A stretch of DNA of 64,000 bases. Origin: Alphaproteobacteria bacterium LSUCC0396. Its GTDB lineage: Bacteria; Pseudomonadota; Alphaproteobacteria; Puniceispirillales; Puniceispirillaceae. The stretch covers positions 2,287,001 through 2,351,000 of the forward strand of contig CP166131.1 in assembly GCA_041228345.1 (NCBI GenBank), written 5' to 3'. The notes beneath the pieces are model-generated. The model did no database searches and was not told the DNA's origin. It saw nothing but the letters and a program-made list of their open reading frames with translations. The position numbers were made by a program, and so were the translations under genes. This document shows, one piece after another, positions 1-64,000 of the stretch. Numbering within the stretch: the first letter of the stretch is position 1; each line of letters starts with the position of its first letter.

Positions 1-282
1 TATATTGATAATATTGATTTAAAGACCGCTGATTTGGATCTTCGATCAAAACATTTCTCAAGATCGCTTACAATCATTTACTCTCTTCAATCGAGCCTAG
101 ATTTTGAAAAAGGCGGCGAAATAGCTACAAATCTATTTCAGACATACGAATTTGCGAGGCAAATGATTATCGGAAGCATCAAGGACATGGATGGTGAGGG
201 GCCGAAAAGGGCCGTGTCGCTATTATCTGATATTCGAGAAGCTTGGGCTCAGATGGGGGAACAATTAACTGATGAAAAGTGA
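1..282 (+). CDS. fliS: Flagellar export chaperone FliS (5'-truncated by window edge)
   Basis: FliS caps the C-terminal helix of newly made flagellin in the cytosol and delivers it to the flagellar export gate. The frame is open from base 1, so the first third lies outside the window; the visible 93 residues are the C-terminal helices. The stretch KHFSRSLTIIYSLQSSLDFE followed by GGEIATNLFQTYEF is typical of the FliS four-helix bundle. The stop overlaps the next gene by 11 bases, suggesting translational coupling. Flagellin and fliD would be expected upstream. Identification rests on family resemblance by eye and is fairly secure. Confidence 0.85.
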   Translation, partial: YIDNIDLKTADLDLRSKHFSRSLTIIYSLQSSLDFEKGGEIATNLFQTYEFARQMIIGSIKDMDGEGPKRAVSLLSDIREAWAQMGEQLTDEK

Positions 283-565
283 TCTTTCCAAACAGTTCGA
301 CTCCCTTAATAGAGAGATCGTAAAATCAATAAACGCCAAGGACTATGCTCGCGCAACCCTGCTCGATCAAGCAAGGCAATCGATATTGCATGATCTGGCC
401 TCTTCGGATCTTCAAGCTGTTGACGAGGAGTTTTTTTCTGTTTTGGAGCAATCTGCTCGGGAAAACTCAAAGCTTATCGTTATTGTTGAACGAGAGATGC
501 AAAAAATTAGTGGAGAAACTGGACGCTCTATTCGCGCTCACCAAGGCTATGGAAGACATTTGTAG
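272..565 (+). CDS. Small helical protein, FliT-like flagellar chaperone candidate
   Basis: A 97-residue, highly charged, all-helical protein that starts inside the end of fliS. Position, size and helix pattern (short N-terminal helix, then a region rich in D/E/L, then a longer helix ending in REMQKISGE) fit FliT, the chaperone of the filament cap protein FliD, which commonly follows fliS. No strongly diagnostic motif is visible, so FliT is an inference from context. It could equally be a lineage-specific flagellar chaperone. It converges on the sigma-54 activator gene, leaving 35 bases between the two stops. Confidence 0.5.
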   Translation: MKSDLSKQFDSLNREIVKSINAKDYARATLLDQARQSILHDLASSDLQAVDEEFFSVLEQSARENSKLIVIVEREMQKISGETGRSIRAHQGYGRHL

Positions 566-600
566 GCAAAAAAAATTTTATATGGTGCTTTTATCTACAG

Positions 601-1689
601 TTAGGTCAATGGCTTTTGGATCATTAGTTTTTTCATTTTTTCTATCAATGTTGTACGTCTAAGTTTTAAGCTATCCGCAGCTTGGCTAACCATTCCATCG
701 CTTTTCTCAAGTGCTGCTTCAATCAGAACAACCTCTACTTCTTGCAGGTGTCTTCTGAGGTCAATATTATCGAAATAAGCGAACCAGTCTTTGTAATGCA
801 TTGGGTGAGGGACTGGAGCTTCTGGGAGCATGGACTCACCCGTAGACGTGCTATCTAGGCCAAAACTCTCAGTAGCCTCCCAAAGCGCGTCCTGTTCCTC
901 GACGGGATCAGGAGCCCGAAGCCTCAATAAATGGTCGCGAACATGTTTGGCTTCAATCTTGCTGCCTGGAAATAACAGGCAGGCACGTTCCATTACATTG
1001 CGTAACTCTCGAACATTGCCAGGCCACGGATAACGCATAAACTCTTGCATTGCGCTATCCTCAAAACTAGGAAGGGAGCTCTTGCCTTCTTGTTTTGCAA
1101 GTGATTTTTTGAGAGCGTTTATAATCTGTGGTATGTCTACGGCGCGCTCAGCAAGGGCTGGGAGCTTGATCGGGAAAACATTAATCCTGTAAAAAAGATC
1201 GGCGCGGAATTTGCCAAGTTCTATATCACCTTCGATGTTTTGATGAGTGGCGCAAACAAGCCTCAGATCAATTGAGATGTCTTTTCCACCACCAACTCTC
1301 TGGATCGTGTGGGTTTCAATCGCGCGCAGGAGTTTTGCTTGCAGCGGCAAAGGCATGTCACCTATTTCATCAAGAAATAATGTGCCCCCTGACGCCATTT
1401 CAAACCGGCCAACACGTGTTTTTTCAGCGCCAGTAAATGCGCCTTTTTCATAGCCAAAAAGTTCAGATTCCAGAAGTTCGGCTGGGATAGCTGAGCAGTT
1501 GATTGAAACCAGTTTTCCTTTTCTGGCTGAAATCTTGTGGATATTCTGGGCGACCAGCTCTTTACCGGTCCCAGTTGCGCCCAAAACCAAAATAGTGGTT
1601 TTAGATGGCGCTGCAATATCGATCAGCCGCCTTACATCGCGCATTAATGCGGATTGGCCAACGAGTTCATTATCAACCACACTGCACAC
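601..1689 (-). CDS. Sigma-54 activator with AAA+ and Fis-type HTH but no receiver domain (flagellar regulator)
   Basis: A 362-residue enhancer-binding protein that would remodel the RNA polymerase-sigma-54 closed complex. It begins almost directly with the AAA+ domain: Walker A GATGTGKE at about residues 37-44, the sigma-54 contact loop GAFTGA at about 83-88 and the Walker B region [10 protein letters not shown]-terminal Fis-like helix-turn-helix lies at about residues 320-355. There is no N-terminal receiver, FleQ or PAS domain, so the layout is PspF-like. It is divergent from a second activator with the opposite deletion. The flagellar setting makes a class-II/III flagellar regulator likely; the exact orthologue (FleQ, FlbD, FlgR) cannot be fixed by eye. 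Confidence 0.85.
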
Positions 1690-1744
1690 TCATGTTTGGG
1701 TTAAACATACCTTCTGACCTCACCTTTGAACCTTAGACCATAGT

Positions 1745-1797
1745 GTCAGAAAATTGAACAGAAAAAGTATTTGTTCAATCTGGGCGTCAGAAAATTG
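1745..1797. promoter_or_regulatory. Operator cluster between the divergent activators: perfect inverted repeat plus a 12-bp direct repeat
   Basis: ATTGAACA (1753-1760) and TGTTCAAT (1772-1779) form a perfect 8-bp inverted repeat with an 11-bp spacer. GTCAGAAAATTG occurs exactly at 1745-1756 and again at 1786-1797, 41 bp apart, about four helical turns. No T-run follows, so this is not a terminator. It lies about 90-140 bp upstream of the sigma-54 promoter at 1885, a usual enhancer distance. Binding by one of the adjacent activators is an inference. Confidence 0.5.
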
Positions 1798-1883
1798 TAG
1801 CTATAACGTCTGATCGTGACATTTTAAAAATAAAACAAGAAAAATCATATACATAAGAGATTTTTTTGGTTTCCCGACAAACT

Positions 1884-1899
1884 TGGCTCGGATTTTGCC
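1884..1899 (+). promoter_or_regulatory. Sigma-54 (-24/-12) promoter of the flbD-like/fliE-F-G operon
   Basis: TTGGCTCGGATTTTGC has GG at 1885-1886 and GC at 1897-1898 separated by exactly 10 bases, with a TTGGC and TTTTGC context close to the consensus TGGCAYR-N4-TTGCW. Transcription would start near 1910, about 27 bases before the ATG at 1937. This is the only good promoter seen before the flbD-like gene. Confidence 0.75.
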
Positions 1900-1936
1900 T
1901 TTTACCCTCCGCAGAGTTTTTTGGGAGACTTGAGAC

Positions 1937-3160
1937 ATGGTTAGAGTGTGCATAGAAAGACAGTACTTACCAATCGCCGATGCGTTGTGCGACATTTTTA
2001 AAATGCGAATGGCAGATGTTGGTATTCGAGGTAATGGTCCTGTTGAAGCATCTCGTGACAGTTCCACCAAGATTAAAAATATGAGTGAAACCCAACAGTT
2101 TTACGACGTATTTTTATGTGGTGCGGAATTTGCGGCCAAGGTAGGCAACACGTCAGCTATTGTTGACATTGCGCGTAGCATGAAAGCCAAGAAAATTTTG
2201 GTTGTTAATTCGGATGGTGGCTCTCAATGTTCCATAACTTCCGACATGAATGGAAAATTAATCCATATCACCCTACCAAAAATTGCTGCAAATAAATCAA
2301 TTTCCCAAAATTATTGTCATCAAATTATCGCAACTCTGTGTCTGGATGATGAACATATCGCTGTTGCTGATCCAAAAAGTCTACAGTTGATGCAACTTGC
2401 AAAGCGTGTTGCGACAACAGACGTAACGGCATTCATCAACGGACCAACCGGCACTGGCAAAGAAGTACTGGCAAAATTTATCCATAACCACTCACATCGC
2501 AAAGAAAATGCATTTGTTGCGGTCAATTGTGCGGCAATCCCCGAAAACATGCTTGAGGCGATATTATTTGGGCACGAAAAAGGTGCGTTCACTGGTGCCT
2601 CAACTGCAAATAAAGGGATTTTTCGCGCCGCTGATGGTGGCACATTGCTCCTGGATGAAATTTCTGAAATGCCGTTGTCTCTGCAAGCAAAGCTGCTTCG
2701 AGTCTTGCAGGAACGAAAAGTCACCCCGCTGGGTAGCCAACGTGAGATTGATGTTGATGTTCGGGTGATTGCGACGACCAACAGGGATATGCTGGCTACA
2801 ATTAATGACGGAAAATTCCGAGAAGATCTATTCTATCGGTTGAATGTGTTTCCTTTAACGACAAAACATTTAGCCAATCGTATCGACGATATCATACCAA
2901 TCAGTAGCATCCTATTGGCACGCCATAGCCCAAATTTGGAAGCCCTTCCCTTCATTGATGACGATGCCACTGACATCTTGCTGTCTTATGGTTGGCCAGG
3001 AAATGTACGCGAACTGGAAAATGTTTTGCAGCGGGCCATTGTTTTGTCATCGGGTGGCAAAATCATGGCTGGCGACATAATGGTCGATGGCACGATCCAA
3101 GAGCGCATTACTCGAAGCATTTCCACGGAAACAATGCTCTCAAGAAACGCAACTGCTTAA
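1937..3160 (+). CDS. FlbD-like sigma-54 activator: degenerate receiver plus AAA+, lacking a DNA-binding HTH
   Basis: A 407-residue activator. Residues 1 to about 140 are a diverged receiver-like region. They are followed by a complete AAA+ domain: Walker A GPTGTGKE at about 169, GAFTGA in [11 protein letters not shown] and Walker B LLLDEISE. The protein ends about 35 residues after the NVRELENV helix, and the stop is only 18 bases before fliE, so there is no room for the usual Fis-type HTH. Known relatives such as Helicobacter FlgR also lack an HTH and act from solution. Its gene heads the fliE-F-G transcript. The neighbouring divergent activator has the HTH that this one lacks, so the two may work together. 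Confidence 0.8.
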   Translation: MVRVCIERQYLPIADALCDIFKMRMADVGIRGNGPVEASRDSSTKIKNMSETQQFYDVFLCGAEFAAKVGNTSAIVDIARSMKAKKILVVNSDGGSQCSITSDMNGKLIHITLPKIAANKSISQNYCHQIIATLCLDDEHIAVADPKSLQLMQLAKRVATTDVTAFINGPTGTGKEVLAKFIHNHSHRKENAFVAVNCAAIPENMLEAILFGHEKGAFTGASTANKGIFRAADGGTLLLDEISEMPLSLQAKLLRVLQERKVTPLGSQREIDVDVRVIATTNRDMLATINDGKFREDLFYRLNVFPLTTKHLANRIDDIIPISSILLARHSPNLEALPFIDDDATDILLSYGWPGNVRELENVLQRAIVLSSGGKIMAGDIMVDGTIQERITRSISTETMLSRNATA

Positions 3161-3177
3161 ATTTTTAGAGGATAAAC

Positions 3178-3492
3178 ATGACGCAAGTTAGTTCAATGAC
3201 AGGTCCAATTTCTTCACTTCGTGCTCAGCTTCGGGCCCAAGCAGATGCCGCGCTCGCCCCCGAGGTTAACAGCACACCATTTACAAGCAGAATGGGCGAC
3301 GCATTGAAAGAGGTTGCCAGTGCTCAAAATCAAGCTGCTGATATAACCAAGGCCTACGAGCTGGGTATGGAAAATGATATTTCTAAGGTCATGATTAGCC
3401 AACAGGTTTCAAGCCTCGGATTTCAGCTCACGCTAAATGTAAGAAATAAAATGCTGAGCGCATACAAAGACATCATGAACATGCCGGTTTAG
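3178..3492 (+). CDS. fliE: Flagellar hook-basal body complex protein FliE
   Basis: FliE is the periplasmic adaptor between the MS-ring/export gate and the rod, and one of the first substrates exported. The 104-residue length is normal, and the C-terminal helix pattern (GDALKEV, then AYELGMENDISKVM, then VRNKMLSAYKDIMNM) is diagnostic. A GAGGA ribosome-binding sequence lies before the ATG. It follows the flbD-like gene by 18 bases and precedes fliF by 67. The usual partners flgB and flgC are not in this window. Confidence 0.9.
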   Translation: MTQVSSMTGPISSLRAQLRAQADAALAPEVNSTPFTSRMGDALKEVASAQNQAADITKAYELGMENDISKVMISQQVSSLGFQLTLNVRNKMLSAYKDIMNMPV

Positions 3493-3559
3493 GCGGGCAG
3501 CGATAACAGTATTTGATGAATTAAGAGATCAACAAAAATAAATTTCAGGACATAAAAAC

Positions 3560-5278
3560 ATGGCCGATGCAGTTGTAAATCAAAGTCGCGAAATGGTTAC
3601 TAATGACTCGGGCGTTTTTGCGCAGGCGGGAACATTAGCTGCGCAAGTAAGTCGGATGTATAATCAGCCAGCATTTCAACGCTCGCTGCCGACTATTGTT
3701 GCTTTGGCTGTGGCGGTTCTTGGTCTTGGCGCTTATCTGTGGATGCAGCAGCCGACCCGAACCACACTTTATGCGGGCCTTCCAGAGGCAGAGAAGTCTA
3801 GGGTCATAGATGCGTTACGCAATTCTGGGGTGAGTGTGACGCTTGATCCCGTGACTGGCGATGTTCTGGTGCCTACCGAAAATTATCACAGTTCCCGAAT
3901 GACATTAGCCGCGCAAGGGCTTCCAGCGTCAGCTGCAACGGGTTACGAACAGTTGGACTCAATTCAGATGGGCTCGAGCCGCTCAGTCGAGGCTGCCCGG
4001 TTAAAACAATCGCAGGAGTTGGAGCTGGCAAGGTCAATCAGCGAGATTGATTTAGTGCTCAGTGCGCGAGTGCATCTGGCGCTTCCTGATAAGGAGGTCT
4101 TTGTTCGTCAGCAAGCAGAGCCAACAGCGTCTGTGTTTTTGCAGCTTGCAAGAGGGCGTAGCCTTGGCCGTTCAAAAGTTGAGGCGATCACGCATCTGGT
4201 ATCAGCCTCAGTCCCAAATTTATCGAAAGAAAATGTATCTGTTGTTGATCAGAATGGCAATTTGCTCTCAAGCATCAATGGTGGTGTTGAAGGCCGTTTA
4301 TCTGATGCGCAACTTGAACATCGCATCCGCTTGGAGGATATTTATCGGTCGCGCATCACATCACTGCTATCGCCAATTGTTGGGGCAGGCAACATAAATG
4401 CTCAGATCAATTTAGATATTGATTTTACTAGAAGCGAAATTACCGAAGAAATCGTTGATCCAAATGGAAATGCGCTCCGGAGCGAGCAAAGCACGTCTGA
4501 TAAAACAATGGCAGCGCAGGCAAAAGGCATTCCAGGTGCGGTTGCTAACACACCGCCAGCACCGGCTGATTTAAATACGCAAAGATCGGCGACTGGGGCA
4601 AATGATGAATTGCGATCACAATCATCAAGCGAAGTAAAAAACTATGAGGTTAGCCGTACCGTATCCAGCACGGTGAACCCGACAAACATAATTCGGAAGA
4701 TTAATGCAGCGGTACTAGTGCGTGAGCGAACTATCATGGATCCAGAGACTGGACTGCCAACAACGCAAAAAATGACTGAAGGTGAATTGCTCCAAATTGA
4801 AAAACTGGTTGCTGATGCGATTGGCATCAATAAAGAACGTGGGGACAGCCTAACAGTGTCAAGTGCGCCCTTTATGACTGAATTATCTGAGGGTGTCGAA
4901 ATCCAGTGGTTTGAGCAGCCCTATATGCGGTCTATTATCAACCAGGCCGGTCTAGTGCTGATCCTCGCGATTGTCATTCTAGGCGTTGTCCGCCCACTAC
5001 TGAACCGTATTTTGATCCCAATCTCGGTTCCAGGCATGCATGGAGCTGCTGGCTCGGAAGATGAAATTGATATTGACCAAATTGAGGTTAGTGAAGGTGA
5101 AAGCCTTGAAGACATCAAGGCGAAGCTGAAGCCGAAGAAGGCCTCCATTTCGGCAGAAATGCTTGATACTGCAAACACCTATGATGACAAGGTCGCGGTA
5201 ATCCGTATGATTGTTTCTGATGAAGCTGGCCGTGTCTCTAACGTCTTCAAATCAATGATGTCGCGCGATATTGGCTAG
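3560..5278 (+). CDS. fliF: Flagellar MS-ring protein FliF
   Basis: FliF forms the inner-membrane MS ring that houses the export gate and carries the FliG rotor ring. The 572-residue product has a first membrane helix at about residues 45-63 and the YscJ/FliF ring-building domain after it, with the LYAGLPEAEKSRVIDALRNS motif. A long low-complexity periplasmic loop follows (about 300-380). A second membrane helix lies near residue 460-480, and a short acidic C-terminal tail would bind FliG. Length and domain order are those of a normal FliF. It sits in the fliE-F-G-H-I-J series. Confidence 0.95.
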   Translation: MADAVVNQSREMVTNDSGVFAQAGTLAAQVSRMYNQPAFQRSLPTIVALAVAVLGLGAYLWMQQPTRTTLYAGLPEAEKSRVIDALRNSGVSVTLDPVTGDVLVPTENYHSSRMTLAAQGLPASAATGYEQLDSIQMGSSRSVEAARLKQSQELELARSISEIDLVLSARVHLALPDKEVFVRQQAEPTASVFLQLARGRSLGRSKVEAITHLVSASVPNLSKENVSVVDQNGNLLSSINGGVEGRLSDAQLEHRIRLEDIYRSRITSLLSPIVGAGNINAQINLDIDFTRSEITEEIVDPNGNALRSEQSTSDKTMAAQAKGIPGAVANTPPAPADLNTQRSATGANDELRSQSSSEVKNYEVSRTVSSTVNPTNIIRKINAAVLVRERTIMDPETGLPTTQKMTEGELLQIEKLVADAIGINKERGDSLTVSSAPFMTELSEGVEIQWFEQPYMRSIINQAGLVLILAIVILGVVRPLLNRILIPISVPGMHGAAGSEDEIDIDQIEVSEGESLEDIKAKLKPKKASISAEMLDTANTYDDKVAVIRMIVSDEAGRVSNVFKSMMSRDIG

Positions 5279-5311
5279 TGGGTAATATTTTGAAAGTGAA
5301 GGGTGATTAAT

Positions 5312-6358
5312 ATGGCTGCTGCAGCAGAAGAACAAGCGCCAAAAAAGGGTGAGTCAACTTTTGATACGCTAACAGGCACACAAAAATCGGCTATATTGAT
5401 GATGCTGATTGGTGAAGATGAAGCCTCAGAAATCCTTCGCAATCTGTCACCCCGTGAGGTACAGCATTTGGGAACGGCAATGTATTCAGTTCAGGGGCTT
5501 GATCAGGAAACAGTCAATCTTGTTCTTGACGAGTTTCTGGCAATTATTAAAGCGCAAACAAGCCTGGGCATGGGTGCCGGTAACTACATTCGGAACGTTA
5601 TGACCAAAGCGCTCGGTGAAGATAAATCACAATCAGTTCTGAGCCGAATTGCCCCCTCAACTAGCGCCAGACCGATTGAAATTCTTGACTGGATGGATGC
5701 GCGCTCTATTGCGGAATTGATTTCGGACGAGCACCCCCAAATTGTTGCGCTGGTGGTCTCTTATCTTGATGCTGGTCAAGCTGCAGATGTGTTGGGACTC
5801 TTACCTGAAAATATGCAGGCAGAAGTTATTCGCCGGATCGCAACCTTAAAAACAGTTGGGCCTGATGCGCTTCGTGAGCTTGAGGATGTGATGCAGCGAA
5901 AATTCAAGGCAAATACGTCGCTTCGTGCAACTCAGGTTGGCGGAATTGATGCTGCAGCGCGGATTATGAACTTTACTCAGCAGGCAATGGAAGGCCGAAT
6001 TATGAAAGATATCGCCAAAGGCGATAAGGGTCTTATGCTGGCTATTCAAGAGAGCATGTTTGTCTTTGATACGCTAATAATGTCAGATGATAAATCATTG
6101 CAAACATTGCTGCGTTCAGTTGATACAGACCTTCTGATTCTGGCGTTGAAGGGTGCAGATGAGCCGCTTCAAGAAAAGCTGTTCTCTTGTATGTCAAAAC
6201 GTGCAGCGGCAAATATCATGGATGAGATGGAGGCCCTTGGTCCGGTCCGCTTAACCGAAGTGCAAGCGGCACAAAAAGAAATCATCAATGTTGCACGACG
6301 CCTGTCGGATGAGGGCAGCATTGTTCTTGCTGGCCGTGGGGGGGATGATTTTGTCTAG
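5312..6358 (+). CDS. fliG: Flagellar motor switch protein FliG
   Basis: FliG links the MS ring to the C ring and contacts the stator to produce torque. The ATG at 5312 (MAAAAEEQ) is preferred over an in-frame GTG nine bases upstream because the purine-rich AAGGGTG lies a suitable distance before it. The domains follow the family order: N-domain (AILMMLIGEDEASEIL), middle domain with the EHPQIVALVVSYL motif near residue 150, and a C-terminal charged torque helix near residues 280-310. The length of about 348 residues is standard. Confidence 0.95.
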   Translation: MAAAAEEQAPKKGESTFDTLTGTQKSAILMMLIGEDEASEILRNLSPREVQHLGTAMYSVQGLDQETVNLVLDEFLAIIKAQTSLGMGAGNYIRNVMTKALGEDKSQSVLSRIAPSTSARPIEILDWMDARSIAELISDEHPQIVALVVSYLDAGQAADVLGLLPENMQAEVIRRIATLKTVGPDALRELEDVMQRKFKANTSLRATQVGGIDAAARIMNFTQQAMEGRIMKDIAKGDKGLMLAIQESMFVFDTLIMSDDKSLQTLLRSVDTDLLILALKGADEPLQEKLFSCMSKRAAANIMDEMEALGPVRLTEVQAAQKEIINVARRLSDEGSIVLAGRGGDDFV

Positions 6359-6381
6359 ACTGGCAATAGGGTGTTGGTGAT

Positions 6382-7542
6382 ATGATCAATGCGGTCAATC
6401 AAATTGTTGAGGAGCAAAGCGGCCCACTTGCTGAAAGTGAGGTTGCGCAACTTTTGTCTGTACTGCGAAATGCTGAATTCAAGCGCTCAGATACGCGGAA
6501 TACCAAAAAAGATACTAGCTTTAAACCAAGAAGTTTATTTGAAATTGCGTCTGCAGCGCAGGCGCGTGAGGTTGGCAAAAGACCGACTGAAGTGACGGCT
6601 GATCAGGTCGCTAATGCAACAGATCTAAAAGATGGAATAATAGAAGATATTGAGCAGGGCGATACGAAAAATGAGGGTATCGGCGATCCTGGCGAAGGTA
6701 ACTTGGAGAATTCTCTCTCTGCTGGCTTTGAAGCGAAAGATGATTTGTCTAGCCCAGAAAATGCCGAGGTGTTTGATGGGGCAGGTAAGGGTGATGCAAG
6801 GCTCGAGCCGCTGGCCCTGCAAGACGGAGCGTCAAACGCGCTGACATCAGAGGCTGAGATAAGCCAAAACCAGGAAACGGTCATTGCCGAAGATTTGGAA
6901 GGCGGAAAGGTTGCGGCAGGATTTGAGACAGCAAGTGAAGCTTTTGAGCGAGGCAAGGCTGAAGGCGTTGCTGAAGGGAGACAGGCAGCGATTGCTGAAA
7001 ACAAAGCCGCTGCAGAAGTAGCGGCTAAGGCAGAATTGGCTGAAAAAGTTAGTGTCTTTGGGCAAACACTCGCATCTTTATTAAAGCCACAAGCCATGCA
7101 AGCTGAAGCTTTGACGAAATCAATTCACGCGGCAATTTTAAAATTAGCAAGCGAACGTGCTGGCAAGGAGATTGATAATTTGCCAGATGTTTTTGCAAAT
7201 AGGATTGATGCTCTCGTCAGCGCTATCGGAAAAAAAATAAATGAAGGTCAGGTTCAGCTCAATGCAGACGATTACAGTGTAATGACGGCTTATTTCGCGA
7301 ATACCACATATAATTTTGTGGTCAACTCGGATTTGATGCGTGGTGATGTTGTGTTGCGATTTGATGGCATTGAGCTTGCTGACATCGCTGAAAACCGGAT
7401 TGGTAGCAATTACGTATCCGAGGGAACCAGTGAGTCTGTTCCAGTACAGATAGCTTTAGAAGACACAAATGGAAATTCCGATTTTATGGCGGAGCCTGAT
7501 CTTGATATCGCGCCAGATTCTGGAGATCAGCAAGACTCATGA
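6382..7542 (+). CDS. fliH: Flagellar assembly protein FliH with a long acidic N-terminal extension
   Basis: FliH is the peripheral stator-like regulator of the export ATPase FliI. Residues from about 190 on match the family: a glycine-spaced helix (FERGKAEGVAEGRQAA), a coiled segment and a C-terminal globular domain ending in DVVLRFDGIELADIAENRIG. The first 190 or so residues are an acidic, low-complexity extension, making the protein (386 residues) longer than the usual 220-280. The last four bases overlap fliI (ATGA), as expected for a FliH/FliI pair. Confidence 0.8.
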   Translation: MINAVNQIVEEQSGPLAESEVAQLLSVLRNAEFKRSDTRNTKKDTSFKPRSLFEIASAAQAREVGKRPTEVTADQVANATDLKDGIIEDIEQGDTKNEGIGDPGEGNLENSLSAGFEAKDDLSSPENAEVFDGAGKGDARLEPLALQDGASNALTSEAEISQNQETVIAEDLEGGKVAAGFETASEAFERGKAEGVAEGRQAAIAENKAAAEVAAKAELAEKVSVFGQTLASLLKPQAMQAEALTKSIHAAILKLASERAGKEIDNLPDVFANRIDALVSAIGKKINEGQVQLNADDYSVMTAYFANTTYNFVVNSDLMRGDVVLRFDGIELADIAENRIGSNYVSEGTSESVPVQIALEDTNGNSDFMAEPDLDIAPDSGDQQDS

Positions 7543-8876
7543 ATGGGGCTTTAGAACAAATTATATCTGATATAGATGCGCTAACACTTGAAAAGCCGCT
7601 TCAGCTTTCTGGATGTGTCAGCCGGTTTGATGGACATATTATTGAGTGTGATGGTTTTCCTGCAACAATCGGAACTATCTGCCAAGTTGTTACCCAAAAG
7701 GGCAAAACAACTAATGCTGAGGTAATCGGGTTCAAGGACAACAATAATCTTCTGTCAGTGCATGATCACAATGCACAGATCACTGTTGGTGCAAAGGTAA
7801 CGCTCAGCGATGATGGGCATTTGATCAAGGTCGGGCCGGAGCTGCTTGGTCGTGCAATTGATGCACTTGGTCATGCGCTTGACGATGGGCCGCCGATGCG
7901 GCTCTACGATAGCTGGCCGTTAAATGGCAAAAAGACTAACCCTCTGGCACGTCGTCCGGTGAATAAACAGCTCGATGTGGGGGTGAGGGTTATCAACAGC
8001 CTTTTGTCGGTTGGGCAGGGACAACGTATTGGCATTATTGCAGGGTCAGGTGTTGGCAAATCCGTTCTTTTGGGCATGATGACAAAATTCACCGAGGCGG
8101 ATGTTGTCGTTGTTGGTCTGATTGGTGAGCGTGCACGTGAAGTGGCCAGTTTTGCGGCCGAAGTGTTAAATGGCTCATCTCGTGACCGCACCGTAATTGT
8201 TGCTGAGCCAGCTGATCGGTCGCCCTTGCTTCGAATACGCGGAGCAAACCGAGCCACTGCAATTGCTGAATATTTCCGGTCGAAGGGCAAGAATGTTTTG
8301 TTGATAATGGACTCAATAACAAGGGTTGCACATGCGCGACGTGAAATTGGGTTAGCTCTTGGTGAGCAGCCAACATCAAAAGGCTATCCACCATCGGTTG
8401 TTTCAATGATACCGGCTTTGATTGAACGTACTGGAACAGGTACGGGCCAGGAAGGGTCAATTACTGGTTTTTACACTGTATTGGCGGATGGTGATGATGC
8501 CAATGATCCAGTTGTTGATACAGCCCGTGCAATTCTTGATGGGCATATCCTTTTGTCACGGGAGCAGACGCAAATGGGCATTTATCCGGCGGTTGATGTG
8601 CCAGCATCTGTGAGCCGAGTGATGAGTGAAATTGCAAGCCCAATCCAACTTCAAGCAGCGCAATATTTTCGTCGATTGGTCTCGCTTTACATGGAAAATC
8701 GGGACCTAATTTTGATGGGTGGCTATGCGCCTGGCCAAGATCAGGATCTTGATTTGGCCGTACAATTATGGCCAAAACTCATGGCTCATATTCAGCAGCC
8801 TTTTGATCAAAGCGCATCTGTAGAAATTAGCATTAAAGCATTGACAGATCTGTTTAATTTACAGGCAGAGATATGA
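7539..8876 (+). CDS. fliI: Flagellum-specific ATP synthase FliI
   Basis: The export ATPase that unfolds and releases substrates from chaperones at the base of the flagellum. The 445-residue product has the F1-beta-like layout: an N-terminal barrel, the P-loop GSGVGKSVLL near residue 169, the switch region GERAREV and the Walker B strand VLLIMDSITR, then LGEQPTSKGYPPSV, typical of type III secretion ATPases. It overlaps fliH and fliJ by four bases each, so the three are probably translationally coupled. Confidence 0.95.
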   Translation: MNGALEQIISDIDALTLEKPLQLSGCVSRFDGHIIECDGFPATIGTICQVVTQKGKTTNAEVIGFKDNNNLLSVHDHNAQITVGAKVTLSDDGHLIKVGPELLGRAIDALGHALDDGPPMRLYDSWPLNGKKTNPLARRPVNKQLDVGVRVINSLLSVGQGQRIGIIAGSGVGKSVLLGMMTKFTEADVVVVGLIGERAREVASFAAEVLNGSSRDRTVIVAEPADRSPLLRIRGANRATAIAEYFRSKGKNVLLIMDSITRVAHARREIGLALGEQPTSKGYPPSVVSMIPALIERTGTGTGQEGSITGFYTVLADGDDANDPVVDTARAILDGHILLSREQTQMGIYPAVDVPASVSRVMSEIASPIQLQAAQYFRRLVSLYMENRDLILMGGYAPGQDQDLDLAVQLWPKLMAHIQQPFDQSASVEISIKALTDLFNLQAEI

Positions 8877-9292
8877 ACCGCCGAATTTCGACCTTGCATC
8901 GCCTTGCCCTTAAGGAACGCGTCTTGATCAATAGACAAATGCGAGGCCTCGGCGTTCTGAATAGTGAGTTTCAACGAATTGACGAGATGCGGAAGAAGCT
9001 GAGTGAAATGGCGGGTGAACATGCGCATGACAACGGTGAACAAGTCATGTCGACATTTCGTATCGCTGCTCAGTTAAATCACCAAATCCGAGACCAGCTT
9101 GAAATGGCAAATAACCGCTGCGATCATCTAGCGCAAGAATTGCAGACTATGCGTTATAGAATTGCTCAAGCTGACCGCCGCCGCGAAAAATCCACCAAAA
9201 AGGCAGATGCGCTGAGGGCTCGGGAACTTAATGACCGCGACGCAAAACGTGAAGATGCAGAGGCATCGCGACGGCGCTCCAAGCTACAATAA
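8873..9292 (+). CDS. fliJ: FliJ-like coiled-coil flagellar export protein
   Basis: A 139-residue, strongly charged, almost entirely helical protein. Position (ATGA overlap with fliI), size and predicted coiled coil match FliJ, the central stalk of the export ATPase that also recycles chaperones. FliJ sequences are poorly conserved, so the name depends mainly on context. The C-terminus is a run of alternating basic and acidic residues (from about residue 105) that probably extends the coil. Confidence 0.75.
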   Translation: MNRRISTLHRLALKERVLINRQMRGLGVLNSEFQRIDEMRKKLSEMAGEHAHDNGEQVMSTFRIAAQLNHQIRDQLEMANNRCDHLAQELQTMRYRIAQADRRREKSTKKADALRARELNDRDAKREDAEASRRRSKLQ

Positions 9293-9313
9293 AAACGCCA
9301 AATATCAAAAAAA

Positions 9314-9329
9314 TGGCATCTGAATTGCA
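9314..9329 (+). promoter_or_regulatory. Sigma-54 promoter of fliK
   Basis: TGGCATCTGAATTGCA matches the -24/-12 consensus very closely: GG at 9315-9316 and GC at 9327-9328, with TTGCA at the -12 element. It lies in the 88-bp gap between fliJ and fliK. The start would be near 9340, giving a 41-base leader to the ATG at 9381. Confidence 0.8.
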
Positions 9330-9380
9330 TCATTGACTGAGAAATTGTCAATCTGATCTACAAAAGCGGTTAGCGGAAAT

Positions 9381-10910
9381 ATGCCAAAAATAGTGCCAAA
9401 ACCCTCACAAAGCCCAGGATCTGGACCTAAACGGCCTGTGCCAATGCCAGCAGAAAAAACGGGCCATGATTTGCTGTTTGCAGCGTTGTTTGATGGCGCA
9501 AACGCTAATGTTGCCGGTAATGATATAGTTGTTGGCCCAGCTGCATTTTCTGGAAGTTTTGTGACTCATTTGCAAAATCAAGGCGATGATAATACGCAAC
9601 CGCAAGAAGATTTGCTTGCAATGATAGCAGCACTGCAGGCGCCAGGGACGTTTTCTCATAAAAAGACTGACAAACAAAATCAGGAGACCGATAAAGAGGT
9701 CACATCTGATCAAGCTAGCTCTTTGATGGACGAGGAAAATCCCGATGGCTTGGCGAATATGGTAGTGGCAATGCCATCTAGTCCAGAGGGTTTTACCGAA
9801 ATGGAAAAAGTCGATACCCACAGTGGTGAGAAAGCGAGCCTGATGCCAGCAAAAATGGCTTTTGAAGATAGAAAATCATCAGGTCTTCTGGGTACAAAAG
9901 GCTTTGCTTCTGAGGCTGGACAAACAACTACAGAGAAAATGCGGTCAATAAGTGAGAGGTCTTTCGCTCATGATAGTAGCAATTCGGCGTCTGCGAATAC
10001 TAAGCTTGAGGGTGCGCCGGCAGTTTCAAACGAGAGGGTGTTAAACAGTAAAACAAAGCCACCGATGGTGAAATCCATCAATACCAAGCCGATAGTCAAC
10101 AAAGCCAATATGGCAGTAGTTGAACCTATCACTGAAGAAGAAAGCAACACTAAAAATGTTGTCAAAGCTTTTGATGACTCTCGAGAACAGATGATCGGCA
10201 AAAAAGATAAAAATCTCACTACTGTCGCAAGCTTGAAACGGGCGATGCTGTCAGAAAGTAATATGGCGGCGGGTGACAAGGTGCCGCCGCGCGCAGCAAG
10301 TGGCCAAAATGTGCATGAGATGGGGCAACCGATGAAAGCTGTTTTAGCGATGCTTGATAATGCCTCTGGACCTGGTAGCCAGGCGCAAACAGGTGGTCAA
10401 AGTGGCGGCAATTCAGGTGGTCAAACAGGATCTATGACAGGAGGTGGGCTGCTTAATAATCTCAATATGCTTCAAACACTTGATATGGCAAAAAGTAACT
10501 GGAGTGAAATGCTGTTACAACGTGTACAAAGGGCGCTAGCTGGTGCCAAAGAGCATTTGGATTTTCAGTTAAGTCCCCGCAACCTTGGAAAAATGCGCGT
10601 TAGTATTGCGATACAGAATGATCGCACAAATATCCAGATTCAAACTGAAACATCGGCTGCAGCCTCTATGTTGAGCGATGCTGAGGGGCGTCTGGCACAA
10701 ATGCTTGAAGCATCGGGCCTTCGCCTTGGTAGCCTAAGTTCGGGTCAGTCGCAGAGTTTTGGCGGGAACACGTCGGGCGGGCAGGCCGACCAGCAAGGTC
10801 AGGCAAAGTTAGCCTCGAAAGCGAGACCGGATAAAACTGAAAAAGATGGCTTGTCTGATACGGAAATAACTTCAGAGCTTTCAGAAAATTTGATAAATAT
10901 TCAAGCCTAG
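9381..10910 (+). CDS. fliK: Flagellar hook-length control protein FliK
   Basis: FliK is secreted during hook growth and switches the export specificity of FlhB when the hook reaches its length. The 509-residue product is low-complexity and poorly conserved for about the first 340 residues, including a GGQSGGNSGGQTGS glycine-rich linker. A conserved C-terminal hook domain follows: LLQRVQRALAGAKEHLDFQLSP and RNLGKMRVSI, then a segment resembling the core that contacts FlhB. The tail is again glycine/glutamine-rich. It has its own sigma-54 promoter, consistent with middle-class timing. Confidence 0.85.
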   Translation: MPKIVPKPSQSPGSGPKRPVPMPAEKTGHDLLFAALFDGANANVAGNDIVVGPAAFSGSFVTHLQNQGDDNTQPQEDLLAMIAALQAPGTFSHKKTDKQNQETDKEVTSDQASSLMDEENPDGLANMVVAMPSSPEGFTEMEKVDTHSGEKASLMPAKMAFEDRKSSGLLGTKGFASEAGQTTTEKMRSISERSFAHDSSNSASANTKLEGAPAVSNERVLNSKTKPPMVKSINTKPIVNKANMAVVEPITEEESNTKNVVKAFDDSREQMIGKKDKNLTTVASLKRAMLSESNMAAGDKVPPRAASGQNVHEMGQPMKAVLAMLDNASGPGSQAQTGGQSGGNSGGQTGSMTGGGLLNNLNMLQTLDMAKSNWSEMLLQRVQRALAGAKEHLDFQLSPRNLGKMRVSIAIQNDRTNIQIQTETSAAASMLSDAEGRLAQMLEASGLRLGSLSSGQSQSFGGNTSGGQADQQGQAKLASKARPDKTEKDGLSDTEITSELSENLINIQA

Positions 10911-10911
10911 T

Positions 10912-10931
10912 ACATCAGTTGGTACTGATGT
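10912..10931. repeat. Perfect 8-bp hairpin between fliK and fliL
   Basis: ACATCAGT (10912-10919) and ACTGATGT (10924-10931) are exact reverse complements around a 4-base loop, starting one base after the fliK stop. No T-run follows, so it is not a standard terminator. It may stabilise or process the fliK-fliL message, or be an operator. Confidence 0.5.
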
Positions 10932-10964
10932 GTCAGGCAGGGACGTCCATTGGAGGATTAGTCT

Positions 10965-11546
10965 ATGGCAGATGAAGAGAATAACCAGCCTAAAAAGAGT
11001 CGCGGAATTTTAAAAATTCTGGGGTTTGTCTTCGGTGGGCTGTTGCTTGTTGGGGCAGGTCTTGGTACCGGGTTTTTCTTGTTTGGCAGCGACCAACCAG
11101 ATCCGTCCGAGGAAATCGAACAGATCATTGAACGGAAAATGGTTGAGGCTGAGGAGAAGAAAGCGGCTGATGAGAAAGCAGTTGAGGGAGAATCCAAGGT
11201 TGCCAAGGAAACCCCTGAAGTTAAAACTTTCATGACAACCTATTTTGAGTTCCCGGGTACTTTTACAACTAACCTCATGAATTCTCGGAAATTTCTGCAG
11301 GTTGGCCTAGGCGTCTCTACCCAATATGATGACAAAGTGATGAGTAATGTTGAAGCGCATCAATTAGCACTTCGCTCGGAGATTTTGAATGCGATGAGCG
11401 AATTTTCAGAAACTGACATTCAAGGCAAGAATGGTCGTGAACAGTTGGCGAAGGCGTTAACTGCTAGCATAAACGAAAAATTGATTGCACTTGAAGATTT
11501 TGGTGGCGTAAGTGAAGTCCACTTTACGTCTTTTGTGTTGCAGTAA
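10965..11546 (+). CDS. fliL: Flagellar basal body-associated protein FliL
   Basis: FliL is a single-pass inner-membrane protein that forms a ring around the stator and stabilises it under load. The 193-residue product has a short cytosolic N-terminus, one membrane helix at about residues 16-38 (GFVFGGLLLVGAGLGTGFFL) and an acidic linker. The periplasmic stomatin-like domain starts near residue 85 with YFEFPGTFTTNL. A GGAGG ribosome site precedes the ATG. It is followed by fliM and fliN. Confidence 0.9.
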   Translation: MADEENNQPKKSRGILKILGFVFGGLLLVGAGLGTGFFLFGSDQPDPSEEIEQIIERKMVEAEEKKAADEKAVEGESKVAKETPEVKTFMTTYFEFPGTFTTNLMNSRKFLQVGLGVSTQYDDKVMSNVEAHQLALRSEILNAMSEFSETDIQGKNGREQLAKALTASINEKLIALEDFGGVSEVHFTSFVLQ

Positions 11547-11580
11547 CATTAATAATTTAATCGGGAAATTTTGGTAAGGC

Positions 11581-12543
11581 ATGTCGTCACGTAAATTATC
11601 AAGTGAAGAAGTCGAAGCATTGATGGACGGGTTGAAAGCCTCGTCTCATAATGTGCATGCTGATGTTTCTGGCTCTGCCGAAGTGCGTTCGTTCCAATTT
11701 GGCGAAGATGATTTGTCATTAATGGGCGACTACTATGCTTTGAGGCTTATTAATGAGAGGTTTGCGCGTATCGCACGTAGCGTATTCCTACCGATGTTAA
11801 GAGTTCAACCCCGCATTTCACCATTTCCTCCCGAGGTTAAAACTTTTGATGAATATTGCGAGAGCATTAGTAGCTTTATGAATTTGAATATTTCAAGGAT
11901 GGAGGAATTACGAGGGCCGATGCTGTTATCTATTAGCCCTAAATTCATTTCGACCCTCACCGCCTCATATTACGGTGGATCAATCGTTCAAGCAGATCAA
12001 AAACGTACAGAATTCACCAGCACAGAAGAGCGCGTGATCGAGATTGTTCACCGGGGCTTGTGTGAAGCCCTAACCAATTCTTGGGTTGATTTGATGCCCA
12101 TAAGAATCTCGAATCAAGGTCGTGAAGTTAACCCTCAATTCGCCTCATTTGTTGATGGAAATGAACTGGTCATTATTTGTTCTTTCCTTGTCCAATTGCC
12201 ACAAACGGATGCAGTTAATTTTGATGTTGTATACCCCTTGCAAACTTTAAAACCTATCGCATCACAGCTTCGGTCTCGTGTCCAATCTGAAACTGGAGAT
12301 GATGATGTTACCTGGCGCGAGAAAATGGAGCGCGCTATTTTGAATATTCCACTAAATATCACTGCGCTTCTTGGTGAGCCTGTCATGTCAATGGGGCAAT
12401 TAATTCGCTTAAAAACTGGTGATGTTGTTCCTATCCAGATTAATGACGGCATTGAAGTTCGAGTCGAAGACAATCCGATCTTTTTAGCCGAAATCGGTGA
12501 AGTGTCGGGGCAGGTGGCAGTAAGCCTGTCAAGGCGGATTTAA
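11581..12543 (+). CDS. fliM: Flagellar motor switch protein FliM
   Basis: FliM forms the C-ring wall, binds phospho-CheY and transmits switching to FliG. The first residues (SSRKLSSEEVEALMDGLK) fit the N-terminal switch-binding region. The central CheC-like domain follows, and the C-terminal SpoA domain runs from about residue 245 (LNIPLNITALLGEPVMSMG). Its length of 320 residues is normal. The usual fliL-M-N order is kept. Confidence 0.9.
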   Translation: MSSRKLSSEEVEALMDGLKASSHNVHADVSGSAEVRSFQFGEDDLSLMGDYYALRLINERFARIARSVFLPMLRVQPRISPFPPEVKTFDEYCESISSFMNLNISRMEELRGPMLLSISPKFISTLTASYYGGSIVQADQKRTEFTSTEERVIEIVHRGLCEALTNSWVDLMPIRISNQGREVNPQFASFVDGNELVIICSFLVQLPQTDAVNFDVVYPLQTLKPIASQLRSRVQSETGDDDVTWREKMERAILNIPLNITALLGEPVMSMGQLIRLKTGDVVPIQINDGIEVRVEDNPIFLAEIGEVSGQVAVSLSRRI

Positions 12544-12594
12544 ATAATTTCTATCTGATGGCCGGCAAGCTGGCAAAAGAAAAGGAAAAGCATA

Positions 12595-12942
12595 ATGGCA
12601 GACGAAACTGAAAATCAGGCAGCCGGTACTGAAACAGATGCAAAGGGCCCTGATACAGGCGCAACAAGCGCGGCAAAGGTGACTGCTGAGAACTTGCGTG
12701 TCCTCGAAAATGTTGAAGTGCAAATGACGGTCGAGGTTGGCAATACTGAAATTAAGATCCGTGATCTGCTGCGTCTGAATGAAGGTGCAGTAATTGAGCT
12801 TGATCGGCTCGCTGGTGATCCATTAGACATACTGGTCAATGGAACAATGATCGCCAAAGGTGAGATTGTTATGGTCGGCGAGAGATTTGGTGTGCGCTTT
12901 ACCGAGATTGTTGATCCCGAAAAGCGGGTTGAAAATCTTTAG
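12595..12942 (+). CDS. fliN: Flagellar motor switch protein FliN
   Basis: FliN builds the base of the C ring together with the FliM SpoA domain and docks FliH/FliI. The 115-residue protein has an acidic, disordered N-terminus of about 30 residues and a SpoA domain (VEVQMTVEVGNTEIKIRDLL, then GAVIELDRLAGDPLDILVNG). An AAAGGAAAAG ribosome site lies before the ATG. It is the last gene before a likely transcript boundary. Confidence 0.92.
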   Translation: MADETENQAAGTETDAKGPDTGATSAAKVTAENLRVLENVEVQMTVEVGNTEIKIRDLLRLNEGAVIELDRLAGDPLDILVNGTMIAKGEIVMVGERFGVRFTEIVDPEKRVENL

Positions 12943-13049
12943 TGGCAAGCCTGCCCCACAGAGCCCAAATGTGTCTAACTTTTGACGCTTGATAGGGCAT
13001 TGTCCTACAGCTTCCATTTAAATTTTTAATTTAAAGACAATGTATTCAG

Positions 13050-13080
13050 CCTCTTAATGATTAATTAAGGGGCTGTTCTT
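13050..13080 (+). terminator. Probable terminator hairpin after fliN
   Basis: CCTCTTAAT (13050-13058) pairs with ATTAAGGGG (13064-13072) over a 5-base loop, with one G-T wobble, and is followed by a weakly T-rich CTGTTCTT. An AT-only 8-bp inverted repeat lies just before it (13017-13035). The next promoter starts at 13087, which supports a transcript end here. The T-tract is poor, so confidence is limited. Confidence 0.4.
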
Positions 13081-13085
13081 CGCTG

Positions 13086-13101
13086 TGGCATATATTTTGC
13101 C
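13086..13101 (+). promoter_or_regulatory. Sigma-54 promoter of the fliO-P-Q-R-flhB operon
   Basis: TGGCATATATTTTGCC has GG at 13087-13088 and GC at 13099-13100, exactly 10 bases apart, with TGGCA and TTTTGC elements. Transcription would start near 13112, 27 bases before the fliO ATG at 13139, which has a GGAG site at about 13127. Confidence 0.8.
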
Positions 13102-13138
13102 TTCTCTGTTATTAGGATGGTCCTGACGGAGTTCGGCT

Positions 13139-13618
13139 ATGTACACGAATATTATTGGCACACAGCAAATTGTCATCACTGCTGCCTTTTTGGGGATGAT
13201 GGTGTTGTTATTGGTCATTTTGCGAAAGAAAAGCAATGTGATCCGCGCCGGATTAAAAGCTGGGAAACGCATTAATGTGGTTGAGGAAACTGCGGTCAGC
13301 CCAAGTGAGAGGTTAAGGCTAGTAGTAATCGACTCCAAAGAATTCATTATGGTTTCGGCTAAGGGCCATGCGCCCAGTTTGATGCCGCTTAAGGCTGGTG
13401 ATACTGGACCGGATATGAGAGAAAGCCAGTGCGATGATGCTGATGCTAAGATGGAGGCTGCGATCCGTGATGCCATGCAAGCGCACGCAGCGGCCACAGT
13501 ATTTGATGGAACCCGAGAAGACCCCCAAAAAGCCCAGACCAGCCAGTCAGCTATTGATGACCCCCAGGCCTTTGCCAAAAAATTTCAAAGCTGGAGGCAG
13601 CAGAATGCAGGACGCTAA
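13139..13618 (+). CDS. fliO: Flagellar biosynthetic protein FliO
   Basis: FliO is a small membrane scaffold needed for efficient assembly of the FliP-FliQ-FliR export gate. The 159-residue product has one N-terminal membrane helix (about residues 9-29), then a cytosolic domain with KRINVVEETAVSPSERLRLVVID, the FliO signature. The C-terminal half is hydrophilic. It overlaps fliP by 14 bases. Confidence 0.85.
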   Translation: MYTNIIGTQQIVITAAFLGMMVLLLVILRKKSNVIRAGLKAGKRINVVEETAVSPSERLRLVVIDSKEFIMVSAKGHAPSLMPLKAGDTGPDMRESQCDDADAKMEAAIRDAMQAHAAATVFDGTREDPQKAQTSQSAIDDPQAFAKKFQSWRQQNAGR

Positions 13619-14426
13619 CCAAATGAGGTTTGGCATCAGCGGATTGCTTTGTGCTCTTGTCAGTACTGCTATTTTTATCGTTTCGAATGGTGAGGCGATG
13701 GCGCAGGATGCAGCCAGCAGCCTTGCCAGTAACATGGCTGGCCTTGGCGCTGGCTTACCTGCGCTGATATCCAGCAATGCCGCAGATGGCAGCACATCTT
13801 ATTCATTGTCATTGCAAATCCTCGCGCTTATGACGGCGATGACAGTTTTGCCTTCACTAGTGCTCGGTATGACTTCGTTCACCCGGATTATTATTGTGTT
13901 GTCTATTCTGCGCCAAGCGATGGGTACACAGCAAACACCCCCTAATCAGGTCCTAATTGCGATTGCGTTGTTCCTGACTTTTTTCATTATGTCGCCAACT
14001 CTGACTAATATTTATGAAACCGCTGCCGAACCGTATTTAAGTGGCAATGTTAGTGCTGAAAGTGCTTTGTCGTCAGCGAGTGGCGATATGAAAGAATTTA
14101 TGGTTAAGAATACCCGTAAGGATGATTTGAATATGTTTATGGATCTAGCGGCAAAAGGCGCAGTTGAGACGCCAAAGGATGTTCCTTTGACGGTGTTGTT
14201 GCCGGCTTTTATTACCTCTGAGTTAAAGACAGCTTTTCAGATTGGCTTTCTATTATTTTTGCCATTTCTGGTGATTGATATGGTGGTGGCGTCTGTGCTC
14301 ATGTCACTTGGTATGATGATGCTCAGTCCAATGTTAGTGGCATTACCGTTTAAATTACTTTTGTTCGTTCTAGTTGATGGCTGGAGCATGACAGTGGGTT
14401 CGCTTGTTGCGACCTATGTTGTTTAG
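13605..14426 (+). CDS. fliP: Flagellar export gate protein FliP
   Basis: FliP pentamers with FliR and FliQ form the export pore. The ATG at 13605 is chosen because GGAGG (about 13593-13597) stands seven bases before it; an open frame continues upstream inside fliO but has no good start. Next come a cleavable signal sequence ending near AMAQDAAS and the family motifs LQILALMTAMTVLPSLVLGM, FTRIIIVLSILRQAMGTQQ and PPNQVLIAIALFLTFF. The C-terminal helices are also as expected. Length is 273 residues. Confidence 0.93.
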   Translation: MQDANQMRFGISGLLCALVSTAIFIVSNGEAMAQDAASSLASNMAGLGAGLPALISSNAADGSTSYSLSLQILALMTAMTVLPSLVLGMTSFTRIIIVLSILRQAMGTQQTPPNQVLIAIALFLTFFIMSPTLTNIYETAAEPYLSGNVSAESALSSASGDMKEFMVKNTRKDDLNMFMDLAAKGAVETPKDVPLTVLLPAFITSELKTAFQIGFLLFLPFLVIDMVVASVLMSLGMMMLSPMLVALPFKLLLFVLVDGWSMTVGSLVATYVV

Positions 14427-14452
14427 CCTCTTTCAGTAGAAGGGTGCCGATT

Positions 14453-14719
14453 ATGGGCTTTGATATGAATGTCGAATTTTTGCGGATGGCATTTTGGCAG
14501 ATCGTTATGGTTGCTGGCCCAGTTTTGTTGGTCGCGCTTGCGATTGGTCTTTTCATTGGCATCATACAGGCGGCTACATCAATCAATGAGCAAACTCTCA
14601 GCTTTGTACCAAAACTTGTGGTGGTTTTGATTACCTTTGGATTATTGGCTAATCTGATGATGGTACAGTTAAGTGACTATTTTCATTTCATTTTTGAACA
14701 GGTCGCACAGGTAGGATAA
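14453..14719 (+). CDS. fliQ: Flagellar export gate protein FliQ
   Basis: FliQ is a small two-helix membrane protein wrapped around the FliP-FliR core of the export gate. The ATG at 14453 (MGFDMNVEF) is preferred over an in-frame GTG at 14444 because AGAAGGG then serves as its ribosome site. The family motifs GLFIGIIQAATSINEQTLSFVPKL are split over the two helices. At 88 residues it has normal size. It follows fliP by 26 bases. Confidence 0.92.
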   Translation: MGFDMNVEFLRMAFWQIVMVAGPVLLVALAIGLFIGIIQAATSINEQTLSFVPKLVVVLITFGLLANLMMVQLSDYFHFIFEQVAQVG

Positions 14720-14723
14720 ATGA

Positions 14724-15554
14724 ATGAGTGAGCTGGCATTGTCAAATTTGGGTGGTGTAGGCCCGCTGCCAGGTCTTAGCTTGCAATTTTTGATGGAGCT
14801 TCTTGCTGGATTATTTCTGGCAAGTTTACGCATTGGTGCCTTTTTGATCGCTTCGCCCTTTTTTGGAGGTAGTTCGGTTCCCTTGCAAGTCCGGATTATT
14901 ATGGCAGTGCTTCTTGGGGTTGCTGTGGTTAATAATGTTGTGGTTCCGGACTGGCAAAGCTTTAACGCACTTACAGGCATTCGGGTGGTCTTAACCGAAC
15001 TGGCCATCGGCATTGCATCTGGTCTGATTCTGACCATCTGGTTTTCAGCTGCGCTCCTTGCTGGTGAAAAAATTGCTAGTTCGGCTGGTCTTGGATTTGC
15101 AGCCCAGATTGATCCCGACTCGGGTGGACAAACGCCCGTAGTCAGCAAAACATTCTCATTGTTCCTTACGGTAATTTTTTTGTCATGGAACGGGCACCTG
15201 CTGGTGTTAAGGGCGGTTGCTGACTCGTATGAATATTTACCGGTTGGCGCGATGCCTGCTTTTCCAGTTTTGGTCCAAGGCGGGATTGCGGCGGCTGGTT
15301 CAATGTTTTTTGCTGCAACGATTATCATGCTGCCGTTGACTGCCTTTTTGCTCGCAATCAATCTGGCGATCGGTGTTATTACTCGATCAGCCCCGCAGCT
15401 TAATCTGTTTTCATTTGGTTTCCCAATCAGCATGCTGGGCATTTTTGTACTGCTCTATCTTTGGGTTGATGTATTGGGTGACGCGATGGATGATCTTTCC
15501 CGTTCGGCAATCGAAAATGTTCAATTTATTCTGGGGGCGATAATCAATGGCTGA
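14724..15554 (+). CDS. fliR: Flagellar export gate protein FliR
   Basis: FliR supplies the single subunit that completes the FliP-FliQ export pore. The 276-residue product is strongly hydrophobic, with about six membrane segments. It carries the segment RIGAFLIASPFFGGSSVPLQ near residue 40, as in the family, and GLGFAAQIDPDSGGQTPVVS near 120. It begins five bases after the fliQ stop and ends overlapping flhB by eight bases. Confidence 0.92.
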   Translation: MSELALSNLGGVGPLPGLSLQFLMELLAGLFLASLRIGAFLIASPFFGGSSVPLQVRIIMAVLLGVAVVNNVVVPDWQSFNALTGIRVVLTELAIGIASGLILTIWFSAALLAGEKIASSAGLGFAAQIDPDSGGQTPVVSKTFSLFLTVIFLSWNGHLLVLRAVADSYEYLPVGAMPAFPVLVQGGIAAAGSMFFAATIIMLPLTAFLLAINLAIGVITRSAPQLNLFSFGFPISMLGIFVLLYLWVDVLGDAMDDLSRSAIENVQFILGAIING

Positions 15555-16722
15555 AGAAGGTGATGACAGCCAAGAAAAGACTGAGGACCCCTCCCAACGA
15601 AAGCTCGAGAAAGCCGCAGAGGAGGGGCGGGTTCTTACCTCGAAGGATATGTTTGTCTTTACTGGCCTCTTTGGTGCTTTGCTAATGATGCTAGCGGTAC
15701 CGGGCATTATTGAGCCGGTGCTTGGCAAGTGGGGAGCATTGCTAAGACTTGAGCGTGGAGCTGATTTGGATGCCCTAATCAGCCAGCGCATTACTGAGGG
15801 GATCAAAATGATCCTTATCACCGGCGTTGTTATCGGTGTTCCATTGATGGCTGTGGTAATCCTAACACAAGCAGCTGTTGCCGGTAATTTGAATTTCGCA
15901 CCCAAGGCAATGGCGTTTAAGGGTAACCGTATAAATATCTTAAAAGGCTTGCAACGGATGGTGTCGATAAAGGCACTGGTCGAGCTCGGCAAGGCGTCAC
16001 TAAAGGTTGTTCTGCTTTTTAGCATCGCGATTGGCATTCTTTATATGCAGGCTCCAAAGATTCTGAAGTTACCCTATCGATCACTTGGGGAAGCAGTGGC
16101 ATCCGCAGGAACTATGTTTCCAGCAGTGCTCGGCGGGCTTTTATTAATGCTGGCAGTGATCGCACTTCTTGATTTTCTCTGGCAACGCCATACCCATATC
16201 AAGTCGTTGAAAATGTCCAAGCAGGATCAAAAAGATGAATATAAACAGACTGAAGGCTCGCCTGAAGTGAAAGCGAAAATCCGACGTATGCAGATGGAGA
16301 ACTCTGCTAATGCTGCACGCCAGCAAGCTGCCTTGGATGATGTTTCTTCGGCTACTGCCATCATAACAAACCCGACCCATTTTGCCGTGGCACTGAAATA
16401 TGAAGTTGGTAGCATTGAAGCTCCAAAAATTCTGGCTATGGGGCGAGGGAAGATTGCTGAGATGATTATCGATCGCGGTAAAGATGCCAATATCACAATT
16501 TTTCGCAGTGCGTTACTGGCGCGTGCGTTATACTTTAGTGGCGAGATTGGAAAAGAAATACCTGAGATGCTTTATCAGGCTGTGGCGGTAATCTTGGCCT
16601 ATATCTACCGCATTGACCGGGGTGAAGACCTTGAGCGTCCGGAGATTGAGTTGCCTGACGATATGCGCTTTGATGAATTTGGTAAGCCGCTGGTCAATCG
16701 GGCAGGAGGATATGATGCGTAA
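15547..16722 (+). CDS. flhB: Flagellar export switch protein FlhB
   Basis: FlhB controls the switch from rod/hook to filament export. The 391-residue product has the basic N-terminus (EKTEDPSQRKLEKAAEEG), four membrane helices and a cytosolic domain with the self-cleavage motif NPTH at about residues 275-278, intact. The C-terminal tail beyond the YRIDRG segment is about 30 residues and acidic. It overlaps fliR at its start and the next small gene at its end, so it heads a coupled set of unknown genes. Confidence 0.95.
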   Translation: MAEEGDDSQEKTEDPSQRKLEKAAEEGRVLTSKDMFVFTGLFGALLMMLAVPGIIEPVLGKWGALLRLERGADLDALISQRITEGIKMILITGVVIGVPLMAVVILTQAAVAGNLNFAPKAMAFKGNRINILKGLQRMVSIKALVELGKASLKVVLLFSIAIGILYMQAPKILKLPYRSLGEAVASAGTMFPAVLGGLLLMLAVIALLDFLWQRHTHIKSLKMSKQDQKDEYKQTEGSPEVKAKIRRMQMENSANAARQQAALDDVSSATAIITNPTHFAVALKYEVGSIEAPKILAMGRGKIAEMIIDRGKDANITIFRSALLARALYFSGEIGKEIPEMLYQAVAVILAYIYRIDRGEDLERPEIELPDDMRFDEFGKPLVNRAGGYDA

Positions 16723-16921
16723 AAACCGATCAATCGGTGAAATGATAAGTACCGTTACGTTTTCTGGCGTCGCCGCCTATCTGTTGATTTATAGTCTAGG
16801 CCTTTTTGAGGCGGGCGAGGCAATGCGCGGTACGATAGGTTTGCTGGCAGCGGCGTGTTGCGCGCTTGGCGGGTTGCGGTTTGTTATTGCAAACTTTGTC
16901 GCGATGTGGCGCAAAAACTAA
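16715..16921 (+). CDS. Small two-helix membrane protein of unknown function, coupled to flhB
   Basis: A 68-residue protein starting inside the end of flhB. The ATG at 16715 is chosen because AGGAGG ends five bases before it. It has a basic N-terminus (MRKNRSIGEMIS) and two membrane helices at about residues 13-33 and 40-58 (TIGLLAAACCALGGLRFVIA). No family was recognised. Its stop overlaps the next ATG by one base, so it is probably made at a fixed ratio to its neighbours. A role in flagellar export or stator function is only an inference from position. Confidence 0.7.
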   Translation: MRKNRSIGEMISTVTFSGVAAYLLIYSLGLFEAGEAMRGTIGLLAAACCALGGLRFVIANFVAMWRKN

Positions 16922-17142
16922 TGGCTAAAGAGCGTGATTATTTGGTTCGTTGTCATGGCTGTGCGCATTATTTCGTGACCTATGACAGGCATCGCCCGTA
17001 CGGCTGTGCTAAGTTTGGCTTTAAGACCAAAAGCTTGCCATCGCAGGTGGTAATCGAAACAACTGGCATGCAATGTGCATATCGGACAGAACGTCCGGTC
17101 GCCAAAAACGGCCGTGTAGCAGAAAACCAGAGGAAAATCTGA
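16921..17142 (+). CDS. Small four-cysteine (zinc-ribbon-like) protein in the flagellar operon
   Basis: A 73-residue protein beginning at the ATG that overlaps the previous stop (TAATG). Cysteines C11, C14, C29 and C52 sit in CHGCAHYFVTYDRHRPYGC and TGMQC, consistent with a metal site. The pattern CxxC...RPxGC...FK(S/T)K..PS...SGMxC resembles, from memory, short proteins of other motile proteobacteria that databases sometimes label uracil-DNA glycosylase; no glycosylase fold could fit in this length. Function is unknown. It is coupled by one-base overlaps to both neighbours. Confidence 0.7.
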   Translation: MAKERDYLVRCHGCAHYFVTYDRHRPYGCAKFGFKTKSLPSQVVIETTGMQCAYRTERPVAKNGRVAENQRKI

Positions 17143-17879
17143 TGGCAGGCGAACTTAATTCAGTCCAGGAAAGTATCAAACTTGCATTGGACGCCGCAGA
17201 TGCGGCAACTGATGTGACATCAGAGTATAGTCAAGTTAAACGCGAACACAAAAAGTTGGAAAGTAAAGTGTCACAGATTCACCGTTACACCACCATAACC
17301 TTTGTCAGCGCTATCTCAGCAGCAGTTATAGCGCTAGCCTTTTCGGCGACCTTGTATTTTAAGTCTATTTCTGAACTAACATTAATGACTTCAACCAACC
17401 GTCAAGGTTTGATTGTGTTTTCTGAGAATATTGAAAAATTAAATACCGTTCTGGCTGAACTACAGGTGTCACTGACCAAACAGGAGGAGTTGCTTAAATT
17501 AAATCGCGAGTCAACTTCGCAAATCGCTGAATTAAAGAAAGTTATAGCGGATGGTAACGCCAGCATCGTTGCACAATTGCAAAAAACTGGCGACGAGATG
17601 AATGGCGCGACTATGACAGTTGGCGATGACCTTAAAACGGCAATGGAAGCCCAGAACAAACTTGTTGCTAGCGGCTTTAAGGTAAATTTGACTAGCCTTG
17701 AATCGTCTGTGATGAAGTCAATCGAAGCGATCGACAAAAAGATTGCGAGTAACACGGCACTACAGAATGTGGCGGCTACTCAAGCAAAAACTAAAAAAGA
17801 GCTTGAAGCATTGAAACTGCAAACAAAAGAAATTCGTAAACTTCTTGAGACGCAGCAAAATCGCATTACATTTCCATAA
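17142..17879 (+). CDS. Single-pass membrane protein with a long coiled coil, unknown function
   Basis: The ATG at 17142 overlaps the previous stop and follows AGGAAAATCTG. The 245-residue product has a cytosolic N-terminus of about 50 residues (heptads in YSQVKREHKKLESKVSQIH) and one membrane helix at about residues 53-78. The rest is an alanine, lysine and glutamate-rich helical region with no cysteine or catalytic signature. It looks like a structural tether or a chemoreceptor-like stalk without a signalling tip. No named family was recognised. Its position behind flhB suggests a flagellar-associated envelope role. Confidence 0.65.
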   Translation: MAGELNSVQESIKLALDAADAATDVTSEYSQVKREHKKLESKVSQIHRYTTITFVSAISAAVIALAFSATLYFKSISELTLMTSTNRQGLIVFSENIEKLNTVLAELQVSLTKQEELLKLNRESTSQIAELKKVIADGNASIVAQLQKTGDEMNGATMTVGDDLKTAMEAQNKLVASGFKVNLTSLESSVMKSIEAIDKKIASNTALQNVAATQAKTKKELEALKLQTKEIRKLLETQQNRITFP

Positions 17880-17937
17880 GATGTTGACGCAACGCCAGCG
17901 GTTCTGTGAAGGGAGCGGCTAAGTAACGGAGACCACG

Positions 17938-18756
17938 GTGGCTGAATTTGATCAAGACCACGCAAATGCAGATGAGAAAGATTCTGACGGGGCCACCGCT
18001 CAAACTGCAGTAAAGACGCTTTTTGTGATGATCAAGTCGTTACCTAGGATCGCGCACGGGCGCGATCTTCGGCTTCGCGAGGGTGATATCATTGTTGCCA
18101 TTGATGGCGAACTAAATGAACTCGACATTGACGCTTTCCGCGGACTTTGCGAGCAAGCTAAAGAAGATGCGGAGCCCTTACTGCTGACGATTTGTCGTGG
18201 TGACGTCATTTATGATGTTCTGATCGAAGGCAGGCTTGGCGCTGAGTTGGAATATGCTAATGCTGAGGCGTCAGTTGCCGCGCAAACATTGTTGACCAAA
18301 CATCATATCGGCCCAAAGGATCATTATCGGAATTATGAGGCGTTGCGCGACATTCGCCGCCATGTGGTGCTTTATGATACCGCTTATTCTGCGATCGCCA
18401 CTTTAGCGCCGCCAATTTGGCTATTACAACATCGCGCGTGGGAACCGATGGCGGCAGTTATTGCCGCCTATGCGACCTCTGCAGTCGTGCATTGGGGCGT
18501 CTTTGTTGCAACAGCAATTCTAATGGCGATCTATTTTCACCGCATTCAATTCCGTCTGATAAGAAACTATAGCCTGTTCACGGAACATTATTTTTGGCAT
18601 GTATGCGCAGCTAGATCCGCCGCTGAGGCACAACTGGTTTGCCGCCAGCTAGATCCTTACTGCTATTTTGACTTTAGTCATGTTGGGCCGCCCGCCGTGG
18701 CTAAAAATGAGCAGCAACCTCGACAAAAGAAACAAAATGCCGCCAAGCCAGTATGA
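17938..18756 (+). CDS. Membrane protein with an N-terminal PDZ-like segment, unknown function
   Basis: A 272-residue product starting at GTG 17938, with GGAG before it. Residues about 30-100 contain REGDIIVAIDGELNELD and a following strand/helix pattern reminiscent of a PDZ peptide-binding domain. Two membrane helices follow near residues 155-175 and 180-200. The C-terminus is basic and glutamine-rich. It is the last of the four genes after flhB and converges with pomB. No catalytic motif is visible. The PDZ call is tentative. Confidence 0.6.
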   Translation: MAEFDQDHANADEKDSDGATAQTAVKTLFVMIKSLPRIAHGRDLRLREGDIIVAIDGELNELDIDAFRGLCEQAKEDAEPLLLTICRGDVIYDVLIEGRLGAELEYANAEASVAAQTLLTKHHIGPKDHYRNYEALRDIRRHVVLYDTAYSAIATLAPPIWLLQHRAWEPMAAVIAAYATSAVVHWGVFVATAILMAIYFHRIQFRLIRNYSLFTEHYFWHVCAARSAAEAQLVCRQLDPYCYFDFSHVGPPAVAKNEQQPRQKKQNAAKPV

Positions 18757-19100
18757 AGTTTTTACCAGGCTGTAAAAAGTCAACTATATAACGAATATAC
18801 GTGCACGAAGCTGATATAATTTGTTTTAAAGTCGTGTCCGTTTTATGTCGCTTCTTTTTGAGTCGTATCTCTTTTTGTCACGAAGTGGGCATGCTGCTGC
18901 CGAGTAAAGGGTACCAGCCCCAGCTGGATTAGGTCTGTCAAGAGTTTAGTTATCATTTCATCAAAAACACACGGCTGCGGCTATTTTGATTAGGCGTGCC
19001 ATGTACCAATGATACCCTCCCGCATTGCTGATGGCTCAAGATAGCGAGCCATTATAAACTTCTAAACATTTGGGTTTTAGAAACGCAGTCAGGTAAGGGA
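18757..19100. other. Intergenic region between convergent genes, with a short hairpin
   Basis: 344 bases without a convincing gene lie between the PDZ-like gene and pomB, which converge. TGGCTC (19032-19037) and GAGCCA (19046-19051) form a 6-bp hairpin with an 8-base loop. It has no T-run on either strand and could be a weak bidirectional end. Nothing else was recognised. Confidence 0.4.
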
Positions 19101-20243
19101 TTAGTAGTTAATTTCGATCTCAATACGACGGTTTTTCGCGCGGCCTTCTGCGGTGTCGTTAGGCTCGACCGGACGTGACTCGCCGTAACTGATGGCCTCG
19201 AGCCGCTCTTCTGAAATTGTACCGTTAGCGGCAAATGCCTGGACAACACTGGCTGAGCGTGCAGCCGCAAGATCCCAGTTGTCGCGATAGTTTGATCCAA
19301 AAATCAGTGGAACATCGTCCGTATGGCCCGAAACTTTAATCTCGCTATTACCGGTGGCATTTACCTCCGCGATGCGGTTCATAATCTCGATCGCTTCAGG
19401 TGTGAGGTTGGCCGATCCAGACGCAAAAGCACCGCCAGCGCCAACGGTGATGATCACCTTATCGTCTTCACGCTGGACATCGACAAGCCCCTGACCAATC
19501 TCCTGCCGCAGGGCGACTTTTAATTCATCCTCGGCAATTTGTGCTTTTTTGTTGGACTCAGCTTTGGCCTCAGCCGCTTCTTTGGTGCTTTTGGCTGCGG
19601 CGCTAGCGGCGGCTGCAAGTTGGGCCAATTGACCCTCGATGCCGCCAAACAGCACATCCTGCTCTGACTTGCCAGTTGCAGATTTGGCCTTTTCGATAGC
19701 GTTCAGGGTTTCTTGCAATAGTTGTGGCAGATCTTTTTGTTCAGCCTCGGTTGGCGTGAAATTCACCACAACATTCTCGCCAAGCGTTTCGACCGTAATA
19801 TCCCCACGCGAAACGGCCTCTTGCAGTGCCTTTACCAGGTCATCGGCATCGCTTTGCTTTTCTCCATTACCGTCGCTGTCTTTGGTTTTGGTCTGGGACT
19901 CAAGCTCAGGCTTGGTCGTTTCAGTTGTTTGCTGGGTCATCTCATCGGTGACAGATTTTGCCGGTGAGGGGCTGAAATTCAGTGAGAGAACAGTTGTGCC
20001 TTTCGGCTGTTCTACAATCGGAACAATCTTCTGCACACCAAAGGCGTTTTTCAATGAACCTGAAATCTGCTTGAATTTTGGTACATTAAATTCGGCAAAT
20101 GACAAGATCAGAACGAAAAAGGCCATCAACAGGGTCGCCATATCGGCAAAGGTAGCCATCCATGCTGGCGCGCCAACTGGCGGGCATTTAGGACATTCCT
20201 CTTCCTGTTCTTCGATGACTTCGTTTTCGTCTTGCTCAGCCAT
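19101..20243 (-). CDS. pomB: Flagellar stator protein MotB, PomB-like (sodium type)
   Basis: The peptidoglycan-anchored stator subunit. The 380-residue product has a CPPVGAPAWMATFADMATLL start resembling PomB of sodium-driven motors, with the ion-binding Asp at about residue 34 in the single membrane helix. The OmpA-like anchor runs from about residue 270 (SGHTDDVPLI, then AISYGESRPVEPND and RRIEIEIN). The linker is unusually long and alanine-rich. It seems to carry an early copy of the strand that starts the anchor domain (ITVETLGENVVVNF versus VDVQREDDKVIITV). It is 52 bases downstream of pomA on the same strand. Confidence 0.88.
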   Translation of the reverse strand: MAEQDENEVIEEQEEECPKCPPVGAPAWMATFADMATLLMAFFVLILSFAEFNVPKFKQISGSLKNAFGVQKIVPIVEQPKGTTVLSLNFSPSPAKSVTDEMTQQTTETTKPELESQTKTKDSDGNGEKQSDADDLVKALQEAVSRGDITVETLGENVVVNFTPTEAEQKDLPQLLQETLNAIEKAKSATGKSEQDVLFGGIEGQLAQLAAAASAAAKSTKEAAEAKAESNKKAQIAEDELKVALRQEIGQGLVDVQREDDKVIITVGAGGAFASGSANLTPEAIEIMNRIAEVNATGNSEIKVSGHTDDVPLIFGSNYRDNWDLAAARSASVVQAFAANGTISEERLEAISYGESRPVEPNDTAEGRAKNRRIEIEINY

Positions 20244-20295
20244 TGTTCTACCCTTGTGCGGAAATAATCATGCGAGTTGCTGCTGGCTTCTACCG

Positions 20296-21057
20296 TTAGG
20301 CGGCCTCGAGCTTGGCTTGCATCTTAGGTGGAAGATTGGCGACCATCTGATCTTGAATGTTGCGTGGTGACTCGCCGCGGGCAATGTTACGCAAACCGAT
20401 TACGACAAGATCACGATAAATCAGTTCATAAGCTGTATAGCCCTCTAATTTTACTAGCATTGGCATAAACAACACATTGGCAATGAACGCCCCATAAAGC
20501 GTGGTCAACAAAGCCACCGCCATCGCCGGGCCAATCGCTTTTGGGTCGGCCATGTTGCCAAGCATAAGCACCAGACCAATCAGAGTACCAATCATGCCCA
20601 TTGCCGGCGCAATATCAATCCAGCCCTTAACGACGCCCTGATTTGCCTCATGCCGGCTTTTCATCGCCTTGATCTCCTGATTAAGCTGCGTAACCAATTT
20701 GCCTTCATCGGCGCCATCAACAAGCATCTGCAGTCCTTTTTGAAAGAATTTATCCGGCACATCTTGGCCCTCAAGAGCCATCATGCCATCTTTGCGAGCA
20801 ATCGCTGCGAGCTCGGACATTCTTTCGACAAGTTGGTCCATTTTTTTAATAGGAGGCAGAAATGCTTTGGCCATCACAGCAAAACTGCCAAGAAATGTTG
20901 GCAACGGAGCGGTGTACATCACGGCAAAAAAGGTGCCACCAAATACGATAAGGATAGAGGGGACGTCGATGAAAGGACCAATGCCGCCACCTGATATCAT
21001 GGCACCCAAAATCATGCCAACAGCGCCAATGAGTCCGATAATAGAAGCTATATCCAT
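20296..21057 (-). CDS. pomA: Flagellar stator protein MotA, PomA-like (sodium type)
   Basis: The ion-channel stator subunit that contacts FliG. The 253-residue product has four membrane helices, beginning with MDIASIIGLIGAVGMILGAM and DVPSILIVFGGTFFAV, as in PomA. A cytosolic loop holds the charged torque residues, and the ion-channel helices lie in the second half (WIDIAPAMGMIGTLIGLVLM). PomA-type similarity and marine context suggest Na+ coupling, but this is not provable from sequence alone. A sigma-54 promoter lies about 55 bases upstream of the ATG. Confidence 0.9.
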   Translation of the reverse strand: MDIASIIGLIGAVGMILGAMISGGGIGPFIDVPSILIVFGGTFFAVMYTAPLPTFLGSFAVMAKAFLPPIKKMDQLVERMSELAAIARKDGMMALEGQDVPDKFFQKGLQMLVDGADEGKLVTQLNQEIKAMKSRHEANQGVVKGWIDIAPAMGMIGTLIGLVLMLGNMADPKAIGPAMAVALLTTLYGAFIANVLFMPMLVKLEGYTAYELIYRDLVVIGLRNIARGESPRNIQDQMVANLPPKMQAKLEAA

Positions 21058-21108
21058 TGTAAAACCGCTCTTTTCCTGACTTTGCTCTTAAATCTGACCG
21101 TTCAACTA

Positions 21109-21124
21109 AGCAAAAACGATACCA
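21109..21124 (-). promoter_or_regulatory. Sigma-54 promoter of pomA-pomB
   Basis: On the minus strand the sequence reads TTGGTATCGTTTTTGCTT: GG (21122-21123) and GC (21110-21111) are separated by exactly 10 bases, with a TTTTTGCT -12 element. The start would be near 21098, about 40 bases before the pomA ATG. Confidence 0.75.
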
Positions 21125-21196
21125 ATGCAACTATGCGGCATGATTTTTACAGGAAAAACAAAAAATATTAGAATCTGGATATATTTAAATCTGATT

Positions 21197-21212
21197 TGGC
21201 GCAAGATATGCT
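21197..21212 (+). promoter_or_regulatory. Sigma-54 promoter of the secreted DUF1566-like gene
   Basis: TTGGCGCAAGATATGCTT has GG at 21198-21199 and GC at 21210-21211, exactly 10 apart. It is divergent from the pomA promoter and about 75 bp from it. The -12 element (ATGC) is a little weaker than the others. The ATG is at 21267, after a GGGAG ribosome site. Confidence 0.65.
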
Positions 21213-21266
21213 TATTCTTGGCTATAATTAGAGACATGCATTAATTTTTGACCTAGGGAGATCAGA

Positions 21267-21839
21267 ATGCGGCAGATGCGGTTTTTTGCGTTTTTCCCAG
21301 CGATGACGCGCCGGTTTTTCATGGCTGGGTTAGCGCTGATTGTCGCTGAAGCTAGTCCGGTTGCGGCTCAGGATCTGATGCCTACAAGCGCTGCCCTAAC
21401 AGATCCAGCGAAACAAGTGATCGTGAAATCAGGCAACTTCATGGTTCGAGATCATCTTGTGATTGATCTTCGAAACGGTGTTGAATGGATGCGCTGTTCT
21501 GTTGGCCAGGTTTGGAACGGCAGCAACTGCGAGGGAGAGGCCTTGCAGCTAACACAAGAAGATGCCGCCAAAGCTATCATCATTGCAAATGAGCAGCTGG
21601 GTCCGGGCTGGCGATTGCCTAGTCGTGCCGAGCTGGAAACGCTGGTATGCAGTGAATGTGCGCCGGTAAAAATCGAGCTTGATAGCTTTCCTGACACGCT
21701 GGCCGAGCCTTATTGGACTGGCGAGATTAATGGATTTGCCCCACGTCATATCTGGACAGTTAATTTTATGACCGGTCACACATATGGACGGTTCTTCCCA
21801 ACCCAAGAAGTTCTCGTTCGGCTGGTTCGCAATCGTTAG
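21267..21839 (+). CDS. Secreted DUF1566 (Lcl C-terminal)-like protein
   Basis: A 190-residue protein with a signal peptide (basic start, then RFFMAGLALIVAEASPVAAQ). The C-terminal two thirds resemble the DUF1566/Lcl domain: NGVEWMRCSVGQVWNG, then WRLPSRAELETLV, then YWTGE and WTVNFMTG. These domains adopt a C-type-lectin-like fold and are usually surface or periplasmic. Four cysteines could form two disulfides. Its sigma-54-type promoter, back to back with that of pomA, suggests that it belongs to the flagellar regulon, perhaps as an adhesion or filament-associated factor. That role is inferred. Confidence 0.7.
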   Translation: MRQMRFFAFFPAMTRRFFMAGLALIVAEASPVAAQDLMPTSAALTDPAKQVIVKSGNFMVRDHLVIDLRNGVEWMRCSVGQVWNGSNCEGEALQLTQEDAAKAIIIANEQLGPGWRLPSRAELETLVCSECAPVKIELDSFPDTLAEPYWTGEINGFAPRHIWTVNFMTGHTYGRFFPTQEVLVRLVRNR

Positions 21840-22069
21840 ATAATTTTGTTAAACAGTTTCCAGCTGATCAGCTTGACCAGAAAGCCAAAAACGCCAAGGG
21901 CGATAATCGCAGTTGCAAACCAGGTTGGGGTCAGAAAATCTATGACCTCCAGCTTCTTACCGCCAACCAATGCTAAGATGACCAGCATGAATGTAAACAT
22001 CACAAATGAGCGAATGATCCGGCAGCGATGGCATGGGCCTGATTTCACATCGGTTCGCGTTGACAGCAT
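21836..22069 (-). CDS. Small membrane protein of unknown function
   Basis: A 77-residue product with CxxC in the N-terminal cytosolic segment (GPCHRCRIIR) and two membrane helices (about residues 20-37 and 48-68). It converges with the DUF1566-like gene, sharing four bases at the stops. An AGG sequence lies six bases before the ATG. A plus-strand frame of equal length in the same place is proline/serine-rich and less protein-like, so the minus strand is preferred. No family was recognised. Confidence 0.55.
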   Translation of the reverse strand: MLSTRTDVKSGPCHRCRIIRSFVMFTFMLVILALVGGKKLEVIDFLTPTWFATAIIALGVFGFLVKLISWKLFNKII

Positions 22070-22247
22070 AAAAACCTGATCTTTTCTATAACGTGCGGGA
22101 ATAAAACATCATCATATGCGTAGTTTTTCGAATGATCAATTGCGTTTTAAGTTAGTTTTTGCCTGTCTGAATTCTGACATGGTGAAAAAGCAATAAACTT
22201 GCCAAAAACCTAATTCATTGAAAATATTATATATATTTGTCGCATTC

Positions 22248-22267
22248 TTGACGAATATTCTCGTCAA
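22248..22267. promoter_or_regulatory. Inverted repeat upstream of rpoN, operator candidate
   Basis: TTGACGA (22248-22254) and TCGTCAA (22261-22267) are exact reverse complements with a 6-base spacer, about 60 bp before the rpoN start. The core GAATATTC is itself palindromic. The AT-rich region around it (22200-22260) could hold a housekeeping promoter. The binding factor is unknown. Confidence 0.45.
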
Positions 22268-22327
22268 ATAGATATTTTGCAAATTGCGTGCCGTAACCTC
22301 AAAGTTTTTTTTTAGGAGGACGGGATT

Positions 22328-23818
22328 ATGCAACTATCTCAGTCAGTAAAACTAAAGCAAAAACAGTCGCTGGTGATGACACCGCAGCTGCAGCAAGCAA
22401 TCAAATTGCTGCAATTATCCAATTTGGAACTCAGTCAACATCTGCAAGAGCAGGTTGACGAGAACCCATTTTTGGAGCTTGGTAATAATGAAATTTCTGC
22501 TCAAACACCATCTGATACCCTTGCTGATTCTGAAAAAGCTACTGCGTTGGAGGCTGTTGACCATACCGATCTCACGGAGATGAAGGCAAGTGCCGCACTT
22601 CGAGAGGACCCGACCGAACATAGTGATTTTGAAAACAGGTTTGACCAATCAATTGTTGACGCGCCACGCAGTGGTAATTCAAACGCGCCGTTTGAGGGGG
22701 ACTTTGACGCAATCAGCAATGTATCGTCAAAGGAAGGGTTCTATCCAGGGCTTTTCCGCCAGTTAAATCTTGCGATAGACGATCCTAAGCAGCGCTTGAT
22801 TGCCGGTCATTTTGTAAATGCGCTGGAGCCAAGTGGCTGGATTGGGATGCTGGTTCAAGATGTGGCTGATGCCAGCGGTTGCAACCTTGACGAGGCCGAG
22901 GACGTCTTGGCTATTTTGCAGACCTTTGAGCCAACCGGGCTTTTTGCGCGCAATCTTGAGGATTGTTTGCGTCTGCAACTAATCGAGAAGGGCGCGATGA
23001 CCGATGCATTTTCAACCTTGTTAGAAAATTTGGACCTGCTGGGTCGCGGTGAGGTGAAACGCCTTGCAAGGCTGATCAAAGGAACGACAGATGATGTCAT
23101 GGATATGCTGGCAATTATCCGAACGTTAAACCCAAAGCCTGGCGAATTTTTAGGAATTGACCACCTTGAGATGCCAAGCCCAGACGTTATTGTAAAGCGG
23201 CGCTCAGACGGCTGGGCGGTTGAGCTGAACCGGTCAACCTTGCCAGCGATCGTTATTAATGAGGATTACGCCAATCTGGTTGCAACAAAAAAGATGGATG
23301 AGCAGGCGCAAAACTATTCGGCAACCGCCCTGAATAATGCCCGGTGGCTAAAGCGTGCGGTTGAACAGCGCAATTCAACGACCTTAAAAATCAGCGCTGA
23401 AATTATTCGTCAGCAAACTGATTTTTTGGAAAAGGGGCTGGATTATCTAAAGCCGTTATCATTGCGTGATGTGGCGCAGGCGGTCGGTATGCATGAAAGC
23501 ACTGTCAGCCGTGTTACCACCGGCTTACTGATTGCAACGCCGCGCGGAGGAATGCCTCTTAAATCGTTCTTTAGTGTTAATATTGCATCGCGTGCGCCGT
23601 CAGGTGATGCGTCGGCAGCGGCGGTTCGTAATATGGTAAAGCGATTGATTATGCAGGAGACGCCGGGCAAGCCGTTAAGTGATGAAGCAATTTGTAAAAT
23701 GATCGCGGATGAGGGGATTGATCTTGCCCGCCGGACAGTCGCTAAATACCGCGAAATGATGAATATTCCGTCATCGTCACAACGCAGGATGCAGGCACGT
23801 CTTGCAAATATTCGGTAG
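22328..23818 (+). CDS. rpoN: RNA polymerase sigma-54 factor RpoN
   Basis: The alternative sigma factor that recognises -24/-12 promoters and needs an AAA+ activator. The 496-residue product has the glutamine-rich region I (SLVMTPQLQQAIKLLQLSNL), the acidic region II, the core-binding domain, the HTH (SLRDVAQAVGMHESTVSRV) and the RpoN box ARRTVAKYRE at about residues 467-476. An AGGAGG site precedes the ATG. Its placement next to flagellar genes, with sigma-54 promoters all around, suggests that flagellar control is its main task. The usual partners lptB, hpf and ptsN do not follow it here. Confidence 0.95.
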   Translation: MQLSQSVKLKQKQSLVMTPQLQQAIKLLQLSNLELSQHLQEQVDENPFLELGNNEISAQTPSDTLADSEKATALEAVDHTDLTEMKASAALREDPTEHSDFENRFDQSIVDAPRSGNSNAPFEGDFDAISNVSSKEGFYPGLFRQLNLAIDDPKQRLIAGHFVNALEPSGWIGMLVQDVADASGCNLDEAEDVLAILQTFEPTGLFARNLEDCLRLQLIEKGAMTDAFSTLLENLDLLGRGEVKRLARLIKGTTDDVMDMLAIIRTLNPKPGEFLGIDHLEMPSPDVIVKRRSDGWAVELNRSTLPAIVINEDYANLVATKKMDEQAQNYSATALNNARWLKRAVEQRNSTTLKISAEIIRQQTDFLEKGLDYLKPLSLRDVAQAVGMHESTVSRVTTGLLIATPRGGMPLKSFFSVNIASRAPSGDASAAAVRNMVKRLIMQETPGKPLSDEAICKMIADEGIDLARRTVAKYREMMNIPSSSQRRMQARLANIR

Positions 23819-23920
23819 AGATTTAATTAGCGCTTTTATTTGACGCTCCCTGTGCTTGACCGTTAGCCAGATTTTGGGTGGCGATCTTGTCACAGGGGGC
23901 GCCTGTAAGAAGTGTGCTGG

Positions 23921-24151
23921 CTATTTTGTTGCGTGCGCCGCAACTAACGAACGTGTGATCAGATATTCTTCACTGGTTAGTGGCTGGTCACTCATAAATT
24001 TACCAAGCGGAACGATATGCTGGCTTTCCGGTTTGTCTTCCTGATCGAAATGAACGAACTCGATGCCAAGGTCTTTTGCGTCATGGCGTGTTTTCTTGGC
24101 AAAGGCCAACTCGGCCTCAGCAGTAAAAACTGGTTTTGTCTGGCGGCTCAT
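23921..24151 (-). CDS. Small conserved-looking soluble protein, unknown function
   Basis: A 76-residue acidic/basic soluble protein. The ATG at 24151 (MSRQTKPVF) is chosen because GAGGAG lies about seven bases before it; the open frame extends further upstream but without a ribosome site. It contains FAKKTRHDAKDLGIEFVHFD and a C-terminal helix. No membrane segment, cysteine or known motif is present. A -24/-12-like sequence upstream (24217-24230) hints at sigma-54 control. Function unknown. Confidence 0.6.
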   Translation of the reverse strand: MSRQTKPVFTAEAELAFAKKTRHDAKDLGIEFVHFDQEDKPESQHIVPLGKFMSDQPLTSEEYLITRSLVAAHATK

Positions 24152-24215
24152 TCCGGTTCTCCTCAAAGGTATTGCCAACACTATTTTTTGACAGTGCGTG
24201 CTGTTTCTATGGTAA

Positions 24216-24231
24216 TGCATTTCGCATGCCA
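24216..24231 (-). promoter_or_regulatory. Candidate sigma-54 promoter of the 76-residue gene
   Basis: The minus strand reads TGGCATGCGAAATGCA, with GG (24229-24230) and GC (24217-24218) exactly 10 bases apart. The TGGCATG element is excellent and the -12 element (ATGC) is imperfect. The leader to the ATG at 24151 would be about 54 bases. Confidence 0.45.
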
Positions 24232-24281
24232 TTTGGTGCAAGGGATGCATCTAAAGAATGGGAATAGGATTGTGGTGGCGG

Positions 24282-26141
24282 CTATTCAATAAGGCTAGTT
24301 TGCCGTAACTCACCTGCAACGCTGATCTGCCGTCCGACATTCATAAACTTAACCGGATCGATTGATTTGTTGTTGATCCGAATTTCATAATGTAGATGAG
24401 CGCCCGCTGATTTGCCAGTATTGCCCATTTTGCCAATGATATGATTTTCGCCAATATAATCGCCGCGTTTGACAGTGATGCGGGCGAGATGCGCATATGT
24501 GGTAATTACGCCAAAATCATGCTCTATCCTCACGACCTTGCCGAACGAGCCTTCAGTGCCAGCATAGATTACTGTTCCCGGGGCGGCGGCGCGCACATTT
24601 TCCTGCCATGTGCCAGCCAAATCAACACCGTGATGGAATGTTACCTTGCCAGTCTTCGGATGTTTACGATTTCCGTAATCACTTGAAATGTAGAAATACA
24701 GCATTGGGGGTTTGAATGGTATTTTCCGCAATACTCCCCGATGTTCGGCAAGGTTGATCATCACATCCTTTAGAGTTGGATCGTTGGCACTGTCATCTAG
24801 TGGGAGTGGTTCCGGCAGGGCCTCAGTGGCAATGCCAAGGCCGGTCACAGTCGCGCGGATGTAATCAATCTCTTGTTTTAGCGATAACAGCATTTTTCTG
24901 GTGCGGGTCGCATCGGTCACAAGTGGTATTACTGGTCCTTGCTGGTTGGCGAAAAATCCTGATTGCAGTCCATCATCTTGAGGGTATTGCGGTACTGCGG
25001 TCACTGTATTGGCCTTTTCTGCAGGCGGCAAAGGCTGGGTCAAACCATCTGAAAAGTCACGTGACATGTGGCGGTCATGGATAGCCTCATCACTTTTACC
25101 ATCGTCCAAAGCGCCGTTGTTTTCAATTGTCACAGGCTCAGTTTTTTTAGGCTTACTTGTGAAATTTGGTAAAAGCGCTATCGCAATTTCCTGTGCGCGT
25201 GCAGATAAGCTGTTTTCAAGTATAGGCGAAGGGCGCGCAACATTCATCATCGTTGGCGCGTCAGGTTCTCCTGGGCTAACCAATTGTGACAGGTTAGAAG
25301 CTGACGCCAGCTCTGTGTAGGGCGCGGTATTCACAACTGCCTCTGCATTTTCCTCAGCCTCATTCATATTTTGGAGAGGGACTTCAGGAGTGGGCAGCGC
25401 TTTTATATCAGCCATCATGCCAATCGCTGCCTCGCTCTCAACGGTAATCCGTTTGCCGCCTTGAATAATCATTGGCATGTTGTCAGATACCGATTGCGAC
25501 GAAGAGGATGTAATTTTTTGGTTCTTTGGGACCGTATTGATTTGCGGGGTTTGAGGAGTAAGTAGAACAGGCTTGGCCATGATCCGGCCGACAATAGGTC
25601 GCGCTGGCTGCGCTATTTTTCCCTCAATTCCAGTTAGGTACATTCCATCTAGTTCCACAGATCGGTAATCGCTCCACTGTTTGACATCAGCTTGAGGCGT
25701 TTTGTCTTGAGCGATAACTGGCTGAGGTATGATAGCAAACTTGGGTTTTGAGGTGGTTTTTAGTTTGCTGGTGGCTGGGGCGTCAGTTGAGTTAATGCTT
25801 GCTTCCGTGGTTTTGATGGTTTCTTCTCGCCCAACCTTAGTGAAGCTATAGCTCCCGATCAGGTTTGAATAGAAAATTGTGGCAATGCCAGCCATGCAGA
25901 CAAGAACACCTGTGAGCACGAATGATGGCTTTGACTTAACCCCGACAGGTCGATCGCAGGTAGAAACCAAGGGCCTGTTTTCATGCAAAACCGATTCTTT
26001 ATCAGTAATAATTGGTCCTATATCTGTCTGATTAACATGTTTCAGCTCAGGGCTAAAATTATCATAAAGGCGTGTTAGACCAATGATGTTTGCAATTTTT
26101 ATCTCACCTGATCCGATCGCAGTCCTGCCCTTACTTGTCAT
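24282..26141 (-). CDS. Inner-membrane-anchored M23 peptidoglycan endopeptidase
   Basis: A 619-residue protein with a cytosolic N-terminus, one membrane helix near residues 75-98, and a long disordered periplasmic linker rich in P, T, K and Q. The C-terminal M23 (LytM-type) domain keeps its zinc and catalytic residues: HHGVD at about 503-507, YAHL near 550 and HLHYE at about 582-586. It probably cuts peptide cross-links in murein. It lies seven bases downstream of a small membrane protein in the same operon and opposite two bactofilin genes. M23 peptidases paired with bactofilins shape cells in other bacteria, so localised wall remodelling is likely. Confidence 0.85.
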   Translation of the reverse strand: MTSKGRTAIGSGEIKIANIIGLTRLYDNFSPELKHVNQTDIGPIITDKESVLHENRPLVSTCDRPVGVKSKPSFVLTGVLVCMAGIATIFYSNLIGSYSFTKVGREETIKTTEASINSTDAPATSKLKTTSKPKFAIIPQPVIAQDKTPQADVKQWSDYRSVELDGMYLTGIEGKIAQPARPIVGRIMAKPVLLTPQTPQINTVPKNQKITSSSSQSVSDNMPMIIQGGKRITVESEAAIGMMADIKALPTPEVPLQNMNEAEENAEAVVNTAPYTELASASNLSQLVSPGEPDAPTMMNVARPSPILENSLSARAQEIAIALLPNFTSKPKKTEPVTIENNGALDDGKSDEAIHDRHMSRDFSDGLTQPLPPAEKANTVTAVPQYPQDDGLQSGFFANQQGPVIPLVTDATRTRKMLLSLKQEIDYIRATVTGLGIATEALPEPLPLDDSANDPTLKDVMINLAEHRGVLRKIPFKPPMLYFYISSDYGNRKHPKTGKVTFHHGVDLAGTWQENVRAAAPGTVIYAGTEGSFGKVVRIEHDFGVITTYAHLARITVKRGDYIGENHIIGKMGNTGKSAGAHLHYEIRINNKSIDPVKFMNVGRQISVAGELRQTSLIE

Positions 26142-26148
26142 GCCACTC

Positions 26149-26538
26149 TTATCCCAGTTTTAGCCAAGCCATTAATATCAGCAAGATGTTGGTAATCAAC
26201 TGAATGCCAATCACCACCAAAAGCAGTTTGTTAGTTGTTTGATTACGAATATTCAATTGGAAAGCTGGCATGTTCAAGTTGTTTTCAAGACTATTGTGTG
26301 TGTCTGATAAAGAGCCGGAAATTGGCTTCGGCAAAGCTGTTCCCAAGACTTCAGGTCTGTACTGGCTGGCGCTGGCCTCGGTTACTGGTTCTATGATGTC
26401 CGTTGCAAGCGAAGTATCGCTATTGTGGCCAGCGCTCTGGGGTGCATTTCCAACCCCGCGATTAGCGACAATCGCTGCAGAAACTTCGTTTCGCATTTCT
26501 TCTATTCTTTTGCGAAGATCAACAACGTCATCAGCCAT
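26149..26538 (-). CDS. Small tail-anchored coiled-coil membrane protein
   Basis: A 129-residue protein from the ATG at 26538 (MADDVVDLRKRIEEM). It has an N-terminal helix with heptads, a low-complexity middle and a single C-terminal membrane helix (LLLVVIGIQLITNILLILMAW). An in-frame TTG at 26607 is rejected as start because the likely promoter -12 element lies only four bases before it. The gene precedes the M23 peptidase by seven bases. It may recruit or regulate that enzyme; no family was recognised. Confidence 0.65.
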   Translation of the reverse strand: MADDVVDLRKRIEEMRNEVSAAIVANRGVGNAPQSAGHNSDTSLATDIIEPVTEASASQYRPEVLGTALPKPISGSLSDTHNSLENNLNMPAFQLNIRNQTTNKLLLVVIGIQLITNILLILMAWLKLG

Positions 26539-26609
26539 GGTTTTTTTTATGATTGCATTAAATATTTTATTAAATCGTCGTTTTATTAAGTATTGTTGGC
26601 TTCTCAATA

Positions 26610-26625
26610 AGCAAACGACATGCCA
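26610..26625 (-). promoter_or_regulatory. Sigma-54 promoter of the M23 peptidase operon
   Basis: The minus strand reads TGGCATGTCGTTTGCTT, essentially the full consensus TGGCAYR-N4-TTGCW, with GG at 26623-26624 and GC at 26611-26612. The start would be near 26599, about 60 bases before the ATG at 26538. This is one of the best sigma-54 matches in the window. Confidence 0.8.
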
Positions 26626-26972
26626 TCGTTTGATGTTGAAAACACCCGAAACTAGATCTTAACGTAAATTTCCTTTTTGATGATACAAAAGACTTTACTA
26701 AAAAAATATGGTTTCAGACTTTTTCGAGAATCAAAGGTATAGAAAGTTTGCAAATATCCAATTCTATCAACCAAATAATATCGATTATGTCGCCAAATAG
26801 TCTGTTTGTGCGAGTCAACGGATTGATGACCGAATATTGCCCGCTACTGATGACTAGCCAGATTGAGGGAAATATCAAAGCTGAGATTTTTTATGTCACA
26901 TAACCCGCGGTTGTTAATGGCGATATAACGGCGCATAATTTGGCGTAACTTCAAATAAAGAGGCAAAAACAG
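26626..26972. other. Divergent intergenic region before the bactofilins, with a weak -24/-12-like site
   Basis: AT-rich spacer of about 350 bases between the M23 operon and the bactofilin genes. GG at 26919-26920 and GC at 26931-26932 are exactly 10 apart (TGGCGATATAACGGC), 41 bases before the TTG start of the first bactofilin. The -12 half (CGGC) is poor, so this may be chance. No coding frame or RNA was recognised. Confidence 0.3.
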
Positions 26973-27410
26973 TTGGATAAGCTGGGTAGCAAGACAATTA
27001 TTAGCGCTAGTGCGTCATTTATTGGCAAGATTATCAATGCTGGTGTTATTGATGTTCACGGGAAGGTAAGTGCTGATTTGAGCACTAAAAAAATCACCAT
27101 AAGTGAAACCGGTCAGTTCCGTGGTGCTATACGAGCTGAATTAGCTGTTATTTCTGGAGATTATGATGGCCAAATGGAAGCTGGCAGTGTCTGGGCAACC
27201 TCAACTGCTCGTATTTCAGGAAAGTTGCAATACAAAACATTGCAAATGGATCGTGGAGCAGCGTTGAATTGCCATGTATTGCACAATTGGGACACGCAGG
27301 CCGATGTTACGGATGAAAATCAGGAAACCGGACCAGATAAATCCCTCCCTGGCATCGGGTCTGGGTCCAAGCTTGACAACAAGAACTCATCTCGAAAGAA
27401 GGGTGCCTGA
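26973..27410 (+). CDS. Bactofilin (polymer-forming cytoskeletal protein) 1
   Basis: A 145-residue protein whose core is a right-handed beta-helix of short repeats (SFIGKIINAGVIDVHGKV, ISETGQFRGAI, VISGDYDGQMEAG, ARISGKLQYKTLQMD), the bactofilin signature. The N-terminus (LGSKTIISAS) is the usual short hydrophobic membrane-targeting tail. The C-terminus is disordered. The start is TTG at 26973 after AGAGG. Bactofilins form filaments on the inner membrane and recruit wall enzymes. It ends three bases before the second bactofilin. Confidence 0.85.
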   Translation: MDKLGSKTIISASASFIGKIINAGVIDVHGKVSADLSTKKITISETGQFRGAIRAELAVISGDYDGQMEAGSVWATSTARISGKLQYKTLQMDRGAALNCHVLHNWDTQADVTDENQETGPDKSLPGIGSGSKLDNKNSSRKKGA

Positions 27411-27413
27411 CGC

Positions 27414-27773
27414 ATGTTGATCAGACCTAAGGAGCAAACGCCCACCCCTAGCGAGCATGCGACTTATATTCTTTTCGGATTGGTGATGGAGGGCTCGCTC
27501 GATGGTGGTGAGTTTCCAGTTGTGATAGATGGTAGTTTTAAAGGGGATATAGCCGCGAACGAGCTAACCATAAGCGAGCAGGGAAGTGTAACCGGTAAGA
27601 TTAAGGCCAGTAGTGTCAAGATTAACGGTAAATTTAGTGGTGAAATAATTTGTGAAAGTCTGACGGTTAGAGCAACTGGTAAGGTTGAGGGTGAGGTTCA
27701 GGCCGACGCGTTGTCAATTGATCTTGGTGCTGAAGTGATTGGATCGATAAGCCGAGTTAATCGTGAACTCTGA
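27414..27773 (+). CDS. Bactofilin 2
   Basis: A 119-residue bactofilin with the same beta-helical repeat pattern (FPVVIDGSFKGDI, LTISEQGSVTGKI, VKINGKFSGEI, LTVRATGKVEGEV, LSIDLGAEVIGSI). It begins three bases after the first one, so the two are co-translated and may co-polymerise. The N-terminal tail is longer and more hydrophilic than that of bactofilin 1. The pairing with the divergent M23 peptidase mirrors cell-shape loci in Helicobacter and other bacteria. Confidence 0.85.
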   Translation: MLIRPKEQTPTPSEHATYILFGLVMEGSLDGGEFPVVIDGSFKGDIAANELTISEQGSVTGKIKASSVKINGKFSGEIICESLTVRATGKVEGEVQADALSIDLGAEVIGSISRVNREL

Positions 27774-27901
27774 TTACTGATAACTTTTCTCAAGACCTGC
27801 TCTAAATCGTACTTTCAAACCTGCTCGTACGATAAAATGCCTGCGGTCTTGGAGCTCTAGCAACTTATATTTTTTGTCATCAAGCGTAGGGCGCGTTTTG
27901 T

Positions 27902-28210
27902 CTACGCATCCTCATCGAGCTGTTTCGAAATATCATCACACAGTTCAGCGGTAACAATGCATTCATTCATAAAAGCCATGGTCTCCGCTCGGCCCTGAAG
28001 CTGAAACATTCGCATTGCAGCATAGCGCCCGGCGGCCATCGCAACTGTTAACGGCATATTCTCTGAGATGGCGAAAGTTTCCAACGCAGTCTCAATTGAA
28101 TCCCGGATTTTCTCGACTTTGTGGATGTCTGTCTTAGATAAGCTCATGACATCATCACTGGTATTCACTGTTTTACCCAGATACTGATTGAATTGGATAA
28201 TCTCTGCCAT
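27902..28210 (-). CDS. Small soluble helical protein, unknown function
   Basis: A 102-residue helical protein beginning MAEIIQFNQY. No motif was recognised. It lies three bases downstream of a lipoprotein gene on the same strand, so the two form an operon. The sequence includes VAMAAGRYAAMRMF and an acidic C-terminus (DDISKQLDEDA). A phasin- or adaptor-like helical bundle is possible but cannot be supported further. Confidence 0.6.
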   Translation of the reverse strand: MAEIIQFNQYLGKTVNTSDDVMSLSKTDIHKVEKIRDSIETALETFAISENMPLTVAMAAGRYAAMRMFQLQGRAETMAFMNECIVTAELCDDISKQLDEDA

Positions 28211-28213
28211 AGC

Positions 28214-28792
28214 TTAATTTCCTCGGGCAAGTTTCAGCGGGCATTTCATCATCCGCGCTTCGATTTCAATATTTGCTGATGCGAATGTGTTTAGATCGCT
28301 CTGTTTCATCGTCAATGGAACAAGAATATTCGTGTTTAACCTGTAGGCCTCATTTTTTAAAATGATGATCGCATCATCCATTTTTCCGGTGTGCTTAACT
28401 TCTATAATCCCAATGGTGCTGCAGCCGGCCAACTGACTGTTTGTGCGGTTGCTGAATTGAATATTTTGTGTTCCGTCTATTGGTTTAGCAGCGTTTTTGT
28501 TTACTTCTACCGCTTGATCATTTGCGTTATTTTTAACCGCCATAAAGTGTTTGTTATTAAATTCATCAATAAGTGCGTTAGCAAGATCGTGCGCGACATC
28601 TGCCTTTACTTGCTCTGATCTCAGTGCATCCCATTCATCGGTTGGCACAACCACGACCGAGGCCTTGCCGTTCTTACGATTATCAATCAGAAGCTGGCAG
28701 CCTGCTGTCATGTAGCCGATGATTGTGATTGCAGTGATTGTGAAAAGTTTTTTGTGCACGACCGTGAACCAATTGATTGTCGAATTACTCAT
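28214..28792 (-). CDS. Lipoprotein with a DUF4156-like C-terminal region
   Basis: A 192-residue protein with a membrane segment and a lipobox-like YMTAGC, so Cys32 would be lipidated. The C-terminal half (AGCSTIGIIEVKHTGKMDDA, then ILKNEAYRLNTNILVPL) resembles the small envelope domain seen in DUF4156/RcsF-like proteins, with a conserved cysteine; this assignment is tentative. Located between the bactofilin region and core genes, and probably co-transcribed with the helical protein downstream. Function unknown. Confidence 0.6.
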   Translation of the reverse strand: MSNSTINWFTVVHKKLFTITAITIIGYMTAGCQLLIDNRKNGKASVVVVPTDEWDALRSEQVKADVAHDLANALIDEFNNKHFMAVKNNANDQAVEVNKNAAKPIDGTQNIQFSNRTNSQLAGCSTIGIIEVKHTGKMDDAIIILKNEAYRLNTNILVPLTMKQSDLNTFASANIEIEARMMKCPLKLARGN

Positions 28793-29138
28793 GTGGTGGA
28801 ACGACCCACCAGCATAAATGTTTACCCAATTTTCAATTTTCTGAACGCTAACTCATGGAGACGCCGAGATCGTGGCGGTGTTGTTTTGATATGTAGAGAA
28901 TTTAAATAATTGAATTTATTGAATCAGAGAGATAGCCACCGACAGATTTCCTCTGGGATGAATGCATGCTAGGCATAGGAAACTTGCTCTGCCTAACTTA
29001 CTAATTATCGTTGGTCTGGTGGACGTTATTTTTGTCAAAACTGCGCCCTTTACGGTTTGTTTTTCAGGTCGATATATTTTTATTCTGAGGGAATAAGCTG
29101 GGCAAAAAAGGTAAAACAGCCTGAGGGGGTAAGACGCT
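28793..29138. other. Intergenic region without recognised features
   Basis: 346 AT-rich bases between the divergent lipoprotein and msrC genes. It must hold promoters for both, but no convincing element could be picked out. No coding frame or hairpin of note. Confidence 0.4.
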
Positions 29139-29609
29139 ATGGATCAAGTGTCCTTGACCATAAAGCCTGATTTGATTGCGCGCATTTGTGCGCTTTGTGA
29201 CGGAGAAGATGACAAGATTGCGATTATGGCAACCGTCTCGGCGGAATTATATCACGGGGTTGATGGGTTCGATTGGGTCGGCTTTTATCGAGTAGTATCG
29301 CCAGGTCTGATGAAAATTGGCCCCTACCAAGGTGGTCATGGTTGCCTTGTTATCCCGTTTGATCGTGGTGTATGCGGTGCGGCGGTGCGACAAAAGGCTA
29401 TCCAGATTGTCGACGATGTTGAAAGGTTTGACGGGCATATCGCCTGTTCAGCGAGCACTAAATCTGAATTGGTTATTCCATGCTTTGACGCCTGTGGGGA
29501 ATTGCTCGGAGTGCTTGATATCGACTCTGACAAGCCCGCCTTTTTCAACACAGGGGATGCGCGGAAACTTGACCAGATGCTACGCTGCCTCTTTTCTGGA
29601 GCTAACTGA
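29139..29609 (+). CDS. msrC: Free methionine-(R)-sulfoxide reductase (GAF-type MsrC)
   Basis: Reduces free methionine-(R)-sulfoxide in the cytosol using thioredoxin. The 156-residue GAF-domain protein has all three family cysteines at residues 69, 79 and 103, with the same 10- and 24-residue spacing as the E. coli enzyme. It also has the motifs GPYQGGHGCLVIPF, GVCGAAV, HIACSA and GVLDIDS. A GAGGGGG ribosome site precedes the ATG. Single gene, likely a core oxidative-stress function. Confidence 0.92.
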   Translation: MDQVSLTIKPDLIARICALCDGEDDKIAIMATVSAELYHGVDGFDWVGFYRVVSPGLMKIGPYQGGHGCLVIPFDRGVCGAAVRQKAIQIVDDVERFDGHIACSASTKSELVIPCFDACGELLGVLDIDSDKPAFFNTGDARKLDQMLRCLFSGAN

Positions 29610-29660
29610 TGTGCATTCTTATTGTTCGTATATCTTGTTTTTTAGATCACTGGCGTTAAA

Positions 29661-29680
29661 ATGACTGATAGTCAGTTAAC
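29661..29680. promoter_or_regulatory. TetR operator candidate
   Basis: ACTGA (29664-29668) and TCAGT (29672-29676) flank TAG, giving a dyad just 20 bases before the tetR ATG. TetR regulators commonly bind such dyads to repress their own gene. Confidence 0.45.
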
Positions 29681-29695
29681 TTTAGGCTAAACAGG

Positions 29696-30358
29696 ATGCA
29701 ATTCAAACAACGTGCCCGATCAAAGATGGCGAAATCAGAACGCGAAAACAGTATTTTGATGGCAGCTGAGATGTTGCTGCGCCAATTAAGCTATGACGCC
29801 ATGACGATGCAAGCAGTTGCCACTGCGGCCGGTCTTGCCAAGGGAACACTCTATCTCTATTTCGCTAGCCGAGAGTCACTTATTATAGCGGTTTATGGAC
29901 GATTGTTCGACCGCTGGATTGACCGGTTTGTCGTTTCTCAGTCGGAACAGTCCTGCGTTGATGGATTTTGCCGAGATTTTGCGCGTTGCTATGCTGATGA
30001 CCCGCTTTTCCTGCAATTGGCTGGTGTTGCCAATACCTTTTTGGAACCTCATCTTGATCACGCCGCCTACATTATTGGTAGGCAGGGGATGATACGGCGG
30101 GTCAAACGTCTGTCTGGACGCGTGAGCCAGCAATTTGGGGTTACCCCCGTCGATGCGCAAAAATTGATTTGGGGACTGTTGACGATTGCTGGCGGTGCTG
30201 CACAGTTATCGGTTCAATCGCCATTCGCCAAACCTGAACTGCCAAGTGATGTTGCGTCCTTTAATGAGCTTGCGCATTTCGAAACTGTTTTTTTTAATGT
30301 GGCATTGCCTTTTGGTAGGGGTATTATCCAAATCCAACCCCCGCTTATCAGAAAGTAA
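29696..30358 (+). CDS. TetR-family transcriptional regulator
   Basis: A 220-residue repressor. The N-terminal HTH is clear: ILMAAEMLLRQLSYDAMTMQAVATAAGLAKGTLYLYFASRESLI runs over residues 21-64 with the canonical KGTLYLYF recognition helix. The C-terminal ligand domain is not diagnostic. The next gene (zntB) follows after 75 bases on the same strand and could be a target, but the ligand is unknown. Confidence 0.88.
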   Translation: MQFKQRARSKMAKSERENSILMAAEMLLRQLSYDAMTMQAVATAAGLAKGTLYLYFASRESLIIAVYGRLFDRWIDRFVVSQSEQSCVDGFCRDFARCYADDPLFLQLAGVANTFLEPHLDHAAYIIGRQGMIRRVKRLSGRVSQQFGVTPVDAQKLIWGLLTIAGGAAQLSVQSPFAKPELPSDVASFNELAHFETVFFNVALPFGRGIIQIQPPLIRK

Positions 30359-30433
30359 AACTAATTGAGCCTTTCCCATTTTCAGGCGTATCATCTGGCG
30401 ATACATCATTAATAATTTTGTGGGGACTTTGTT

Positions 30434-31405
30434 GTGGGTGACCCGGTATTATTTGCTTATTCACTTAATCAGGCGGGCGGTGGTGCTGCTTTGCATGATG
30501 GCGAAGTTGCGCGCCTTTTAAAAGATGATCAACTAGCTTGGGCACACCTCAATGCTGATCACCCCGAAACCGCAAAATGGCTGCGACATGAAGTTACCTA
30601 TCTTAATGATTTTGTAGTCAATGCCTTGCTTGCTGATGAGACCCGCCCGCGCGTTGTGTCAATGGGTGAGGGAGTGCTGCTAATTTTGCGTGGGGTTAAC
30701 TTGAATGATAATGCCAGCCCTGAGGATATGGTCTCGATCCGGCTTTGGGTTGACCCCCATCGTATTATTTCCCTTCAACGGCGTAAGCTGAGAGCAGTTG
30801 GCGACCTGGCGGCAACATTAGAGGCTGGTAAAGGGCCCAAGGGTAGTGCTGACTTTGTTACCATGCTTATTGACCTTTTGTTTGCGCGAATGGCACCAGT
30901 TGTCACTAGCCTAGGCGAGGAGATGGACGATATCGAAGAGGATATATTGAATGGTGGCGCCAACACATTGCGTGAACAGATTGTCTCGATACGTAAGAAG
31001 GCGATCATCTTTAAGCGCTATATGGCGCCACAGCGCGATTTGATTACGCATTTGCTAGAAGCAAAACGTGACTGGTTTGGGCAGAACAATGATCATCAGT
31101 TAATTGAGGCGCATAACAATATTACACGTTTTGTAGAAGAACTTGATTCAGTCCGTGAACGCTCACAAGTTATCAGCGACGAAGTGACTAATATTCTTAC
31201 CGAGCGATTAAACAAGAATATGTATGCGCTGTCGGTTGTTGCAGCGATCTTTTTGCCAATGGGTTTCTTGACTGGTCTTTTGGGCGTTAATGTTGGAGGT
31301 ATACCTGGGGCGGAAAATCCGCAAGCCTTTCTTGTATTTTGCCTGTTATTGGCACTAGTGGTTGGGGTGCAAATTTTGTTTTTTCGTAAAATGCGTTGGT
31401 TCTAA
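30434..31405 (+). CDS. zntB: CorA-superfamily zinc transporter ZntB
   Basis: A pentameric inner-membrane transporter for Zn2+ (or Mg2+-like cations). The 323-residue product has the long cytosolic funnel domain and two C-terminal membrane helices. The loop motif reads GVNVGGIPG, typical of ZntB, instead of the GMN of CorA. The start is GTG at 30434. No ribosome site is strong. It is probably a core gene. Confidence 0.88.
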   Translation: MGDPVLFAYSLNQAGGGAALHDGEVARLLKDDQLAWAHLNADHPETAKWLRHEVTYLNDFVVNALLADETRPRVVSMGEGVLLILRGVNLNDNASPEDMVSIRLWVDPHRIISLQRRKLRAVGDLAATLEAGKGPKGSADFVTMLIDLLFARMAPVVTSLGEEMDDIEEDILNGGANTLREQIVSIRKKAIIFKRYMAPQRDLITHLLEAKRDWFGQNNDHQLIEAHNNITRFVEELDSVRERSQVISDEVTNILTERLNKNMYALSVVAAIFLPMGFLTGLLGVNVGGIPGAENPQAFLVFCLLLALVVGVQILFFRKMRWF

Positions 31406-31557
31406 AATTTTTGGTTTGTTAGGCCTTACTGGCCGTCTGGTCCAATGTTAGTGAAATGTGTCAGAAACCTGAGGTTTAACTCAAGCATGGTTGATTTTGC
31501 TTGCCAGTGGGGACCTCGCTGAGGCACCGCAGCAATTTGTTTAGTAAGGACCTTTCA

Positions 31558-31851
31558 ATGCTTGTAGTTTTTGTTTATTTTGAAATTAAACCAGTGTTCA
31601 TTGATGCGTTTTTGGAGGTTATGCGAAAAAATGCGCAAGCCTCACTAAAAAATGAAATTGGGTGTCACCAATTCGACGTTAATCAAGACCCTCTCTCACC
31701 AAACAGCATATTCCTTTATGAACTTTATGAAGATGCCGCCGCATTTGAACTTCATAAGCAGACTGATCACTATCTTGAATTCAATGAGGCGATTGCGCCT
31801 ATGATTATTGGTAAAACTTTGCGAATCTTAAAAAGGATGGAACTAGATTAG
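31558..31851 (+). CDS. Antibiotic biosynthesis monooxygenase (ABM/YgiN-like) domain protein
   Basis: A 97-residue dimeric alpha-beta barrel. The ATG at 31558 follows AAGGA at eight bases; an upstream in-frame start is less likely. The motifs VVFVYFEIKPVFIDAFLEVM, GCHQFDVNQD, FLYELYEDAAAFELHKQTDHY are standard for the ABM fold, which includes quinol monooxygenases and heme-degrading enzymes. The histidine of the HKQTDHY segment is conserved. Substrate unknown. Confidence 0.85.
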   Translation: MLVVFVYFEIKPVFIDAFLEVMRKNAQASLKNEIGCHQFDVNQDPLSPNSIFLYELYEDAAAFELHKQTDHYLEFNEAIAPMIIGKTLRILKRMELD

Positions 31852-31973
31852 ACAACCTGACACTCCATCTTGAATTTAATCCTGAATTGTGGCCGAAAAC
31901 ATTGGCCACTACTGCAGTCAATAATTTCAAGGCTTTAAAATTTTTACAGAGTGTCGTTAAATGAAGTCGTCAA

Positions 31974-32393
31974 GTGATTTTTCTCAGCCTTAGTTCTGTT
32001 TTGTGCGGGTTTTTGTTCATGAGTTTTTGGTTGCGCCTAAGTCTAGTATCAATCGTTGTGCTGTCTTTTTATGCCGTACAACCCGTATTCGCGGGCGGGA
32101 AGACCTATCAAGGAAGTGAGTCATCAGCTCACTGCACCCTTTGGTCGAATCTGAGGTTGAAATGGCCGCAAACGATTCTTGGCCGTGAAAAAGCGGAATG
32201 CCGTCGACGCGCCGTTGACAGCTCAGCTGGCAATACTCAGTGCCGGCTCTTAAAAACATACATTGACCCCGAGAGTGGTGAACGGATTTGTATCTACAAA
32301 CGGCACGGTACAGGCCTCGAGGAACTTACTTTAAGCATGTCTGCCTTTTTGCATTGCCAGAAAGATTTTATGTGTAAGCGCACTGCAAAATAA
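31974..32393 (+). CDS. Exported cysteine-rich small protein, unknown function
   Basis: A 139-residue open frame with GTG start; an ATG at 32019 (MSFWLRL) gives a better signal peptide that would end at AVQPVFAGG. The mature part of about 95 residues has five cysteines and is basic. Neither start has a good ribosome site. No family was recognised. It could be a periplasmic protein held by disulfides. Confidence 0.55.
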   Translation: MIFLSLSSVLCGFLFMSFWLRLSLVSIVVLSFYAVQPVFAGGKTYQGSESSAHCTLWSNLRLKWPQTILGREKAECRRRAVDSSAGNTQCRLLKTYIDPESGERICIYKRHGTGLEELTLSMSAFLHCQKDFMCKRTAK

Positions 32394-32445
32394 GTGACTC
32401 CAAAATTATATTTCCAAATTATCTTGTTATACCTATGCTTGGCGC

Positions 32446-33354
32446 ATGATTAGCCAAAGACGCGTATTTGAGATCATTGAAAAAGGTCAGGCTGATGACC
32501 GCGCAAGCCGTTATTGCGACCTATTCCTGTTCGCATTGATTCTATTGAATTTGCTTGCGGTCTGTTTGGAGACGATCGACACGCTCTATGCGCAATATAA
32601 AACTGCATTTACGGCGGTAGAGTTGGTATCGGTGACGATTTTCTCGATTGAGTATGGCTTACGAATCTGGTCATGTGCCGCCGCCCCTGATGGCAAATAT
32701 AAAAGCGCATCGGGAAAACGCATGGGGTATATCTTCAGCTTTACCGGCATCATTGATTTGCTGGCGATCTTGCCTAGCATTATCCCGCTCTTGCTTGGCG
32801 GGGTGGATCTGCGCTGGCTGCGGATATTGAGGTTGATGCGGCTGTTGAAATTCTCGCATTATTCATCGGCGCTTGAAGATTTGATATCGGCAGTGCGTCA
32901 TGAAAGCCGGTCATTCGCCGCAACCTTGTATTTGCTGGTGCTGGCATTGCTGATTTCCAGCTCATTGATTTATGTTGCCGAACAGGATGTGCAGCCCGAA
33001 CATTTTGGTTCCATCCCGCAGGCGATGTGGTGGACAGTTGTCACGCTAACCACCGTTGGTTATGGCGATATTGTGCCACACACGGTGGCGGGTAAATTCA
33101 TTGCAACGCTGACCGCGCTTATGGGGGTTTGTGTTGTTGCGCTCTTGACCGGTATTGTTGCCACGGGTTTTACCAATCAGGTGGCGATGCGGCGGCACCG
33201 GCTTGAGGCCGAGATTTCATCCGCGCTTAGCGACGGTGTTATCACCAGTGATGAGCGCCAAAAAATTGATGATTTGCGGCAGCGTTTGAATATCTCCGAG
33301 GAGGATGCGCTGGCGATTATCAGCTATCTAGAGCGCAGAAGTGACAAGAAATAG
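32446..33354 (+). CDS. Voltage-gated potassium channel (Kv type)
   Basis: A 302-residue six-helix channel. S1-S4 precede the pore; S4 carries periodic arginines (DLRWLRILRLMRLLKFSHY) and the selectivity filter is TLTTVGYGD near residue 200. The cytosolic tail holds a short helical domain (DGVITSDERQKIDDLRQRLNI) that may be a gating or assembly element. Probably a tetramer in the inner membrane. Single gene. Confidence 0.92.
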   Translation: MISQRRVFEIIEKGQADDRASRYCDLFLFALILLNLLAVCLETIDTLYAQYKTAFTAVELVSVTIFSIEYGLRIWSCAAAPDGKYKSASGKRMGYIFSFTGIIDLLAILPSIIPLLLGGVDLRWLRILRLMRLLKFSHYSSALEDLISAVRHESRSFAATLYLLVLALLISSSLIYVAEQDVQPEHFGSIPQAMWWTVVTLTTVGYGDIVPHTVAGKFIATLTALMGVCVVALLTGIVATGFTNQVAMRRHRLEAEISSALSDGVITSDERQKIDDLRQRLNISEEDALAIISYLERRSDKK

Positions 33355-33395
33355 CCCGCTGTTTGTTTGGCGCGCAGATGAGGCAAAGCGCTGGG

Positions 33396-33878
33396 CTAGG
33401 CCGATGGCGGGCTGGGTTTTTGTGACCGTTTACCCCGTAGTTTTGACGCGGCAAGGTAATCTTGCCATTCTTGATGTTTTTCAAGATCTGATAGATGCAC
33501 ATCAAGCGCTGAATTAGCGATCTGGATTTCGATGGTGAACTGGATCATTGCCGCGACCATCAGGATAATCGACGAAAAGAACAGCCAGCTGCCGATCGTC
33601 TCGATGCCGAAATAAAGTGAAATCATCGCTGACAGATTCAAAATGAAGGCAAGCGCGCCGCAGGTCTGGATAATCGCAATCAGCCGCAGACGCTGGCGCA
33701 GGCTGGCAATCTGGCGAAAAAAGCGGGCACTGTCATCAGTTGAAATATTTTCGTTGATGACGGTGTCGTGCAAATTACGGATCAGGCCAGCAAGTAGCGA
33801 ATACCGATTGCCGAAATTAATCATCATCAGGGGTATTGCAGGGAACAGAACGCCAACAATCAGAATATTTAGCTGCAT
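33396..33878 (-). CDS. DUF2721 family membrane protein
   Basis: A 160-residue protein with three membrane helices: one N-terminal and two in the second half. Between them is a helical segment with FGNRYSLLAGLIRNLHD and a basic RLRLIAIIQTCGA, the DUF2721 hallmark. Function unknown in the family. It is convergent with the Kv channel gene, about 40 bases between the stops. Confidence 0.8.
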   Translation of the reverse strand: MQLNILIVGVLFPAIPLMMINFGNRYSLLAGLIRNLHDTVINENISTDDSARFFRQIASLRQRLRLIAIIQTCGALAFILNLSAMISLYFGIETIGSWLFFSSIILMVAAMIQFTIEIQIANSALDVHLSDLEKHQEWQDYLAASKLRGKRSQKPSPPSA

Positions 33879-33936
33879 ACTCGGTGAAACCCCAAAACGT
33901 AAATGATACTAGCCGAATTTAAGTAGATGGCAAAAG

Positions 33937-34563
33937 CTAGCCGCTGATCTGGATTACGCCAAGCGCCTGCAGCCCGTCAATGATATATTGAAGCGACAGC
34001 GCCGCAAGGATGATGGCGGTGATCCGCGAGAAGACCAGCGTAATCCGCGGGTTAATATAAGACTCGGCAAGGCTGGCGATGATCAGAACGATTGCTGTTG
34101 CCAGCATCACTGCCACCATTGCGCCATAGCCGATGATCATATTGACATTTTCGGTCGGATTGCTGGCAACCACCATTACCGAGGTAATCGCGGCTGGCCC
34201 TGCCAAAAGCGGCGTAGCAAGCGGAAATATCGCGATATTATCGTCGGTTGAAACGCTGTCGCTGCCCTGTTCGCGCCGCGCCTGACGTTTGTTGGCAAGC
34301 ATGTCAAGCGCCACCAAAAGCAGAATAATGCCGCCGGCAAGACGAAACGCGGTCAGTGAAATATTTAGGTAATGCAGGATCCACACCCCGCATAGCGCAA
34401 AGAATATCATAATCGCACCGGCAACCAGCGAGCCTTCAAGCGCGGTACGAATTTTCTGACGCTTATTCAAATGGGTTGTGATAGCAAGGAAAATTGGCGC
34501 CGTACCAACCGGATCAATCACCACGAAATAAACGATAAACGCCGTGATAAAGCTCTCGATCAT
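33937..34563 (-). CDS. MarC-family inner-membrane protein
   Basis: A 208-residue protein with six membrane helices. The family motifs are present: FVVIDPVGTAPIFLAIT, FRLAGGIILLLVALDML and IAIFPLATPLLAGPAAIT. MarC/UPF0056 proteins have no settled function despite the older link with antibiotic resistance. It is the last recognisable core gene before the tRNA-Met insertion site. Confidence 0.88.
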   Translation of the reverse strand: MIESFITAFIVYFVVIDPVGTAPIFLAITTHLNKRQKIRTALEGSLVAGAIMIFFALCGVWILHYLNISLTAFRLAGGIILLLVALDMLANKRQARREQGSDSVSTDDNIAIFPLATPLLAGPAAITSVMVVASNPTENVNMIIGYGAMVAVMLATAIVLIIASLAESYINPRITLVFSRITAIILAALSLQYIIDGLQALGVIQISG

Positions 34564-34970
34564 CTTTCTATGCCTCCCTGGCTAATTTCAATAAAGACGG
34601 TGTCAAATGAGGCGTTCTGCAAGCTGTTGCCAAAATCGGGTTTTGCGCACCACGAGGTGGGCTGCGCCTCAATTGCGCGCCTCAATTGCGCTCCTTATTT
34701 GCGGTAAGGATACCGAAAACCTAGATAGGATGATATGAGAATCCCCAATGATATGGAAGTGGTGGTAAAAGCTGGTGCGCGGGGCGCTTTGCCGGCGAGG
34801 GCGCTCGCCAGTCCGATCCAGCCCCATAAAGAAATTTCTCGAAAGGCGAGATATACGCTTGACCTAGGGGCGGCAAACCCATTAAAACGGCGCACCGGAG
34901 GCGATCAACCGGCTAGCCCCTGAACGGGCCAGCAACAAAGATCGCCAGTGCCATTCGCAGGCACCGAGAT
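34564..34970. other. Intergenic region upstream of tRNA-Met with a tandem 13-bp duplication
   Basis: No convincing gene. GCGCCTCAATTGC is repeated exactly in tandem at 34664-34676 and 34677-34689. TTGACC (34859-34864) and ATTAAA (34881-34886), 16 bases apart, are a plausible promoter for the tRNA, about 85 bases upstream of it. Short open frames here are proline/arginine-rich and not protein-like. Confidence 0.45.
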
Positions 34971-35047
34971 GGCGGAGTAGCTCAGTTGGTTAGAGCAGCG
35001 GAATCATAATCCGCGTGTCGGGGGTTCGAGTCCCTCCTCCGCTACCA
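34971..35047 (+). tRNA. tRNA-Met (elongator, anticodon CAT), island attachment site 1
   Basis: A complete 77-base tRNA. GGCGGAG pairs with CTCCGCT in the acceptor stem. The D-arm follows, then the anticodon loop with CAT inside GAATCATAATCC, then the T-loop TTCGAGT. CCA is encoded at 35045-35047. The sequence is that of an alphaproteobacterial elongator tRNA-Met. The 3' part (from 34999 or 35003 to 35047) is repeated three times downstream, marking the gene as an integration target in which function is preserved. Confidence 0.95.
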
Positions 35048-35226
35048 TTTTTTTTCAAGTAAAACTGCCAGTTTTCTAGGTGTCACACCATGTTTCAACA
35101 TGAGTGTAGAATCTCATGAAAACGCCCGTTTCGTCAATCTCTGTGTGACAGGTGTGTGACAGGGATCTGATAAACAGTATTATTAGCCAATTTAAGTTGC
35201 AATGTGCTACTGCATAGAGGTGTTCG
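35048..35226. other. Right-arm-like sequence next to tRNA-Met with two GTGTGAC repeats
   Basis: The first bases after CCA (T-rich, then CAAGTAAAAC) resemble those after att copies 3 and 4. GTGTGAC stands at 35143-35149 and 35154-35160, an 11-bp period, in the same context (TCTGTGTGAC) as the three-copy arrays at 51.1 and 54.6 kb. It looks like a diverged arm-type site of the module inserted here. No integrase gene follows. Confidence 0.6.
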
Positions 35227-37155
35227 CTAAAACAATAGTCCCTTTGGCAAATAAGCGCCAACTCCACGACTTAATAGAAACAGTATACTTGCGAGGGCAA
35301 TACCGGTGCCAATAGCCAACAGTGCTTTGGTCTTGGCGAAGCAGTATAGGAATACAGCCACACCGACTAGGGCAACAGGCAGTATGCCAAAAAGGGTGAC
35401 CAGCAACACAGCGCCGCTTATCATCACGATCGAACCGCTAAAGCTGATTACTCCAAGATATGCGTTTTTATTTGCAGGTTCCTCGTCTTCCCAAATTTTA
35501 AAGCCGGGTAAAGCAAAGTGTGCAATGGCCACAAGCCCCAAAAAGATAAGTGTTAAAATTGATATTATCGTTGGGAAAAAGGCCGTCAACGGGTCGAAAT
35601 CAAGTGAGCAGATGAGAGTATAGCTGGCAAATATCAGGAAAGCTGAGGGCAAGACTAAAGCGCCGTTATTGGGATGAGGTTTTGTCTTAACTGCGGTAGT
35701 ATGAAAGCTGCGGAAGACAGACCGGCAGAGTATCGCGAGAGCTAGGAAAGCTAGAATAATCACAATTGGACGTTCGAATATCGACCAACCGTAAAGGTTT
35801 ATGACCTGATAAGACGAGGCTTCCATGCGGGGCGCAAGGACGAAGCCAATTAGCAGCGCTGGCCTAGACCAACCATAGCGCTTCATGAACATGCCACAAA
35901 TGCCGAAGAAAAGAACTGTGAATAGGTCGCCTATGTCTTTCGTTGCCTGATAAGCTGCAAAACAGATGAAGACCAGAAGGATTGGGGCCAAGAATGAGAA
36001 AGGCACCGTCGTGACCCTGGCAATGGGATTGGAAAGGGCGATACAAATGACTGCACCGGCTATATTTGCAAGCGCCACTGACCAAACCATGAGGTAAACC
36101 AGATTTACTTCGTTTCGGATCATGTTGATCCCTGGCTCGATGCCGACAAGAATGAATCCGCCAAGCAAAAGCGCCATGCTGGCTGATCCCGGAATGCCGA
36201 ACAAAAGCGTCGGGATTAGTGCGCCTCCCTCCTTGGCGTTGTTAGCGGCCTCGGGGGCAATCACGCCGCGTACATCCCCAGTCCCTAGGGTTTCGGGGGC
36301 TTTGACAGAGCCGCGTGCATGGGCGTAGGCAATCCAGTCGATCACAGAGCCCCCCAAACCAGGTAAAGCACCTAAAGCAGCTCCGATCGCTGAGCAGCGG
36401 ATCACAAGCCACCAGTGTGATAGTGTTGATTTAACGCCCTGAATCCATCCTTTTCTTTTAAGCCCGCTGTCAGCAATGCGTTCTTGTTGTCTGAGCACGC
36501 CTAGAATTTCAGGCACGGCGAAAAGCCCAAGACCAACCAACACTACCTTGATGTTATCGAGAAGGTAAATTGACTCGAATGTAAATCGCGGTATGGCTGT
36601 GGTTGGGGTTGAACCAACCGTGCCAATCAACATGCCTATGCATGCTGTAGCAAGTCCCTTGAAAATATTAGCGCCAGTTAGCGAACCGATCAGAGCGACG
36701 GCCAGAACAACAAGCATCATCTGTTCGGCAAGTCCGAAGGCGAGGATGATCGGTTCTGCAAATCCAATTGCCACTGTCAGTATGGCTGCGCCAAACAATC
36801 CGCCTATCAGCGAGGACGAGAACGCCGCACCTAAAGCTTCAGCTGCTCTACCCTGCTTGGACATCTCAAAACCGTCAAGGACAGTGGCTTGCGCTGAGGC
36901 TGTCCCCGGAACACCAACAAGAACGGCCGGAAAAGTGTCAGATGTAGCCGTTACAGATTGCAGCCCGATCATAAGGCCAATTGCAGCTGATGGCTCGACG
37001 CCAATAACGAATGGCAGCGTCAAGGCAAGGCCCGCAGACCCTCCTAACCCTGGAATGATTCCTATAATCAGTCCCAGGACAACTCCAGCTATGAGGTAAA
37101 ACAGGTGATTAAGGGTGAATGTCTGGACAAAAGCGTCCAAAAGGATCTCAAACAT
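35227..37155 (-). CDS. TctA-TctB fusion: tripartite tricarboxylate-type transporter membrane subunits
   Basis: A 642-residue membrane protein. Residues 1 to about 490 are TctA, the large permease of TTT transporters, with the family motifs GIIPGLGGSAGLAL, SVTATSDTFPAVLVGVPGTASAQATVLDG and, in the second half, GALPGLGGSVIDWIAY. After a short linker (about 500) come four further helices that look like the small subunit TctB, so the two subunits are fused. Substrate unknown; TTT carriers take up carboxylates. Downstream of its binding protein (110 bases) on the same strand. Confidence 0.85.
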   Translation of the reverse strand: MFEILLDAFVQTFTLNHLFYLIAGVVLGLIIGIIPGLGGSAGLALTLPFVIGVEPSAAIGLMIGLQSVTATSDTFPAVLVGVPGTASAQATVLDGFEMSKQGRAAEALGAAFSSSLIGGLFGAAILTVAIGFAEPIILAFGLAEQMMLVVLAVALIGSLTGANIFKGLATACIGMLIGTVGSTPTTAIPRFTFESIYLLDNIKVVLVGLGLFAVPEILGVLRQQERIADSGLKRKGWIQGVKSTLSHWWLVIRCSAIGAALGALPGLGGSVIDWIAYAHARGSVKAPETLGTGDVRGVIAPEAANNAKEGGALIPTLLFGIPGSASMALLLGGFILVGIEPGINMIRNEVNLVYLMVWSVALANIAGAVICIALSNPIARVTTVPFSFLAPILLVFICFAAYQATKDIGDLFTVLFFGICGMFMKRYGWSRPALLIGFVLAPRMEASSYQVINLYGWSIFERPIVIILAFLALAILCRSVFRSFHTTAVKTKPHPNNGALVLPSAFLIFASYTLICSLDFDPLTAFFPTIISILTLIFLGLVAIAHFALPGFKIWEDEEPANKNAYLGVISFSGSIVMISGAVLLVTLFGILPVALVGVAVFLYCFAKTKALLAIGTGIALASILFLLSRGVGAYLPKGLLF

Positions 37156-37265
37156 AATGGAGTCCGTTCAGCCTTGAATTACAAGCAAAAGGGTCGGGAA
37201 TTTTTTGAGCAATTATTTGGGTGGCCGCGCAGAAATCTGATCGCGGCCACCTAGTTATCGCTAGG

Positions 37266-38366
37266 TTAGTTTCCAATGGGAACGCCCATGCGTTCTTCAA
37301 TCCATGCAAAGAGCCAATTACGCTGTGCGACATCCATGTCCAGCGCTCCGCGGACTGCTGCCTTTGCTTCATCTCCAAATATCTGCGGATAGGGTCCCAG
37401 CACTTTACCGCTGACTTTCTGAAAATCAGGGTCCTGCAAGGTTGCATCAACAGCATTTTTCCATGCGGCGACAATTTCTGGTGGTGTGCCTGCAGGCAAA
37501 CTTAAAGACTTTGACGTCATAACGCTCATATTCAGGAAATTTAGATAGGCCTGCCAAAGCGGTCCCGATGGGGCTTTACCATGGATGGCTTCGTAGATTT
37601 CGGGTACAGTCATTGTGTTGGGCATGCCAGGATCGCGCACAACATTCCCATTTTTATCCACGAACCCCATTGTGGCGAATAAGGCCAGTTCCCCTGAATC
37701 GATATAGGGCTTCACTTTTGACGAAAAGCCTGCGAAGGGTTCCACGCCCAAGGTTGTCTCTCCACGGATCATGGACTGACGTCTCTCGCCAGCTCCCAAA
37801 CCTAATATGGGTTTTATGTTATTAACCCCGAGAAGATTAAATGCTGCAAAAGCTCTAAGTTCAGAGGCGGTTGGAGATTTTATGCCAAAGGTTTGGTTTG
37901 AACCTGCGAGTGTTTTGGTGGCTATCTTGGGGTCCTGGCCCACAATTCCTGTCACCGATGCTGCGAAGAGTGCCGAACCTTGCGGTGACAAAACAACCGG
38001 CTCCCAAGACGTCATGTCAAATTTGACTTTTTTTCCGCCAAAGACGGCACTGGTGAAAGTTGAAGTTGAAGCGACCATCGCGGTCAATCCATCCGGGTCT
38101 GCCTTCTGAAAAGCGTTTGCTCCTTTGATAGAACCACCACCCGGCATGTTTTCAACAACAACCTTCGGTTTGCCTGGTAAATACTTTGCAAGGTAGACTT
38201 GAAGCGTGCGTGCATATGTGTCTGAGCCGCCACCCTCTTTGAATGGCACTATCACCCGCACAGTTTTATCTGAAAAGTTGACGCTCTTGGCGATAGCTGA
38301 GGTCGTTGTAAAACCCACTACCGCACATCCGGCTGCAAGTGCCAAAAGTCCTAGTCTATGAAGCAT
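37266..38366 (-). CDS. TctC (Bug) family periplasmic substrate-binding protein
   Basis: The solute receptor for the adjacent TTT transporter. The 366-residue product has a signal peptide ending in TSAIAKSV and the TctC hallmarks: VRVIVPFKEGGGSDTYARTL and VVVENMPGGGSIKGAN near residues 38-85. It is longer than the usual 320 residues. The ligand is probably a small carboxylate or amide, not predictable from sequence. Transcribed after the CapA-like gene with a 21-base gap. Confidence 0.85.
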   Translation of the reverse strand: MLHRLGLLALAAGCAVVGFTTTSAIAKSVNFSDKTVRVIVPFKEGGGSDTYARTLQVYLAKYLPGKPKVVVENMPGGGSIKGANAFQKADPDGLTAMVASTSTFTSAVFGGKKVKFDMTSWEPVVLSPQGSALFAASVTGIVGQDPKIATKTLAGSNQTFGIKSPTASELRAFAAFNLLGVNNIKPILGLGAGERRQSMIRGETTLGVEPFAGFSSKVKPYIDSGELALFATMGFVDKNGNVVRDPGMPNTMTVPEIYEAIHGKAPSGPLWQAYLNFLNMSVMTSKSLSLPAGTPPEIVAAWKNAVDATLQDPDFQKVSGKVLGPYPQIFGDEAKAAVRGALDMDVAQRNWLFAWIEERMGVPIGN

Positions 38367-38387
38367 ATTTTTCCTCCCATGTGTTAC

Positions 38388-39509
38388 TTAATTGGTAGTT
38401 CTCAGCGGTGATATTGAACGCGGTTGTTCAACCGCAATATAGTTCTCAAGCGAACGGAATACGGTTCCATAACCGTCAGACACAAATTTGAGAAATTGCA
38501 GTGCCTCGTCAAAAGCTGCGCCGCGGTTGAAGACACGCGGCTTCATGTCGGTTCCGATCTCTCCAAGGTGCAAACCAGCTTCAATGCTTCCTTGAGAGAG
38601 GTTTAATTCTGCAATCACGAGGCGCCGTGCATCCTGCCCGTATGGCAGGAATGGTCTGGAAGGGTCGAGTTTTACACCATATTGCTCTTCAAAGAGGCGA
38701 GCCTTATCACCGGTCTTTGGAACACCGGACATCATGAAATTGCCGAGACTATAAAAGCATGGCTTGCCGTCAATTATCTCAATGGCCTTTGGCGCATGTG
38801 CGTGAGATCCAATGATGGCATCCGCGCCTGCGGCGATTGCCGCCCTTGCGGCTGGTGGCTGATATTCAGCTATAAGTCTAGGAATATAGTGTATGCCCCA
38901 GTGCTGAGACACGATTAAATGGTCTGCTTGTTTCTTCGCTGCAGAGATATCGGTACACATTTCTTCGAGGTCTTCTGCCCAAACCTCGGAGCGGGTTAAC
39001 GGAGGCATGCCTGGCTGCCAGTCAAATTCCTCGTGCCAGGTGCGAACGCGCAGTGGTGCGGCTCCAGCGCTGGTTTTGGTGGCCTCGAAACCTTCACGCA
39101 AGACCGAGGCGTAAGCCAAAAATGCAATCCTCTGGCCTGCCACCTCTAAGAATGCTGGCTTTCGCGCTTCTGAGATATTCATGCCAGCGCCCACTGTTTG
39201 CACCCCCCGGCTCCGGAAGAGATTTATCGTGTCGGCAAGTGCTTTGGCACCGTAGTTCAGTGTATGATTCGACGCTAATGAAACCACATCAAAGCCGCAG
39301 TCAAAGAATACCTGCGCTAGTTCAGGCGCACATCTTGCGTGAGTTGCGTTGGAGTTTGACGCCAGCCTACCTTGTAAAGAGTACATACGTTCGCACTGCG
39401 CAAATCGGATGTCTGCCTGTTTAAGAAAGGGGGTAATTGGTTCAGCTAATGTTCCATCACCAAGCGTAAGCGGCCCGACATCCCCACAGCAAAACACTCG
39501 GGCTGTCAT
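38388..39509 (-). CDS. CapA/PgsA-like metallophosphoesterase-fold protein
   Basis: A 373-residue protein of the bacterial PGA_cap family, related to calcineurin-like phosphoesterases. Metal-site motifs are visible: FCCGDVGPL near the start, VSLASNHTLNYG near 80, LIVSQHWG near 200 and GADAIIGSHAHAPKAIEII near 230. No signal peptide or membrane anchor is seen, so it is probably cytosolic, unlike membrane-bound CapA of capsule loci. Here it sits in a transporter operon: four-base overlap with the GntR regulator, 21 bases before tctC. Hydrolysis of an imported compound is possible. Confidence 0.75.
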   Translation of the reverse strand: MTARVFCCGDVGPLTLGDGTLAEPITPFLKQADIRFAQCERMYSLQGRLASNSNATHARCAPELAQVFFDCGFDVVSLASNHTLNYGAKALADTINLFRSRGVQTVGAGMNISEARKPAFLEVAGQRIAFLAYASVLREGFEATKTSAGAAPLRVRTWHEEFDWQPGMPPLTRSEVWAEDLEEMCTDISAAKKQADHLIVSQHWGIHYIPRLIAEYQPPAARAAIAAGADAIIGSHAHAPKAIEIIDGKPCFYSLGNFMMSGVPKTGDKARLFEEQYGVKLDPSRPFLPYGQDARRLVIAELNLSQGSIEAGLHLGEIGTDMKPRVFNRGAAFDEALQFLKFVSDGYGTVFRSLENYIAVEQPRSISPLRTTN

Positions 39510-40252
39510 GGCTTTAAATGCTTTTCGATTGAAACATCCCTTGACCGAGCTACAAGCTCTTGTGTCCGTTGTCTGGAGTCCTCTGCGTGTCGCCTGAGCA
39601 GCGCACCTGCGAGATTTCCGTCACGCTTTTTAAGAGCATTCAAAAATTGTTCGCGTTGGTTTATGGATGCCTGAAATGAAGCTTTAAGCCAGTGATTTCT
39701 CTCCGCAGTTTTCCTAGCCAAGTGAAGATGCTCCATACGATAGAGGCGAATAGAGCGCGTAATCCTTCTATAGATCTTTGTCAGTTCGCTATTACCGGCG
39801 GCCGTTAAAAAGGAATCATTGAATCTAATCGTTAGGCGGAAGTATGACGTCTCTTCATCCTCTTCGACCGAGGCTTTCATTCGTTTAAGCAAAGTGCTGA
39901 TTTCTGAAATGTGATTATGGCCTTTGGTCTCTGCGGCTAGTTTACCCACCATAAGCCCAAGGTGCCCCCGAATGTCGTAGAGGTCTGAGATTTCACTGTT
40001 CGTAAATGTTCTAACGAATACCCCTCGCTGAGGAATAGAAACCAATAAACCTTCTCCGACTAGAGCACTGCAGGCTTCTCGCACAGGTCCTCGGCTAAAA
40101 CCAATCTGGCTCGCGATCACTGCTTCTTTGACTTTTTCGCCAGGGACAAGTGCGCCATTGAAAATAAGCTGTTCCAGGCGTTTCTGCGCTAAAGATGTGA
40201 GCGTTTCTGGGCGCTCAAGCTTGCTATTTGAGAGAGAAGTAATATCAGTCAT
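39506..40252 (-). CDS. GntR-family (FCD domain) transcriptional regulator
   Basis: A 248-residue regulator. The N-terminal winged helix is clear (AVIASQIGFSRGPVREACSALVGEGLLVSIPQRGVFV), followed by an all-helical FCD ligand domain with DLYDIRGHLGLMVGKLAA. FCD members of this class usually respond to carboxylates or sugar acids. It is the first gene of the minus-strand operon, with a four-base overlap to the CapA-like gene, so it probably controls the transporter. Confidence 0.88.
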   Translation of the reverse strand: MTDITSLSNSKLERPETLTSLAQKRLEQLIFNGALVPGEKVKEAVIASQIGFSRGPVREACSALVGEGLLVSIPQRGVFVRTFTNSEISDLYDIRGHLGLMVGKLAAETKGHNHISEISTLLKRMKASVEEDEETSYFRLTIRFNDSFLTAAGNSELTKIYRRITRSIRLYRMEHLHLARKTAERNHWLKASFQASINQREQFLNALKKRDGNLAGALLRRHAEDSRQRTQELVARSRDVSIEKHLKP

Positions 40253-40609
40253 AAGTCAGTATTTGTGTCAAAAATGTAAAATGTCAACATTTTTTTGGAA
40301 GGTGGTGTTCCAGTTCCGAAGTTATCTACGAAATAGGGTGAGGGGAGTGTTCCGGTTACTGTGCTGGGGACGACGTCCCCTAATAACACAATAGCAACCA
40401 TTCAAATGAATGTTAGATCTTAACAACGACGGCTAATTTAAGACGTTGATAAACGAACCGGTTGGTATTTTTTATTTGCCAATATCTAACGGCTAAAGTC
40501 GCCGCAAAATCTACTTTCAAGGAACAATAAAAGCTCGCTCTGAAAAACATCCACACCCATGAAATAATTGGAAGGTCTCAAGCAAGTCCTGCCTCCGTAG
40601 TCAAACTCC
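40253..40609. other. Intergenic promoter region of module 1 operon
   Basis: 357 bases upstream of the GntR gene up to the left-arm repeat. It must contain the operon promoter but no clear sites were recognised. AT-rich; no coding frame supported. Confidence 0.4.
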
Positions 40610-40686
40610 ATTACACACTTTTTAACACACCTAATTTACGCGCTTATAAATAACTGAAATTAAATAGGAAAATTTGAAGCAGTTTT
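40610..40686. repeat. Left-arm repeat, copy 1 (module 1 end)
   Basis: A 77-bp sequence (ATTACACACTTTTTAACACA to the att copy) that recurs at 50884-50960, the same length, with about eight differences by eye. Two ACACAC words sit 12 bp apart in it. It directly abuts att copy 2, so it is an arm of the attachment site rather than random duplication. Confidence 0.7.
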
Positions 40687-40731
40687 ATCATAATCCGCGT
40701 GTCGGGGGTTCGAGTCCCTCCTCCGCTACCA
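40687..40731 (+). repeat. att copy 2: 45-bp duplicate of the tRNA-Met 3' end
   Basis: Identical to 35003-35047 (anticodon loop to CCA), with unrelated sequence before it. It cannot fold as a tRNA because the acceptor 5' strand and the D-arm are missing. It marks the right end of module 1 and the left end of module 2. The sequence after CCA (AATAATATC) differs from that after the other three copies. Confidence 0.9.
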
Positions 40732-40759
40732 AATAATATCATTCTTTATCAATTAATTA

Positions 40760-40788
40760 GCCGCCTTATTTTTGAGGCGGCGTTTTTG
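40760..40788 (+). terminator. Rho-independent terminator downstream of att copy 2
   Basis: GCCGCCT (40760-40766) and AGGCGGC (40775-40781) form a perfect 7-bp GC-rich stem with an 8-base loop, followed by GTTTTTG. It stands 29 bases after the tRNA-like CCA. It would be the natural end of tRNA-Met transcription if module 1 were excised, so it may be the ancestral tRNA terminator. Confidence 0.7.
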
Positions 40789-41068
40789 TGTGCTGAATTA
40801 TTGCCGCGTTCATTGTCGCGTTTCGTTTATGCAAAACGTTGGCTCAGCAAATCATTACACATAGCCGTTCTTACGATAATGTATCGAAACCCTGCCTAAA
40901 CCAAGTTCCGAGCTTCGAGAGCCAAGTTTCGGGAAGCTTAACACTTGAATATTGCTCCCAGAGCCAAGATGCGAGGGTCTTGAAGCTTGGCTCGGGGGTC
41001 TGGATCCTTGAACCTTGAGGCTTGAGCAGCATTCGAACAGCATAAGGCATAGGATCCAGCAGCTCGAA

Positions 41069-41190
41069 CCTCGGTCCTCAGGGGTTACTGGGAGAGTTTG
41101 CTGATTGGGACTCAATATGGCTCAGGGGGGTGGGGCCTAGATTAGTTCGGGCGTTGCGTCTCGGATCGCGGTGGTTTGATAGTTGGGTTG
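41069..41190. repeat. Island-associated intergenic repeat, copy A
   Basis: About 120 bp that aligns with 54324-54450: shared CCTCGGTCCT, GGGGTTACTG, GGGGGTGGGG(C/T)CTAGATT and (G/A)TGTTGCG(T/C)C in the same order, with small differences. A short piece (20 identical bases) recurs near 50828. It occurs only near att copies in this window. Confidence 0.6.
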
Positions 41191-41217
41191 GCGTATCAAG
41201 AGAGGAAATAGCAGCTT

Positions 41218-42123
41218 TCATAAGCTCCGATATATTTCGTCATTGATTTGATCAAAAAACCATTCACGAAATAATTTTATTGGCCTTAACTTTTCCTTTG
41301 CTTCGGATATGACCAGACTTCGCAAAGACTGGGTTGTAGATAACCTTTTTAATGCCGGAGGAGTGACCAAGCTTCCCGATATTAAATCTTCTCTAGCGAG
41401 TAATTCTCCCTCCATCGCTATTCCGAGGCCATTTCTTGCTGCTTCAAGGGCGAGCAAAGTATTGCCAAGTTTGATATGAGAGCACACAGGTAAGATGAGT
41501 TTATTTTCGGCAAAAATATTTGTCCAGCTCGCTGCCCGTATATCAGAGTCGATGAGTCGAAAGTGAACTAAATCTTCAATTTTTTTGAGTGGATAATCAC
41601 CCTTCAATAAATCAGGGTTGCACAGTGGTGCGATTGTTTCTGGTGGTAACGGCTCTACGATCATGCCTGGCAGGTCTGGAACTCCAAAGCGGACATCAAC
41701 ATCAATTGGGAGTTTTCGAGCGCCCCAAGCGGCTGTTGGCGTAAGAATTCTTATATCAATATCTGGATATTCATCCATGAATAATTGAATACGCGGCGAT
41801 AACCAACGTAAGCCAAAGCTAATACCAGAATGAATGGTTAAGGTCTCTCTCGATGGTCTGCCGAGCATTTCGAGAGTCGCTCTCTCAAAGGTTGAATATG
41901 CTTCGTTGACAATTTTAAAGTAGGCAGATCCCTCCATGGTCAATCGCACTCCCCGATTGAACCTATCAAACATTTGGCGTCCCAAAAATAACTCGAGTTC
42001 TTTTATTTGATGACTGACAGCCGATGGAGTGATGTTTAATTCACGGCCAGCTTCTTTAAACGTGCCGCAACGGCCAACTGCTAAAAACACTGTTAGCGCA
42101 CGTAATGGTGGAACTTTAGCCAT
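41218..42123 (-). CDS. LysR-family transcriptional regulator (GcvA-like)
   Basis: A 301-residue regulator. The N-terminal HTH (PPLRALTVFLAVGRCGTFKEAGRELNITPSAVSHQIKELELFLG, residues 5-48) is unambiguous, and the effector domain has a GcvA-like start. It is divergent from the ABC transporter operon across about 165 AT-rich bases, the standard LysR arrangement, so it probably controls that operon in response to the imported compound. Confidence 0.9.
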   Translation of the reverse strand: MAKVPPLRALTVFLAVGRCGTFKEAGRELNITPSAVSHQIKELELFLGRQMFDRFNRGVRLTMEGSAYFKIVNEAYSTFERATLEMLGRPSRETLTIHSGISFGLRWLSPRIQLFMDEYPDIDIRILTPTAAWGARKLPIDVDVRFGVPDLPGMIVEPLPPETIAPLCNPDLLKGDYPLKKIEDLVHFRLIDSDIRAASWTNIFAENKLILPVCSHIKLGNTLLALEAARNGLGIAMEGELLAREDLISGSLVTPPALKRLSTTQSLRSLVISEAKEKLRPIKLFREWFFDQINDEIYRSL

Positions 42124-42288
42124 GTTTTAACCAATTTTTTGTCTTTGAGAGACTTATAATCAGTAACAAATTATTTTTTTTCAAGACTGAAATAAAATTC
42201 ATCTCTGGGTTTAAGTATTTGCGTTATAGAAAAATAAAATTTGATCCTAGTATTTTATATATGTCAAATGATAGGAGGTATTGAGATT

Positions 42289-43200
42289 ATGAAAAACTTT
42301 GTGTTTTTGGCGCTTAGTGCGTCATTGTTGACTTTTGGCGTCAGCGCCAGCAGTTCTCCCGCTTTAGCAGACAGTGTTCTTGATAAAGTAATTAAAAACA
42401 AAGAAATTTTTATCGGCACTCGGGAGTCGACGCCCCCCTATGCCTATGTTGAGTCAGATGGTACTTGGACGGGCTGGTCTGTTGAAATGAGCCGTGCAAT
42501 GGTTGGTGTGATATCTAAGAAGACAGGCGTAGAATTAAAAGCAACCCTTAAGGCTGTCACTCCACAAACACGTATTCCATTAATTTTAAATGGTACAAAT
42601 TATTGGAATTGGGGAGCAACGGGTATTAGTTTAAAGCGTCAAGAAGCAGTTGATTTTTCACATGTTGTTAATTCTGTTTGTGTGAAAAAGCTAACCCCTG
42701 TCGGCAGTGGTATAAATTCAATTGATGATCTTGCAGGAAAGCGTGTGGGTGTTACTAAAGCGAGTATCGAGGAGAAATTGCTAGATACAATGAATAAAGA
42801 GGGGAGGTTCAACCCTCCCGTAAAAATAATATCTTTTGATAAACACCCTAATGGTTTTCTGGGACTGCAGCAGGGTAAAACTGATGCACACGTTACTCTA
42901 GATGATGCACTTCACAGACTAAAAATGAAGGCGGCGGACCCGAGCAAGTGGGAGGTTACCGGACCAGACCTTTTTTGTATCAATCAGGGTATGATTTTAC
43001 CTAATAATGATAGCAAATGGGCTGATATGGTTAACGGTGCCTTTTGCTATATGGTTAAAACTGGAATGTACAGAGAGATCTATGATGAGTGGTTCCAGGG
43101 GCCAAGTCCAAAAGCTGGGTATGTGCGGGATCAATCAGCAGGTGTTCAGAGGCTTTTGAGTGACCAGTGTCCGTATAAAAGCGAAGATTTCATAAAGTAA
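42289..43200 (+). CDS. Amino-acid-type ABC transporter periplasmic binding protein
   Basis: A 303-residue solute-binding protein of family 3 (SBP_bac_3). The ATG at 42289 follows AGGAGG at ten bases; the open frame upstream is not used. The signal peptide ends at SSSPALAD. Family motifs include FIGTRESTPPYAYVESDGTWTGWSVEM and the later DDLAGKRVGVTKAS. The next gene is separated by 136 bases containing a long hairpin. The ligand is likely a modified amino acid or cyclic imide, by association with HyuAB. Confidence 0.88.
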   Translation: MKNFVFLALSASLLTFGVSASSSPALADSVLDKVIKNKEIFIGTRESTPPYAYVESDGTWTGWSVEMSRAMVGVISKKTGVELKATLKAVTPQTRIPLILNGTNYWNWGATGISLKRQEAVDFSHVVNSVCVKKLTPVGSGINSIDDLAGKRVGVTKASIEEKLLDTMNKEGRFNPPVKIISFDKHPNGFLGLQQGKTDAHVTLDDALHRLKMKAADPSKWEVTGPDLFCINQGMILPNNDSKWADMVNGAFCYMVKTGMYREIYDEWFQGPSPKAGYVRDQSAGVQRLLSDQCPYKSEDFIK

Positions 43201-43214
43201 ATTTGTATTAGAGG

Positions 43215-43270
43215 ACAGATAAGGCTCTGACGTGATTTGTGCCTTATCTGTTCTGTGAAGCACTTTTTTT
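43215..43270 (+). terminator. Long hairpin after the binding-protein gene
   Basis: ACAGATAAGGC (43215-43225) and GCCTTATCTGT (43241-43251) are an 11-bp perfect inverted repeat with a 15-base loop. A T-run (about 43263-43269) follows after 11 bases. Such hairpins behind binding-protein genes act as partial terminators or mRNA stabilisers, giving more receptor than permease. Confidence 0.65.
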
Positions 43271-43336
43271 GTTCTAATTCATATTATAAAAATTGAGCTT
43301 TATGGTGAGATATAATTTTTTTGATAAAGGTAAACC

Positions 43337-44530
43337 ATGAATGATTTTAATTATGCTGAGCGGGTAAAAAAGATTAACCCTGCATTCTCTCAAGATCTAA
43401 TTGCTAAAGTACGAGCGTTAAGGGCAGATGGGGTTGAGGTAATTGATTTTTCGGATCAGGGCGCGTCACCTGATGTAGCTCGGCAAGCAGCAATTCAGAA
43501 AATTAATATGTCCTCGGGCTCGAGCTATTCTGACACGCGTGGGTTGTCTGAGTTACGATATGAGATAGCCAGAAAGATGTTGATCGAGCAAAAAATAGAG
43601 GTAAACCCAGAGACTGAAGTCTTGGTAACTGTAGGAGCAAAAGAGGCAATTCTTTCAGCATTGCTTACTCTTGCTGACCATGGGGATGAAGTGTTAGTCG
43701 AAGATCCAGGTTATCTCGGTTTTGAGCCAATAATTCGTTTGGCAGGTGCGAAGCCAATAAGAGTTCCATTAATAAAAGAAAGCGGGTTTCGTTTTCCAGT
43801 GGAGGGCCTACGCCATTATATTACGGCAAGAACAAAGGTTCTACTGCTTTGCAACCCCCATAATCCTGGCGGTTATTGTTTGACCAAAAACGAACTGACT
43901 GAAATTGGAAAAATAGCGAAGGAAAATGGGTTAACCATTTTAGTCGATGAAGCATATGAGCATTTTGTTTTTGATGGACGTAAACACATAAGTTTGGCGA
44001 GCCTTCCAGGTATGGAATCTATCACTATTACAATCCAAACGATGAGCAAAATTTTCAATATGGGTGGGTGGAGAATTGGATGGGCCATTGGGCCAACTCA
44101 TCTTATAAAGAAAATGCATTTGGTTCACACTCACGCGATCACCGCACCGACAACTTTCTCGCAATCAGGTGCGGCTGCTGCTTTGTCAGCGGGCATTGCG
44201 GAAGGCAATCAGCCAATAGCAAATATTGTGGAGCGTTATGAGGCTCAAAGGGATGCTATGATTGAGGGTCTGGCGTCAATCCCAGGGCTTTCGTGTCATG
44301 TCCCACATGGAACTTTTTTTGTATTTCCAAATATTAGCAGGTTTAAAGCTCCACCCAATGGCATTAGTGATTTTCTTCTGGAAATTGGTCATGTTGCCAC
44401 TGTGCCCGGATCAGCTTTTGGGCCGAATGGATCCGAGCATATACGAATGGTTTTTAAGTGCGACAAGGCAACAATTCAAAAGGGTATAGCGCGTATGGCT
44501 GATGCTTTTGGTAAGCTCGAATATCAATAG
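43337..44530 (+). CDS. PLP-dependent class I/II aminotransferase
   Basis: A 397-residue fold-type I enzyme. The Schiff-base lysine is K238 in TMSKIFNMGGWRIGW. Other conserved elements are VTVGAKEAILSALLTL (cofactor phosphate site), LCNPHNPGG near residue 175, and VDEAYEHFVF near 205 with the PLP-contacting Asp and Tyr. It resembles aspartate/aromatic aminotransferases. Inside the transporter/hydantoinase operon it may act on the amino acid released by the hydrolase. Substrate unproven. Confidence 0.88.
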   Translation: MNDFNYAERVKKINPAFSQDLIAKVRALRADGVEVIDFSDQGASPDVARQAAIQKINMSSGSSYSDTRGLSELRYEIARKMLIEQKIEVNPETEVLVTVGAKEAILSALLTLADHGDEVLVEDPGYLGFEPIIRLAGAKPIRVPLIKESGFRFPVEGLRHYITARTKVLLLCNPHNPGGYCLTKNELTEIGKIAKENGLTILVDEAYEHFVFDGRKHISLASLPGMESITITIQTMSKIFNMGGWRIGWAIGPTHLIKKMHLVHTHAITAPTTFSQSGAAAALSAGIAEGNQPIANIVERYEAQRDAMIEGLASIPGLSCHVPHGTFFVFPNISRFKAPPNGISDFLLEIGHVATVPGSAFGPNGSEHIRMVFKCDKATIQKGIARMADAFGKLEYQ

Positions 44531-44570
44531 TCTAGTCACTTAATTTATACTTGATTGGGAAAGAAACTTT

Positions 44571-45284
44571 ATGAACTATGAATTTGATTGGTCTCTCCTT
44601 CTTGAGGAACCTAATTGGAGCTGGGTCATTGAAGGTATTGCTAATACTATTCAATTGTCACTGGTGGCTTGGGGATGCGCTTTAGTTCTTGGTATTTTAA
44701 TAGGCGCAATCCGAATGTCTAAGTCACGCACGCTTCGGTTTATAGGAACTACTTACGTAGAAATCTTTCGAAACATTCCTCTTTTAGTTCAGCTTTTTCT
44801 TTGGTTTTTTGTTTTTCCACTGCTTTTGCCAGATGATTTAATGAGAGCATGGAATAGACTTGATGGAGTTCCTTTTTTAACGGCTTTAATAGGTCTGTCT
44901 CTTTTTACCGCAGCTCGCATAGCGGAACAGATTCGTTCTGGGATTTCTTCAATACCGAAAGGACAGTTTCTCGCAGCTTACTCAACTGGATTAACTGAAG
45001 TGCAGACGTTTCGTCACGTAATAATACCCTACGCATTCAGAGTTATGATACCTGCCATTGCGTCGGAGTTTTTAACTATTTTTAAAAATTCCGCACTTAC
45101 TCTCACCATTGGTGTAGCCGAAGTAACTGGGGCAGCAAAAACTATTGAGGCTTACACCTTTCGGGGTATTGAAGCCTATTCGGCCGCTTCATTGACTTAT
45201 ATGCTTACAACAGCGTCGGTTGTGATTTTTATGGGATGGTTAGAGCATGCACTTCGCATACCTGGCTTAATTGGGAAGCGATAG
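44571..45284 (+). CDS. Amino-acid ABC transporter permease 1 (HisM/HisQ type)
   Basis: A 237-residue permease with about five membrane helices. The cytosolic coupling motif (ISSIPKGQFLAAYSTGLTEVQTFRHVIIPYAFRVMIPAI, residues 121-159) is typical of polar amino acid carriers. It pairs with the next gene to form the membrane channel. Confidence 0.9.
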   Translation: MNYEFDWSLLLEEPNWSWVIEGIANTIQLSLVAWGCALVLGILIGAIRMSKSRTLRFIGTTYVEIFRNIPLLVQLFLWFFVFPLLLPDDLMRAWNRLDGVPFLTALIGLSLFTAARIAEQIRSGISSIPKGQFLAAYSTGLTEVQTFRHVIIPYAFRVMIPAIASEFLTIFKNSALTLTIGVAEVTGAAKTIEAYTFRGIEAYSAASLTYMLTTASVVIFMGWLEHALRIPGLIGKR

Positions 45285-45294
45285 GGCGCTGGGC

Positions 45295-45948
45295 ATGGAT
45301 TTTTCAGTTATAAACGATAATATAGAATTCTTAATGCTGGGTTTGATGCGCAGTTTTCAACTCGCTATATTTACAATTGTCCTGAGTTTAACAATAGCAT
45401 GCTTCATCGCGATTGGACGGGTAAGCAGTAAGCGCTCAATAAGATATCCATCTGCAATATTTGTAAATTTGCTGCGAAGTAATCCACTGATTTTAATTGT
45501 TTTTTGGTTTTTCTTTTTGGTGCCGTTGATTACTGGGAAAACATTGCCCGAGTTTCACACTGTACTTATTGCATTCGTTGTCTTTTTTGCAGCTTATTTT
45601 GCCGAGATTGTGCGCTCTGGCATTCAATCTGTTGGCTCGGCTCAGGTGAAGGCGGCCTTATCAACTGGTTTGACCTATTCTCAGTCCATGCGCTTGATTG
45701 TATTGCCGCAAGCCCTTCGAAACATGCTGCCGGCACTTGTAACCGAATGTGTGATCGTATTTCAGGGCACTACTATCGCTTACGTGATCGGAATGCGGGA
45801 ATTTCTGCACAGCACATCATTAGTTGCTGAACGAACAGTTCGCCCTGTGGAACTCTACCTTTTTGCAGCCCTAGTGTACCTTGTGATTTGTTTTACTGGT
45901 ACCCGTTTGGCTCTTTTTCTTGAAAAAAATAAGGAATTGGCACGATGA
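45295..45948 (+). CDS. Amino-acid ABC transporter permease 2
   Basis: A 217-residue permease from the ATG at 45295 (MDFSVINDN); an in-frame TTG at 45271 is less likely. The coupling motif [39 protein letters not shown] lies near residues 110-148. It overlaps the ATPase gene by four bases, so membrane and ATPase subunits are translationally coupled. Confidence 0.9.
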
Positions 45949-46685
45949 CATTACCTTTGGTTCAGATAAATAATCTATCGCTGCGGTATGGAAACTTTGT
46001 GGCACTAGATGATATCTCGATAGATTTTATGCCTGGAACTTGCGTCGTAATATGTGGCCCCAGTGGCTCTGGGAAAAGTTCATTGCTTCGTTGTGTTAAT
46101 CGACTTGAAGACTTTGGTAAAGGTGACGTTATTTTTGATGGACAAAGTTTAAAATCGGCACACAACATCTCAAAAATTCGGTCGAATATTGGTATGGTTT
46201 TTCAGCATTTTGAACTTTACCCCCACTTATCAGTTATGAACAACATCACCCTCGCACCCCGATATGTAAACGGAATAAATCGTGATGAGGCTGAAGCGAA
46301 AGCCCACAAACTTCTTGAGCGTGTGGGGATATTAGATCAAGCAAACAAATATCCGGACGAACTTTCAGGTGGGCAACAGCAAAGAGCTGCTATTGCTCGA
46401 GCGCTTGCCTTAGAGCCCAAGTTGATGCTTTTTGATGAACCTACATCTGCACTTGATCCGGAAATGATCTCGGAGGTTTTACAGGTAATGCGTGATCTCG
46501 CTCGGAATGGAATGACCATGCTTGTAGTGACACATGAAATGGGATTTGCAAGAGACGTGGCAGATGAAGTTGTCTTTATGGATAAAGGCAAGGTGATCGA
46601 AAGAAACGCAAGCGGTAATTTCTTTGACAATCCGCAATCTGATAGAGCGAAGGAATTTATTGATCGGGTGCTGCAAAAAATCTGA
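45945..46685 (+). CDS. Amino-acid ABC transporter ATP-binding protein (GlnQ type)
   Basis: A 246-residue ATPase with Walker [13 protein letters not shown] near residue 38, Q-loop [14 protein letters not shown], signature [15 protein letters not shown], Walker [14 protein letters not shown] and the switch histidine VTHEMGFA. This is the polar amino acid class. It drives the two preceding permeases with the binding protein at 42289. Confidence 0.93.
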
Positions 46686-46753
46686 CTTCCTATAGAATAT
46701 TTTCACCATATAAATTAATAAAGTATTGAAAAACAGTATTTTGGGTAAATTTA

Positions 46754-48871
46754 ATGAACCAAGTTATTAAATCAAAAAGTGTTAACAGATATCGTTTAGG
46801 AGTCGATATAGGCGGAACATTTACTGACATAGTTTTAACTAGTGATAGAAGGCCACCATTAGTTAGGAAGATATCTTCAACACCTGAGAACTATGCGTCT
46901 GCGGTTGCCGAAGGTATCGATGCCCTAATAAAGGAAGAGCAAATTAAGCCTGAAGAGATTAGCGATGTTGTGCATGCCACAACGGTAGCGACTAATGCAA
47001 TCTTGGAGGGAAAAGGCGCTCACACTGGTTTAATAACTACGAAAGGTTTTAGAGATGTTCTAGAGTTTAGGAGGGTAAGGTTTCCTGAGCTTTATAATTT
47101 GAGTTATGTAAAGCCTAAACCGCTTGTTGAGCGTCGCGATCGCTTAGAAGTCATTGAGCGTATTTCCGCTGATGGGAGTGTAACGGTCAAATTAGATGAA
47201 ACGTCTGTTGTCAACGCAGCTTCAAAGCTAAAAGAACGAGGGGTAACAGCAGTAGCAATCTGTTTGTTACATTCATACATCAACTCCTCCCATGAGAAAC
47301 GTGTTGAAGAAATCATTCGTGATATTATGCCGACAGGCACTTTTATCTGCAGTTCTTATGATGTTTTGCCAGAAATAAGGGAATATGAAAGAACTAGTAC
47401 AACAGTTGTAAATGCTTATTTGGGCCCTGTTCTAAGTCATTACCTTTTTCAGCTTCGAAAAAAACTAAATGATATAAAAGTATCAAGCCCTCTATACGTG
47501 ATGCAATCTGGCGGCGGACAAATGAGTGATAGTACCGCTATAAACCTGCCAGCTTATTTTGTTGAGTCAGGCCCTGCTGCTGGTGTAGTGGCTGCTGCTG
47601 CTATTGCCAAGCGAGCGGGGTTGGATCAGATCATAACGCTGGATATTGGCGGTACGACCGCTAAAACTGCCATTGTTGAGGGAGGTGAGCCATCTCGTAC
47701 ATCAGAATATGAGGTGGGTGCGGGGGTAAACCTTTCTAGTAAGCTTGTTAAAGGTGCGGGTTATTCAATTAAGCTTCCTTTTATCGACGTATCAGAAATT
47801 GGTGCTGGTGGTGGCAGTGTGGTTTGGTTTGACGAAGGTGGTTTGATGAAGGTAGGGCCTGAGAGCGCGGGTTCTTTTCCGGGGCCGGTTTGCTACGACC
47901 TGGGTGGAGACAAGGTGACGTTGACTGACGCGAATTTGCTACTGGGATACCTGAACCCAACGGGATTGCTTGATGGTAGTATGAAGATAAATCATGAAAA
48001 GGCATTTTTACATGTAAAACAATTAGTTGGAAACCATCTTAACCTATCTGCCATGGATGCCGCTATGGGCGTTTTCACTGTCGCTGTGAATAACATGGTG
48101 AGAGCGGTCAAATCAGTTTCAACTTATCGAGGGCGAGATCCAAGGGAATTCACTCTTGTCGCTTTTGGTGGTAACGGAGCGGTACTAGCAGCAGCGATCG
48201 CTGATGAACTTAATATTACAAAGTTCCTCGTGCCTTCCCGTTCAGGTGTGCTTAGTGCGGCTGGATTGCTTGCTGCCGATACTACTAATGAACGTGTCCG
48301 GTATCTTTTTGGTGTGGTCGGTGACCTGGAAGACGATCTAGTCTTGTCTGCTTTTGATAGTCTTGGGGCAGAGGCGTCAACACAGCTTCTTGAACAAGGT
48401 TTCTCTTCAACTGAGATTTCAATAGGTATGTTTGCAGACCTGAGATACAAGGGGCAAGCATTTGAATTAACAGTGCCGATTGATATTCATACTCCTAAAC
48501 TTACCAACATGATGGCACAACGATTCCATGAAGAACATCAACGCACCTATGGTCATAAGTCGACCGAAGAGCAAGTGGAACTTGTGAGTATTAGGGTGTC
48601 TGCTCGCGTGTCAAAACCAAAAGAAATAACCCTGGAAAGAGGGGAAAGCTCATCAGCTAAGCTTGAGCGTAGAATGGTTAAATTTAAAGCAAATGCTGCC
48701 GTAGAGGAGACCATTATCCTAAAGGGACGAGAACATATTGACAACAAATGTATATTTGGTCCCGCAATTATAGAAGAGTATGACTCCACAATAGTTATTC
48801 CCCCAGATTGGAGAGCTGAGGTTGATGTATCAGGAAACTTGATTGTATCCAAGGGGAAGGGCAAATCATGA
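46754..48871 (+). CDS. hyuA: Hydantoinase/oxoprolinase subunit A (HyuA)
   Basis: A 705-residue subunit of an ATP-dependent cyclic-amide hydrolase. Typical elements are YRLGVDIGGTFTDIVL, ATTVATNAILEGKGAHTGLIT and the later VESGPAAGVVAAAAIAKRAG and LDIGGTTAKTAIVE, which form the actin-like ATP fold. Members act on N-methylhydantoin, 5-oxoproline, or carboxylate ketones (acetone carboxylase). It overlaps hyuB by four bases. With an amino-acid transporter and aminotransferase in the operon, a hydantoin or oxoproline-like substrate is more likely. Confidence 0.85.
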   Translation: MNQVIKSKSVNRYRLGVDIGGTFTDIVLTSDRRPPLVRKISSTPENYASAVAEGIDALIKEEQIKPEEISDVVHATTVATNAILEGKGAHTGLITTKGFRDVLEFRRVRFPELYNLSYVKPKPLVERRDRLEVIERISADGSVTVKLDETSVVNAASKLKERGVTAVAICLLHSYINSSHEKRVEEIIRDIMPTGTFICSSYDVLPEIREYERTSTTVVNAYLGPVLSHYLFQLRKKLNDIKVSSPLYVMQSGGGQMSDSTAINLPAYFVESGPAAGVVAAAAIAKRAGLDQIITLDIGGTTAKTAIVEGGEPSRTSEYEVGAGVNLSSKLVKGAGYSIKLPFIDVSEIGAGGGSVVWFDEGGLMKVGPESAGSFPGPVCYDLGGDKVTLTDANLLLGYLNPTGLLDGSMKINHEKAFLHVKQLVGNHLNLSAMDAAMGVFTVAVNNMVRAVKSVSTYRGRDPREFTLVAFGGNGAVLAAAIADELNITKFLVPSRSGVLSAAGLLAADTTNERVRYLFGVVGDLEDDLVLSAFDSLGAEASTQLLEQGFSSTEISIGMFADLRYKGQAFELTVPIDIHTPKLTNMMAQRFHEEHQRTYGHKSTEEQVELVSIRVSARVSKPKEITLERGESSSAKLERRMVKFKANAAVEETIILKGREHIDNKCIFGPAIIEEYDSTIVIPPDWRAEVDVSGNLIVSKGKGKS

Positions 48872-50688
48872 CTTCAAATGTTGATCCTATTACCTTAGAG
48901 GTTTTTCAAAATGCCCTCGCATCTATTGCAGATGAATTAGCGTTAGTGATCATGAGGTCAGCCTATTCAAATATCGTCCGTGACTCGATGGACTATTCAA
49001 CAGCGGTTTGTGACCACAAAGGGCTTACAATAGCTCAGGGACTTACTACTCCTGTTCATCTTGGTTCCTTTCCACATGCAATGCGAAGTTTAATTGAGGC
49101 TTATGAAGGTAAGATGTCACCGGGCGACATTTTTATTTTCAATGATCCCTATGAAGCTGGCGGTATGCACTTGCCAGATTTTTATGTGATAAAGCCTGTT
49201 TTTGTTCAAGATAGATTAGAGGGCTATGTTGCAACACTTGCTCATCAGATCGATGTTGGCGGAATCGCACCTGGTGGTATGGGAGTTTTCTCACAAGAAA
49301 TATTTCAGGAAGGACTTAGAATTCCAATACTGAAGCTTTTTGACAAAGGTCACGCAAATGAGGCTATCTTCAGTTTAATAAAGATAAATACGCGGATGCC
49401 TGACAGCCTTATGGGGGATCTGCGCGCACAGGTTTCTGCCTGCACCACGGGTGACAAAGGAATGATTTCACTTGTCAATAAGTATGGCGGTGATTCATTT
49501 CGCGAACACTGCGAAGCTCTACACGATTACGCCGAAAAAATTATCCGCAAACAAATTGCTGAACTACCTGATGGCAGGTATGCATATGAGGATTATCTTG
49601 ATGGAGTTGGAGAAAATCCAGAGCCAATAAAATTTTGTGTTTCTGTGAATATTAAAGGAAATCATGTAGAGATTGATTGGACGGGGACATCTCCTCAGGT
49701 CAAAGCAGCGATTAACGGGCCACTGCCAACAACGCACGCAATGTCATACCTTGGCGTTCGCTGTGCAATAGCAACGCAAATGCCAAATTGCGAAGGCTAC
49801 ATGCGTGCCATCTCGGTTACGGCTCCTAAAGGTTCGATTGTTAACCCCTTTGAGCCTGCGGCTTGCGGTGCCAGGGGAATAATATGTTTTAGGATGTTTG
49901 ATACCTTGTTGGGAGCTTTTTCACAAGTTGTGCCTGATCGAATTCCTGCTGCTAATGAGGGTGGATCTACTGCTCCACATATTGCTGGACGTGATATTCA
50001 CAACAAACCATTTATGGTGTCGGGTGGTTTAATGGGTTGTTGGGGCGGTAACGAATCTTGTGATGGAATGGAGGGTATTTCAAACCCTGCCGCTAACCTC
50101 GGCAACACCCCTATCGAACTTTTGGAAAGTCGGCAGCCTATTGAAATTACTAAGTACGCTTTTATCACCAATTCTGGCGGTCCTGGTTCTCAGCGGGGTG
50201 GTGTTGCGCTTGTTCGTGGCTACCGATTATTAGAGGAGGCAGCGGAGCTTGTGGTCCGTTCTGATAGGCGCTCCGTGCCACCTTATGGGCTTGGTGATGG
50301 ATTTCCGGGGACACCGTCTTGGAATGTCATTTATTCCGATGGAAATCAGAAACTTTTACCAGCCTGTCCAATGGAAGCGGTGCCAATGAAAAAGGGTGAT
50401 GAGTTTGTTCACTATCAGGCAGGTGCCGGGGGATATGGTGACCCGTTGAACAGAGATCCTAAAAAGGTGCTACGTGATACCATGAATGAATTATTTAGTT
50501 TGGATTATGCAGCAGAGGTTTACGGTGTGATAATTGAAAACGACCAGGTATCTTCGGAAGAAACGGCTAAAAAAAGGAAAATTTTAAGAGCTGATAAAAG
50601 CCATAAAGTCGCGTACCTGCGGCATTTTCACGAGGCTATAGGTGTCGATTTTTCCAATTGGCAGCCACATTTCATCAACAAAAGCTAA
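48868..50688 (+). CDS. hyuB: Hydantoinase B/oxoprolinase subunit (HyuB)
   Basis: A 606-residue partner of HyuA. The N-terminal motif NVDPITLEVFQNALASIADEL and MRSAYSNIVRDSMDYSTAVCD are characteristic, as are DIFIFNDPYEAGGMHLPD and the C-terminal GGPGSQRGGVALVRGY. The metal- and substrate-binding subunit of the complex. It is the last gene of module 2 and is followed by the partial dispersed repeat and the left arm of att copy 3. Confidence 0.87.
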   Translation: MTSNVDPITLEVFQNALASIADELALVIMRSAYSNIVRDSMDYSTAVCDHKGLTIAQGLTTPVHLGSFPHAMRSLIEAYEGKMSPGDIFIFNDPYEAGGMHLPDFYVIKPVFVQDRLEGYVATLAHQIDVGGIAPGGMGVFSQEIFQEGLRIPILKLFDKGHANEAIFSLIKINTRMPDSLMGDLRAQVSACTTGDKGMISLVNKYGGDSFREHCEALHDYAEKIIRKQIAELPDGRYAYEDYLDGVGENPEPIKFCVSVNIKGNHVEIDWTGTSPQVKAAINGPLPTTHAMSYLGVRCAIATQMPNCEGYMRAISVTAPKGSIVNPFEPAACGARGIICFRMFDTLLGAFSQVVPDRIPAANEGGSTAPHIAGRDIHNKPFMVSGGLMGCWGGNESCDGMEGISNPAANLGNTPIELLESRQPIEITKYAFITNSGGPGSQRGGVALVRGYRLLEEAAELVVRSDRRSVPPYGLGDGFPGTPSWNVIYSDGNQKLLPACPMEAVPMKKGDEFVHYQAGAGGYGDPLNRDPKKVLRDTMNELFSLDYAAEVYGVIIENDQVSSEETAKKRKILRADKSHKVAYLRHFHEAIGVDFSNWQPHFINKS

Positions 50689-50883
50689 TGGTACGATTTC
50701 CAAGAAACTAATTTAAATCGAAAAAATAGAAAGACAGTCTGCCTTACACAGATTCAAGTCATTGATTATGGTTCATTTTTTTGGTTGCACAGGATCTTAC
50801 CCCACATTTTGCCCCACATAAAACCCAGGGTTACTGAGGGCATTTCTAAATCGGATGGATCCGGTGAGGGGCAAAGTATTTTA
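50689..50883. other. End of module 2: non-coding with partial island repeat
   Basis: No gene. GGGTTACTGAGGGCATTTCT at 50828-50847 is identical to 54342-54361, part of the dispersed island repeat. CCCCACATTTTGCCCCACATAA at about 50803-50822 includes two CCCCACAT words. Confidence 0.5.
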
Positions 50884-50960
50884 ATTACACACTTTTTAAC
50901 ACACCTAATTTATGTGCTTGTAAACAACTGAAATCAAATATGAAAAGTTGAAACAGTTTT
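50884..50960. repeat. Left-arm repeat, copy 2 (module 2 end)
   Basis: The 77-bp partner of 40610-40686: same length, no gaps, about eight substitutions. It abuts att copy 3 exactly as copy 1 abuts att copy 2, so modules 1 and 2 share a left-arm type. Confidence 0.7.
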
Positions 50961-51005
50961 ATCATAATCCGCGTGTCGGGGGTTCGAGTCCCTCCTCTGC
51001 TACCA
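50961..51005 (+). repeat. att copy 3: 45-bp duplicate of the tRNA-Met 3' end
   Basis: Matches 35003-35047 with a single difference (T for C at 50998, in the acceptor-stem 3' strand). It separates modules 2 and 3. The preceding base context (CAGTTTT) equals that of att copy 2. Confidence 0.9.
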
Positions 51006-51172
51006 TTTCCCTGGTTAAAATTAGCAATTACATCAGTGCCTTATGGCCAGTCATCACCTCAATGTGATTTCTGTCGATTCTACTGATTCATGCCGTTTTG
51101 TCAAAGTCTGTGTGACTGAGGTGTGACCGGCGTGTGACCAAAGTTGATCGCGTGGGTCCCATGTTCAAGGGA
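51006..51172. repeat. Right-arm repeat, copy 1, with GTGTGAC x3 at 11-bp period
   Basis: A 167-bp sequence that recurs at 54530-54696 without gaps and with about nine differences by eye. GTGTGAC occurs at 51110-51116, 51121-51127 and 51132-51138: one helical turn apart, a pattern of cooperative protein binding sites. It fits integrase or excisionase arm sites. The remaining 140 bases to the next gene show nothing. Confidence 0.7.
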
Positions 51173-51312
51173 AAGACGCCCCCGGTACCTCAAGACAAAC
51201 AGAAGTTTCAAAAATCCGCTAAAGGGACTTTTGATTGTTTTTTAGCTTTCCTAAATCAAGCTATTCTGTCTTGATATGCAAGAGGAATCTGGCGTCAACA
51301 GAGGAACCAAAC

Positions 51313-52077
51313 ATGTTGTCCATTCGTCTTTTATTCACAGCAACCCTTCTTAGTTTGTGCGTAGTAAAAGGATTAGTTGCTGAGCCAATTTTTCACGAAA
51401 AGCATTATCCAAAGGGAGATGGGCCGTTTCCAGCTGTAATTGCACTGCACACTAGCGGTGGGTTCAAGACCGTAAAGCACCTCATTCAACGTTATGTGGA
51501 TGATGGATTCGTGGTCTATGCGCCAGACTTTTTTACGCGACACGACCTAGGTCCGGAGAACCGGATGGAAACGTTCTCAACGTACCGCAAAGTGATCGAG
51601 GGTGAGTTAGATGATATTGTCGAACTCGCTAAGAATGACCCAAAGGTGCAAAAACAAAACGTGTTTGCGGTTGGCTTTTCAAATGGAGGGTTCTGGGCAA
51701 CCTATCTGGCGGGCAAGAAGCGCGTTCGAGCAGCTGCTAGTCACTATGGAGTATGGAAGGCTAAGAAGGGCAAGCTGGATTGGGAAAAACAGCCATATCC
51801 GAAAGACTATGTGACAGGGTCAAGTAACCCTATCCTTGCTCTCCACGGAGCAGATGATAAGACGCAGAAATTGAAATGGGCCGAAGAGGCATGGCGAAAA
51901 ATAAAACGAGTGAACTCAAGTTTTGAGACGCATGTCTACGCTGGTGCTGATCATGCTTGGGATCGACAGGGACATAAGAAGTACGCCTACAACGCTGAAG
52001 TGGACCGAGACTCCCACAAGCGCACCGTTGCCTTCTTTAAGAAGTTCATGAACAAAACAGCGTCTTCTGGTAATTGA
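51313..52077 (+). CDS. Secreted dienelactone-hydrolase-like alpha/beta hydrolase
   Basis: A 254-residue protein from the ATG at 51313 with a signal peptide (about residues 1-23, ending VKGLVAEP). The fold is dienelactone hydrolase: HTSGG oxyanion region, nucleophile in GFSNGGFW (S123, not the Cys of classic dienelactone hydrolases), Asp near 181-182 in HGADD and H214 in GADHAWD. Probably a periplasmic esterase or amidase. It faces the nitrilase/M24 operon convergently in module 3. Confidence 0.8.
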   Translation: MLSIRLLFTATLLSLCVVKGLVAEPIFHEKHYPKGDGPFPAVIALHTSGGFKTVKHLIQRYVDDGFVVYAPDFFTRHDLGPENRMETFSTYRKVIEGELDDIVELAKNDPKVQKQNVFAVGFSNGGFWATYLAGKKRVRAAASHYGVWKAKKGKLDWEKQPYPKDYVTGSSNPILALHGADDKTQKLKWAEEAWRKIKRVNSSFETHVYAGADHAWDRQGHKKYAYNAEVDRDSHKRTVAFFKKFMNKTASSGN

Positions 52078-52139
52078 AATTAACAAAAGCCCACCAGCGT
52101 TAACTGATGGAATTATTGCATGATAGTCTTGCTGGCTGT

Positions 52140-52943
52140 TCACAAGCTATCTGCTAGCACCCAAGGTAATTTTAGCCGATCCGTAAGGTATGGCAAACGC
52201 TCTTTTGCAGCGGCTACAGCAGACTTTTCAATACGAGCATATAACAATTCTGGTTTGTTTCCGGCGCGTACTATGTCTCGACCGTCTGGCGAAACGATAC
52301 AGCTACCGCCAAAAAATTCCATGCCATTCTCATGCCCAGAAGAGTTTGCATAACAAATATATATGCCATTCTCAAAAGCTCGCGTAGGGACAACTTTTTC
52401 AGACACTACGCCCCATTGCGCCCCCAATGCTGTAGGCACTACGACCAGATCAGCGCCCTGCAACGCCATATGTCGCAAGTTTTCGGGAAATTCAAGATCG
52501 TAACAAATCAAGATTCCAACCTTGAAGCCGTCAATATCAAATAATTTGCAAATTTTACCCGGGGTAAAATGATTTCCCTCGAACCCAGGAGGCAGTATGA
52601 GCTTTCGATGATGTCCAATGACTTTTCCACTTTTTTCGATACACTGTGCGCTATTAAAAAGAGCTTGTCCCTGTCGTTCTGAATATCCGTATAGAATTGC
52701 AGTGTCGTGCTTCTGCGCAAGTTTAGCCACTTCCATTGCGAATGGTCCGTCAGAGGATTCTGCATGTTTAGTAACCTTATCACCAATGCAATAGCCACTC
52801 TGGAAAAGTTCTGGAAGCACAACCAGATCATACGGCTGGTTTGCATGCTCAAGCATAGCTTTTGCCAACCAATCCACACGCGCTTGAGGACCAACCAAAC
52901 ACCCAGGACTTTGAATCACCGCAACGTTGAGCTTTTTTGGCAT
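52140..52943 (-). CDS. Carbon-nitrogen hydrolase (nitrilase superfamily amidase)
   Basis: A 267-residue cytosolic amidase with the full catalytic triad of the superfamily: E45 in VVLPELFQSGY, K114 in HHRKLILP and C147 in GILICYDLEFPE. Length and motifs favour an amidase or N-carbamoyl amino-acid hydrolase branch rather than a nitrilase proper. The second gene of a minus-strand operon, three bases after the M24 gene. Substrate unknown. Confidence 0.88.
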   Translation of the reverse strand: MPKKLNVAVIQSPGCLVGPQARVDWLAKAMLEHANQPYDLVVLPELFQSGYCIGDKVTKHAESSDGPFAMEVAKLAQKHDTAILYGYSERQGQALFNSAQCIEKSGKVIGHHRKLILPPGFEGNHFTPGKICKLFDIDGFKVGILICYDLEFPENLRHMALQGADLVVVPTALGAQWGVVSEKVVPTRAFENGIYICYANSSGHENGMEFFGGSCIVSPDGRDIVRAGNKPELLYARIEKSAVAAAKERLPYLTDRLKLPWVLADSL

Positions 52944-52946
52944 TGA

Positions 52947-54104
52947 TTAGCCTTTGCTAAGAAGAATTTCGCGAGGATAATGTGTTAGGTACTCTGCGCC
53001 CGTTTCCGTAACGACAATTGAATCACCAATCCGGCCGGCTGTGACACCATCAACCGAAATACCCCCATCAACCGCAAAGGTCATGCCCGGCTGCAAAACC
53101 GTTTTGTCACCTTCTTTAAGCTCTGGTGCTTCCAGATAGGCAACACCGATTGATCGACCTGTGCGATAACCGGTCTCGTAGCCTCGCTCACGATAGACCT
53201 CGTTGGCAGCAGCAGCAACATCCTCAGCTAGAACATTGGGGCGGATCGCAGCAATCGCAGCTTGCTGAGCCTCGATTGCAGCCAGTTGTACCTTGCGGTC
53301 TTCGTCTTTGACATCACCGATGTGAAACATTCGGTCAAAGCCAAGTTTATACTGTTTGAACTGGGCCATATTACAAAAACAGAAATAGACTGGATCGAAT
53401 TTCTCTAAAGTCTTTACACTTGCACGTCGATGGACCATCGACGCGTCTTTGCCGCTTTGCATGATTTGTAGATTGTGGATCATCGGTGAAACGAAGCGAT
53501 CCCAGCCTTTGGCGGTTAAAAATTCCGCGGCTTTGTGCGAACCTGCCTCTATGACAGCCAATGCACACTCAAACTCGCGACCACCTTCACGCAGGCTATT
53601 ATGCGCAGCCGCCATCATTGCGCCAGCAATTTGTCCCGCCTTTTGCATCACTTGAATTTCAAAAGGTGACTTGATTGTTCGCATGCCTCCGAGAATTGGT
53701 GAAATATCTCTCAGTGCAGCATCTGGGTATGTTTCATCTAAATGATTGCGAACAATGGCTGGAATAGACGCTTTTTCGATCCAAATTTCGGCTGGTTTAT
53801 CTCCCAAGGCTTCAGCAAGAGCGCGCCACCAAGTACGTTGGCCAATATCCTCCCAAACGCGGATATCTTCTACCCAAGTCATTTCATCAACCATTTCCGA
53901 CTCCATTAACGGTGTGATGATAATTGGTGGCTCGTTTGCATCTATGACAAGCATACTGGGTCGACCAAATTCAATTCCAAGATAACCCCAGAACCCAGCC
54001 AGATACGCCATTGAACTCTCATCAGTGAAGACTGCCTTTTGGATACCCTTTTCTAGCATTTTGGCTTGAAGATTTTGGGTGCGTAGTTTTGCTTCTGCGA
54101 GCAT
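52947..54104 (-). CDS. M24-fold (pita-bread) hydrolase, creatinase-like, without metal ligands
   Basis: A 385-residue protein with the two-domain layout of aminopeptidase P and creatinase. The family histidine is likely H225 (MVHRRAS). The usual metal residues are missing by eye: the first Asp site reads CFCNMAQF, the GHxxG site reads TGRSIGVAYLEAP, and the last Glu site reads TAGRIGDS instead of RIED. Metal-free members such as creatinase cleave C-N bonds of amidino compounds, so an amide or amidine hydrolase is more likely than a peptidase. It precedes the nitrilase gene by three bases. Confidence 0.8.
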   Translation of the reverse strand: MLAEAKLRTQNLQAKMLEKGIQKAVFTDESSMAYLAGFWGYLGIEFGRPSMLVIDANEPPIIITPLMESEMVDEMTWVEDIRVWEDIGQRTWWRALAEALGDKPAEIWIEKASIPAIVRNHLDETYPDAALRDISPILGGMRTIKSPFEIQVMQKAGQIAGAMMAAAHNSLREGGREFECALAVIEAGSHKAAEFLTAKGWDRFVSPMIHNLQIMQSGKDASMVHRRASVKTLEKFDPVYFCFCNMAQFKQYKLGFDRMFHIGDVKDEDRKVQLAAIEAQQAAIAAIRPNVLAEDVAAAANEVYRERGYETGYRTGRSIGVAYLEAPELKEGDKTVLQPGMTFAVDGGISVDGVTAGRIGDSIVVTETGAEYLTHYPREILLSKG

Positions 54105-54480
54105 GCGGTATCTCCTTTAAAGACGGTATTTCTTTGTTTCTAAATGCTATTTCGTAACAGGTTTTAGCGTGCTGGTTTGTATAATCTGTCTCGAACCCCA
54201 GTTTGGCAAGGTTAACTCTAGATCAACCCAAAATAAGATCTGAGGCTGCAGATTGAGTGAATTTAGCCCTAACTTCAACAATCAAATCCATAGATTGCAG
54301 TTACACTTCCATTGATCCTTCGCCCTCGGTCCTTGAACGGGGGGTTACTGAGGGCATTTCTGGATCAGATCTGGACTTGATCAGAGGGGGTGGGGTCTAG
54401 ATTGGGCCGGATGTTGCGCCTTCGACCTCGGGGCTTGATGGGTTGGTGGAGGGTGTAAAGGATAATTTTGTTTGGAATAA
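54105..54480. other. Intergenic end of module 3 with island repeat copy B
   Basis: 376 bases without a gene. Positions 54324-54450 align with 41069-41190 (same word order) and share a 20-base identity with 50828-50847. The M24 promoter must also lie here but was not identified. Confidence 0.55.
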
Positions 54481-54529
54481 CGGAATCATAATCCGCGTGT
54501 CGGGGGTTCGAGTCCCTCCTCCGCTACCA
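54481..54529 (+). repeat. att copy 4: 49-bp duplicate of the tRNA-Met 3' end
   Basis: Identical to 34999-35047, so it reaches four bases further into the anticodon stem than the other copies. The preceding sequence (GGAATAA) is unlike that before copies 2 and 3. It separates module 3 from the following region. Confidence 0.9.
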
Positions 54530-54696
54530 TTTCTCAAGTTAAAATTAGCAATTACATCAGTGCCTTAACATCAGTCATCACCTCAATGTGATTTCTGTCG
54601 ATTTTACTGATTCATGCCGTTTTGTCAAAGTCTGTGTGACTGAGGTGTGACCGGCGTGTGACCAAAGTTGATCGCGTGGGTCCCATGTTTAAGGGA
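54530..54696. repeat. Right-arm repeat, copy 2, with GTGTGAC x3
   Basis: The 167-bp partner of 51006-51172. GTGTGAC stands at 54634-54640, 54645-54651 and 54656-54662, again 11 bp apart. Together with att copies 3 and 4, module 3 is enclosed by direct repeats of about 210 bp. Confidence 0.7.
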
Positions 54697-54723
54697 GTGA
54701 TACACCTCCACATCCGCTCGGAC

Positions 54724-55178
54724 ATGAGCGGGGACACCTTAGATATCAGCACCACTAGAGTATGGGTGACACCAAAGTATCTGACGGTTTGTCTGAAAAT
54801 TGTCTGGATGGGGTCATTACATTATGTTTAAAATTGGGGTGTAAAGACGGAGTTCGCCACTTAGCCTCCGATAACAAAAGGCAGACATAATGAAAGACCA
54901 AAACAGCCTATTCCTGGGCAATTCCTTCAGTTCCCCAAGCTACAAAAAGGCCAGACGAACCAAAGGATGGAAGTGGCTTGCGTTAGCTGCTGTAGGTGCA
55001 GTAGTGACTGCGCTGGGCTATCTAGGTTCTTAGATAGATTAAGGATAGCTTGAGTTGTCCTGCCCCTTCATTTTTATAATGAGGGGTGGTGGGAAAGCTT
55101 TTCGTCTAATAATGAGCGGGACCACCTAAGATACCTACACGCTTCGGGTCATAAATGAGTCCCGACACCTATGGTATA
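54724..55178 (+). repeat. Three dispersed ATGAGCGGGACACCT-type motifs
   Basis: Related sequences stand at 54724-54746 (ATGAGCGGGGACACCTTAGA), 55112-55134 (ATGAGCGGGACCACCTAAGA) and 55155-55178 (ATGAGTCCCGACACCTATGG). Each ends in an ACCT plus AT-rich tail. They surround the 47-residue gene. Phage-type promoters or operators are possible; nothing firmer can be said. Confidence 0.45.
54890..55033 (+). CDS. Tiny membrane protein, unknown function
   Basis: A 47-residue frame from ATG to TAG: hydrophilic, serine-rich N-terminus (MKDQNSLFLGNSFSSPSY), a basic KARRTKGWKW stretch, then one membrane helix (ALAAVGAVVTALGYLG). The basic-then-hydrophobic pattern argues that it is real. No strong ribosome site. 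Small phage-like membrane proteins of this kind are often early genes; identity unknown. Confidence 0.5.
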   Translation: MKDQNSLFLGNSFSSPSYKKARRTKGWKWLALAAVGAVVTALGYLGS

Positions 55179-55471
55179 ACTACTGCAACTGCGGGATGGT
55201 ACACACAGGTAATAGCCGTCGTACTGTCTTGATTGATGTTCCTTGGTTAACCAACTTCTTTGGATAAGCCAAGGCTGGTAGTTCAGTGGCATCGGGTTTC
55301 CAACGACCAAAACATCCCACGACTTATAGACCAAACCCCGCAGTTAGACTGCAGTCTTTTCTTTAAGGTGCAGGCCGAATATCTGAATTAAATCAATGAC
55401 TAATAACAGCCTTGAGGCGCATTAGGTGCCTCAGGGTTTTCTTTTGTCTGAAACAAGGAGAATACACAAAC
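55034..55471. other. Non-coding region with RNA-like structures before the helicase-like gene
   Basis: 438 bases without a gene. GGCTGGTAGTTCAGTGGC...GGTTTCCAACG at 55272-55306 resembles the 5' half of a tRNA-Gly (TCC loop), but no proper T-arm or acceptor stem follows. GCAGT/ACTGC (55340-55352) followed by T-rich sequence looks like a weak terminator. A small RNA ending near 55365 is possible. Confidence 0.35.
55413..55446 (+). terminator. Rho-independent terminator
   Basis: TGAGGC (55413-55418) pairs with GCCTCA (55428-55433), extended by CC/GG pairs, with a 9-base loop and then GGGTTTTCTTTTG. It stands 26 bases before the ATG of the helicase-like gene, so it would end a transcript arriving from the upstream non-coding region. 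Confidence 0.6.
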
Positions 55472-56704
55472 ATGAACAAAGTAATTAAGATTGACGACTA
55501 CCCTTGTGGTAGTGGCAAAACGACAAGAATGATTAAAAACTTAAAGGAAGACCGAAAGTACCTAGTCATCCTACCTTTGTTGTCTGAAGTTGACCGCGTT
55601 ATCGAAGCCTCAAAGGGCATCAAGTTTGTCCAACCTTACGCTAATGACAACGAACAAGGAACCAAGGCCAGCAGTCTGGAGGCACAGCTTTTACTTGGTA
55701 ACAACATAGCGACCACCCATGAGATTTACGAAAGACTGGTTCCTATGGTCAAAGCTGGTCTCTTAGATGATTACGACATCATCATTGATGAAGTTCCAAA
55801 TGTTGTTAAATCAGTTACGTCCAAATCCAGAACCTCAATCCAAGAGTTTTACGTTGATGCTGGCTATATGGATGTGGATGCAGGAACAGGCTTAGTTAGA
55901 CCAACATCAAAGTGGAGACAAAACCAAGAGCAAGTCTCTGACACCCTAAGCCCAAAGATACTAAAGTATGCTGAGAGCGGGTGTCTTTACCTTCAAGATG
56001 GAGAGATGTTCATCTGGGCTTTACCAGAGTGCATCTTATCTGCTGGCAATTCAGTAACTGTGATGACCTACAAGGCTGAAGGCTCCATGCTATTGGCCTA
56101 CCTTGATAAACTTGGGCTTCCCTTCGAGGTTAGTAATGACAATCATCTCGAAGAAGACTTTAGAGCCAAGGCAGCCGAGTTGATTACCATCGAAGATATT
56201 CCAGCTTTATCAAAGTTGAAGCTGACTTACTCTGGTCAAGAGAAGGGTATGTCTTCATCGTCTTATTACTCCAAAGTCGCAAGGTCACTAAAGAACCTAA
56301 AGGAGAGGAAGCTAGTTGGTGTCGACATCAACTCCATTCTGATTACCTCTAAGAAAGACGCTTGGCTAAAAGCAAGCAATGATAACCAGCCTAAGCCCGG
56401 TGTCTTTGCTAAAAACTCACGGCTTAAAGACGCCAACTGGATAGCGAATACCACCAGAGGCACCAACGACTATGGGCACTGTAGTCATCTCATCTACCTG
56501 TATGACCAGAACATAAACCCAGTAGTCGCAAGGTGGCTTGGGAACAGCTCAAGAGCCTTTAATGACGCCTATGCTCTCACTGAGCTAATACAGTGGGTAT
56601 GGCGTTCTAGGGTCAGGAGAGGGGAGCCAATCACCCCTTACCTTCCGTCACCTAGGATGCGTAGGTTGTTGGAAGACTGGCTTTTTGCAAGATGGCCCTG
56701 TTAA
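55472..56704 (+). CDS. Phage-type superfamily 2 helicase-like ATPase
   Basis: A 410-residue protein from the ATG at 55472 after AAGGAGAA. Motif I is PCGSGKTTRM near residue 12 and motif II is YDIIIDEVPN near 107. A C-terminal QWVWRSRVRRGEPI looks like an SF2 motif VI with arginine fingers. The middle part is unlike cellular helicases. Similar proteins, from memory, occur in marine phages. No other phage genes (capsid, terminase, integrase) are near, so it is a lone mobile-element relic or a cargo/defence gene. Function not assigned. Confidence 0.6.
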   Translation: MNKVIKIDDYPCGSGKTTRMIKNLKEDRKYLVILPLLSEVDRVIEASKGIKFVQPYANDNEQGTKASSLEAQLLLGNNIATTHEIYERLVPMVKAGLLDDYDIIIDEVPNVVKSVTSKSRTSIQEFYVDAGYMDVDAGTGLVRPTSKWRQNQEQVSDTLSPKILKYAESGCLYLQDGEMFIWALPECILSAGNSVTVMTYKAEGSMLLAYLDKLGLPFEVSNDNHLEEDFRAKAAELITIEDIPALSKLKLTYSGQEKGMSSSSYYSKVARSLKNLKERKLVGVDINSILITSKKDAWLKASNDNQPKPGVFAKNSRLKDANWIANTTRGTNDYGHCSHLIYLYDQNINPVVARWLGNSSRAFNDAYALTELIQWVWRSRVRRGEPITPYLPSPRMRRLLEDWLFARWPC

Positions 56705-56723
56705 CTCGATCGACAACATTTGC

Positions 56724-57887
56724 CTATTTACTAAATAACGCCCGCTGCAATGCCAGGCTAGCTTCAATCGACGCAAGAAACGAGACTAGCAATAACAAAC
56801 TAATAGAACCTAGTTCCACAATCATCCAACCAGCAATCAGTGGAAATCCGAAAATACCGGCAAAGTAAGTGAAAGCAAAAATCTGTAGTGTTTGTGCAAC
56901 TAAATCCTTAGGAGCGTCTTTGGCCGCCATGGCCACTAGGATAGGGTAAGATACACCGTACCCAACCCCGAACAAAACTGCAAATAGCCAATATTGGTAA
57001 TGGTTTCCAGCGATAAAGCCAAACATTATAACGCTACCGCACATCAAATATTGCAATACCGAGATGGTTAGGTATGGATTTTTACCTCCGCTAAATCGAG
57101 CAAGCACAAACCGGAAAATTACCACCGTGAATGTGTAAATTAAGAAGTAGTCTGAATAATCTAATCCACGCTCATCAGCAAAAACAGTTTGGAAGTTTGT
57201 AACACCGGCAAAAACGCTAGCGCCAATGAAGACCATAGTGACAGGGCGCCAAGCCGTTGATTTAAATACTGCTACAATGGTTTTAAGAGTAACTTTTGAC
57301 TTTTGCGGTGTGTCGGTGGCCAAAGAATGCGTCTTAATGGATCGGTCTATCAATAAAAACATTAATGCGGCAATAAGACACAATGCAGATGTTACGTAGA
57401 ATGCCATGTTGACGGTCCTGCCAAGTGTTTCTAAAAAAGCAGCGAGAACTGGTGACAATCCAAATCCAGCCATAACGGCGATAGACAATAACGTGAAAAA
57501 CCTAACCCTTAATTCATCGGTTATAAGTTGTGTAAGAACCACTGGACAGACAGCATATGTGGTGCCCCAACCAAACCCAAGTAGTAAGCTGGCCATAAGG
57601 CTTAAGCCGCCGACAGTGTCTGCCACACCATAAAAAAACAATGCGATGGCAATAGCTACACAGCCTAATACCAGCATTTTAACTCTTCCGAGAACGTCAC
57701 AGAGGTGACCCACATAGTAGACGCTTGCTAAGGTTGATAAAGCTGTGAGCATCAGCACTGTGCCCACGGCTTTCTCATTTGAGCCAAGCCCCTCAAACAG
57801 CCTCGGGAGCATAAAAGTCAAGCCATACGCACCCGCTTGCAGGAAGGTAGCAGAAAAGAACATCGTAAGTGTTGATCTTTTATTCAT
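56724..57887 (-). CDS. MFS transporter
   Basis: A 387-residue permease with about twelve membrane helices. The cytosolic loop 2-3 signature reads GHLCDVLGRVKML, close to the MFS GxLaDrxGrkxxL motif, and the second half repeats the six-helix unit. Substrate is not predictable. Its stop faces the helicase-like gene; its 5' end is divergent from the asparaginase gene, so it probably serves that catabolic group. A perfect palindrome GCTATCT-A-AGATAGC lies 15 bases before its ATG. Confidence 0.85.
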   Translation of the reverse strand: MNKRSTLTMFFSATFLQAGAYGLTFMLPRLFEGLGSNEKAVGTVLMLTALSTLASVYYVGHLCDVLGRVKMLVLGCVAIAIALFFYGVADTVGGLSLMASLLLGFGWGTTYAVCPVVLTQLITDELRVRFFTLLSIAVMAGFGLSPVLAAFLETLGRTVNMAFYVTSALCLIAALMFLLIDRSIKTHSLATDTPQKSKVTLKTIVAVFKSTAWRPVTMVFIGASVFAGVTNFQTVFADERGLDYSDYFLIYTFTVVIFRFVLARFSGGKNPYLTISVLQYLMCGSVIMFGFIAGNHYQYWLFAVLFGVGYGVSYPILVAMAAKDAPKDLVAQTLQIFAFTYFAGIFGFPLIAGWMIVELGSISLLLLVSFLASIEASLALQRALFSK

Positions 57888-57901
57888 GAGTTATATCTCT
57901 T

Positions 57902-57916
57902 GCTATCTAAGATAGC
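57902..57916. promoter_or_regulatory. Palindromic operator candidate before the MFS gene
   Basis: GCTATCT (57902-57908), one central A, then AGATAGC (57910-57916): a perfect 7-bp dyad immediately upstream of the minus-strand ATG. Likely repressor or activator site for this gene group. A GGGTC...GACCC hairpin plus T-run follows near 58021-58052. Confidence 0.4.
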
Positions 57917-58133
57917 CAACCTCTTGAGAGTTGAGATTTAAAATGGCTTAAAAAACTTATCAAAACAACAACCGACCCTTTAGCCCTCTTTTGAAAACTG
58001 CTGTTTAACAAAGGTACTGGGGGTCAGTTTGTTGGCGTCTGGGACCCTTTTTGCCATCCGATAGAAGTTATAGCGTTTAGGTCATAAAAGCATCATAGTC
58101 TTTTCAGAGAACATTCGACTAGATGAGACGCAA

Positions 58134-59192
58134 ATGACCAAGCCCTTGATTGCATTGCCTAGCAATTTGCCAAGCCCTTTAAATGTCCATGTTAACAGAA
58201 ATGGCTTCAAAGAGAGCTTGCATGAGATCGACGTGGCAGTTTGCGATGCTGATGGTTCAGTCATATTGGGCATGGGTGATGTCGAGAGTGTTATCTTTCC
58301 GCGTTCAGCAATGAAACCACTTCAGTCGATTGCATTGATCGAGCTGCTAAGAACCCTGCAAGATATTCCTGAATTTACAGATGCTGAGGTCGCCCTGATT
58401 TGTGCAAGTCACAACGGTGAGACACTGCACACAGACGCCGTGCAAGGTTTGCTTGGTAAGTTCGATATATCTGTTGATGATCTCATTTGCGGTGCACACT
58501 GGTCGATGCATCAGGAGACGTTGGTGTCTCAGGTCAGAGCCATGCATGAGCCTCATAAGGTCCACAATAACTGCAGCGGTAAACATGCTGGGATGTTGAT
58601 CTTATCCAAACTTATGAGTGGTAAAACATTCGGTTATGCTAACCTAACGAATGCGGCTCAGCAGCAAATCCTCGGTACGTTAGAATTCATGACCGGTTTG
58701 GACCTGATGCAGTATCCTCATGGCGTAGATGGCTGCGGCGCACCTGTGTTCTCTGCGCCATTGGGTAATTGGGCAAGAGCGTTTGCTCTATTTGCTGGCG
58801 GTGGTGATCTGACAGATGCGAGGCATGAGGCTTGCCAAAGGATACGCAAGAGTATCGCTGCAGAGCCATTGCTCATTGCCGGTCATGGCAGAGCATGTAG
58901 CGCAATCAACGCGGCCTATGGTGAAGCTATAACCGTCAAAACAGGTGCTGAGGGCGTTTACTCGGCTGCATTTCATGACCTTGGACTTGGTGCCGTCGTT
59001 AAAGCAAGAGATGGCAACAAAAGAGGAGCTGAAGTTGCGATTGGTGCAGTAATTAGGGCTTTAGGGTATCCCATCGAAAACTCTGTAAAGGGGTTCTTTC
59101 AACCGACGCTGCTAAACTGGGCGGGTGATGAGGTTGGTGACATCACAACGCCTGACTTCGTTTGTGATGACGTAGACAAAGCATCAGAATAA
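58134..59192 (+). CDS. Asparaginase-II-family amidohydrolase
   Basis: A 352-residue enzyme of the thermolabile asparaginase family (PF06089 type), not related to AnsA/AnsB. Visible motifs are FPRSAMKPLQSIAL, ICASHNGETLHTDAV, HNNCSGKHAGML and QYPHGVDGCGAPVF, all typical. It would remove an amide from asparagine or a related compound in the cytosol. It heads a plus-strand group with the FAD oxidase (28-base gap) and an amidohydrolase. Confidence 0.87.
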   Translation: MTKPLIALPSNLPSPLNVHVNRNGFKESLHEIDVAVCDADGSVILGMGDVESVIFPRSAMKPLQSIALIELLRTLQDIPEFTDAEVALICASHNGETLHTDAVQGLLGKFDISVDDLICGAHWSMHQETLVSQVRAMHEPHKVHNNCSGKHAGMLILSKLMSGKTFGYANLTNAAQQQILGTLEFMTGLDLMQYPHGVDGCGAPVFSAPLGNWARAFALFAGGGDLTDARHEACQRIRKSIAAEPLLIAGHGRACSAINAAYGEAITVKTGAEGVYSAAFHDLGLGAVVKARDGNKRGAEVAIGAVIRALGYPIENSVKGFFQPTLLNWAGDEVGDITTPDFVCDDVDKASE

Positions 59193-59220
59193 CACCGATA
59201 ACAAATAAGAAAGTTACGTT

Positions 59221-60588
59221 GTGAAATACTCATCCTGCCAAATTGCTATCATTGGGACAGGCATCGTTGGAATTGCCACGGCTTATTACCTTGCCAAGAA
59301 TCATGGATTGACAGACATCGTCTTAATTGACCGCAATCAGCCAATGACGTTCACATCGGCGCAATCTGGCGAGAACTACCGAAATTGGTGGCCACATCCT
59401 ATTATGGTTGCATTCACAAACCGTAGTATTGATCTGCTCGAAGATATTGCTACCGAGAGCAACAACCTCATCAAAATGAACCGCCGTGGCTATTCGTTAG
59501 TCACACGCAATACCGATATTGATGAGATCATTAAGCAGTTACATGCAGGGCTTGGAGCCACAGCCGATGACTTGATACGTTATCACACATCAAGCGCAAG
59601 CCCACAGTATCAATCACCTGTTGATCCAGATTGGGAAAGTGCACCGAGCGGCGTTGATATCCTGCAAAATCAGGATCTCATACGTCGTATATTCCCATCA
59701 TATGCCCTAGACATTCAAACAGTCATCCACATCAGGCGGGGCGGTGACATCAGTGGCCAACAACTGGGTATGCACATGTTGGAGACGCTAAAAGGAACTG
59801 AATTAACACGGATCACTGGCTCTGTTGAGGGGATTGACCAATTGAACGGCTTCCTTATCGAGATCAATGGAAAAGAAGGCGTACAGCACATACAAGCTGA
59901 CAAGATTGTCAATGCAGCAGGACCGTTCGCAGATAATATTGCAAAGATGCTGGATGTCGATCTGCCAATCTATAACACTTTCCAGCAAAAGATTGCGTTT
60001 GAGGATCGTGCACAAGCAATCCCGCGCGATATGCCTTTTTCGATTGATCTGGATGGCCAGAACATTGATTGGTCAGACGATGATCGCGCTATGTTATTGG
60101 AAGAACCAAAGTTTCGCTGGCTTGCTGAAGCGATGCCTGGCTCGATACACTGTCGACCTGACGGTGGCGACAAAGGAAATTGGGTCAAACTCGGCTGGGC
60201 GTATAATGAGAACCCCGCGACCGCCACATGGGAACCGCCACTTGATGATAATTTCCCTGACATCGTTTTGCGCGGGGCTGCTCGTCTAAACCCCAAGCTG
60301 AAAGACTATTACGGGCAGTTGCCAAGAACCATGCATCATTATGGTGGCTGGTACTCCATGACCGATGTAAATTGGCCCCTTATCGGGCCAATGGGGCCTG
60401 AAGGCGCGTTCATGAATTGTGCACAATCCGGCTTTGGGACGATGGCGGCTTGTGCGAGCGGCGAGCTTTGTGCAGCTTGGGTTGCTGGGGCCAAACTCCC
60501 GGCTTACAGCCACGCTTTTTCCTTGGCCCGCGCGGATGATGCAGTTCTTATGCAAACATTGCGCGAGAGTGCGAAAGGGGTTCTTTAA
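59221..60588 (+). CDS. FAD-dependent oxidoreductase, DAO family (amino acid/amine oxidase-like)
   Basis: A 455-residue flavoenzyme starting at GTG. The dinucleotide motif IIGTGIVGIATAYYLA starts near residue 10 with the family Asp/Glu about 30 residues on. The DAO layout continues with ISGQQLGMHMLETLK and IVNAAGPFADNIAKML. It probably oxidises an N-substituted amino acid or amine (sarcosine-oxidase-like). The TFTSAQSGENYRNWWPH segment near residue 50 is distinctive. No signal peptide. Substrate unknown. Confidence 0.85.
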   Translation: MKYSSCQIAIIGTGIVGIATAYYLAKNHGLTDIVLIDRNQPMTFTSAQSGENYRNWWPHPIMVAFTNRSIDLLEDIATESNNLIKMNRRGYSLVTRNTDIDEIIKQLHAGLGATADDLIRYHTSSASPQYQSPVDPDWESAPSGVDILQNQDLIRRIFPSYALDIQTVIHIRRGGDISGQQLGMHMLETLKGTELTRITGSVEGIDQLNGFLIEINGKEGVQHIQADKIVNAAGPFADNIAKMLDVDLPIYNTFQQKIAFEDRAQAIPRDMPFSIDLDGQNIDWSDDDRAMLLEEPKFRWLAEAMPGSIHCRPDGGDKGNWVKLGWAYNENPATATWEPPLDDNFPDIVLRGAARLNPKLKDYYGQLPRTMHHYGGWYSMTDVNWPLIGPMGPEGAFMNCAQSGFGTMAACASGELCAAWVAGAKLPAYSHAFSLARADDAVLMQTLRESAKGVL

Positions 60589-60778
60589 TGCCTTTGGAAT
60601 ATTCGGCATCACGATGACCAACGCTAATAAGCGTTATTAACGATACGCTATGCAAACAACTAGGTCTTGATATCCGGACTTTGCTGAATAGCTTCATACA
60701 GCAATTTCGGAAACAACAAATAGCAACTGAGTCTGTAGTTGCCCCTTTGGGCGTCACCAATAAACAGCGGTGTAATGG

Positions 60779-61624
60779 ATGTTAAACGAAAACAACGCCA
60801 GCCTTCCAAGAGGCGCAGTCGACTGCCACATGCACATTTATGGGTCATCTAATAGGTTCCCACCTGAAACGACAAATGGGCTGTGTAATCGTGCTCAATT
60901 GCATCACTACCTGGCTTTTCGTAAGGAGCTCAACCTTTCGAGGACAGTTTATGTCCAGCCTAGCCATTATAAACGCGACAACAGTTGTATGCTTGAAGCT
61001 ATGGCGTCTGACCCAGCTGAAGCGCGTGGCGTTGCGGTTGTAGGCGGTGAGGCGGCGACATCTGAATTCAAACGACTGAATGATATTGGGGTTCGTGGTG
61101 CAAGGTTCAGTTTTCTGTTCTCTGGGTGCCTGACCTACGAAGAGTTAAACCCGGCCGCAAATCGGATTGCAGATTTCAATTGGCACGCCCAATTACAGTT
61201 AGATGGCAATGAACTGCCTTTATTAGAACGCCAACTGAAGGCGTTACCTGTTCCAATTGTTATAGATCATCTTGGCCGGATACCAGTAACTGGTAGCATC
61301 AATAGCGATGCGCATTCAGCATTGTATCGCTTGTTAGACAACGGTAAATGTTGGGTTAAGCTGTCTGCCCCTTACCACATTTCAAATGACACAACAGGCA
61401 ATTGCAGTGATGTAGCCCCCTTGGCAAGATATCTGATAACCAATTATCCGGATAGATTATTGTGGGGCAGCAACTGGCCACATCCAAACGCCCTCTCTAA
61501 TCTTCCTGACGATAAACGGCTTTTGCAACTATTTTGTGAATGGTGTGCAAACGATAAAATCATCCACCAGATATTAGTAGAAAACCCCGAGCGACTATAT
61601 GACTTTGCTCAAGTTGCCGGATGA
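60779..61624 (+). CDS. Amidohydrolase-2-family metal-dependent hydrolase (COG3618-like)
   Basis: A 281-residue TIM-barrel hydrolase. The metal motif is DCHMHIYG (H17, H19), with a later VIDHLGRIP and the C-terminal LLWGSNWPHPN, typical of the 2-pyrone-dicarboxylate lactonase/L-fuconolactonase-like branch. It follows the FAD oxidase by 190 bases. It would hydrolyse a lactone or amide product of the pathway. Likely last gene of the accessory group. Confidence 0.85.
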   Translation: MLNENNASLPRGAVDCHMHIYGSSNRFPPETTNGLCNRAQLHHYLAFRKELNLSRTVYVQPSHYKRDNSCMLEAMASDPAEARGVAVVGGEAATSEFKRLNDIGVRGARFSFLFSGCLTYEELNPAANRIADFNWHAQLQLDGNELPLLERQLKALPVPIVIDHLGRIPVTGSINSDAHSALYRLLDNGKCWVKLSAPYHISNDTTGNCSDVAPLARYLITNYPDRLLWGSNWPHPNALSNLPDDKRLLQLFCEWCANDKIIHQILVENPERLYDFAQVAG

Positions 61625-61833
61625 TGTTTGGGGCCGTTTGGGATTAAACTGGCGGATAGTGATAAACTATCGAGCTGTAATGCGGAGAAAAAACGCTCTT
61701 AAAACCCAAAAAACATGGTGGCAAATTTTGCGTCTCGGCATGAATTGTGGTCTCATAGGATTGTCGTGAGCTATTAACGTGTGATCACGGTTAGCTCCAT
61801 TTCTATTTTAGGCTCCACCTAGCGAAGTATCTT

Positions 61834-63687
61834 ATGAACAGCACGAACAAATCCGAGCAGCCACAAATGCAAATGGCTGATAAGCCTGTTTTAGGCACAG
61901 TGATCAAGCTATGGCCATATATCTGGCCGCATGATCGCCCCAGCCTGAAACGTCTGGTACTCATCGCGGTGCTGTTGCTGATCGCCGCCAAACTAGTCAC
62001 GGCAACGGTTCCATTCTTCTTTAAATATGTCACTGACAGTCTGGCGGGCAATGTGCTTGATTTGCCCTATTTGCCATTATTCCTGTTAACGCCGTTGATG
62101 CTGATCCTTGGGTTTGTCGCGGCGCGGATCGTCAGCATTGCGTTTAACCAGCTTCGCGACGCGTTATTTGCCCGGGTTAGCCAGCATGCGGTGCGCCAGT
62201 TGGCATTACAGGCCTTTCAGCACATGCATCAATTATCGCTGCGGTTTCATCTACAGCGGCGGACTGGCGGCCTGTCGCGGGTCATTGAGCGTGGCACCAA
62301 AGGCATTGAGAGTGTCGTGCGCTATACGGTTTTGTCAACGCTGCCGGTGATTTTTGAATTCGCCCTCTATGCCGGTATTTTCTTTTATAATTTCGGCATC
62401 GCCTACGTGGTGGTGATCGCGGTTACTGTTGTTAGCTATAGTGTTTTCACGGTGAAAACGAGTGATTGGCGAACCGTAATTCGCCGCGAGATGAACCGGG
62501 CTGATACCGAGGCTAATACCCGCGCGGTTGACTCGCTTCTCAATTATGAAACCGTCAAATATTTCACCAATGAAAAGACTGAGCTGATGCGCTTTGATCA
62601 GGCCATCGCGCAATATGAAAAGGCTGGGGTGCGCACCTCTACATCGCTTGGATGGCTGAATTTTGGACAAGCCGCGATTTTCTCGCTTGGGATGATGGCC
62701 TCGATGCTGCTTTCGGCAAATGCCGTGATGCTTGGTGAACAGACGATTGGTGACTTTGTTTTGATCCATCTGTTTTTAATCCAGCTATCGCAGCCGCTTG
62801 CCTTTATTGGCGGGGTTTACCGTGAAATCCGGCAATCGCTGACCGATATCGAGCTGTTGTTTGGTTTGCTGGAAACGCCTGCAGAAATTACTGATGCGCC
62901 CGATGCGACGATGTTGTCTGTGCAATCCGGTGCGATCCGCTTTGATGATGTGCATTTCCATTATACCGCCGATCGGCCAATTCTGCGTGGTATTAGCTTT
63001 GATGTGCCAGCAGGTAAGACGCTAGCGATTGTTGGGCAGTCTGGTGCCGGAAAATCGACCATTTCGCGTTTGCTGTGCCGTTTTTATGACGTGACGGCGG
63101 GCGCCATCAGCATTGACGATCAGGACATCAGATCGGTGACAGCGACCAGTCTGCGCGAGGCCATTGGCGTGGTGCCGCAAGACACCGTGCTGTTCAATGC
63201 CAGCATTGGTTACAACATTCATTATGGGCGGCTGGCTGCGAGTGCGGACGAGGTCTGGAAGGCCGCTGAAAGTGCCAAGATTGACACTTTCATAAAATCA
63301 CTACCGGGCGGGCTTGCAACCGAGGTTGGCGAGCGCGGGTTAAAACTGTCAGGAGGAGAAAAACAGCGGGTGGCGATTGCAAGGACAGTTCTAAAAGGGC
63401 CGCCAATCCTTATTTTGGATGAGGCGACATCATCGCTGGACACAAAAACAGAGCAGGACATAAATCAGGCGCTGGACCGTGTTTCCAGAGGGCGCACTGC
63501 GGTTATTATCGCGCACCGGCTATCGACGATTGTGAACGCCGATGAAATCATCGTGCTGGATCAAGGACGTATTGCCGAGCGTGGGACGCACAGAAACCTG
63601 ATGGCTAAAAAAGGCCTTTATCAAAAAATGTGGAGCCGTCAGCAGGCGGTTCAGCAGGTTGAAGAAAAGCTGCAGAGCCTAAGCTAG
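61834..63687 (+). CDS. Atm1-type ABC exporter (fused membrane and ATPase domains)
   Basis: A 617-residue half-transporter that works as a homodimer. About six membrane helices lie in residues 25-320. The ATPase has Walker A GQSGAGKSTISRLL near 400, signature KLSGGEKQRVAIARTV near 510, Walker B ILILDEATSSLD and the switch H in IAHRLSTI. The membrane motif YETVKYFTNEKTE is the hallmark of Atm1/HMT1-type exporters that carry glutathione conjugates or sulfur compounds. GC-richer codons than the preceding modules suggest core chromosome. Confidence 0.9.
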   Translation: MNSTNKSEQPQMQMADKPVLGTVIKLWPYIWPHDRPSLKRLVLIAVLLLIAAKLVTATVPFFFKYVTDSLAGNVLDLPYLPLFLLTPLMLILGFVAARIVSIAFNQLRDALFARVSQHAVRQLALQAFQHMHQLSLRFHLQRRTGGLSRVIERGTKGIESVVRYTVLSTLPVIFEFALYAGIFFYNFGIAYVVVIAVTVVSYSVFTVKTSDWRTVIRREMNRADTEANTRAVDSLLNYETVKYFTNEKTELMRFDQAIAQYEKAGVRTSTSLGWLNFGQAAIFSLGMMASMLLSANAVMLGEQTIGDFVLIHLFLIQLSQPLAFIGGVYREIRQSLTDIELLFGLLETPAEITDAPDATMLSVQSGAIRFDDVHFHYTADRPILRGISFDVPAGKTLAIVGQSGAGKSTISRLLCRFYDVTAGAISIDDQDIRSVTATSLREAIGVVPQDTVLFNASIGYNIHYGRLAASADEVWKAAESAKIDTFIKSLPGGLATEVGERGLKLSGGEKQRVAIARTVLKGPPILILDEATSSLDTKTEQDINQALDRVSRGRTAVIIAHRLSTIVNADEIIVLDQGRIAERGTHRNLMAKKGLYQKMWSRQQAVQQVEEKLQSLS

Positions 63688-63727
63688 CGGTGTATGGTGT
63701 AGGTGAGGCCGCGTTTAGCCGGCGGGG

Positions 63728-63810
63728 TGTTCTTTAAAAAGAACATCCTAGAATTCGCCGCGCCGATTTCCTATCATGCGGCAAATTGTCAAAACGCGTC
63801 ACGCGCGTTT
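63728..63810. promoter_or_regulatory. Two palindromes in the Atm1-yaaA intergenic region
   Basis: TGTTCTTT (63728-63735), AA, AAAGAACA (63738-63745) is a perfect 8-bp dyad. AAACGCG (63792-63798), TCACG, CGCGTTT (63804-63810) is a second perfect 7-bp dyad. Both precede yaaA and are operator candidates. Confidence 0.4.
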
Positions 63811-63854
63811 ATGGTAAAAAATACTGGATATTATTTGGATTTACGGAGATTTTT

Positions 63855-64000
63855 ATGCTGATTGTTATCTCGCCCGCCAAAAAATTAAACATGCAACCAT
63901 CGCCGGCGATCGAGCCAACCCAGCCGATGTTTGGCCAAGAGGCCGATGAATTGGCGCACGTAATGCAGAAACTCAGCCTCGATGAGTTGCAGTCTCTAAT
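63855..64000 (+). CDS. yaaA: Peroxide stress protein YaaA (3'-truncated by window edge)
   Basis: The ATG at 63855 follows ACGGAG. The visible 48 residues begin MLIVISPAKKLN, then the Q/P-rich linker and the helix with LMQKLSLDEL-like pattern typical of the UPF0246/DUF328 family. YaaA lowers free iron during peroxide stress. The rest of the gene lies beyond the window. Confidence 0.85.
   Translation, partial: MLIVISPAKKLNMQPSPAIEPTQPMFGQEADELAHVMQKLSLDELQSL

Follow-up and report, generated by a model that had tools for sequence, protein, structure and literature searches.

A sigma-54-type promoter site facing an LmdC-type peptidase operon, opposite bactofilin genes, in a SAR116 bacterium

Genes and features at the locus

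Within the window, by which we mean the whole 64-kb stretch of DNA that was analysed, a small protein (SM) and an LmdC-type M23 endopeptidase are encoded one after the other, back to back with bactofilin genes and close to the gene for sigma-54, rpoN (Table 1).

Table 1. Features of the cluster and its surroundings, with positions in the window.
Feature	Position	Strand	Basis
Sigma-54 activator beside flagellar genes (AAA+ and Fis-type HTH; no receiver found)	601..1689	-	PF00158, PF02954
Sigma-54 activator next to fliF	1937..3160	+	PF00158
rpoN (sigma-54), convergent neighbour	22328..23818	+	PF04552, PF04963, PF00309
76-aa gene (alias sm77), convergent with rpoN	23921..24151	-	alignment of 26
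Second -24/-12-like element TGGCATGCGAAATGCA before the 76-aa gene (1 mismatch)	24216..24231	-	conservation
LmdC-type M23 endopeptidase, 619 aa	24282..26141	-	Pfam PF01551, E 6.9e-30
SM, 129-aa protein with C-terminal membrane anchor (residues about 105-123)	26149..26538	-	alignment, hydropathy
-24/-12 (sigma-54) promoter element TGGCATGTCGTTTGCT facing SM-lmdC	26610..26625	-	0 mismatches to TGGCAYRNNNNTTGCW
Third bactofilin, promoter-proximal, a remnant interrupted by an in-frame stop	26769..26942 (about)	+	tblastn, E 7.6e-12
Bactofilin 1 (TTG start; ATG in L015-L018)	26973..27410	+	PF04519, E 2.3e-18
Bactofilin 2	27414..27773	+	PF04519, E 4.6e-21
102-aa conserved neighbour	27902..28210	-	at cluster loci of families f1, f2, f3
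Conserved neighbour, lipoprotein-like by eye (MTAGCQLL)	28214..28792	-	at loci of families f1, f2

The original prediction read the two reverse-strand genes as a small membrane protein followed by an anchored M23 endopeptidase, and both halves of that reading are borne out, by the tail anchor of SM and by the strong Pfam match of its neighbour. We place the start of SM at the ATG at 26538 because the TTG at 26607, which opens the longest frame, would precede a transcript from the TGGCATGTCGTTTGCT promoter. The N-terminus of SM is conserved in the alignment (MADxVVDIRKRIEEMRNEVSAAIV), and the protein belongs to no family in Pfam or NCBIfam. Among 288 genomes drawn from across the class it turned up in four (three in family f1, one in f10), with a search profile built from genus g1 that may miss divergent copies.

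The peptidase consists of a cytoplasmic N-terminus of about 73 residues, one membrane helix (a hydropathy peak of 2.0, beginning near residue 74), a periplasmic linker and a C-terminal M23 domain. Residues H503, D507, H551, H582 and H584, which we take to be the zinc and catalytic residues of that domain, are invariant in six aligned proteins, and the HxxxD..HxH pattern is kept in 82 of 83 orthologs, the remaining one being truncated. An N-terminal hairpin motif is present in 77 of the 79 SAR116 orthologs with a readable N-terminus, and is eroded only in the protein of the window and in that of its sister species. As a motif, then, the putative bactofilin-binding hairpin belongs to the lineage and is missing from the window's species; since it is eroded there, the window's protein is LmdC-type by descent only. 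AlphaFold models, which are of low confidence (mean pLDDT 53-55), place strands at 56-61 and 64-69 before the membrane helix in a relative (L016) and none in the window's protein, with the membrane helix at 72-109 in both.

Both intact bactofilin genes exceed the PF04519 cut-off. They do lie divergent from the peptidase operon, as was originally claimed; the description of them as a pair gives way to a remainder of three. The third copy was recovered with intact copies of L015, L017 and L018 as tblastn queries, and its in-frame stop is common to the sister species (L014). Three bactofilins occur at 73 of 79 scorable loci, and four of the other six loci run off the end of a contig; only in the window's genome and its sister G084 are there two, the promoter-proximal third being a remnant in both.

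On the far side of the peptidase, rpoN is present at 80 of the 83 cluster loci. The 76-aa gene between them falls, together with its TGGCATGCGAAATGCA site, just outside the interval 24282-26625 and was missed by the original prediction. Its conserved core (I-E-x-V-x-F-D ... P-L, in an alignment of 26) has by eye a strand-turn-strand look. In Pfam and NCBIfam no model exceeds its cut-off for this gene; we set aside ThiN (Pfam), which appeared below cut-off (E 0.007) in one of the 26 members. A 59-aa frame in family f10 (L168) resembles it. Beyond the bactofilins, the 102-aa neighbour likewise has no family above cut-off in either collection, and the lipoprotein-like neighbour matches DUF4156 below cut-off (E 0.0029).

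Sigma-54 sites in the window and across families

The -24/-12 consensus TGGCAYRNNNNTTGCW has GG at -24 and GC at -12 at a fixed spacing, and TGGCATGTCGTTTGCT has both at that spacing. It is the sole perfect match within the window; with up to two mismatches allowed, the window holds 64 matches, against a shuffle mean of 50.5. The site is intergenic, with the ATG of SM about 70 nt downstream, and it is perfect in all nine scorable genomes of the window's genus (the window's own counted). Over 35 pairs, the pairwise identity of the site is 0.85, versus 0.34-0.35 for its flanks. The genome encodes both RpoN and an AAA+ activator. The near-consensus sigma-54 site originally proposed before the small membrane protein and the M23 gene is thus confirmed, as a perfect consensus match in every scorable genome of the genus. 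Close relatives in the genus keep the site while the surrounding DNA changes.

The genome as a whole contains 13 perfect matches to TGGCAYRNNNNTTGCW, versus two for the reversed pattern. Nine of the 12 besides TGGCATGTCGTTTGCT lie in the flagellar region, where six are correctly directed before flagellar genes: an FlgF-like gene, FlgG, FlgL, a flagellin-like gene (with two sites in tandem) and FliS. Another, also in the right direction, precedes an epimerase-like gene; the names are assigned by eye, two of them backed by Flg_bb_rod matches. The other two in that region are copies of one identical repeat, each in the spacer ahead of a flagellin gene of a tandem pair, and are directed away from flagellin, and the three outside the region have nothing convincing downstream, so that a perfect match need not be a promoter. 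In G122, a relative for which no RpoN was found, there are 14 perfect matches versus none reversed, all 14 inside frames of at least 100 aa. The reversed pattern therefore understates chance in genome-wide counts, and we dropped it as the sole measure; it is position and conservation that provide real evidence for a site.

Across families the same neighbourhood recurs: rpoN, the 76-aa gene, LmdC, a tail-anchored protein and divergent bactofilins. At the 83 cluster loci there are 30 perfect sites and none of the reversed pattern. Nine of these stand before SM-lmdC, 13 before the 76-aa gene, four before bactofilins, three before another ORF with a secreted look, and one elsewhere. Of the cluster's sigma-54-like sites, the one before the 76-aa gene is the most constant: 76 of 80 genomes have it with at most one mismatch (0/80 on the opposite strand, 0/80 for the reversed pattern).

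Which operon the sites face depends on the group: LmdC in the window's genus, the bactofilins in genus g7, and both in family f3, where two overlapping divergent -24/-12 sites form one 28-bp composite with a common TGCA at -12. The original idea of a tie from wall remodelling and the bactofilin scaffold to sigma-54 is upheld by the 30 sites against none and by the perfect sites of the flagellar region. In the window's own genus the bactofilins have no sigma-54 site of their own. Neither lmdC nor the bactofilins have a site at 24 of the 79 scorable loci, which belong to genera g2, g4, g5, g6, g9 and g12, and 22 of these 24 are in genomes with FlhA or FliF. An SLT-like reading of an ORF in genus g7 and family f10 was by eye only and was set aside, a Pfam scan of one copy, L168, having given no match.

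Class-wide, 18 of 19 examined lmdC-like loci from outside both the order and family f10 adjoin a co-directional bactofilin, and by eye a FPERQIYIRSDGRVQFFTFS-like segment is present in 17 of the 19; this segment resembles the LmdC peptide published for H. neptunium (PMC10945521). Sites with at most one mismatch occur at none of the 19 class-wide loci, counted without regard to whether their genomes have RpoN.

Association with flagellar genes

Genomes with the peptidase carry RpoN in 82 of 83 cases, a bactofilin in 81 and FlhA or FliF in 72, the last compared with 32 of 53 genomes without the peptidase. Among genomes at least 90% complete the corresponding figures are 23 of 26 and 11 of 18 (p 0.064). 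The co-occurrence with flagellar genes across the clade, which the original prediction proposed as a check, is modest. In family f4, RpoN is present in 12 of 12 genomes and FlhA or FliF in eight of 12, and the cluster is absent.

A cluster conserved in non-flagellated relatives that lack the sigma-54 site, which was to tell against the original prediction, was not seen. Ten genomes with neither FlhA nor FliF reach 90% completeness; seven of them also lack the peptidase, and three carry it. One of the three (G046) has flagellar rod genes; G086, which is fragmented (its contig of 12951 bases is L015), retains the site, with motA/motB-like genes next to the cluster; and in G093, also fragmented, the upstream region is missing.

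That some flagellated genomes have lost rpoN together with the cluster is not taken here to prove dependence, because assembly gaps are likely. In G092, G101 and G104 both are absent while perfect sites are kept, several of them on contigs with flagellar rod genes, and in a genome of the window's own species (G082) the whole region is absent. G068, with no rpoN, perfect site or cluster, was also rejected as a case of joint loss; it keeps FlhA, but FliF is absent.

Interpretation and comparison with known systems

On balance we lean towards a sigma-54-controlled LmdC-bactofilin cell-shape module that is started along with the flagellar genes. RNA polymerase carrying RpoN would be opened at TGGCATGTCGTTTGCT by an AAA+ activator, for which the two encoded in the flagellar region are the likeliest candidates, and the SM-lmdC operon would be switched on together with the flagellar genes. 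SM would be held in the inner membrane by its tail, and LmdC, crossing that membrane once, would cleave peptide cross-links of the peptidoglycan. Bactofilin polymers from the divergent operon may fix LmdC at chosen places by way of its cytoplasmic hairpin, and local wall growth there would alter how curved or how long the swimming cell is. Sigma-54, probably with the flagellar programme, would in this way dose the cell-shape module. In the window's species the module looks partly uncoupled, with one bactofilin reduced to a remnant and an eroded hairpin, although the site and the catalytic residues are kept. Counting against this reading are the 24 loci with no site at either operon, family f4 with RpoN and no module, the perfect matches that face no convincing gene, the 14 matches of G122, the two strong activator matches outside the flagellar region, and the 19 class-wide loci, none of which has a site.

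It is unlikely, yet deserves to be weighed first, that the promoter is real and that its activator lies outside the flagellar region, in which case the module would answer to nitrogen or envelope state and have only the sigma factor in common with flagella. The genome has six PF00158 matches over the cut-off, four of them strong, and two of those four are neighbours at 289-293 kb, outside the flagellar region; to name this pair NtrC and NtrX is a guess. In Rhodobacter sphaeroides an NtrX binding peak is listed at a MepM-like/CcmA pair (RSP_2974-2975), with no significant expression change listed in the available part of the source (PMC7240162). Nor did a search for shared 8- and 9-mers yield an enhancer motif common to TGGCATGTCGTTTGCT and the other perfect sites: the best 9-mer, AT-rich, occurs in eight of nine own-genome site regions against shuffle maxima of 6-7, and we rejected it, the counts being close to those of the shuffles and two of the nine regions being the identical, wrongly directed repeat. 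Against an outside activator stand the six of 12 other perfect sites that precede flagellar genes in the right direction, the position of the cluster beside rpoN and motB and at most 26 kb from both flagellar-region activators (the one at 1937..3160 has FlbD, NF050807, as its best NCBIfam model, at 295 bits versus a cut-off of 750), and the company that the module mostly keeps with flagellar genes in the order.

We also think it unlikely that the module is decaying in the window's species, such that the promoter persists and LmdC no longer works with bactofilins. The bactofilin remnant, with its stop common to the sister species, and the loss of the hairpin in just these two orthologs suggest as much; but the catalytic residues and the promoter are kept, two bactofilins are intact, and LmdC is 89% identical to that of the sister. 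Somewhat less likely still, in our judgement, is a bolder reading, a SAR116 sigma-54 shape switch in which exclusion between polymerases at the f3 composite would fix the bactofilin:LmdC ratio and the 76-aa gene would encode a new regulator of the module or of RpoN.

The function first suggested for the enzyme, to open the wall for flagella or give the flagellated pole its shape, fares worse and is in our view improbable. It would fit the promoter type common to flagellar genes and the fact that 21 of the 32 genomes with neither FlhA nor FliF have no module, versus 32 of 104 with either. But the eight family f4 genomes with FlhA or FliF have no module, the module occurs with no site at these operons in 22 genomes that have FlhA or FliF, and the LmdC/BacA pairs studied act in budding and curvature (PMC10945521, available part); it is the site-less loci and the flagellated f4 genomes that make wall-opening unlikely. 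That TGGCATGTCGTTTGCT is a chance match is very improbable, for although five of the 12 other perfect matches lack a convincing, correctly directed gene and those of RpoN-less G122 fall inside frames, the site is intergenic and perfect across a genus whose flanks have diverged, and the cluster loci have 30 sites versus none reversed.

The preferred reading gives a natural marine case in which the promoters of a shape module are of the sigma-54 type, as before flagellar genes, so that a coupling of swimming and shape becomes directly testable; and a species with a lost bactofilin and an eroded hairpin gives a hint as to the bactofilin that holds LmdC. Where LmdC/BacA pairs have been studied by experiment, they determine budding growth and cell curvature, curvature promotes motility, and the authors speculated that outside cues may control the expression of the pair and so tune curvature (PMC10945521, available part). 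Sigma-54 is generally associated with flagellar and peptidoglycan genes in the broad survey of Francke 2011, which in its available part names neither bactofilin nor LmdC (PMC3162934). In Caulobacter, a sigma-54-activating phosphorelay, ShkA-ShpA-TacA, governs stalk growth, a shape trait; it is tied to that and to StaR, and the accessible part of PMC5590869 gives no link to an lmdC promoter. None of PMC5590869, PMC9218911 and PMC7240162, as far as their available parts extend, shows a bactofilin or lmdC gene with a sigma-54 promoter.

In the Helicobacter/Campylobacter shape system (CcmA, Csd1-3, Pgp3), a bactofilin and M23 enzymes likewise act together, in helical cell shape, as far as the sources available describe it. 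The NCBIfam Pgp3 model is second-best for the window's peptidase, at 80 bits far under the cut-off of 300. The partners in that system differ from those of the SAR116 module. Divergent sigma-54 promoters are known: Lutz in 1990 reportedly described NtrA-dependent ones in the hydrogenase cluster of E. coli, and the f3 composite may not be the first of its kind.

The closest likeness is to LmdC-BacA of Hyphomonas neptunium and Rhodospirillum rubrum, whose M23 endopeptidase is anchored in the membrane, carries a hairpin segment on the cytoplasmic side and is encoded next to a bactofilin; its catalytic residues are kept here. LmdC-BacA has one bactofilin in a co-directional operon, whereas the SAR116 bactofilins are divergent and usually three; SAR116 adds the tail-anchored SM, the sigma-54 sites and rpoN alongside, and in the window's species the hairpin is eroded. 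The LmdC-bactofilin shape pair is already known, and the sigma-54 sites, SM and the divergent arrangement are the variant features here.

The sigma-54 site ahead of the peptidase operon

With up to two mismatches allowed, the window holds 64 matches to the -24/-12 pattern of sigma-54 promoters, hardly more than the 50.5 of shuffled sequences, and 2 of 100 shuffles reach 64; one match is perfect. Across the genome, a single contig of 2.59 Mb, we find 13 perfect matches, against two for the pattern read backwards, our control for chance. According to gene names assigned by eye, six precede flagellar genes in the right direction (see table), the FlgL site lying within the end of the preceding gene, another lies before an epimerase-like gene of the flagellar region, and one precedes the operon of SM, a tail-anchored protein, and lmdC, the LmdC-type M23 peptidase gene. 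Three, outside the flagellar region, have no convincing gene, and one of these lies inside a frame. An identical perfect repeat in the spacers before two tandem flagellin genes faces away from flagellin, and perhaps has no role.

Genome G122, in which RpoN, FlhA, FliF and rod genes were searched for and none found, has 14 perfect matches, all in frames of at least 100 aa, which look like background. Site counts alone therefore prove little, and the evidence for the site is its position and conservation. The perfect site precedes SM in all nine scorable loci of the window's genus (g1), the window's included, and its 16 bp are 0.85 identical, as opposed to 0.34 in the 30 bp before and 0.35 in the 20 bp after (35 pairs, ungapped anchoring). 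The near-consensus sigma-54 site of the original prediction is thus borne out, with diverged flanks. The paired bactofilins said to diverge from the operon stand in part: two genes do so, together with the remnant of a third that carries an in-frame stop.

Features of the cluster and related sites (window positions unless stated)
Feature	Position	Strand	Context
Perfect -24/-12 element	top end 26625	minus	before SM
SM, 129-aa tail-anchored protein		minus	downstream of perfect element
M23 peptidase, 619 aa		minus	after SM
Second -24/-12-like element	24216-24231	minus	before 76-aa gene
76-aa gene	23921-24151	minus	converges on rpoN
rpoN	22328-23818	plus	
One-mismatch site CGGCACGCAATTTGCA	22278-22293	minus	~35 nt before rpoN start, opposite direction
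Bactofilin remnant and two bactofilins		plus	divergent from SM
Repeat sites before tandem flagellins	2241140, 2242520 (own genome)	minus	centres of loci L007, L008
Correctly directed flagellar targets			FlgF-like gene, FlgG, FlgL, flagellin-like gene (two tandem sites), FliS; by eye

A one-mismatch site just before rpoN also occurs in loci L014 (the sister species) to L017, L019 and L020, and autoregulation of rpoN is possible.

Conservation and direction of the sites

A scan of public genome contigs yielded seven loci related to the window's peptidase (labelled Candidatus Puniceispirillum in four cases, SAR116 in one, uncultured alphaproteobacterium in one and a Planktomarina bin in one). We compared 82 loci besides the window's; among the matches listed, rpoN, peptidase, SM, divergent bactofilins and other kept neighbours recur in families f1, f2 and f3. 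The family f10 genome G141, which does not belong to the order, shares this layout with one extra ORF. Counted on both strands of all 83 loci, perfect sites number 30 versus 0 reversed, and one-mismatch sites 153 versus 9.

Of the cluster's sigma-54-like sites, the one before the 76-aa gene is the most constant, usually TGGCAYRNNNNWTGCA. Within the ~700 nt that precede the rpoN stop, 76 of 80 genomes have a site that faces the same way as this gene with no more than one mismatch, 13 times perfect (three of 83 were dropped, having no rpoN); there, 0/80 have one on the other strand and 0/80 match the reversed pattern. The site is absent at this threshold from the three f2 genomes and one of genus g7, and in G012, G026 and G043 it ranks second, with one mismatch, to a match elsewhere. 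We found this uncharacterised gene in f1 and f3 and not in f2; an alignment of 26 of its products shows a short common core, IExVxFDxxD...PL, and they have no Pfam or NCBIfam match above cut-off.

Between bactofilin and peptidase, 79 loci could be scored (G093, G123, G095 and G043 left out). In g7 a perfect site faces the bactofilins (4/4). In f3 all 42 loci have a one-mismatch site toward the bactofilins and a two-mismatch site toward SM that keeps GG and GC, the two being displaced by 12 from each other, with TGCA in common. The reversed pattern occurs in such regions in 2/79 at up to one mismatch and 8/79 at up to two, so that two-mismatch sites rest on conservation. In the f3 loci among L080-L128 the overlapping divergent sites form a 28-bp composite between the bactofilins and SM-lmdC, whose per-column conservation is 0.94, compared with 0.70 and 0.65 in the flanks (40 of 42 loci anchored; 14 distinct sequences, one found in 24 genomes). 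No site was found in this region in 24 of the 79 (g2, 7; g4, 3; g5, 1; g6, 1; g9, 9; g12, 3). An RpoN tree (77 rows, midpoint root, long branches flagged) groups g1 with g2, g6 and g11, and g7 with g4, g5 and g9, so there were several gains or losses of these sites.

Close to the cluster, an ORF that by eye looks secreted and resembles a lytic transglycosylase has a perfect site in g7 loci L108 (7120), L091 and L081; the corresponding ORF of L168, which has no Pfam match, has a one-mismatch site (5118-5133).

Flagella and a possible mechanism

Our order-wide screen took in 136 genomes and looked for FlhA, FliF, RpoN and bactofilin along with the peptidase profile. Among the matches listed, the profile separates orthologs (at least 193 bits) from other M23 proteins (at most 111 bits), and 83 genomes have an ortholog. 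RpoN accompanies it in 82, bactofilin in 81 and FlhA or FliF in 72; the 53 genomes without it have these in 13, 14 and 32, respectively. These numbers are soft, because adjacent genes may be lost jointly and many genomes are incomplete. When only the 44 genomes of 90% completeness or more are counted, RpoN is found in 26/26 with the ortholog versus 10/18 without, and the link to flagella is weaker (23/26 versus 11/18, p 0.064). G068 (99% complete) has FlhA, with no RpoN, FliF, cluster or perfect site found, possibly a natural loss of the entire sigma-54 system. For G082, of the window's own species (94% complete), the searches found no FlhA, FliF, RpoN, bactofilin or peptidase ortholog, reflecting an assembly gap or variable region.

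It had been proposed that the enzyme may open the wall for flagella. This is unlikely: in f4, FlhA or FliF is present in 8 of 12 genomes and rod genes in a ninth (G128), yet the module is missing from all 12, and 22 genomes with FlhA or FliF (g2, g4, g5, g6, g9, g12) keep the module without sites at these operons.

The genes, residues, sites and their conservation are established. From them we infer transcription from the sites, an activator, placement and an effect on shape. Sigma-54 promoters would set the amount of LmdC and SM (g1), of bactofilin (g7) or of both (f3), probably timed with the flagellar programme; bactofilin polymers would place LmdC, whose local cleavage would alter wall growth and thereby curvature or length. 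The activator is the weakest step. The genome has four strong activator matches, two in the flagellar region; in Rhodobacter, a table in PMC7240162 lists an NtrX binding peak near the homologous pair, with no significant expression change.

Relation to the known LmdC-bactofilin module

A class-wide search covered 241 genomes, and we inspected 20 of the 26 loci that ranked best outside the order. A bactofilin gene adjoins the peptidase in 19 of the 20: G141 has three divergent copies, 18 loci have one co-directional copy, and L184 has none. A segment like FPERQIYIRSDGRVQFFTFS lies near the N-terminus in 17 of the 19 loci other than G141 (by eye; the N-termini of L173 and L175 were not covered). 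The published LmdC peptide (PMC10945521) contains PERQIYHRSGGTVRYISISP, and a SAR116 relative has RENRFLVLTRGGPVEVTLKP; according to the same paper, R. rubrum LmdC requires its hairpin for the placement that depends on bactofilin. Of the 79 SAR116 proteins whose N-terminus could be read, four truncated rows having been left out, 77 carry the hairpin motif (76 recognised by pattern and G115 by eye); it is eroded in the window's protein and its sister's. Among the scorable g1 genomes, only these two have two bactofilins rather than three, and in both the third survives as a remnant that carries an identical stop. Because erosion and loss make up one evolutionary event, an association of the hairpin with the third bactofilin is only a lead.

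None of the 19 class-wide lmdC loci has a site with at most one mismatch in the 600 nt around the frame start, so within the loci examined the sigma-54 link is a feature of the SAR116 lineage and not of LmdC at large. SM was found in 4 of 288 class genomes, and in G141. The SAR116 cluster is a variant of the known LmdC-bactofilin module, from which it differs in its triple divergent bactofilins, its tail-anchored partner SM, found in the SAR116 order and f10 only, its new small gene, and its sigma-54 sites, which face different ways in different lineages.
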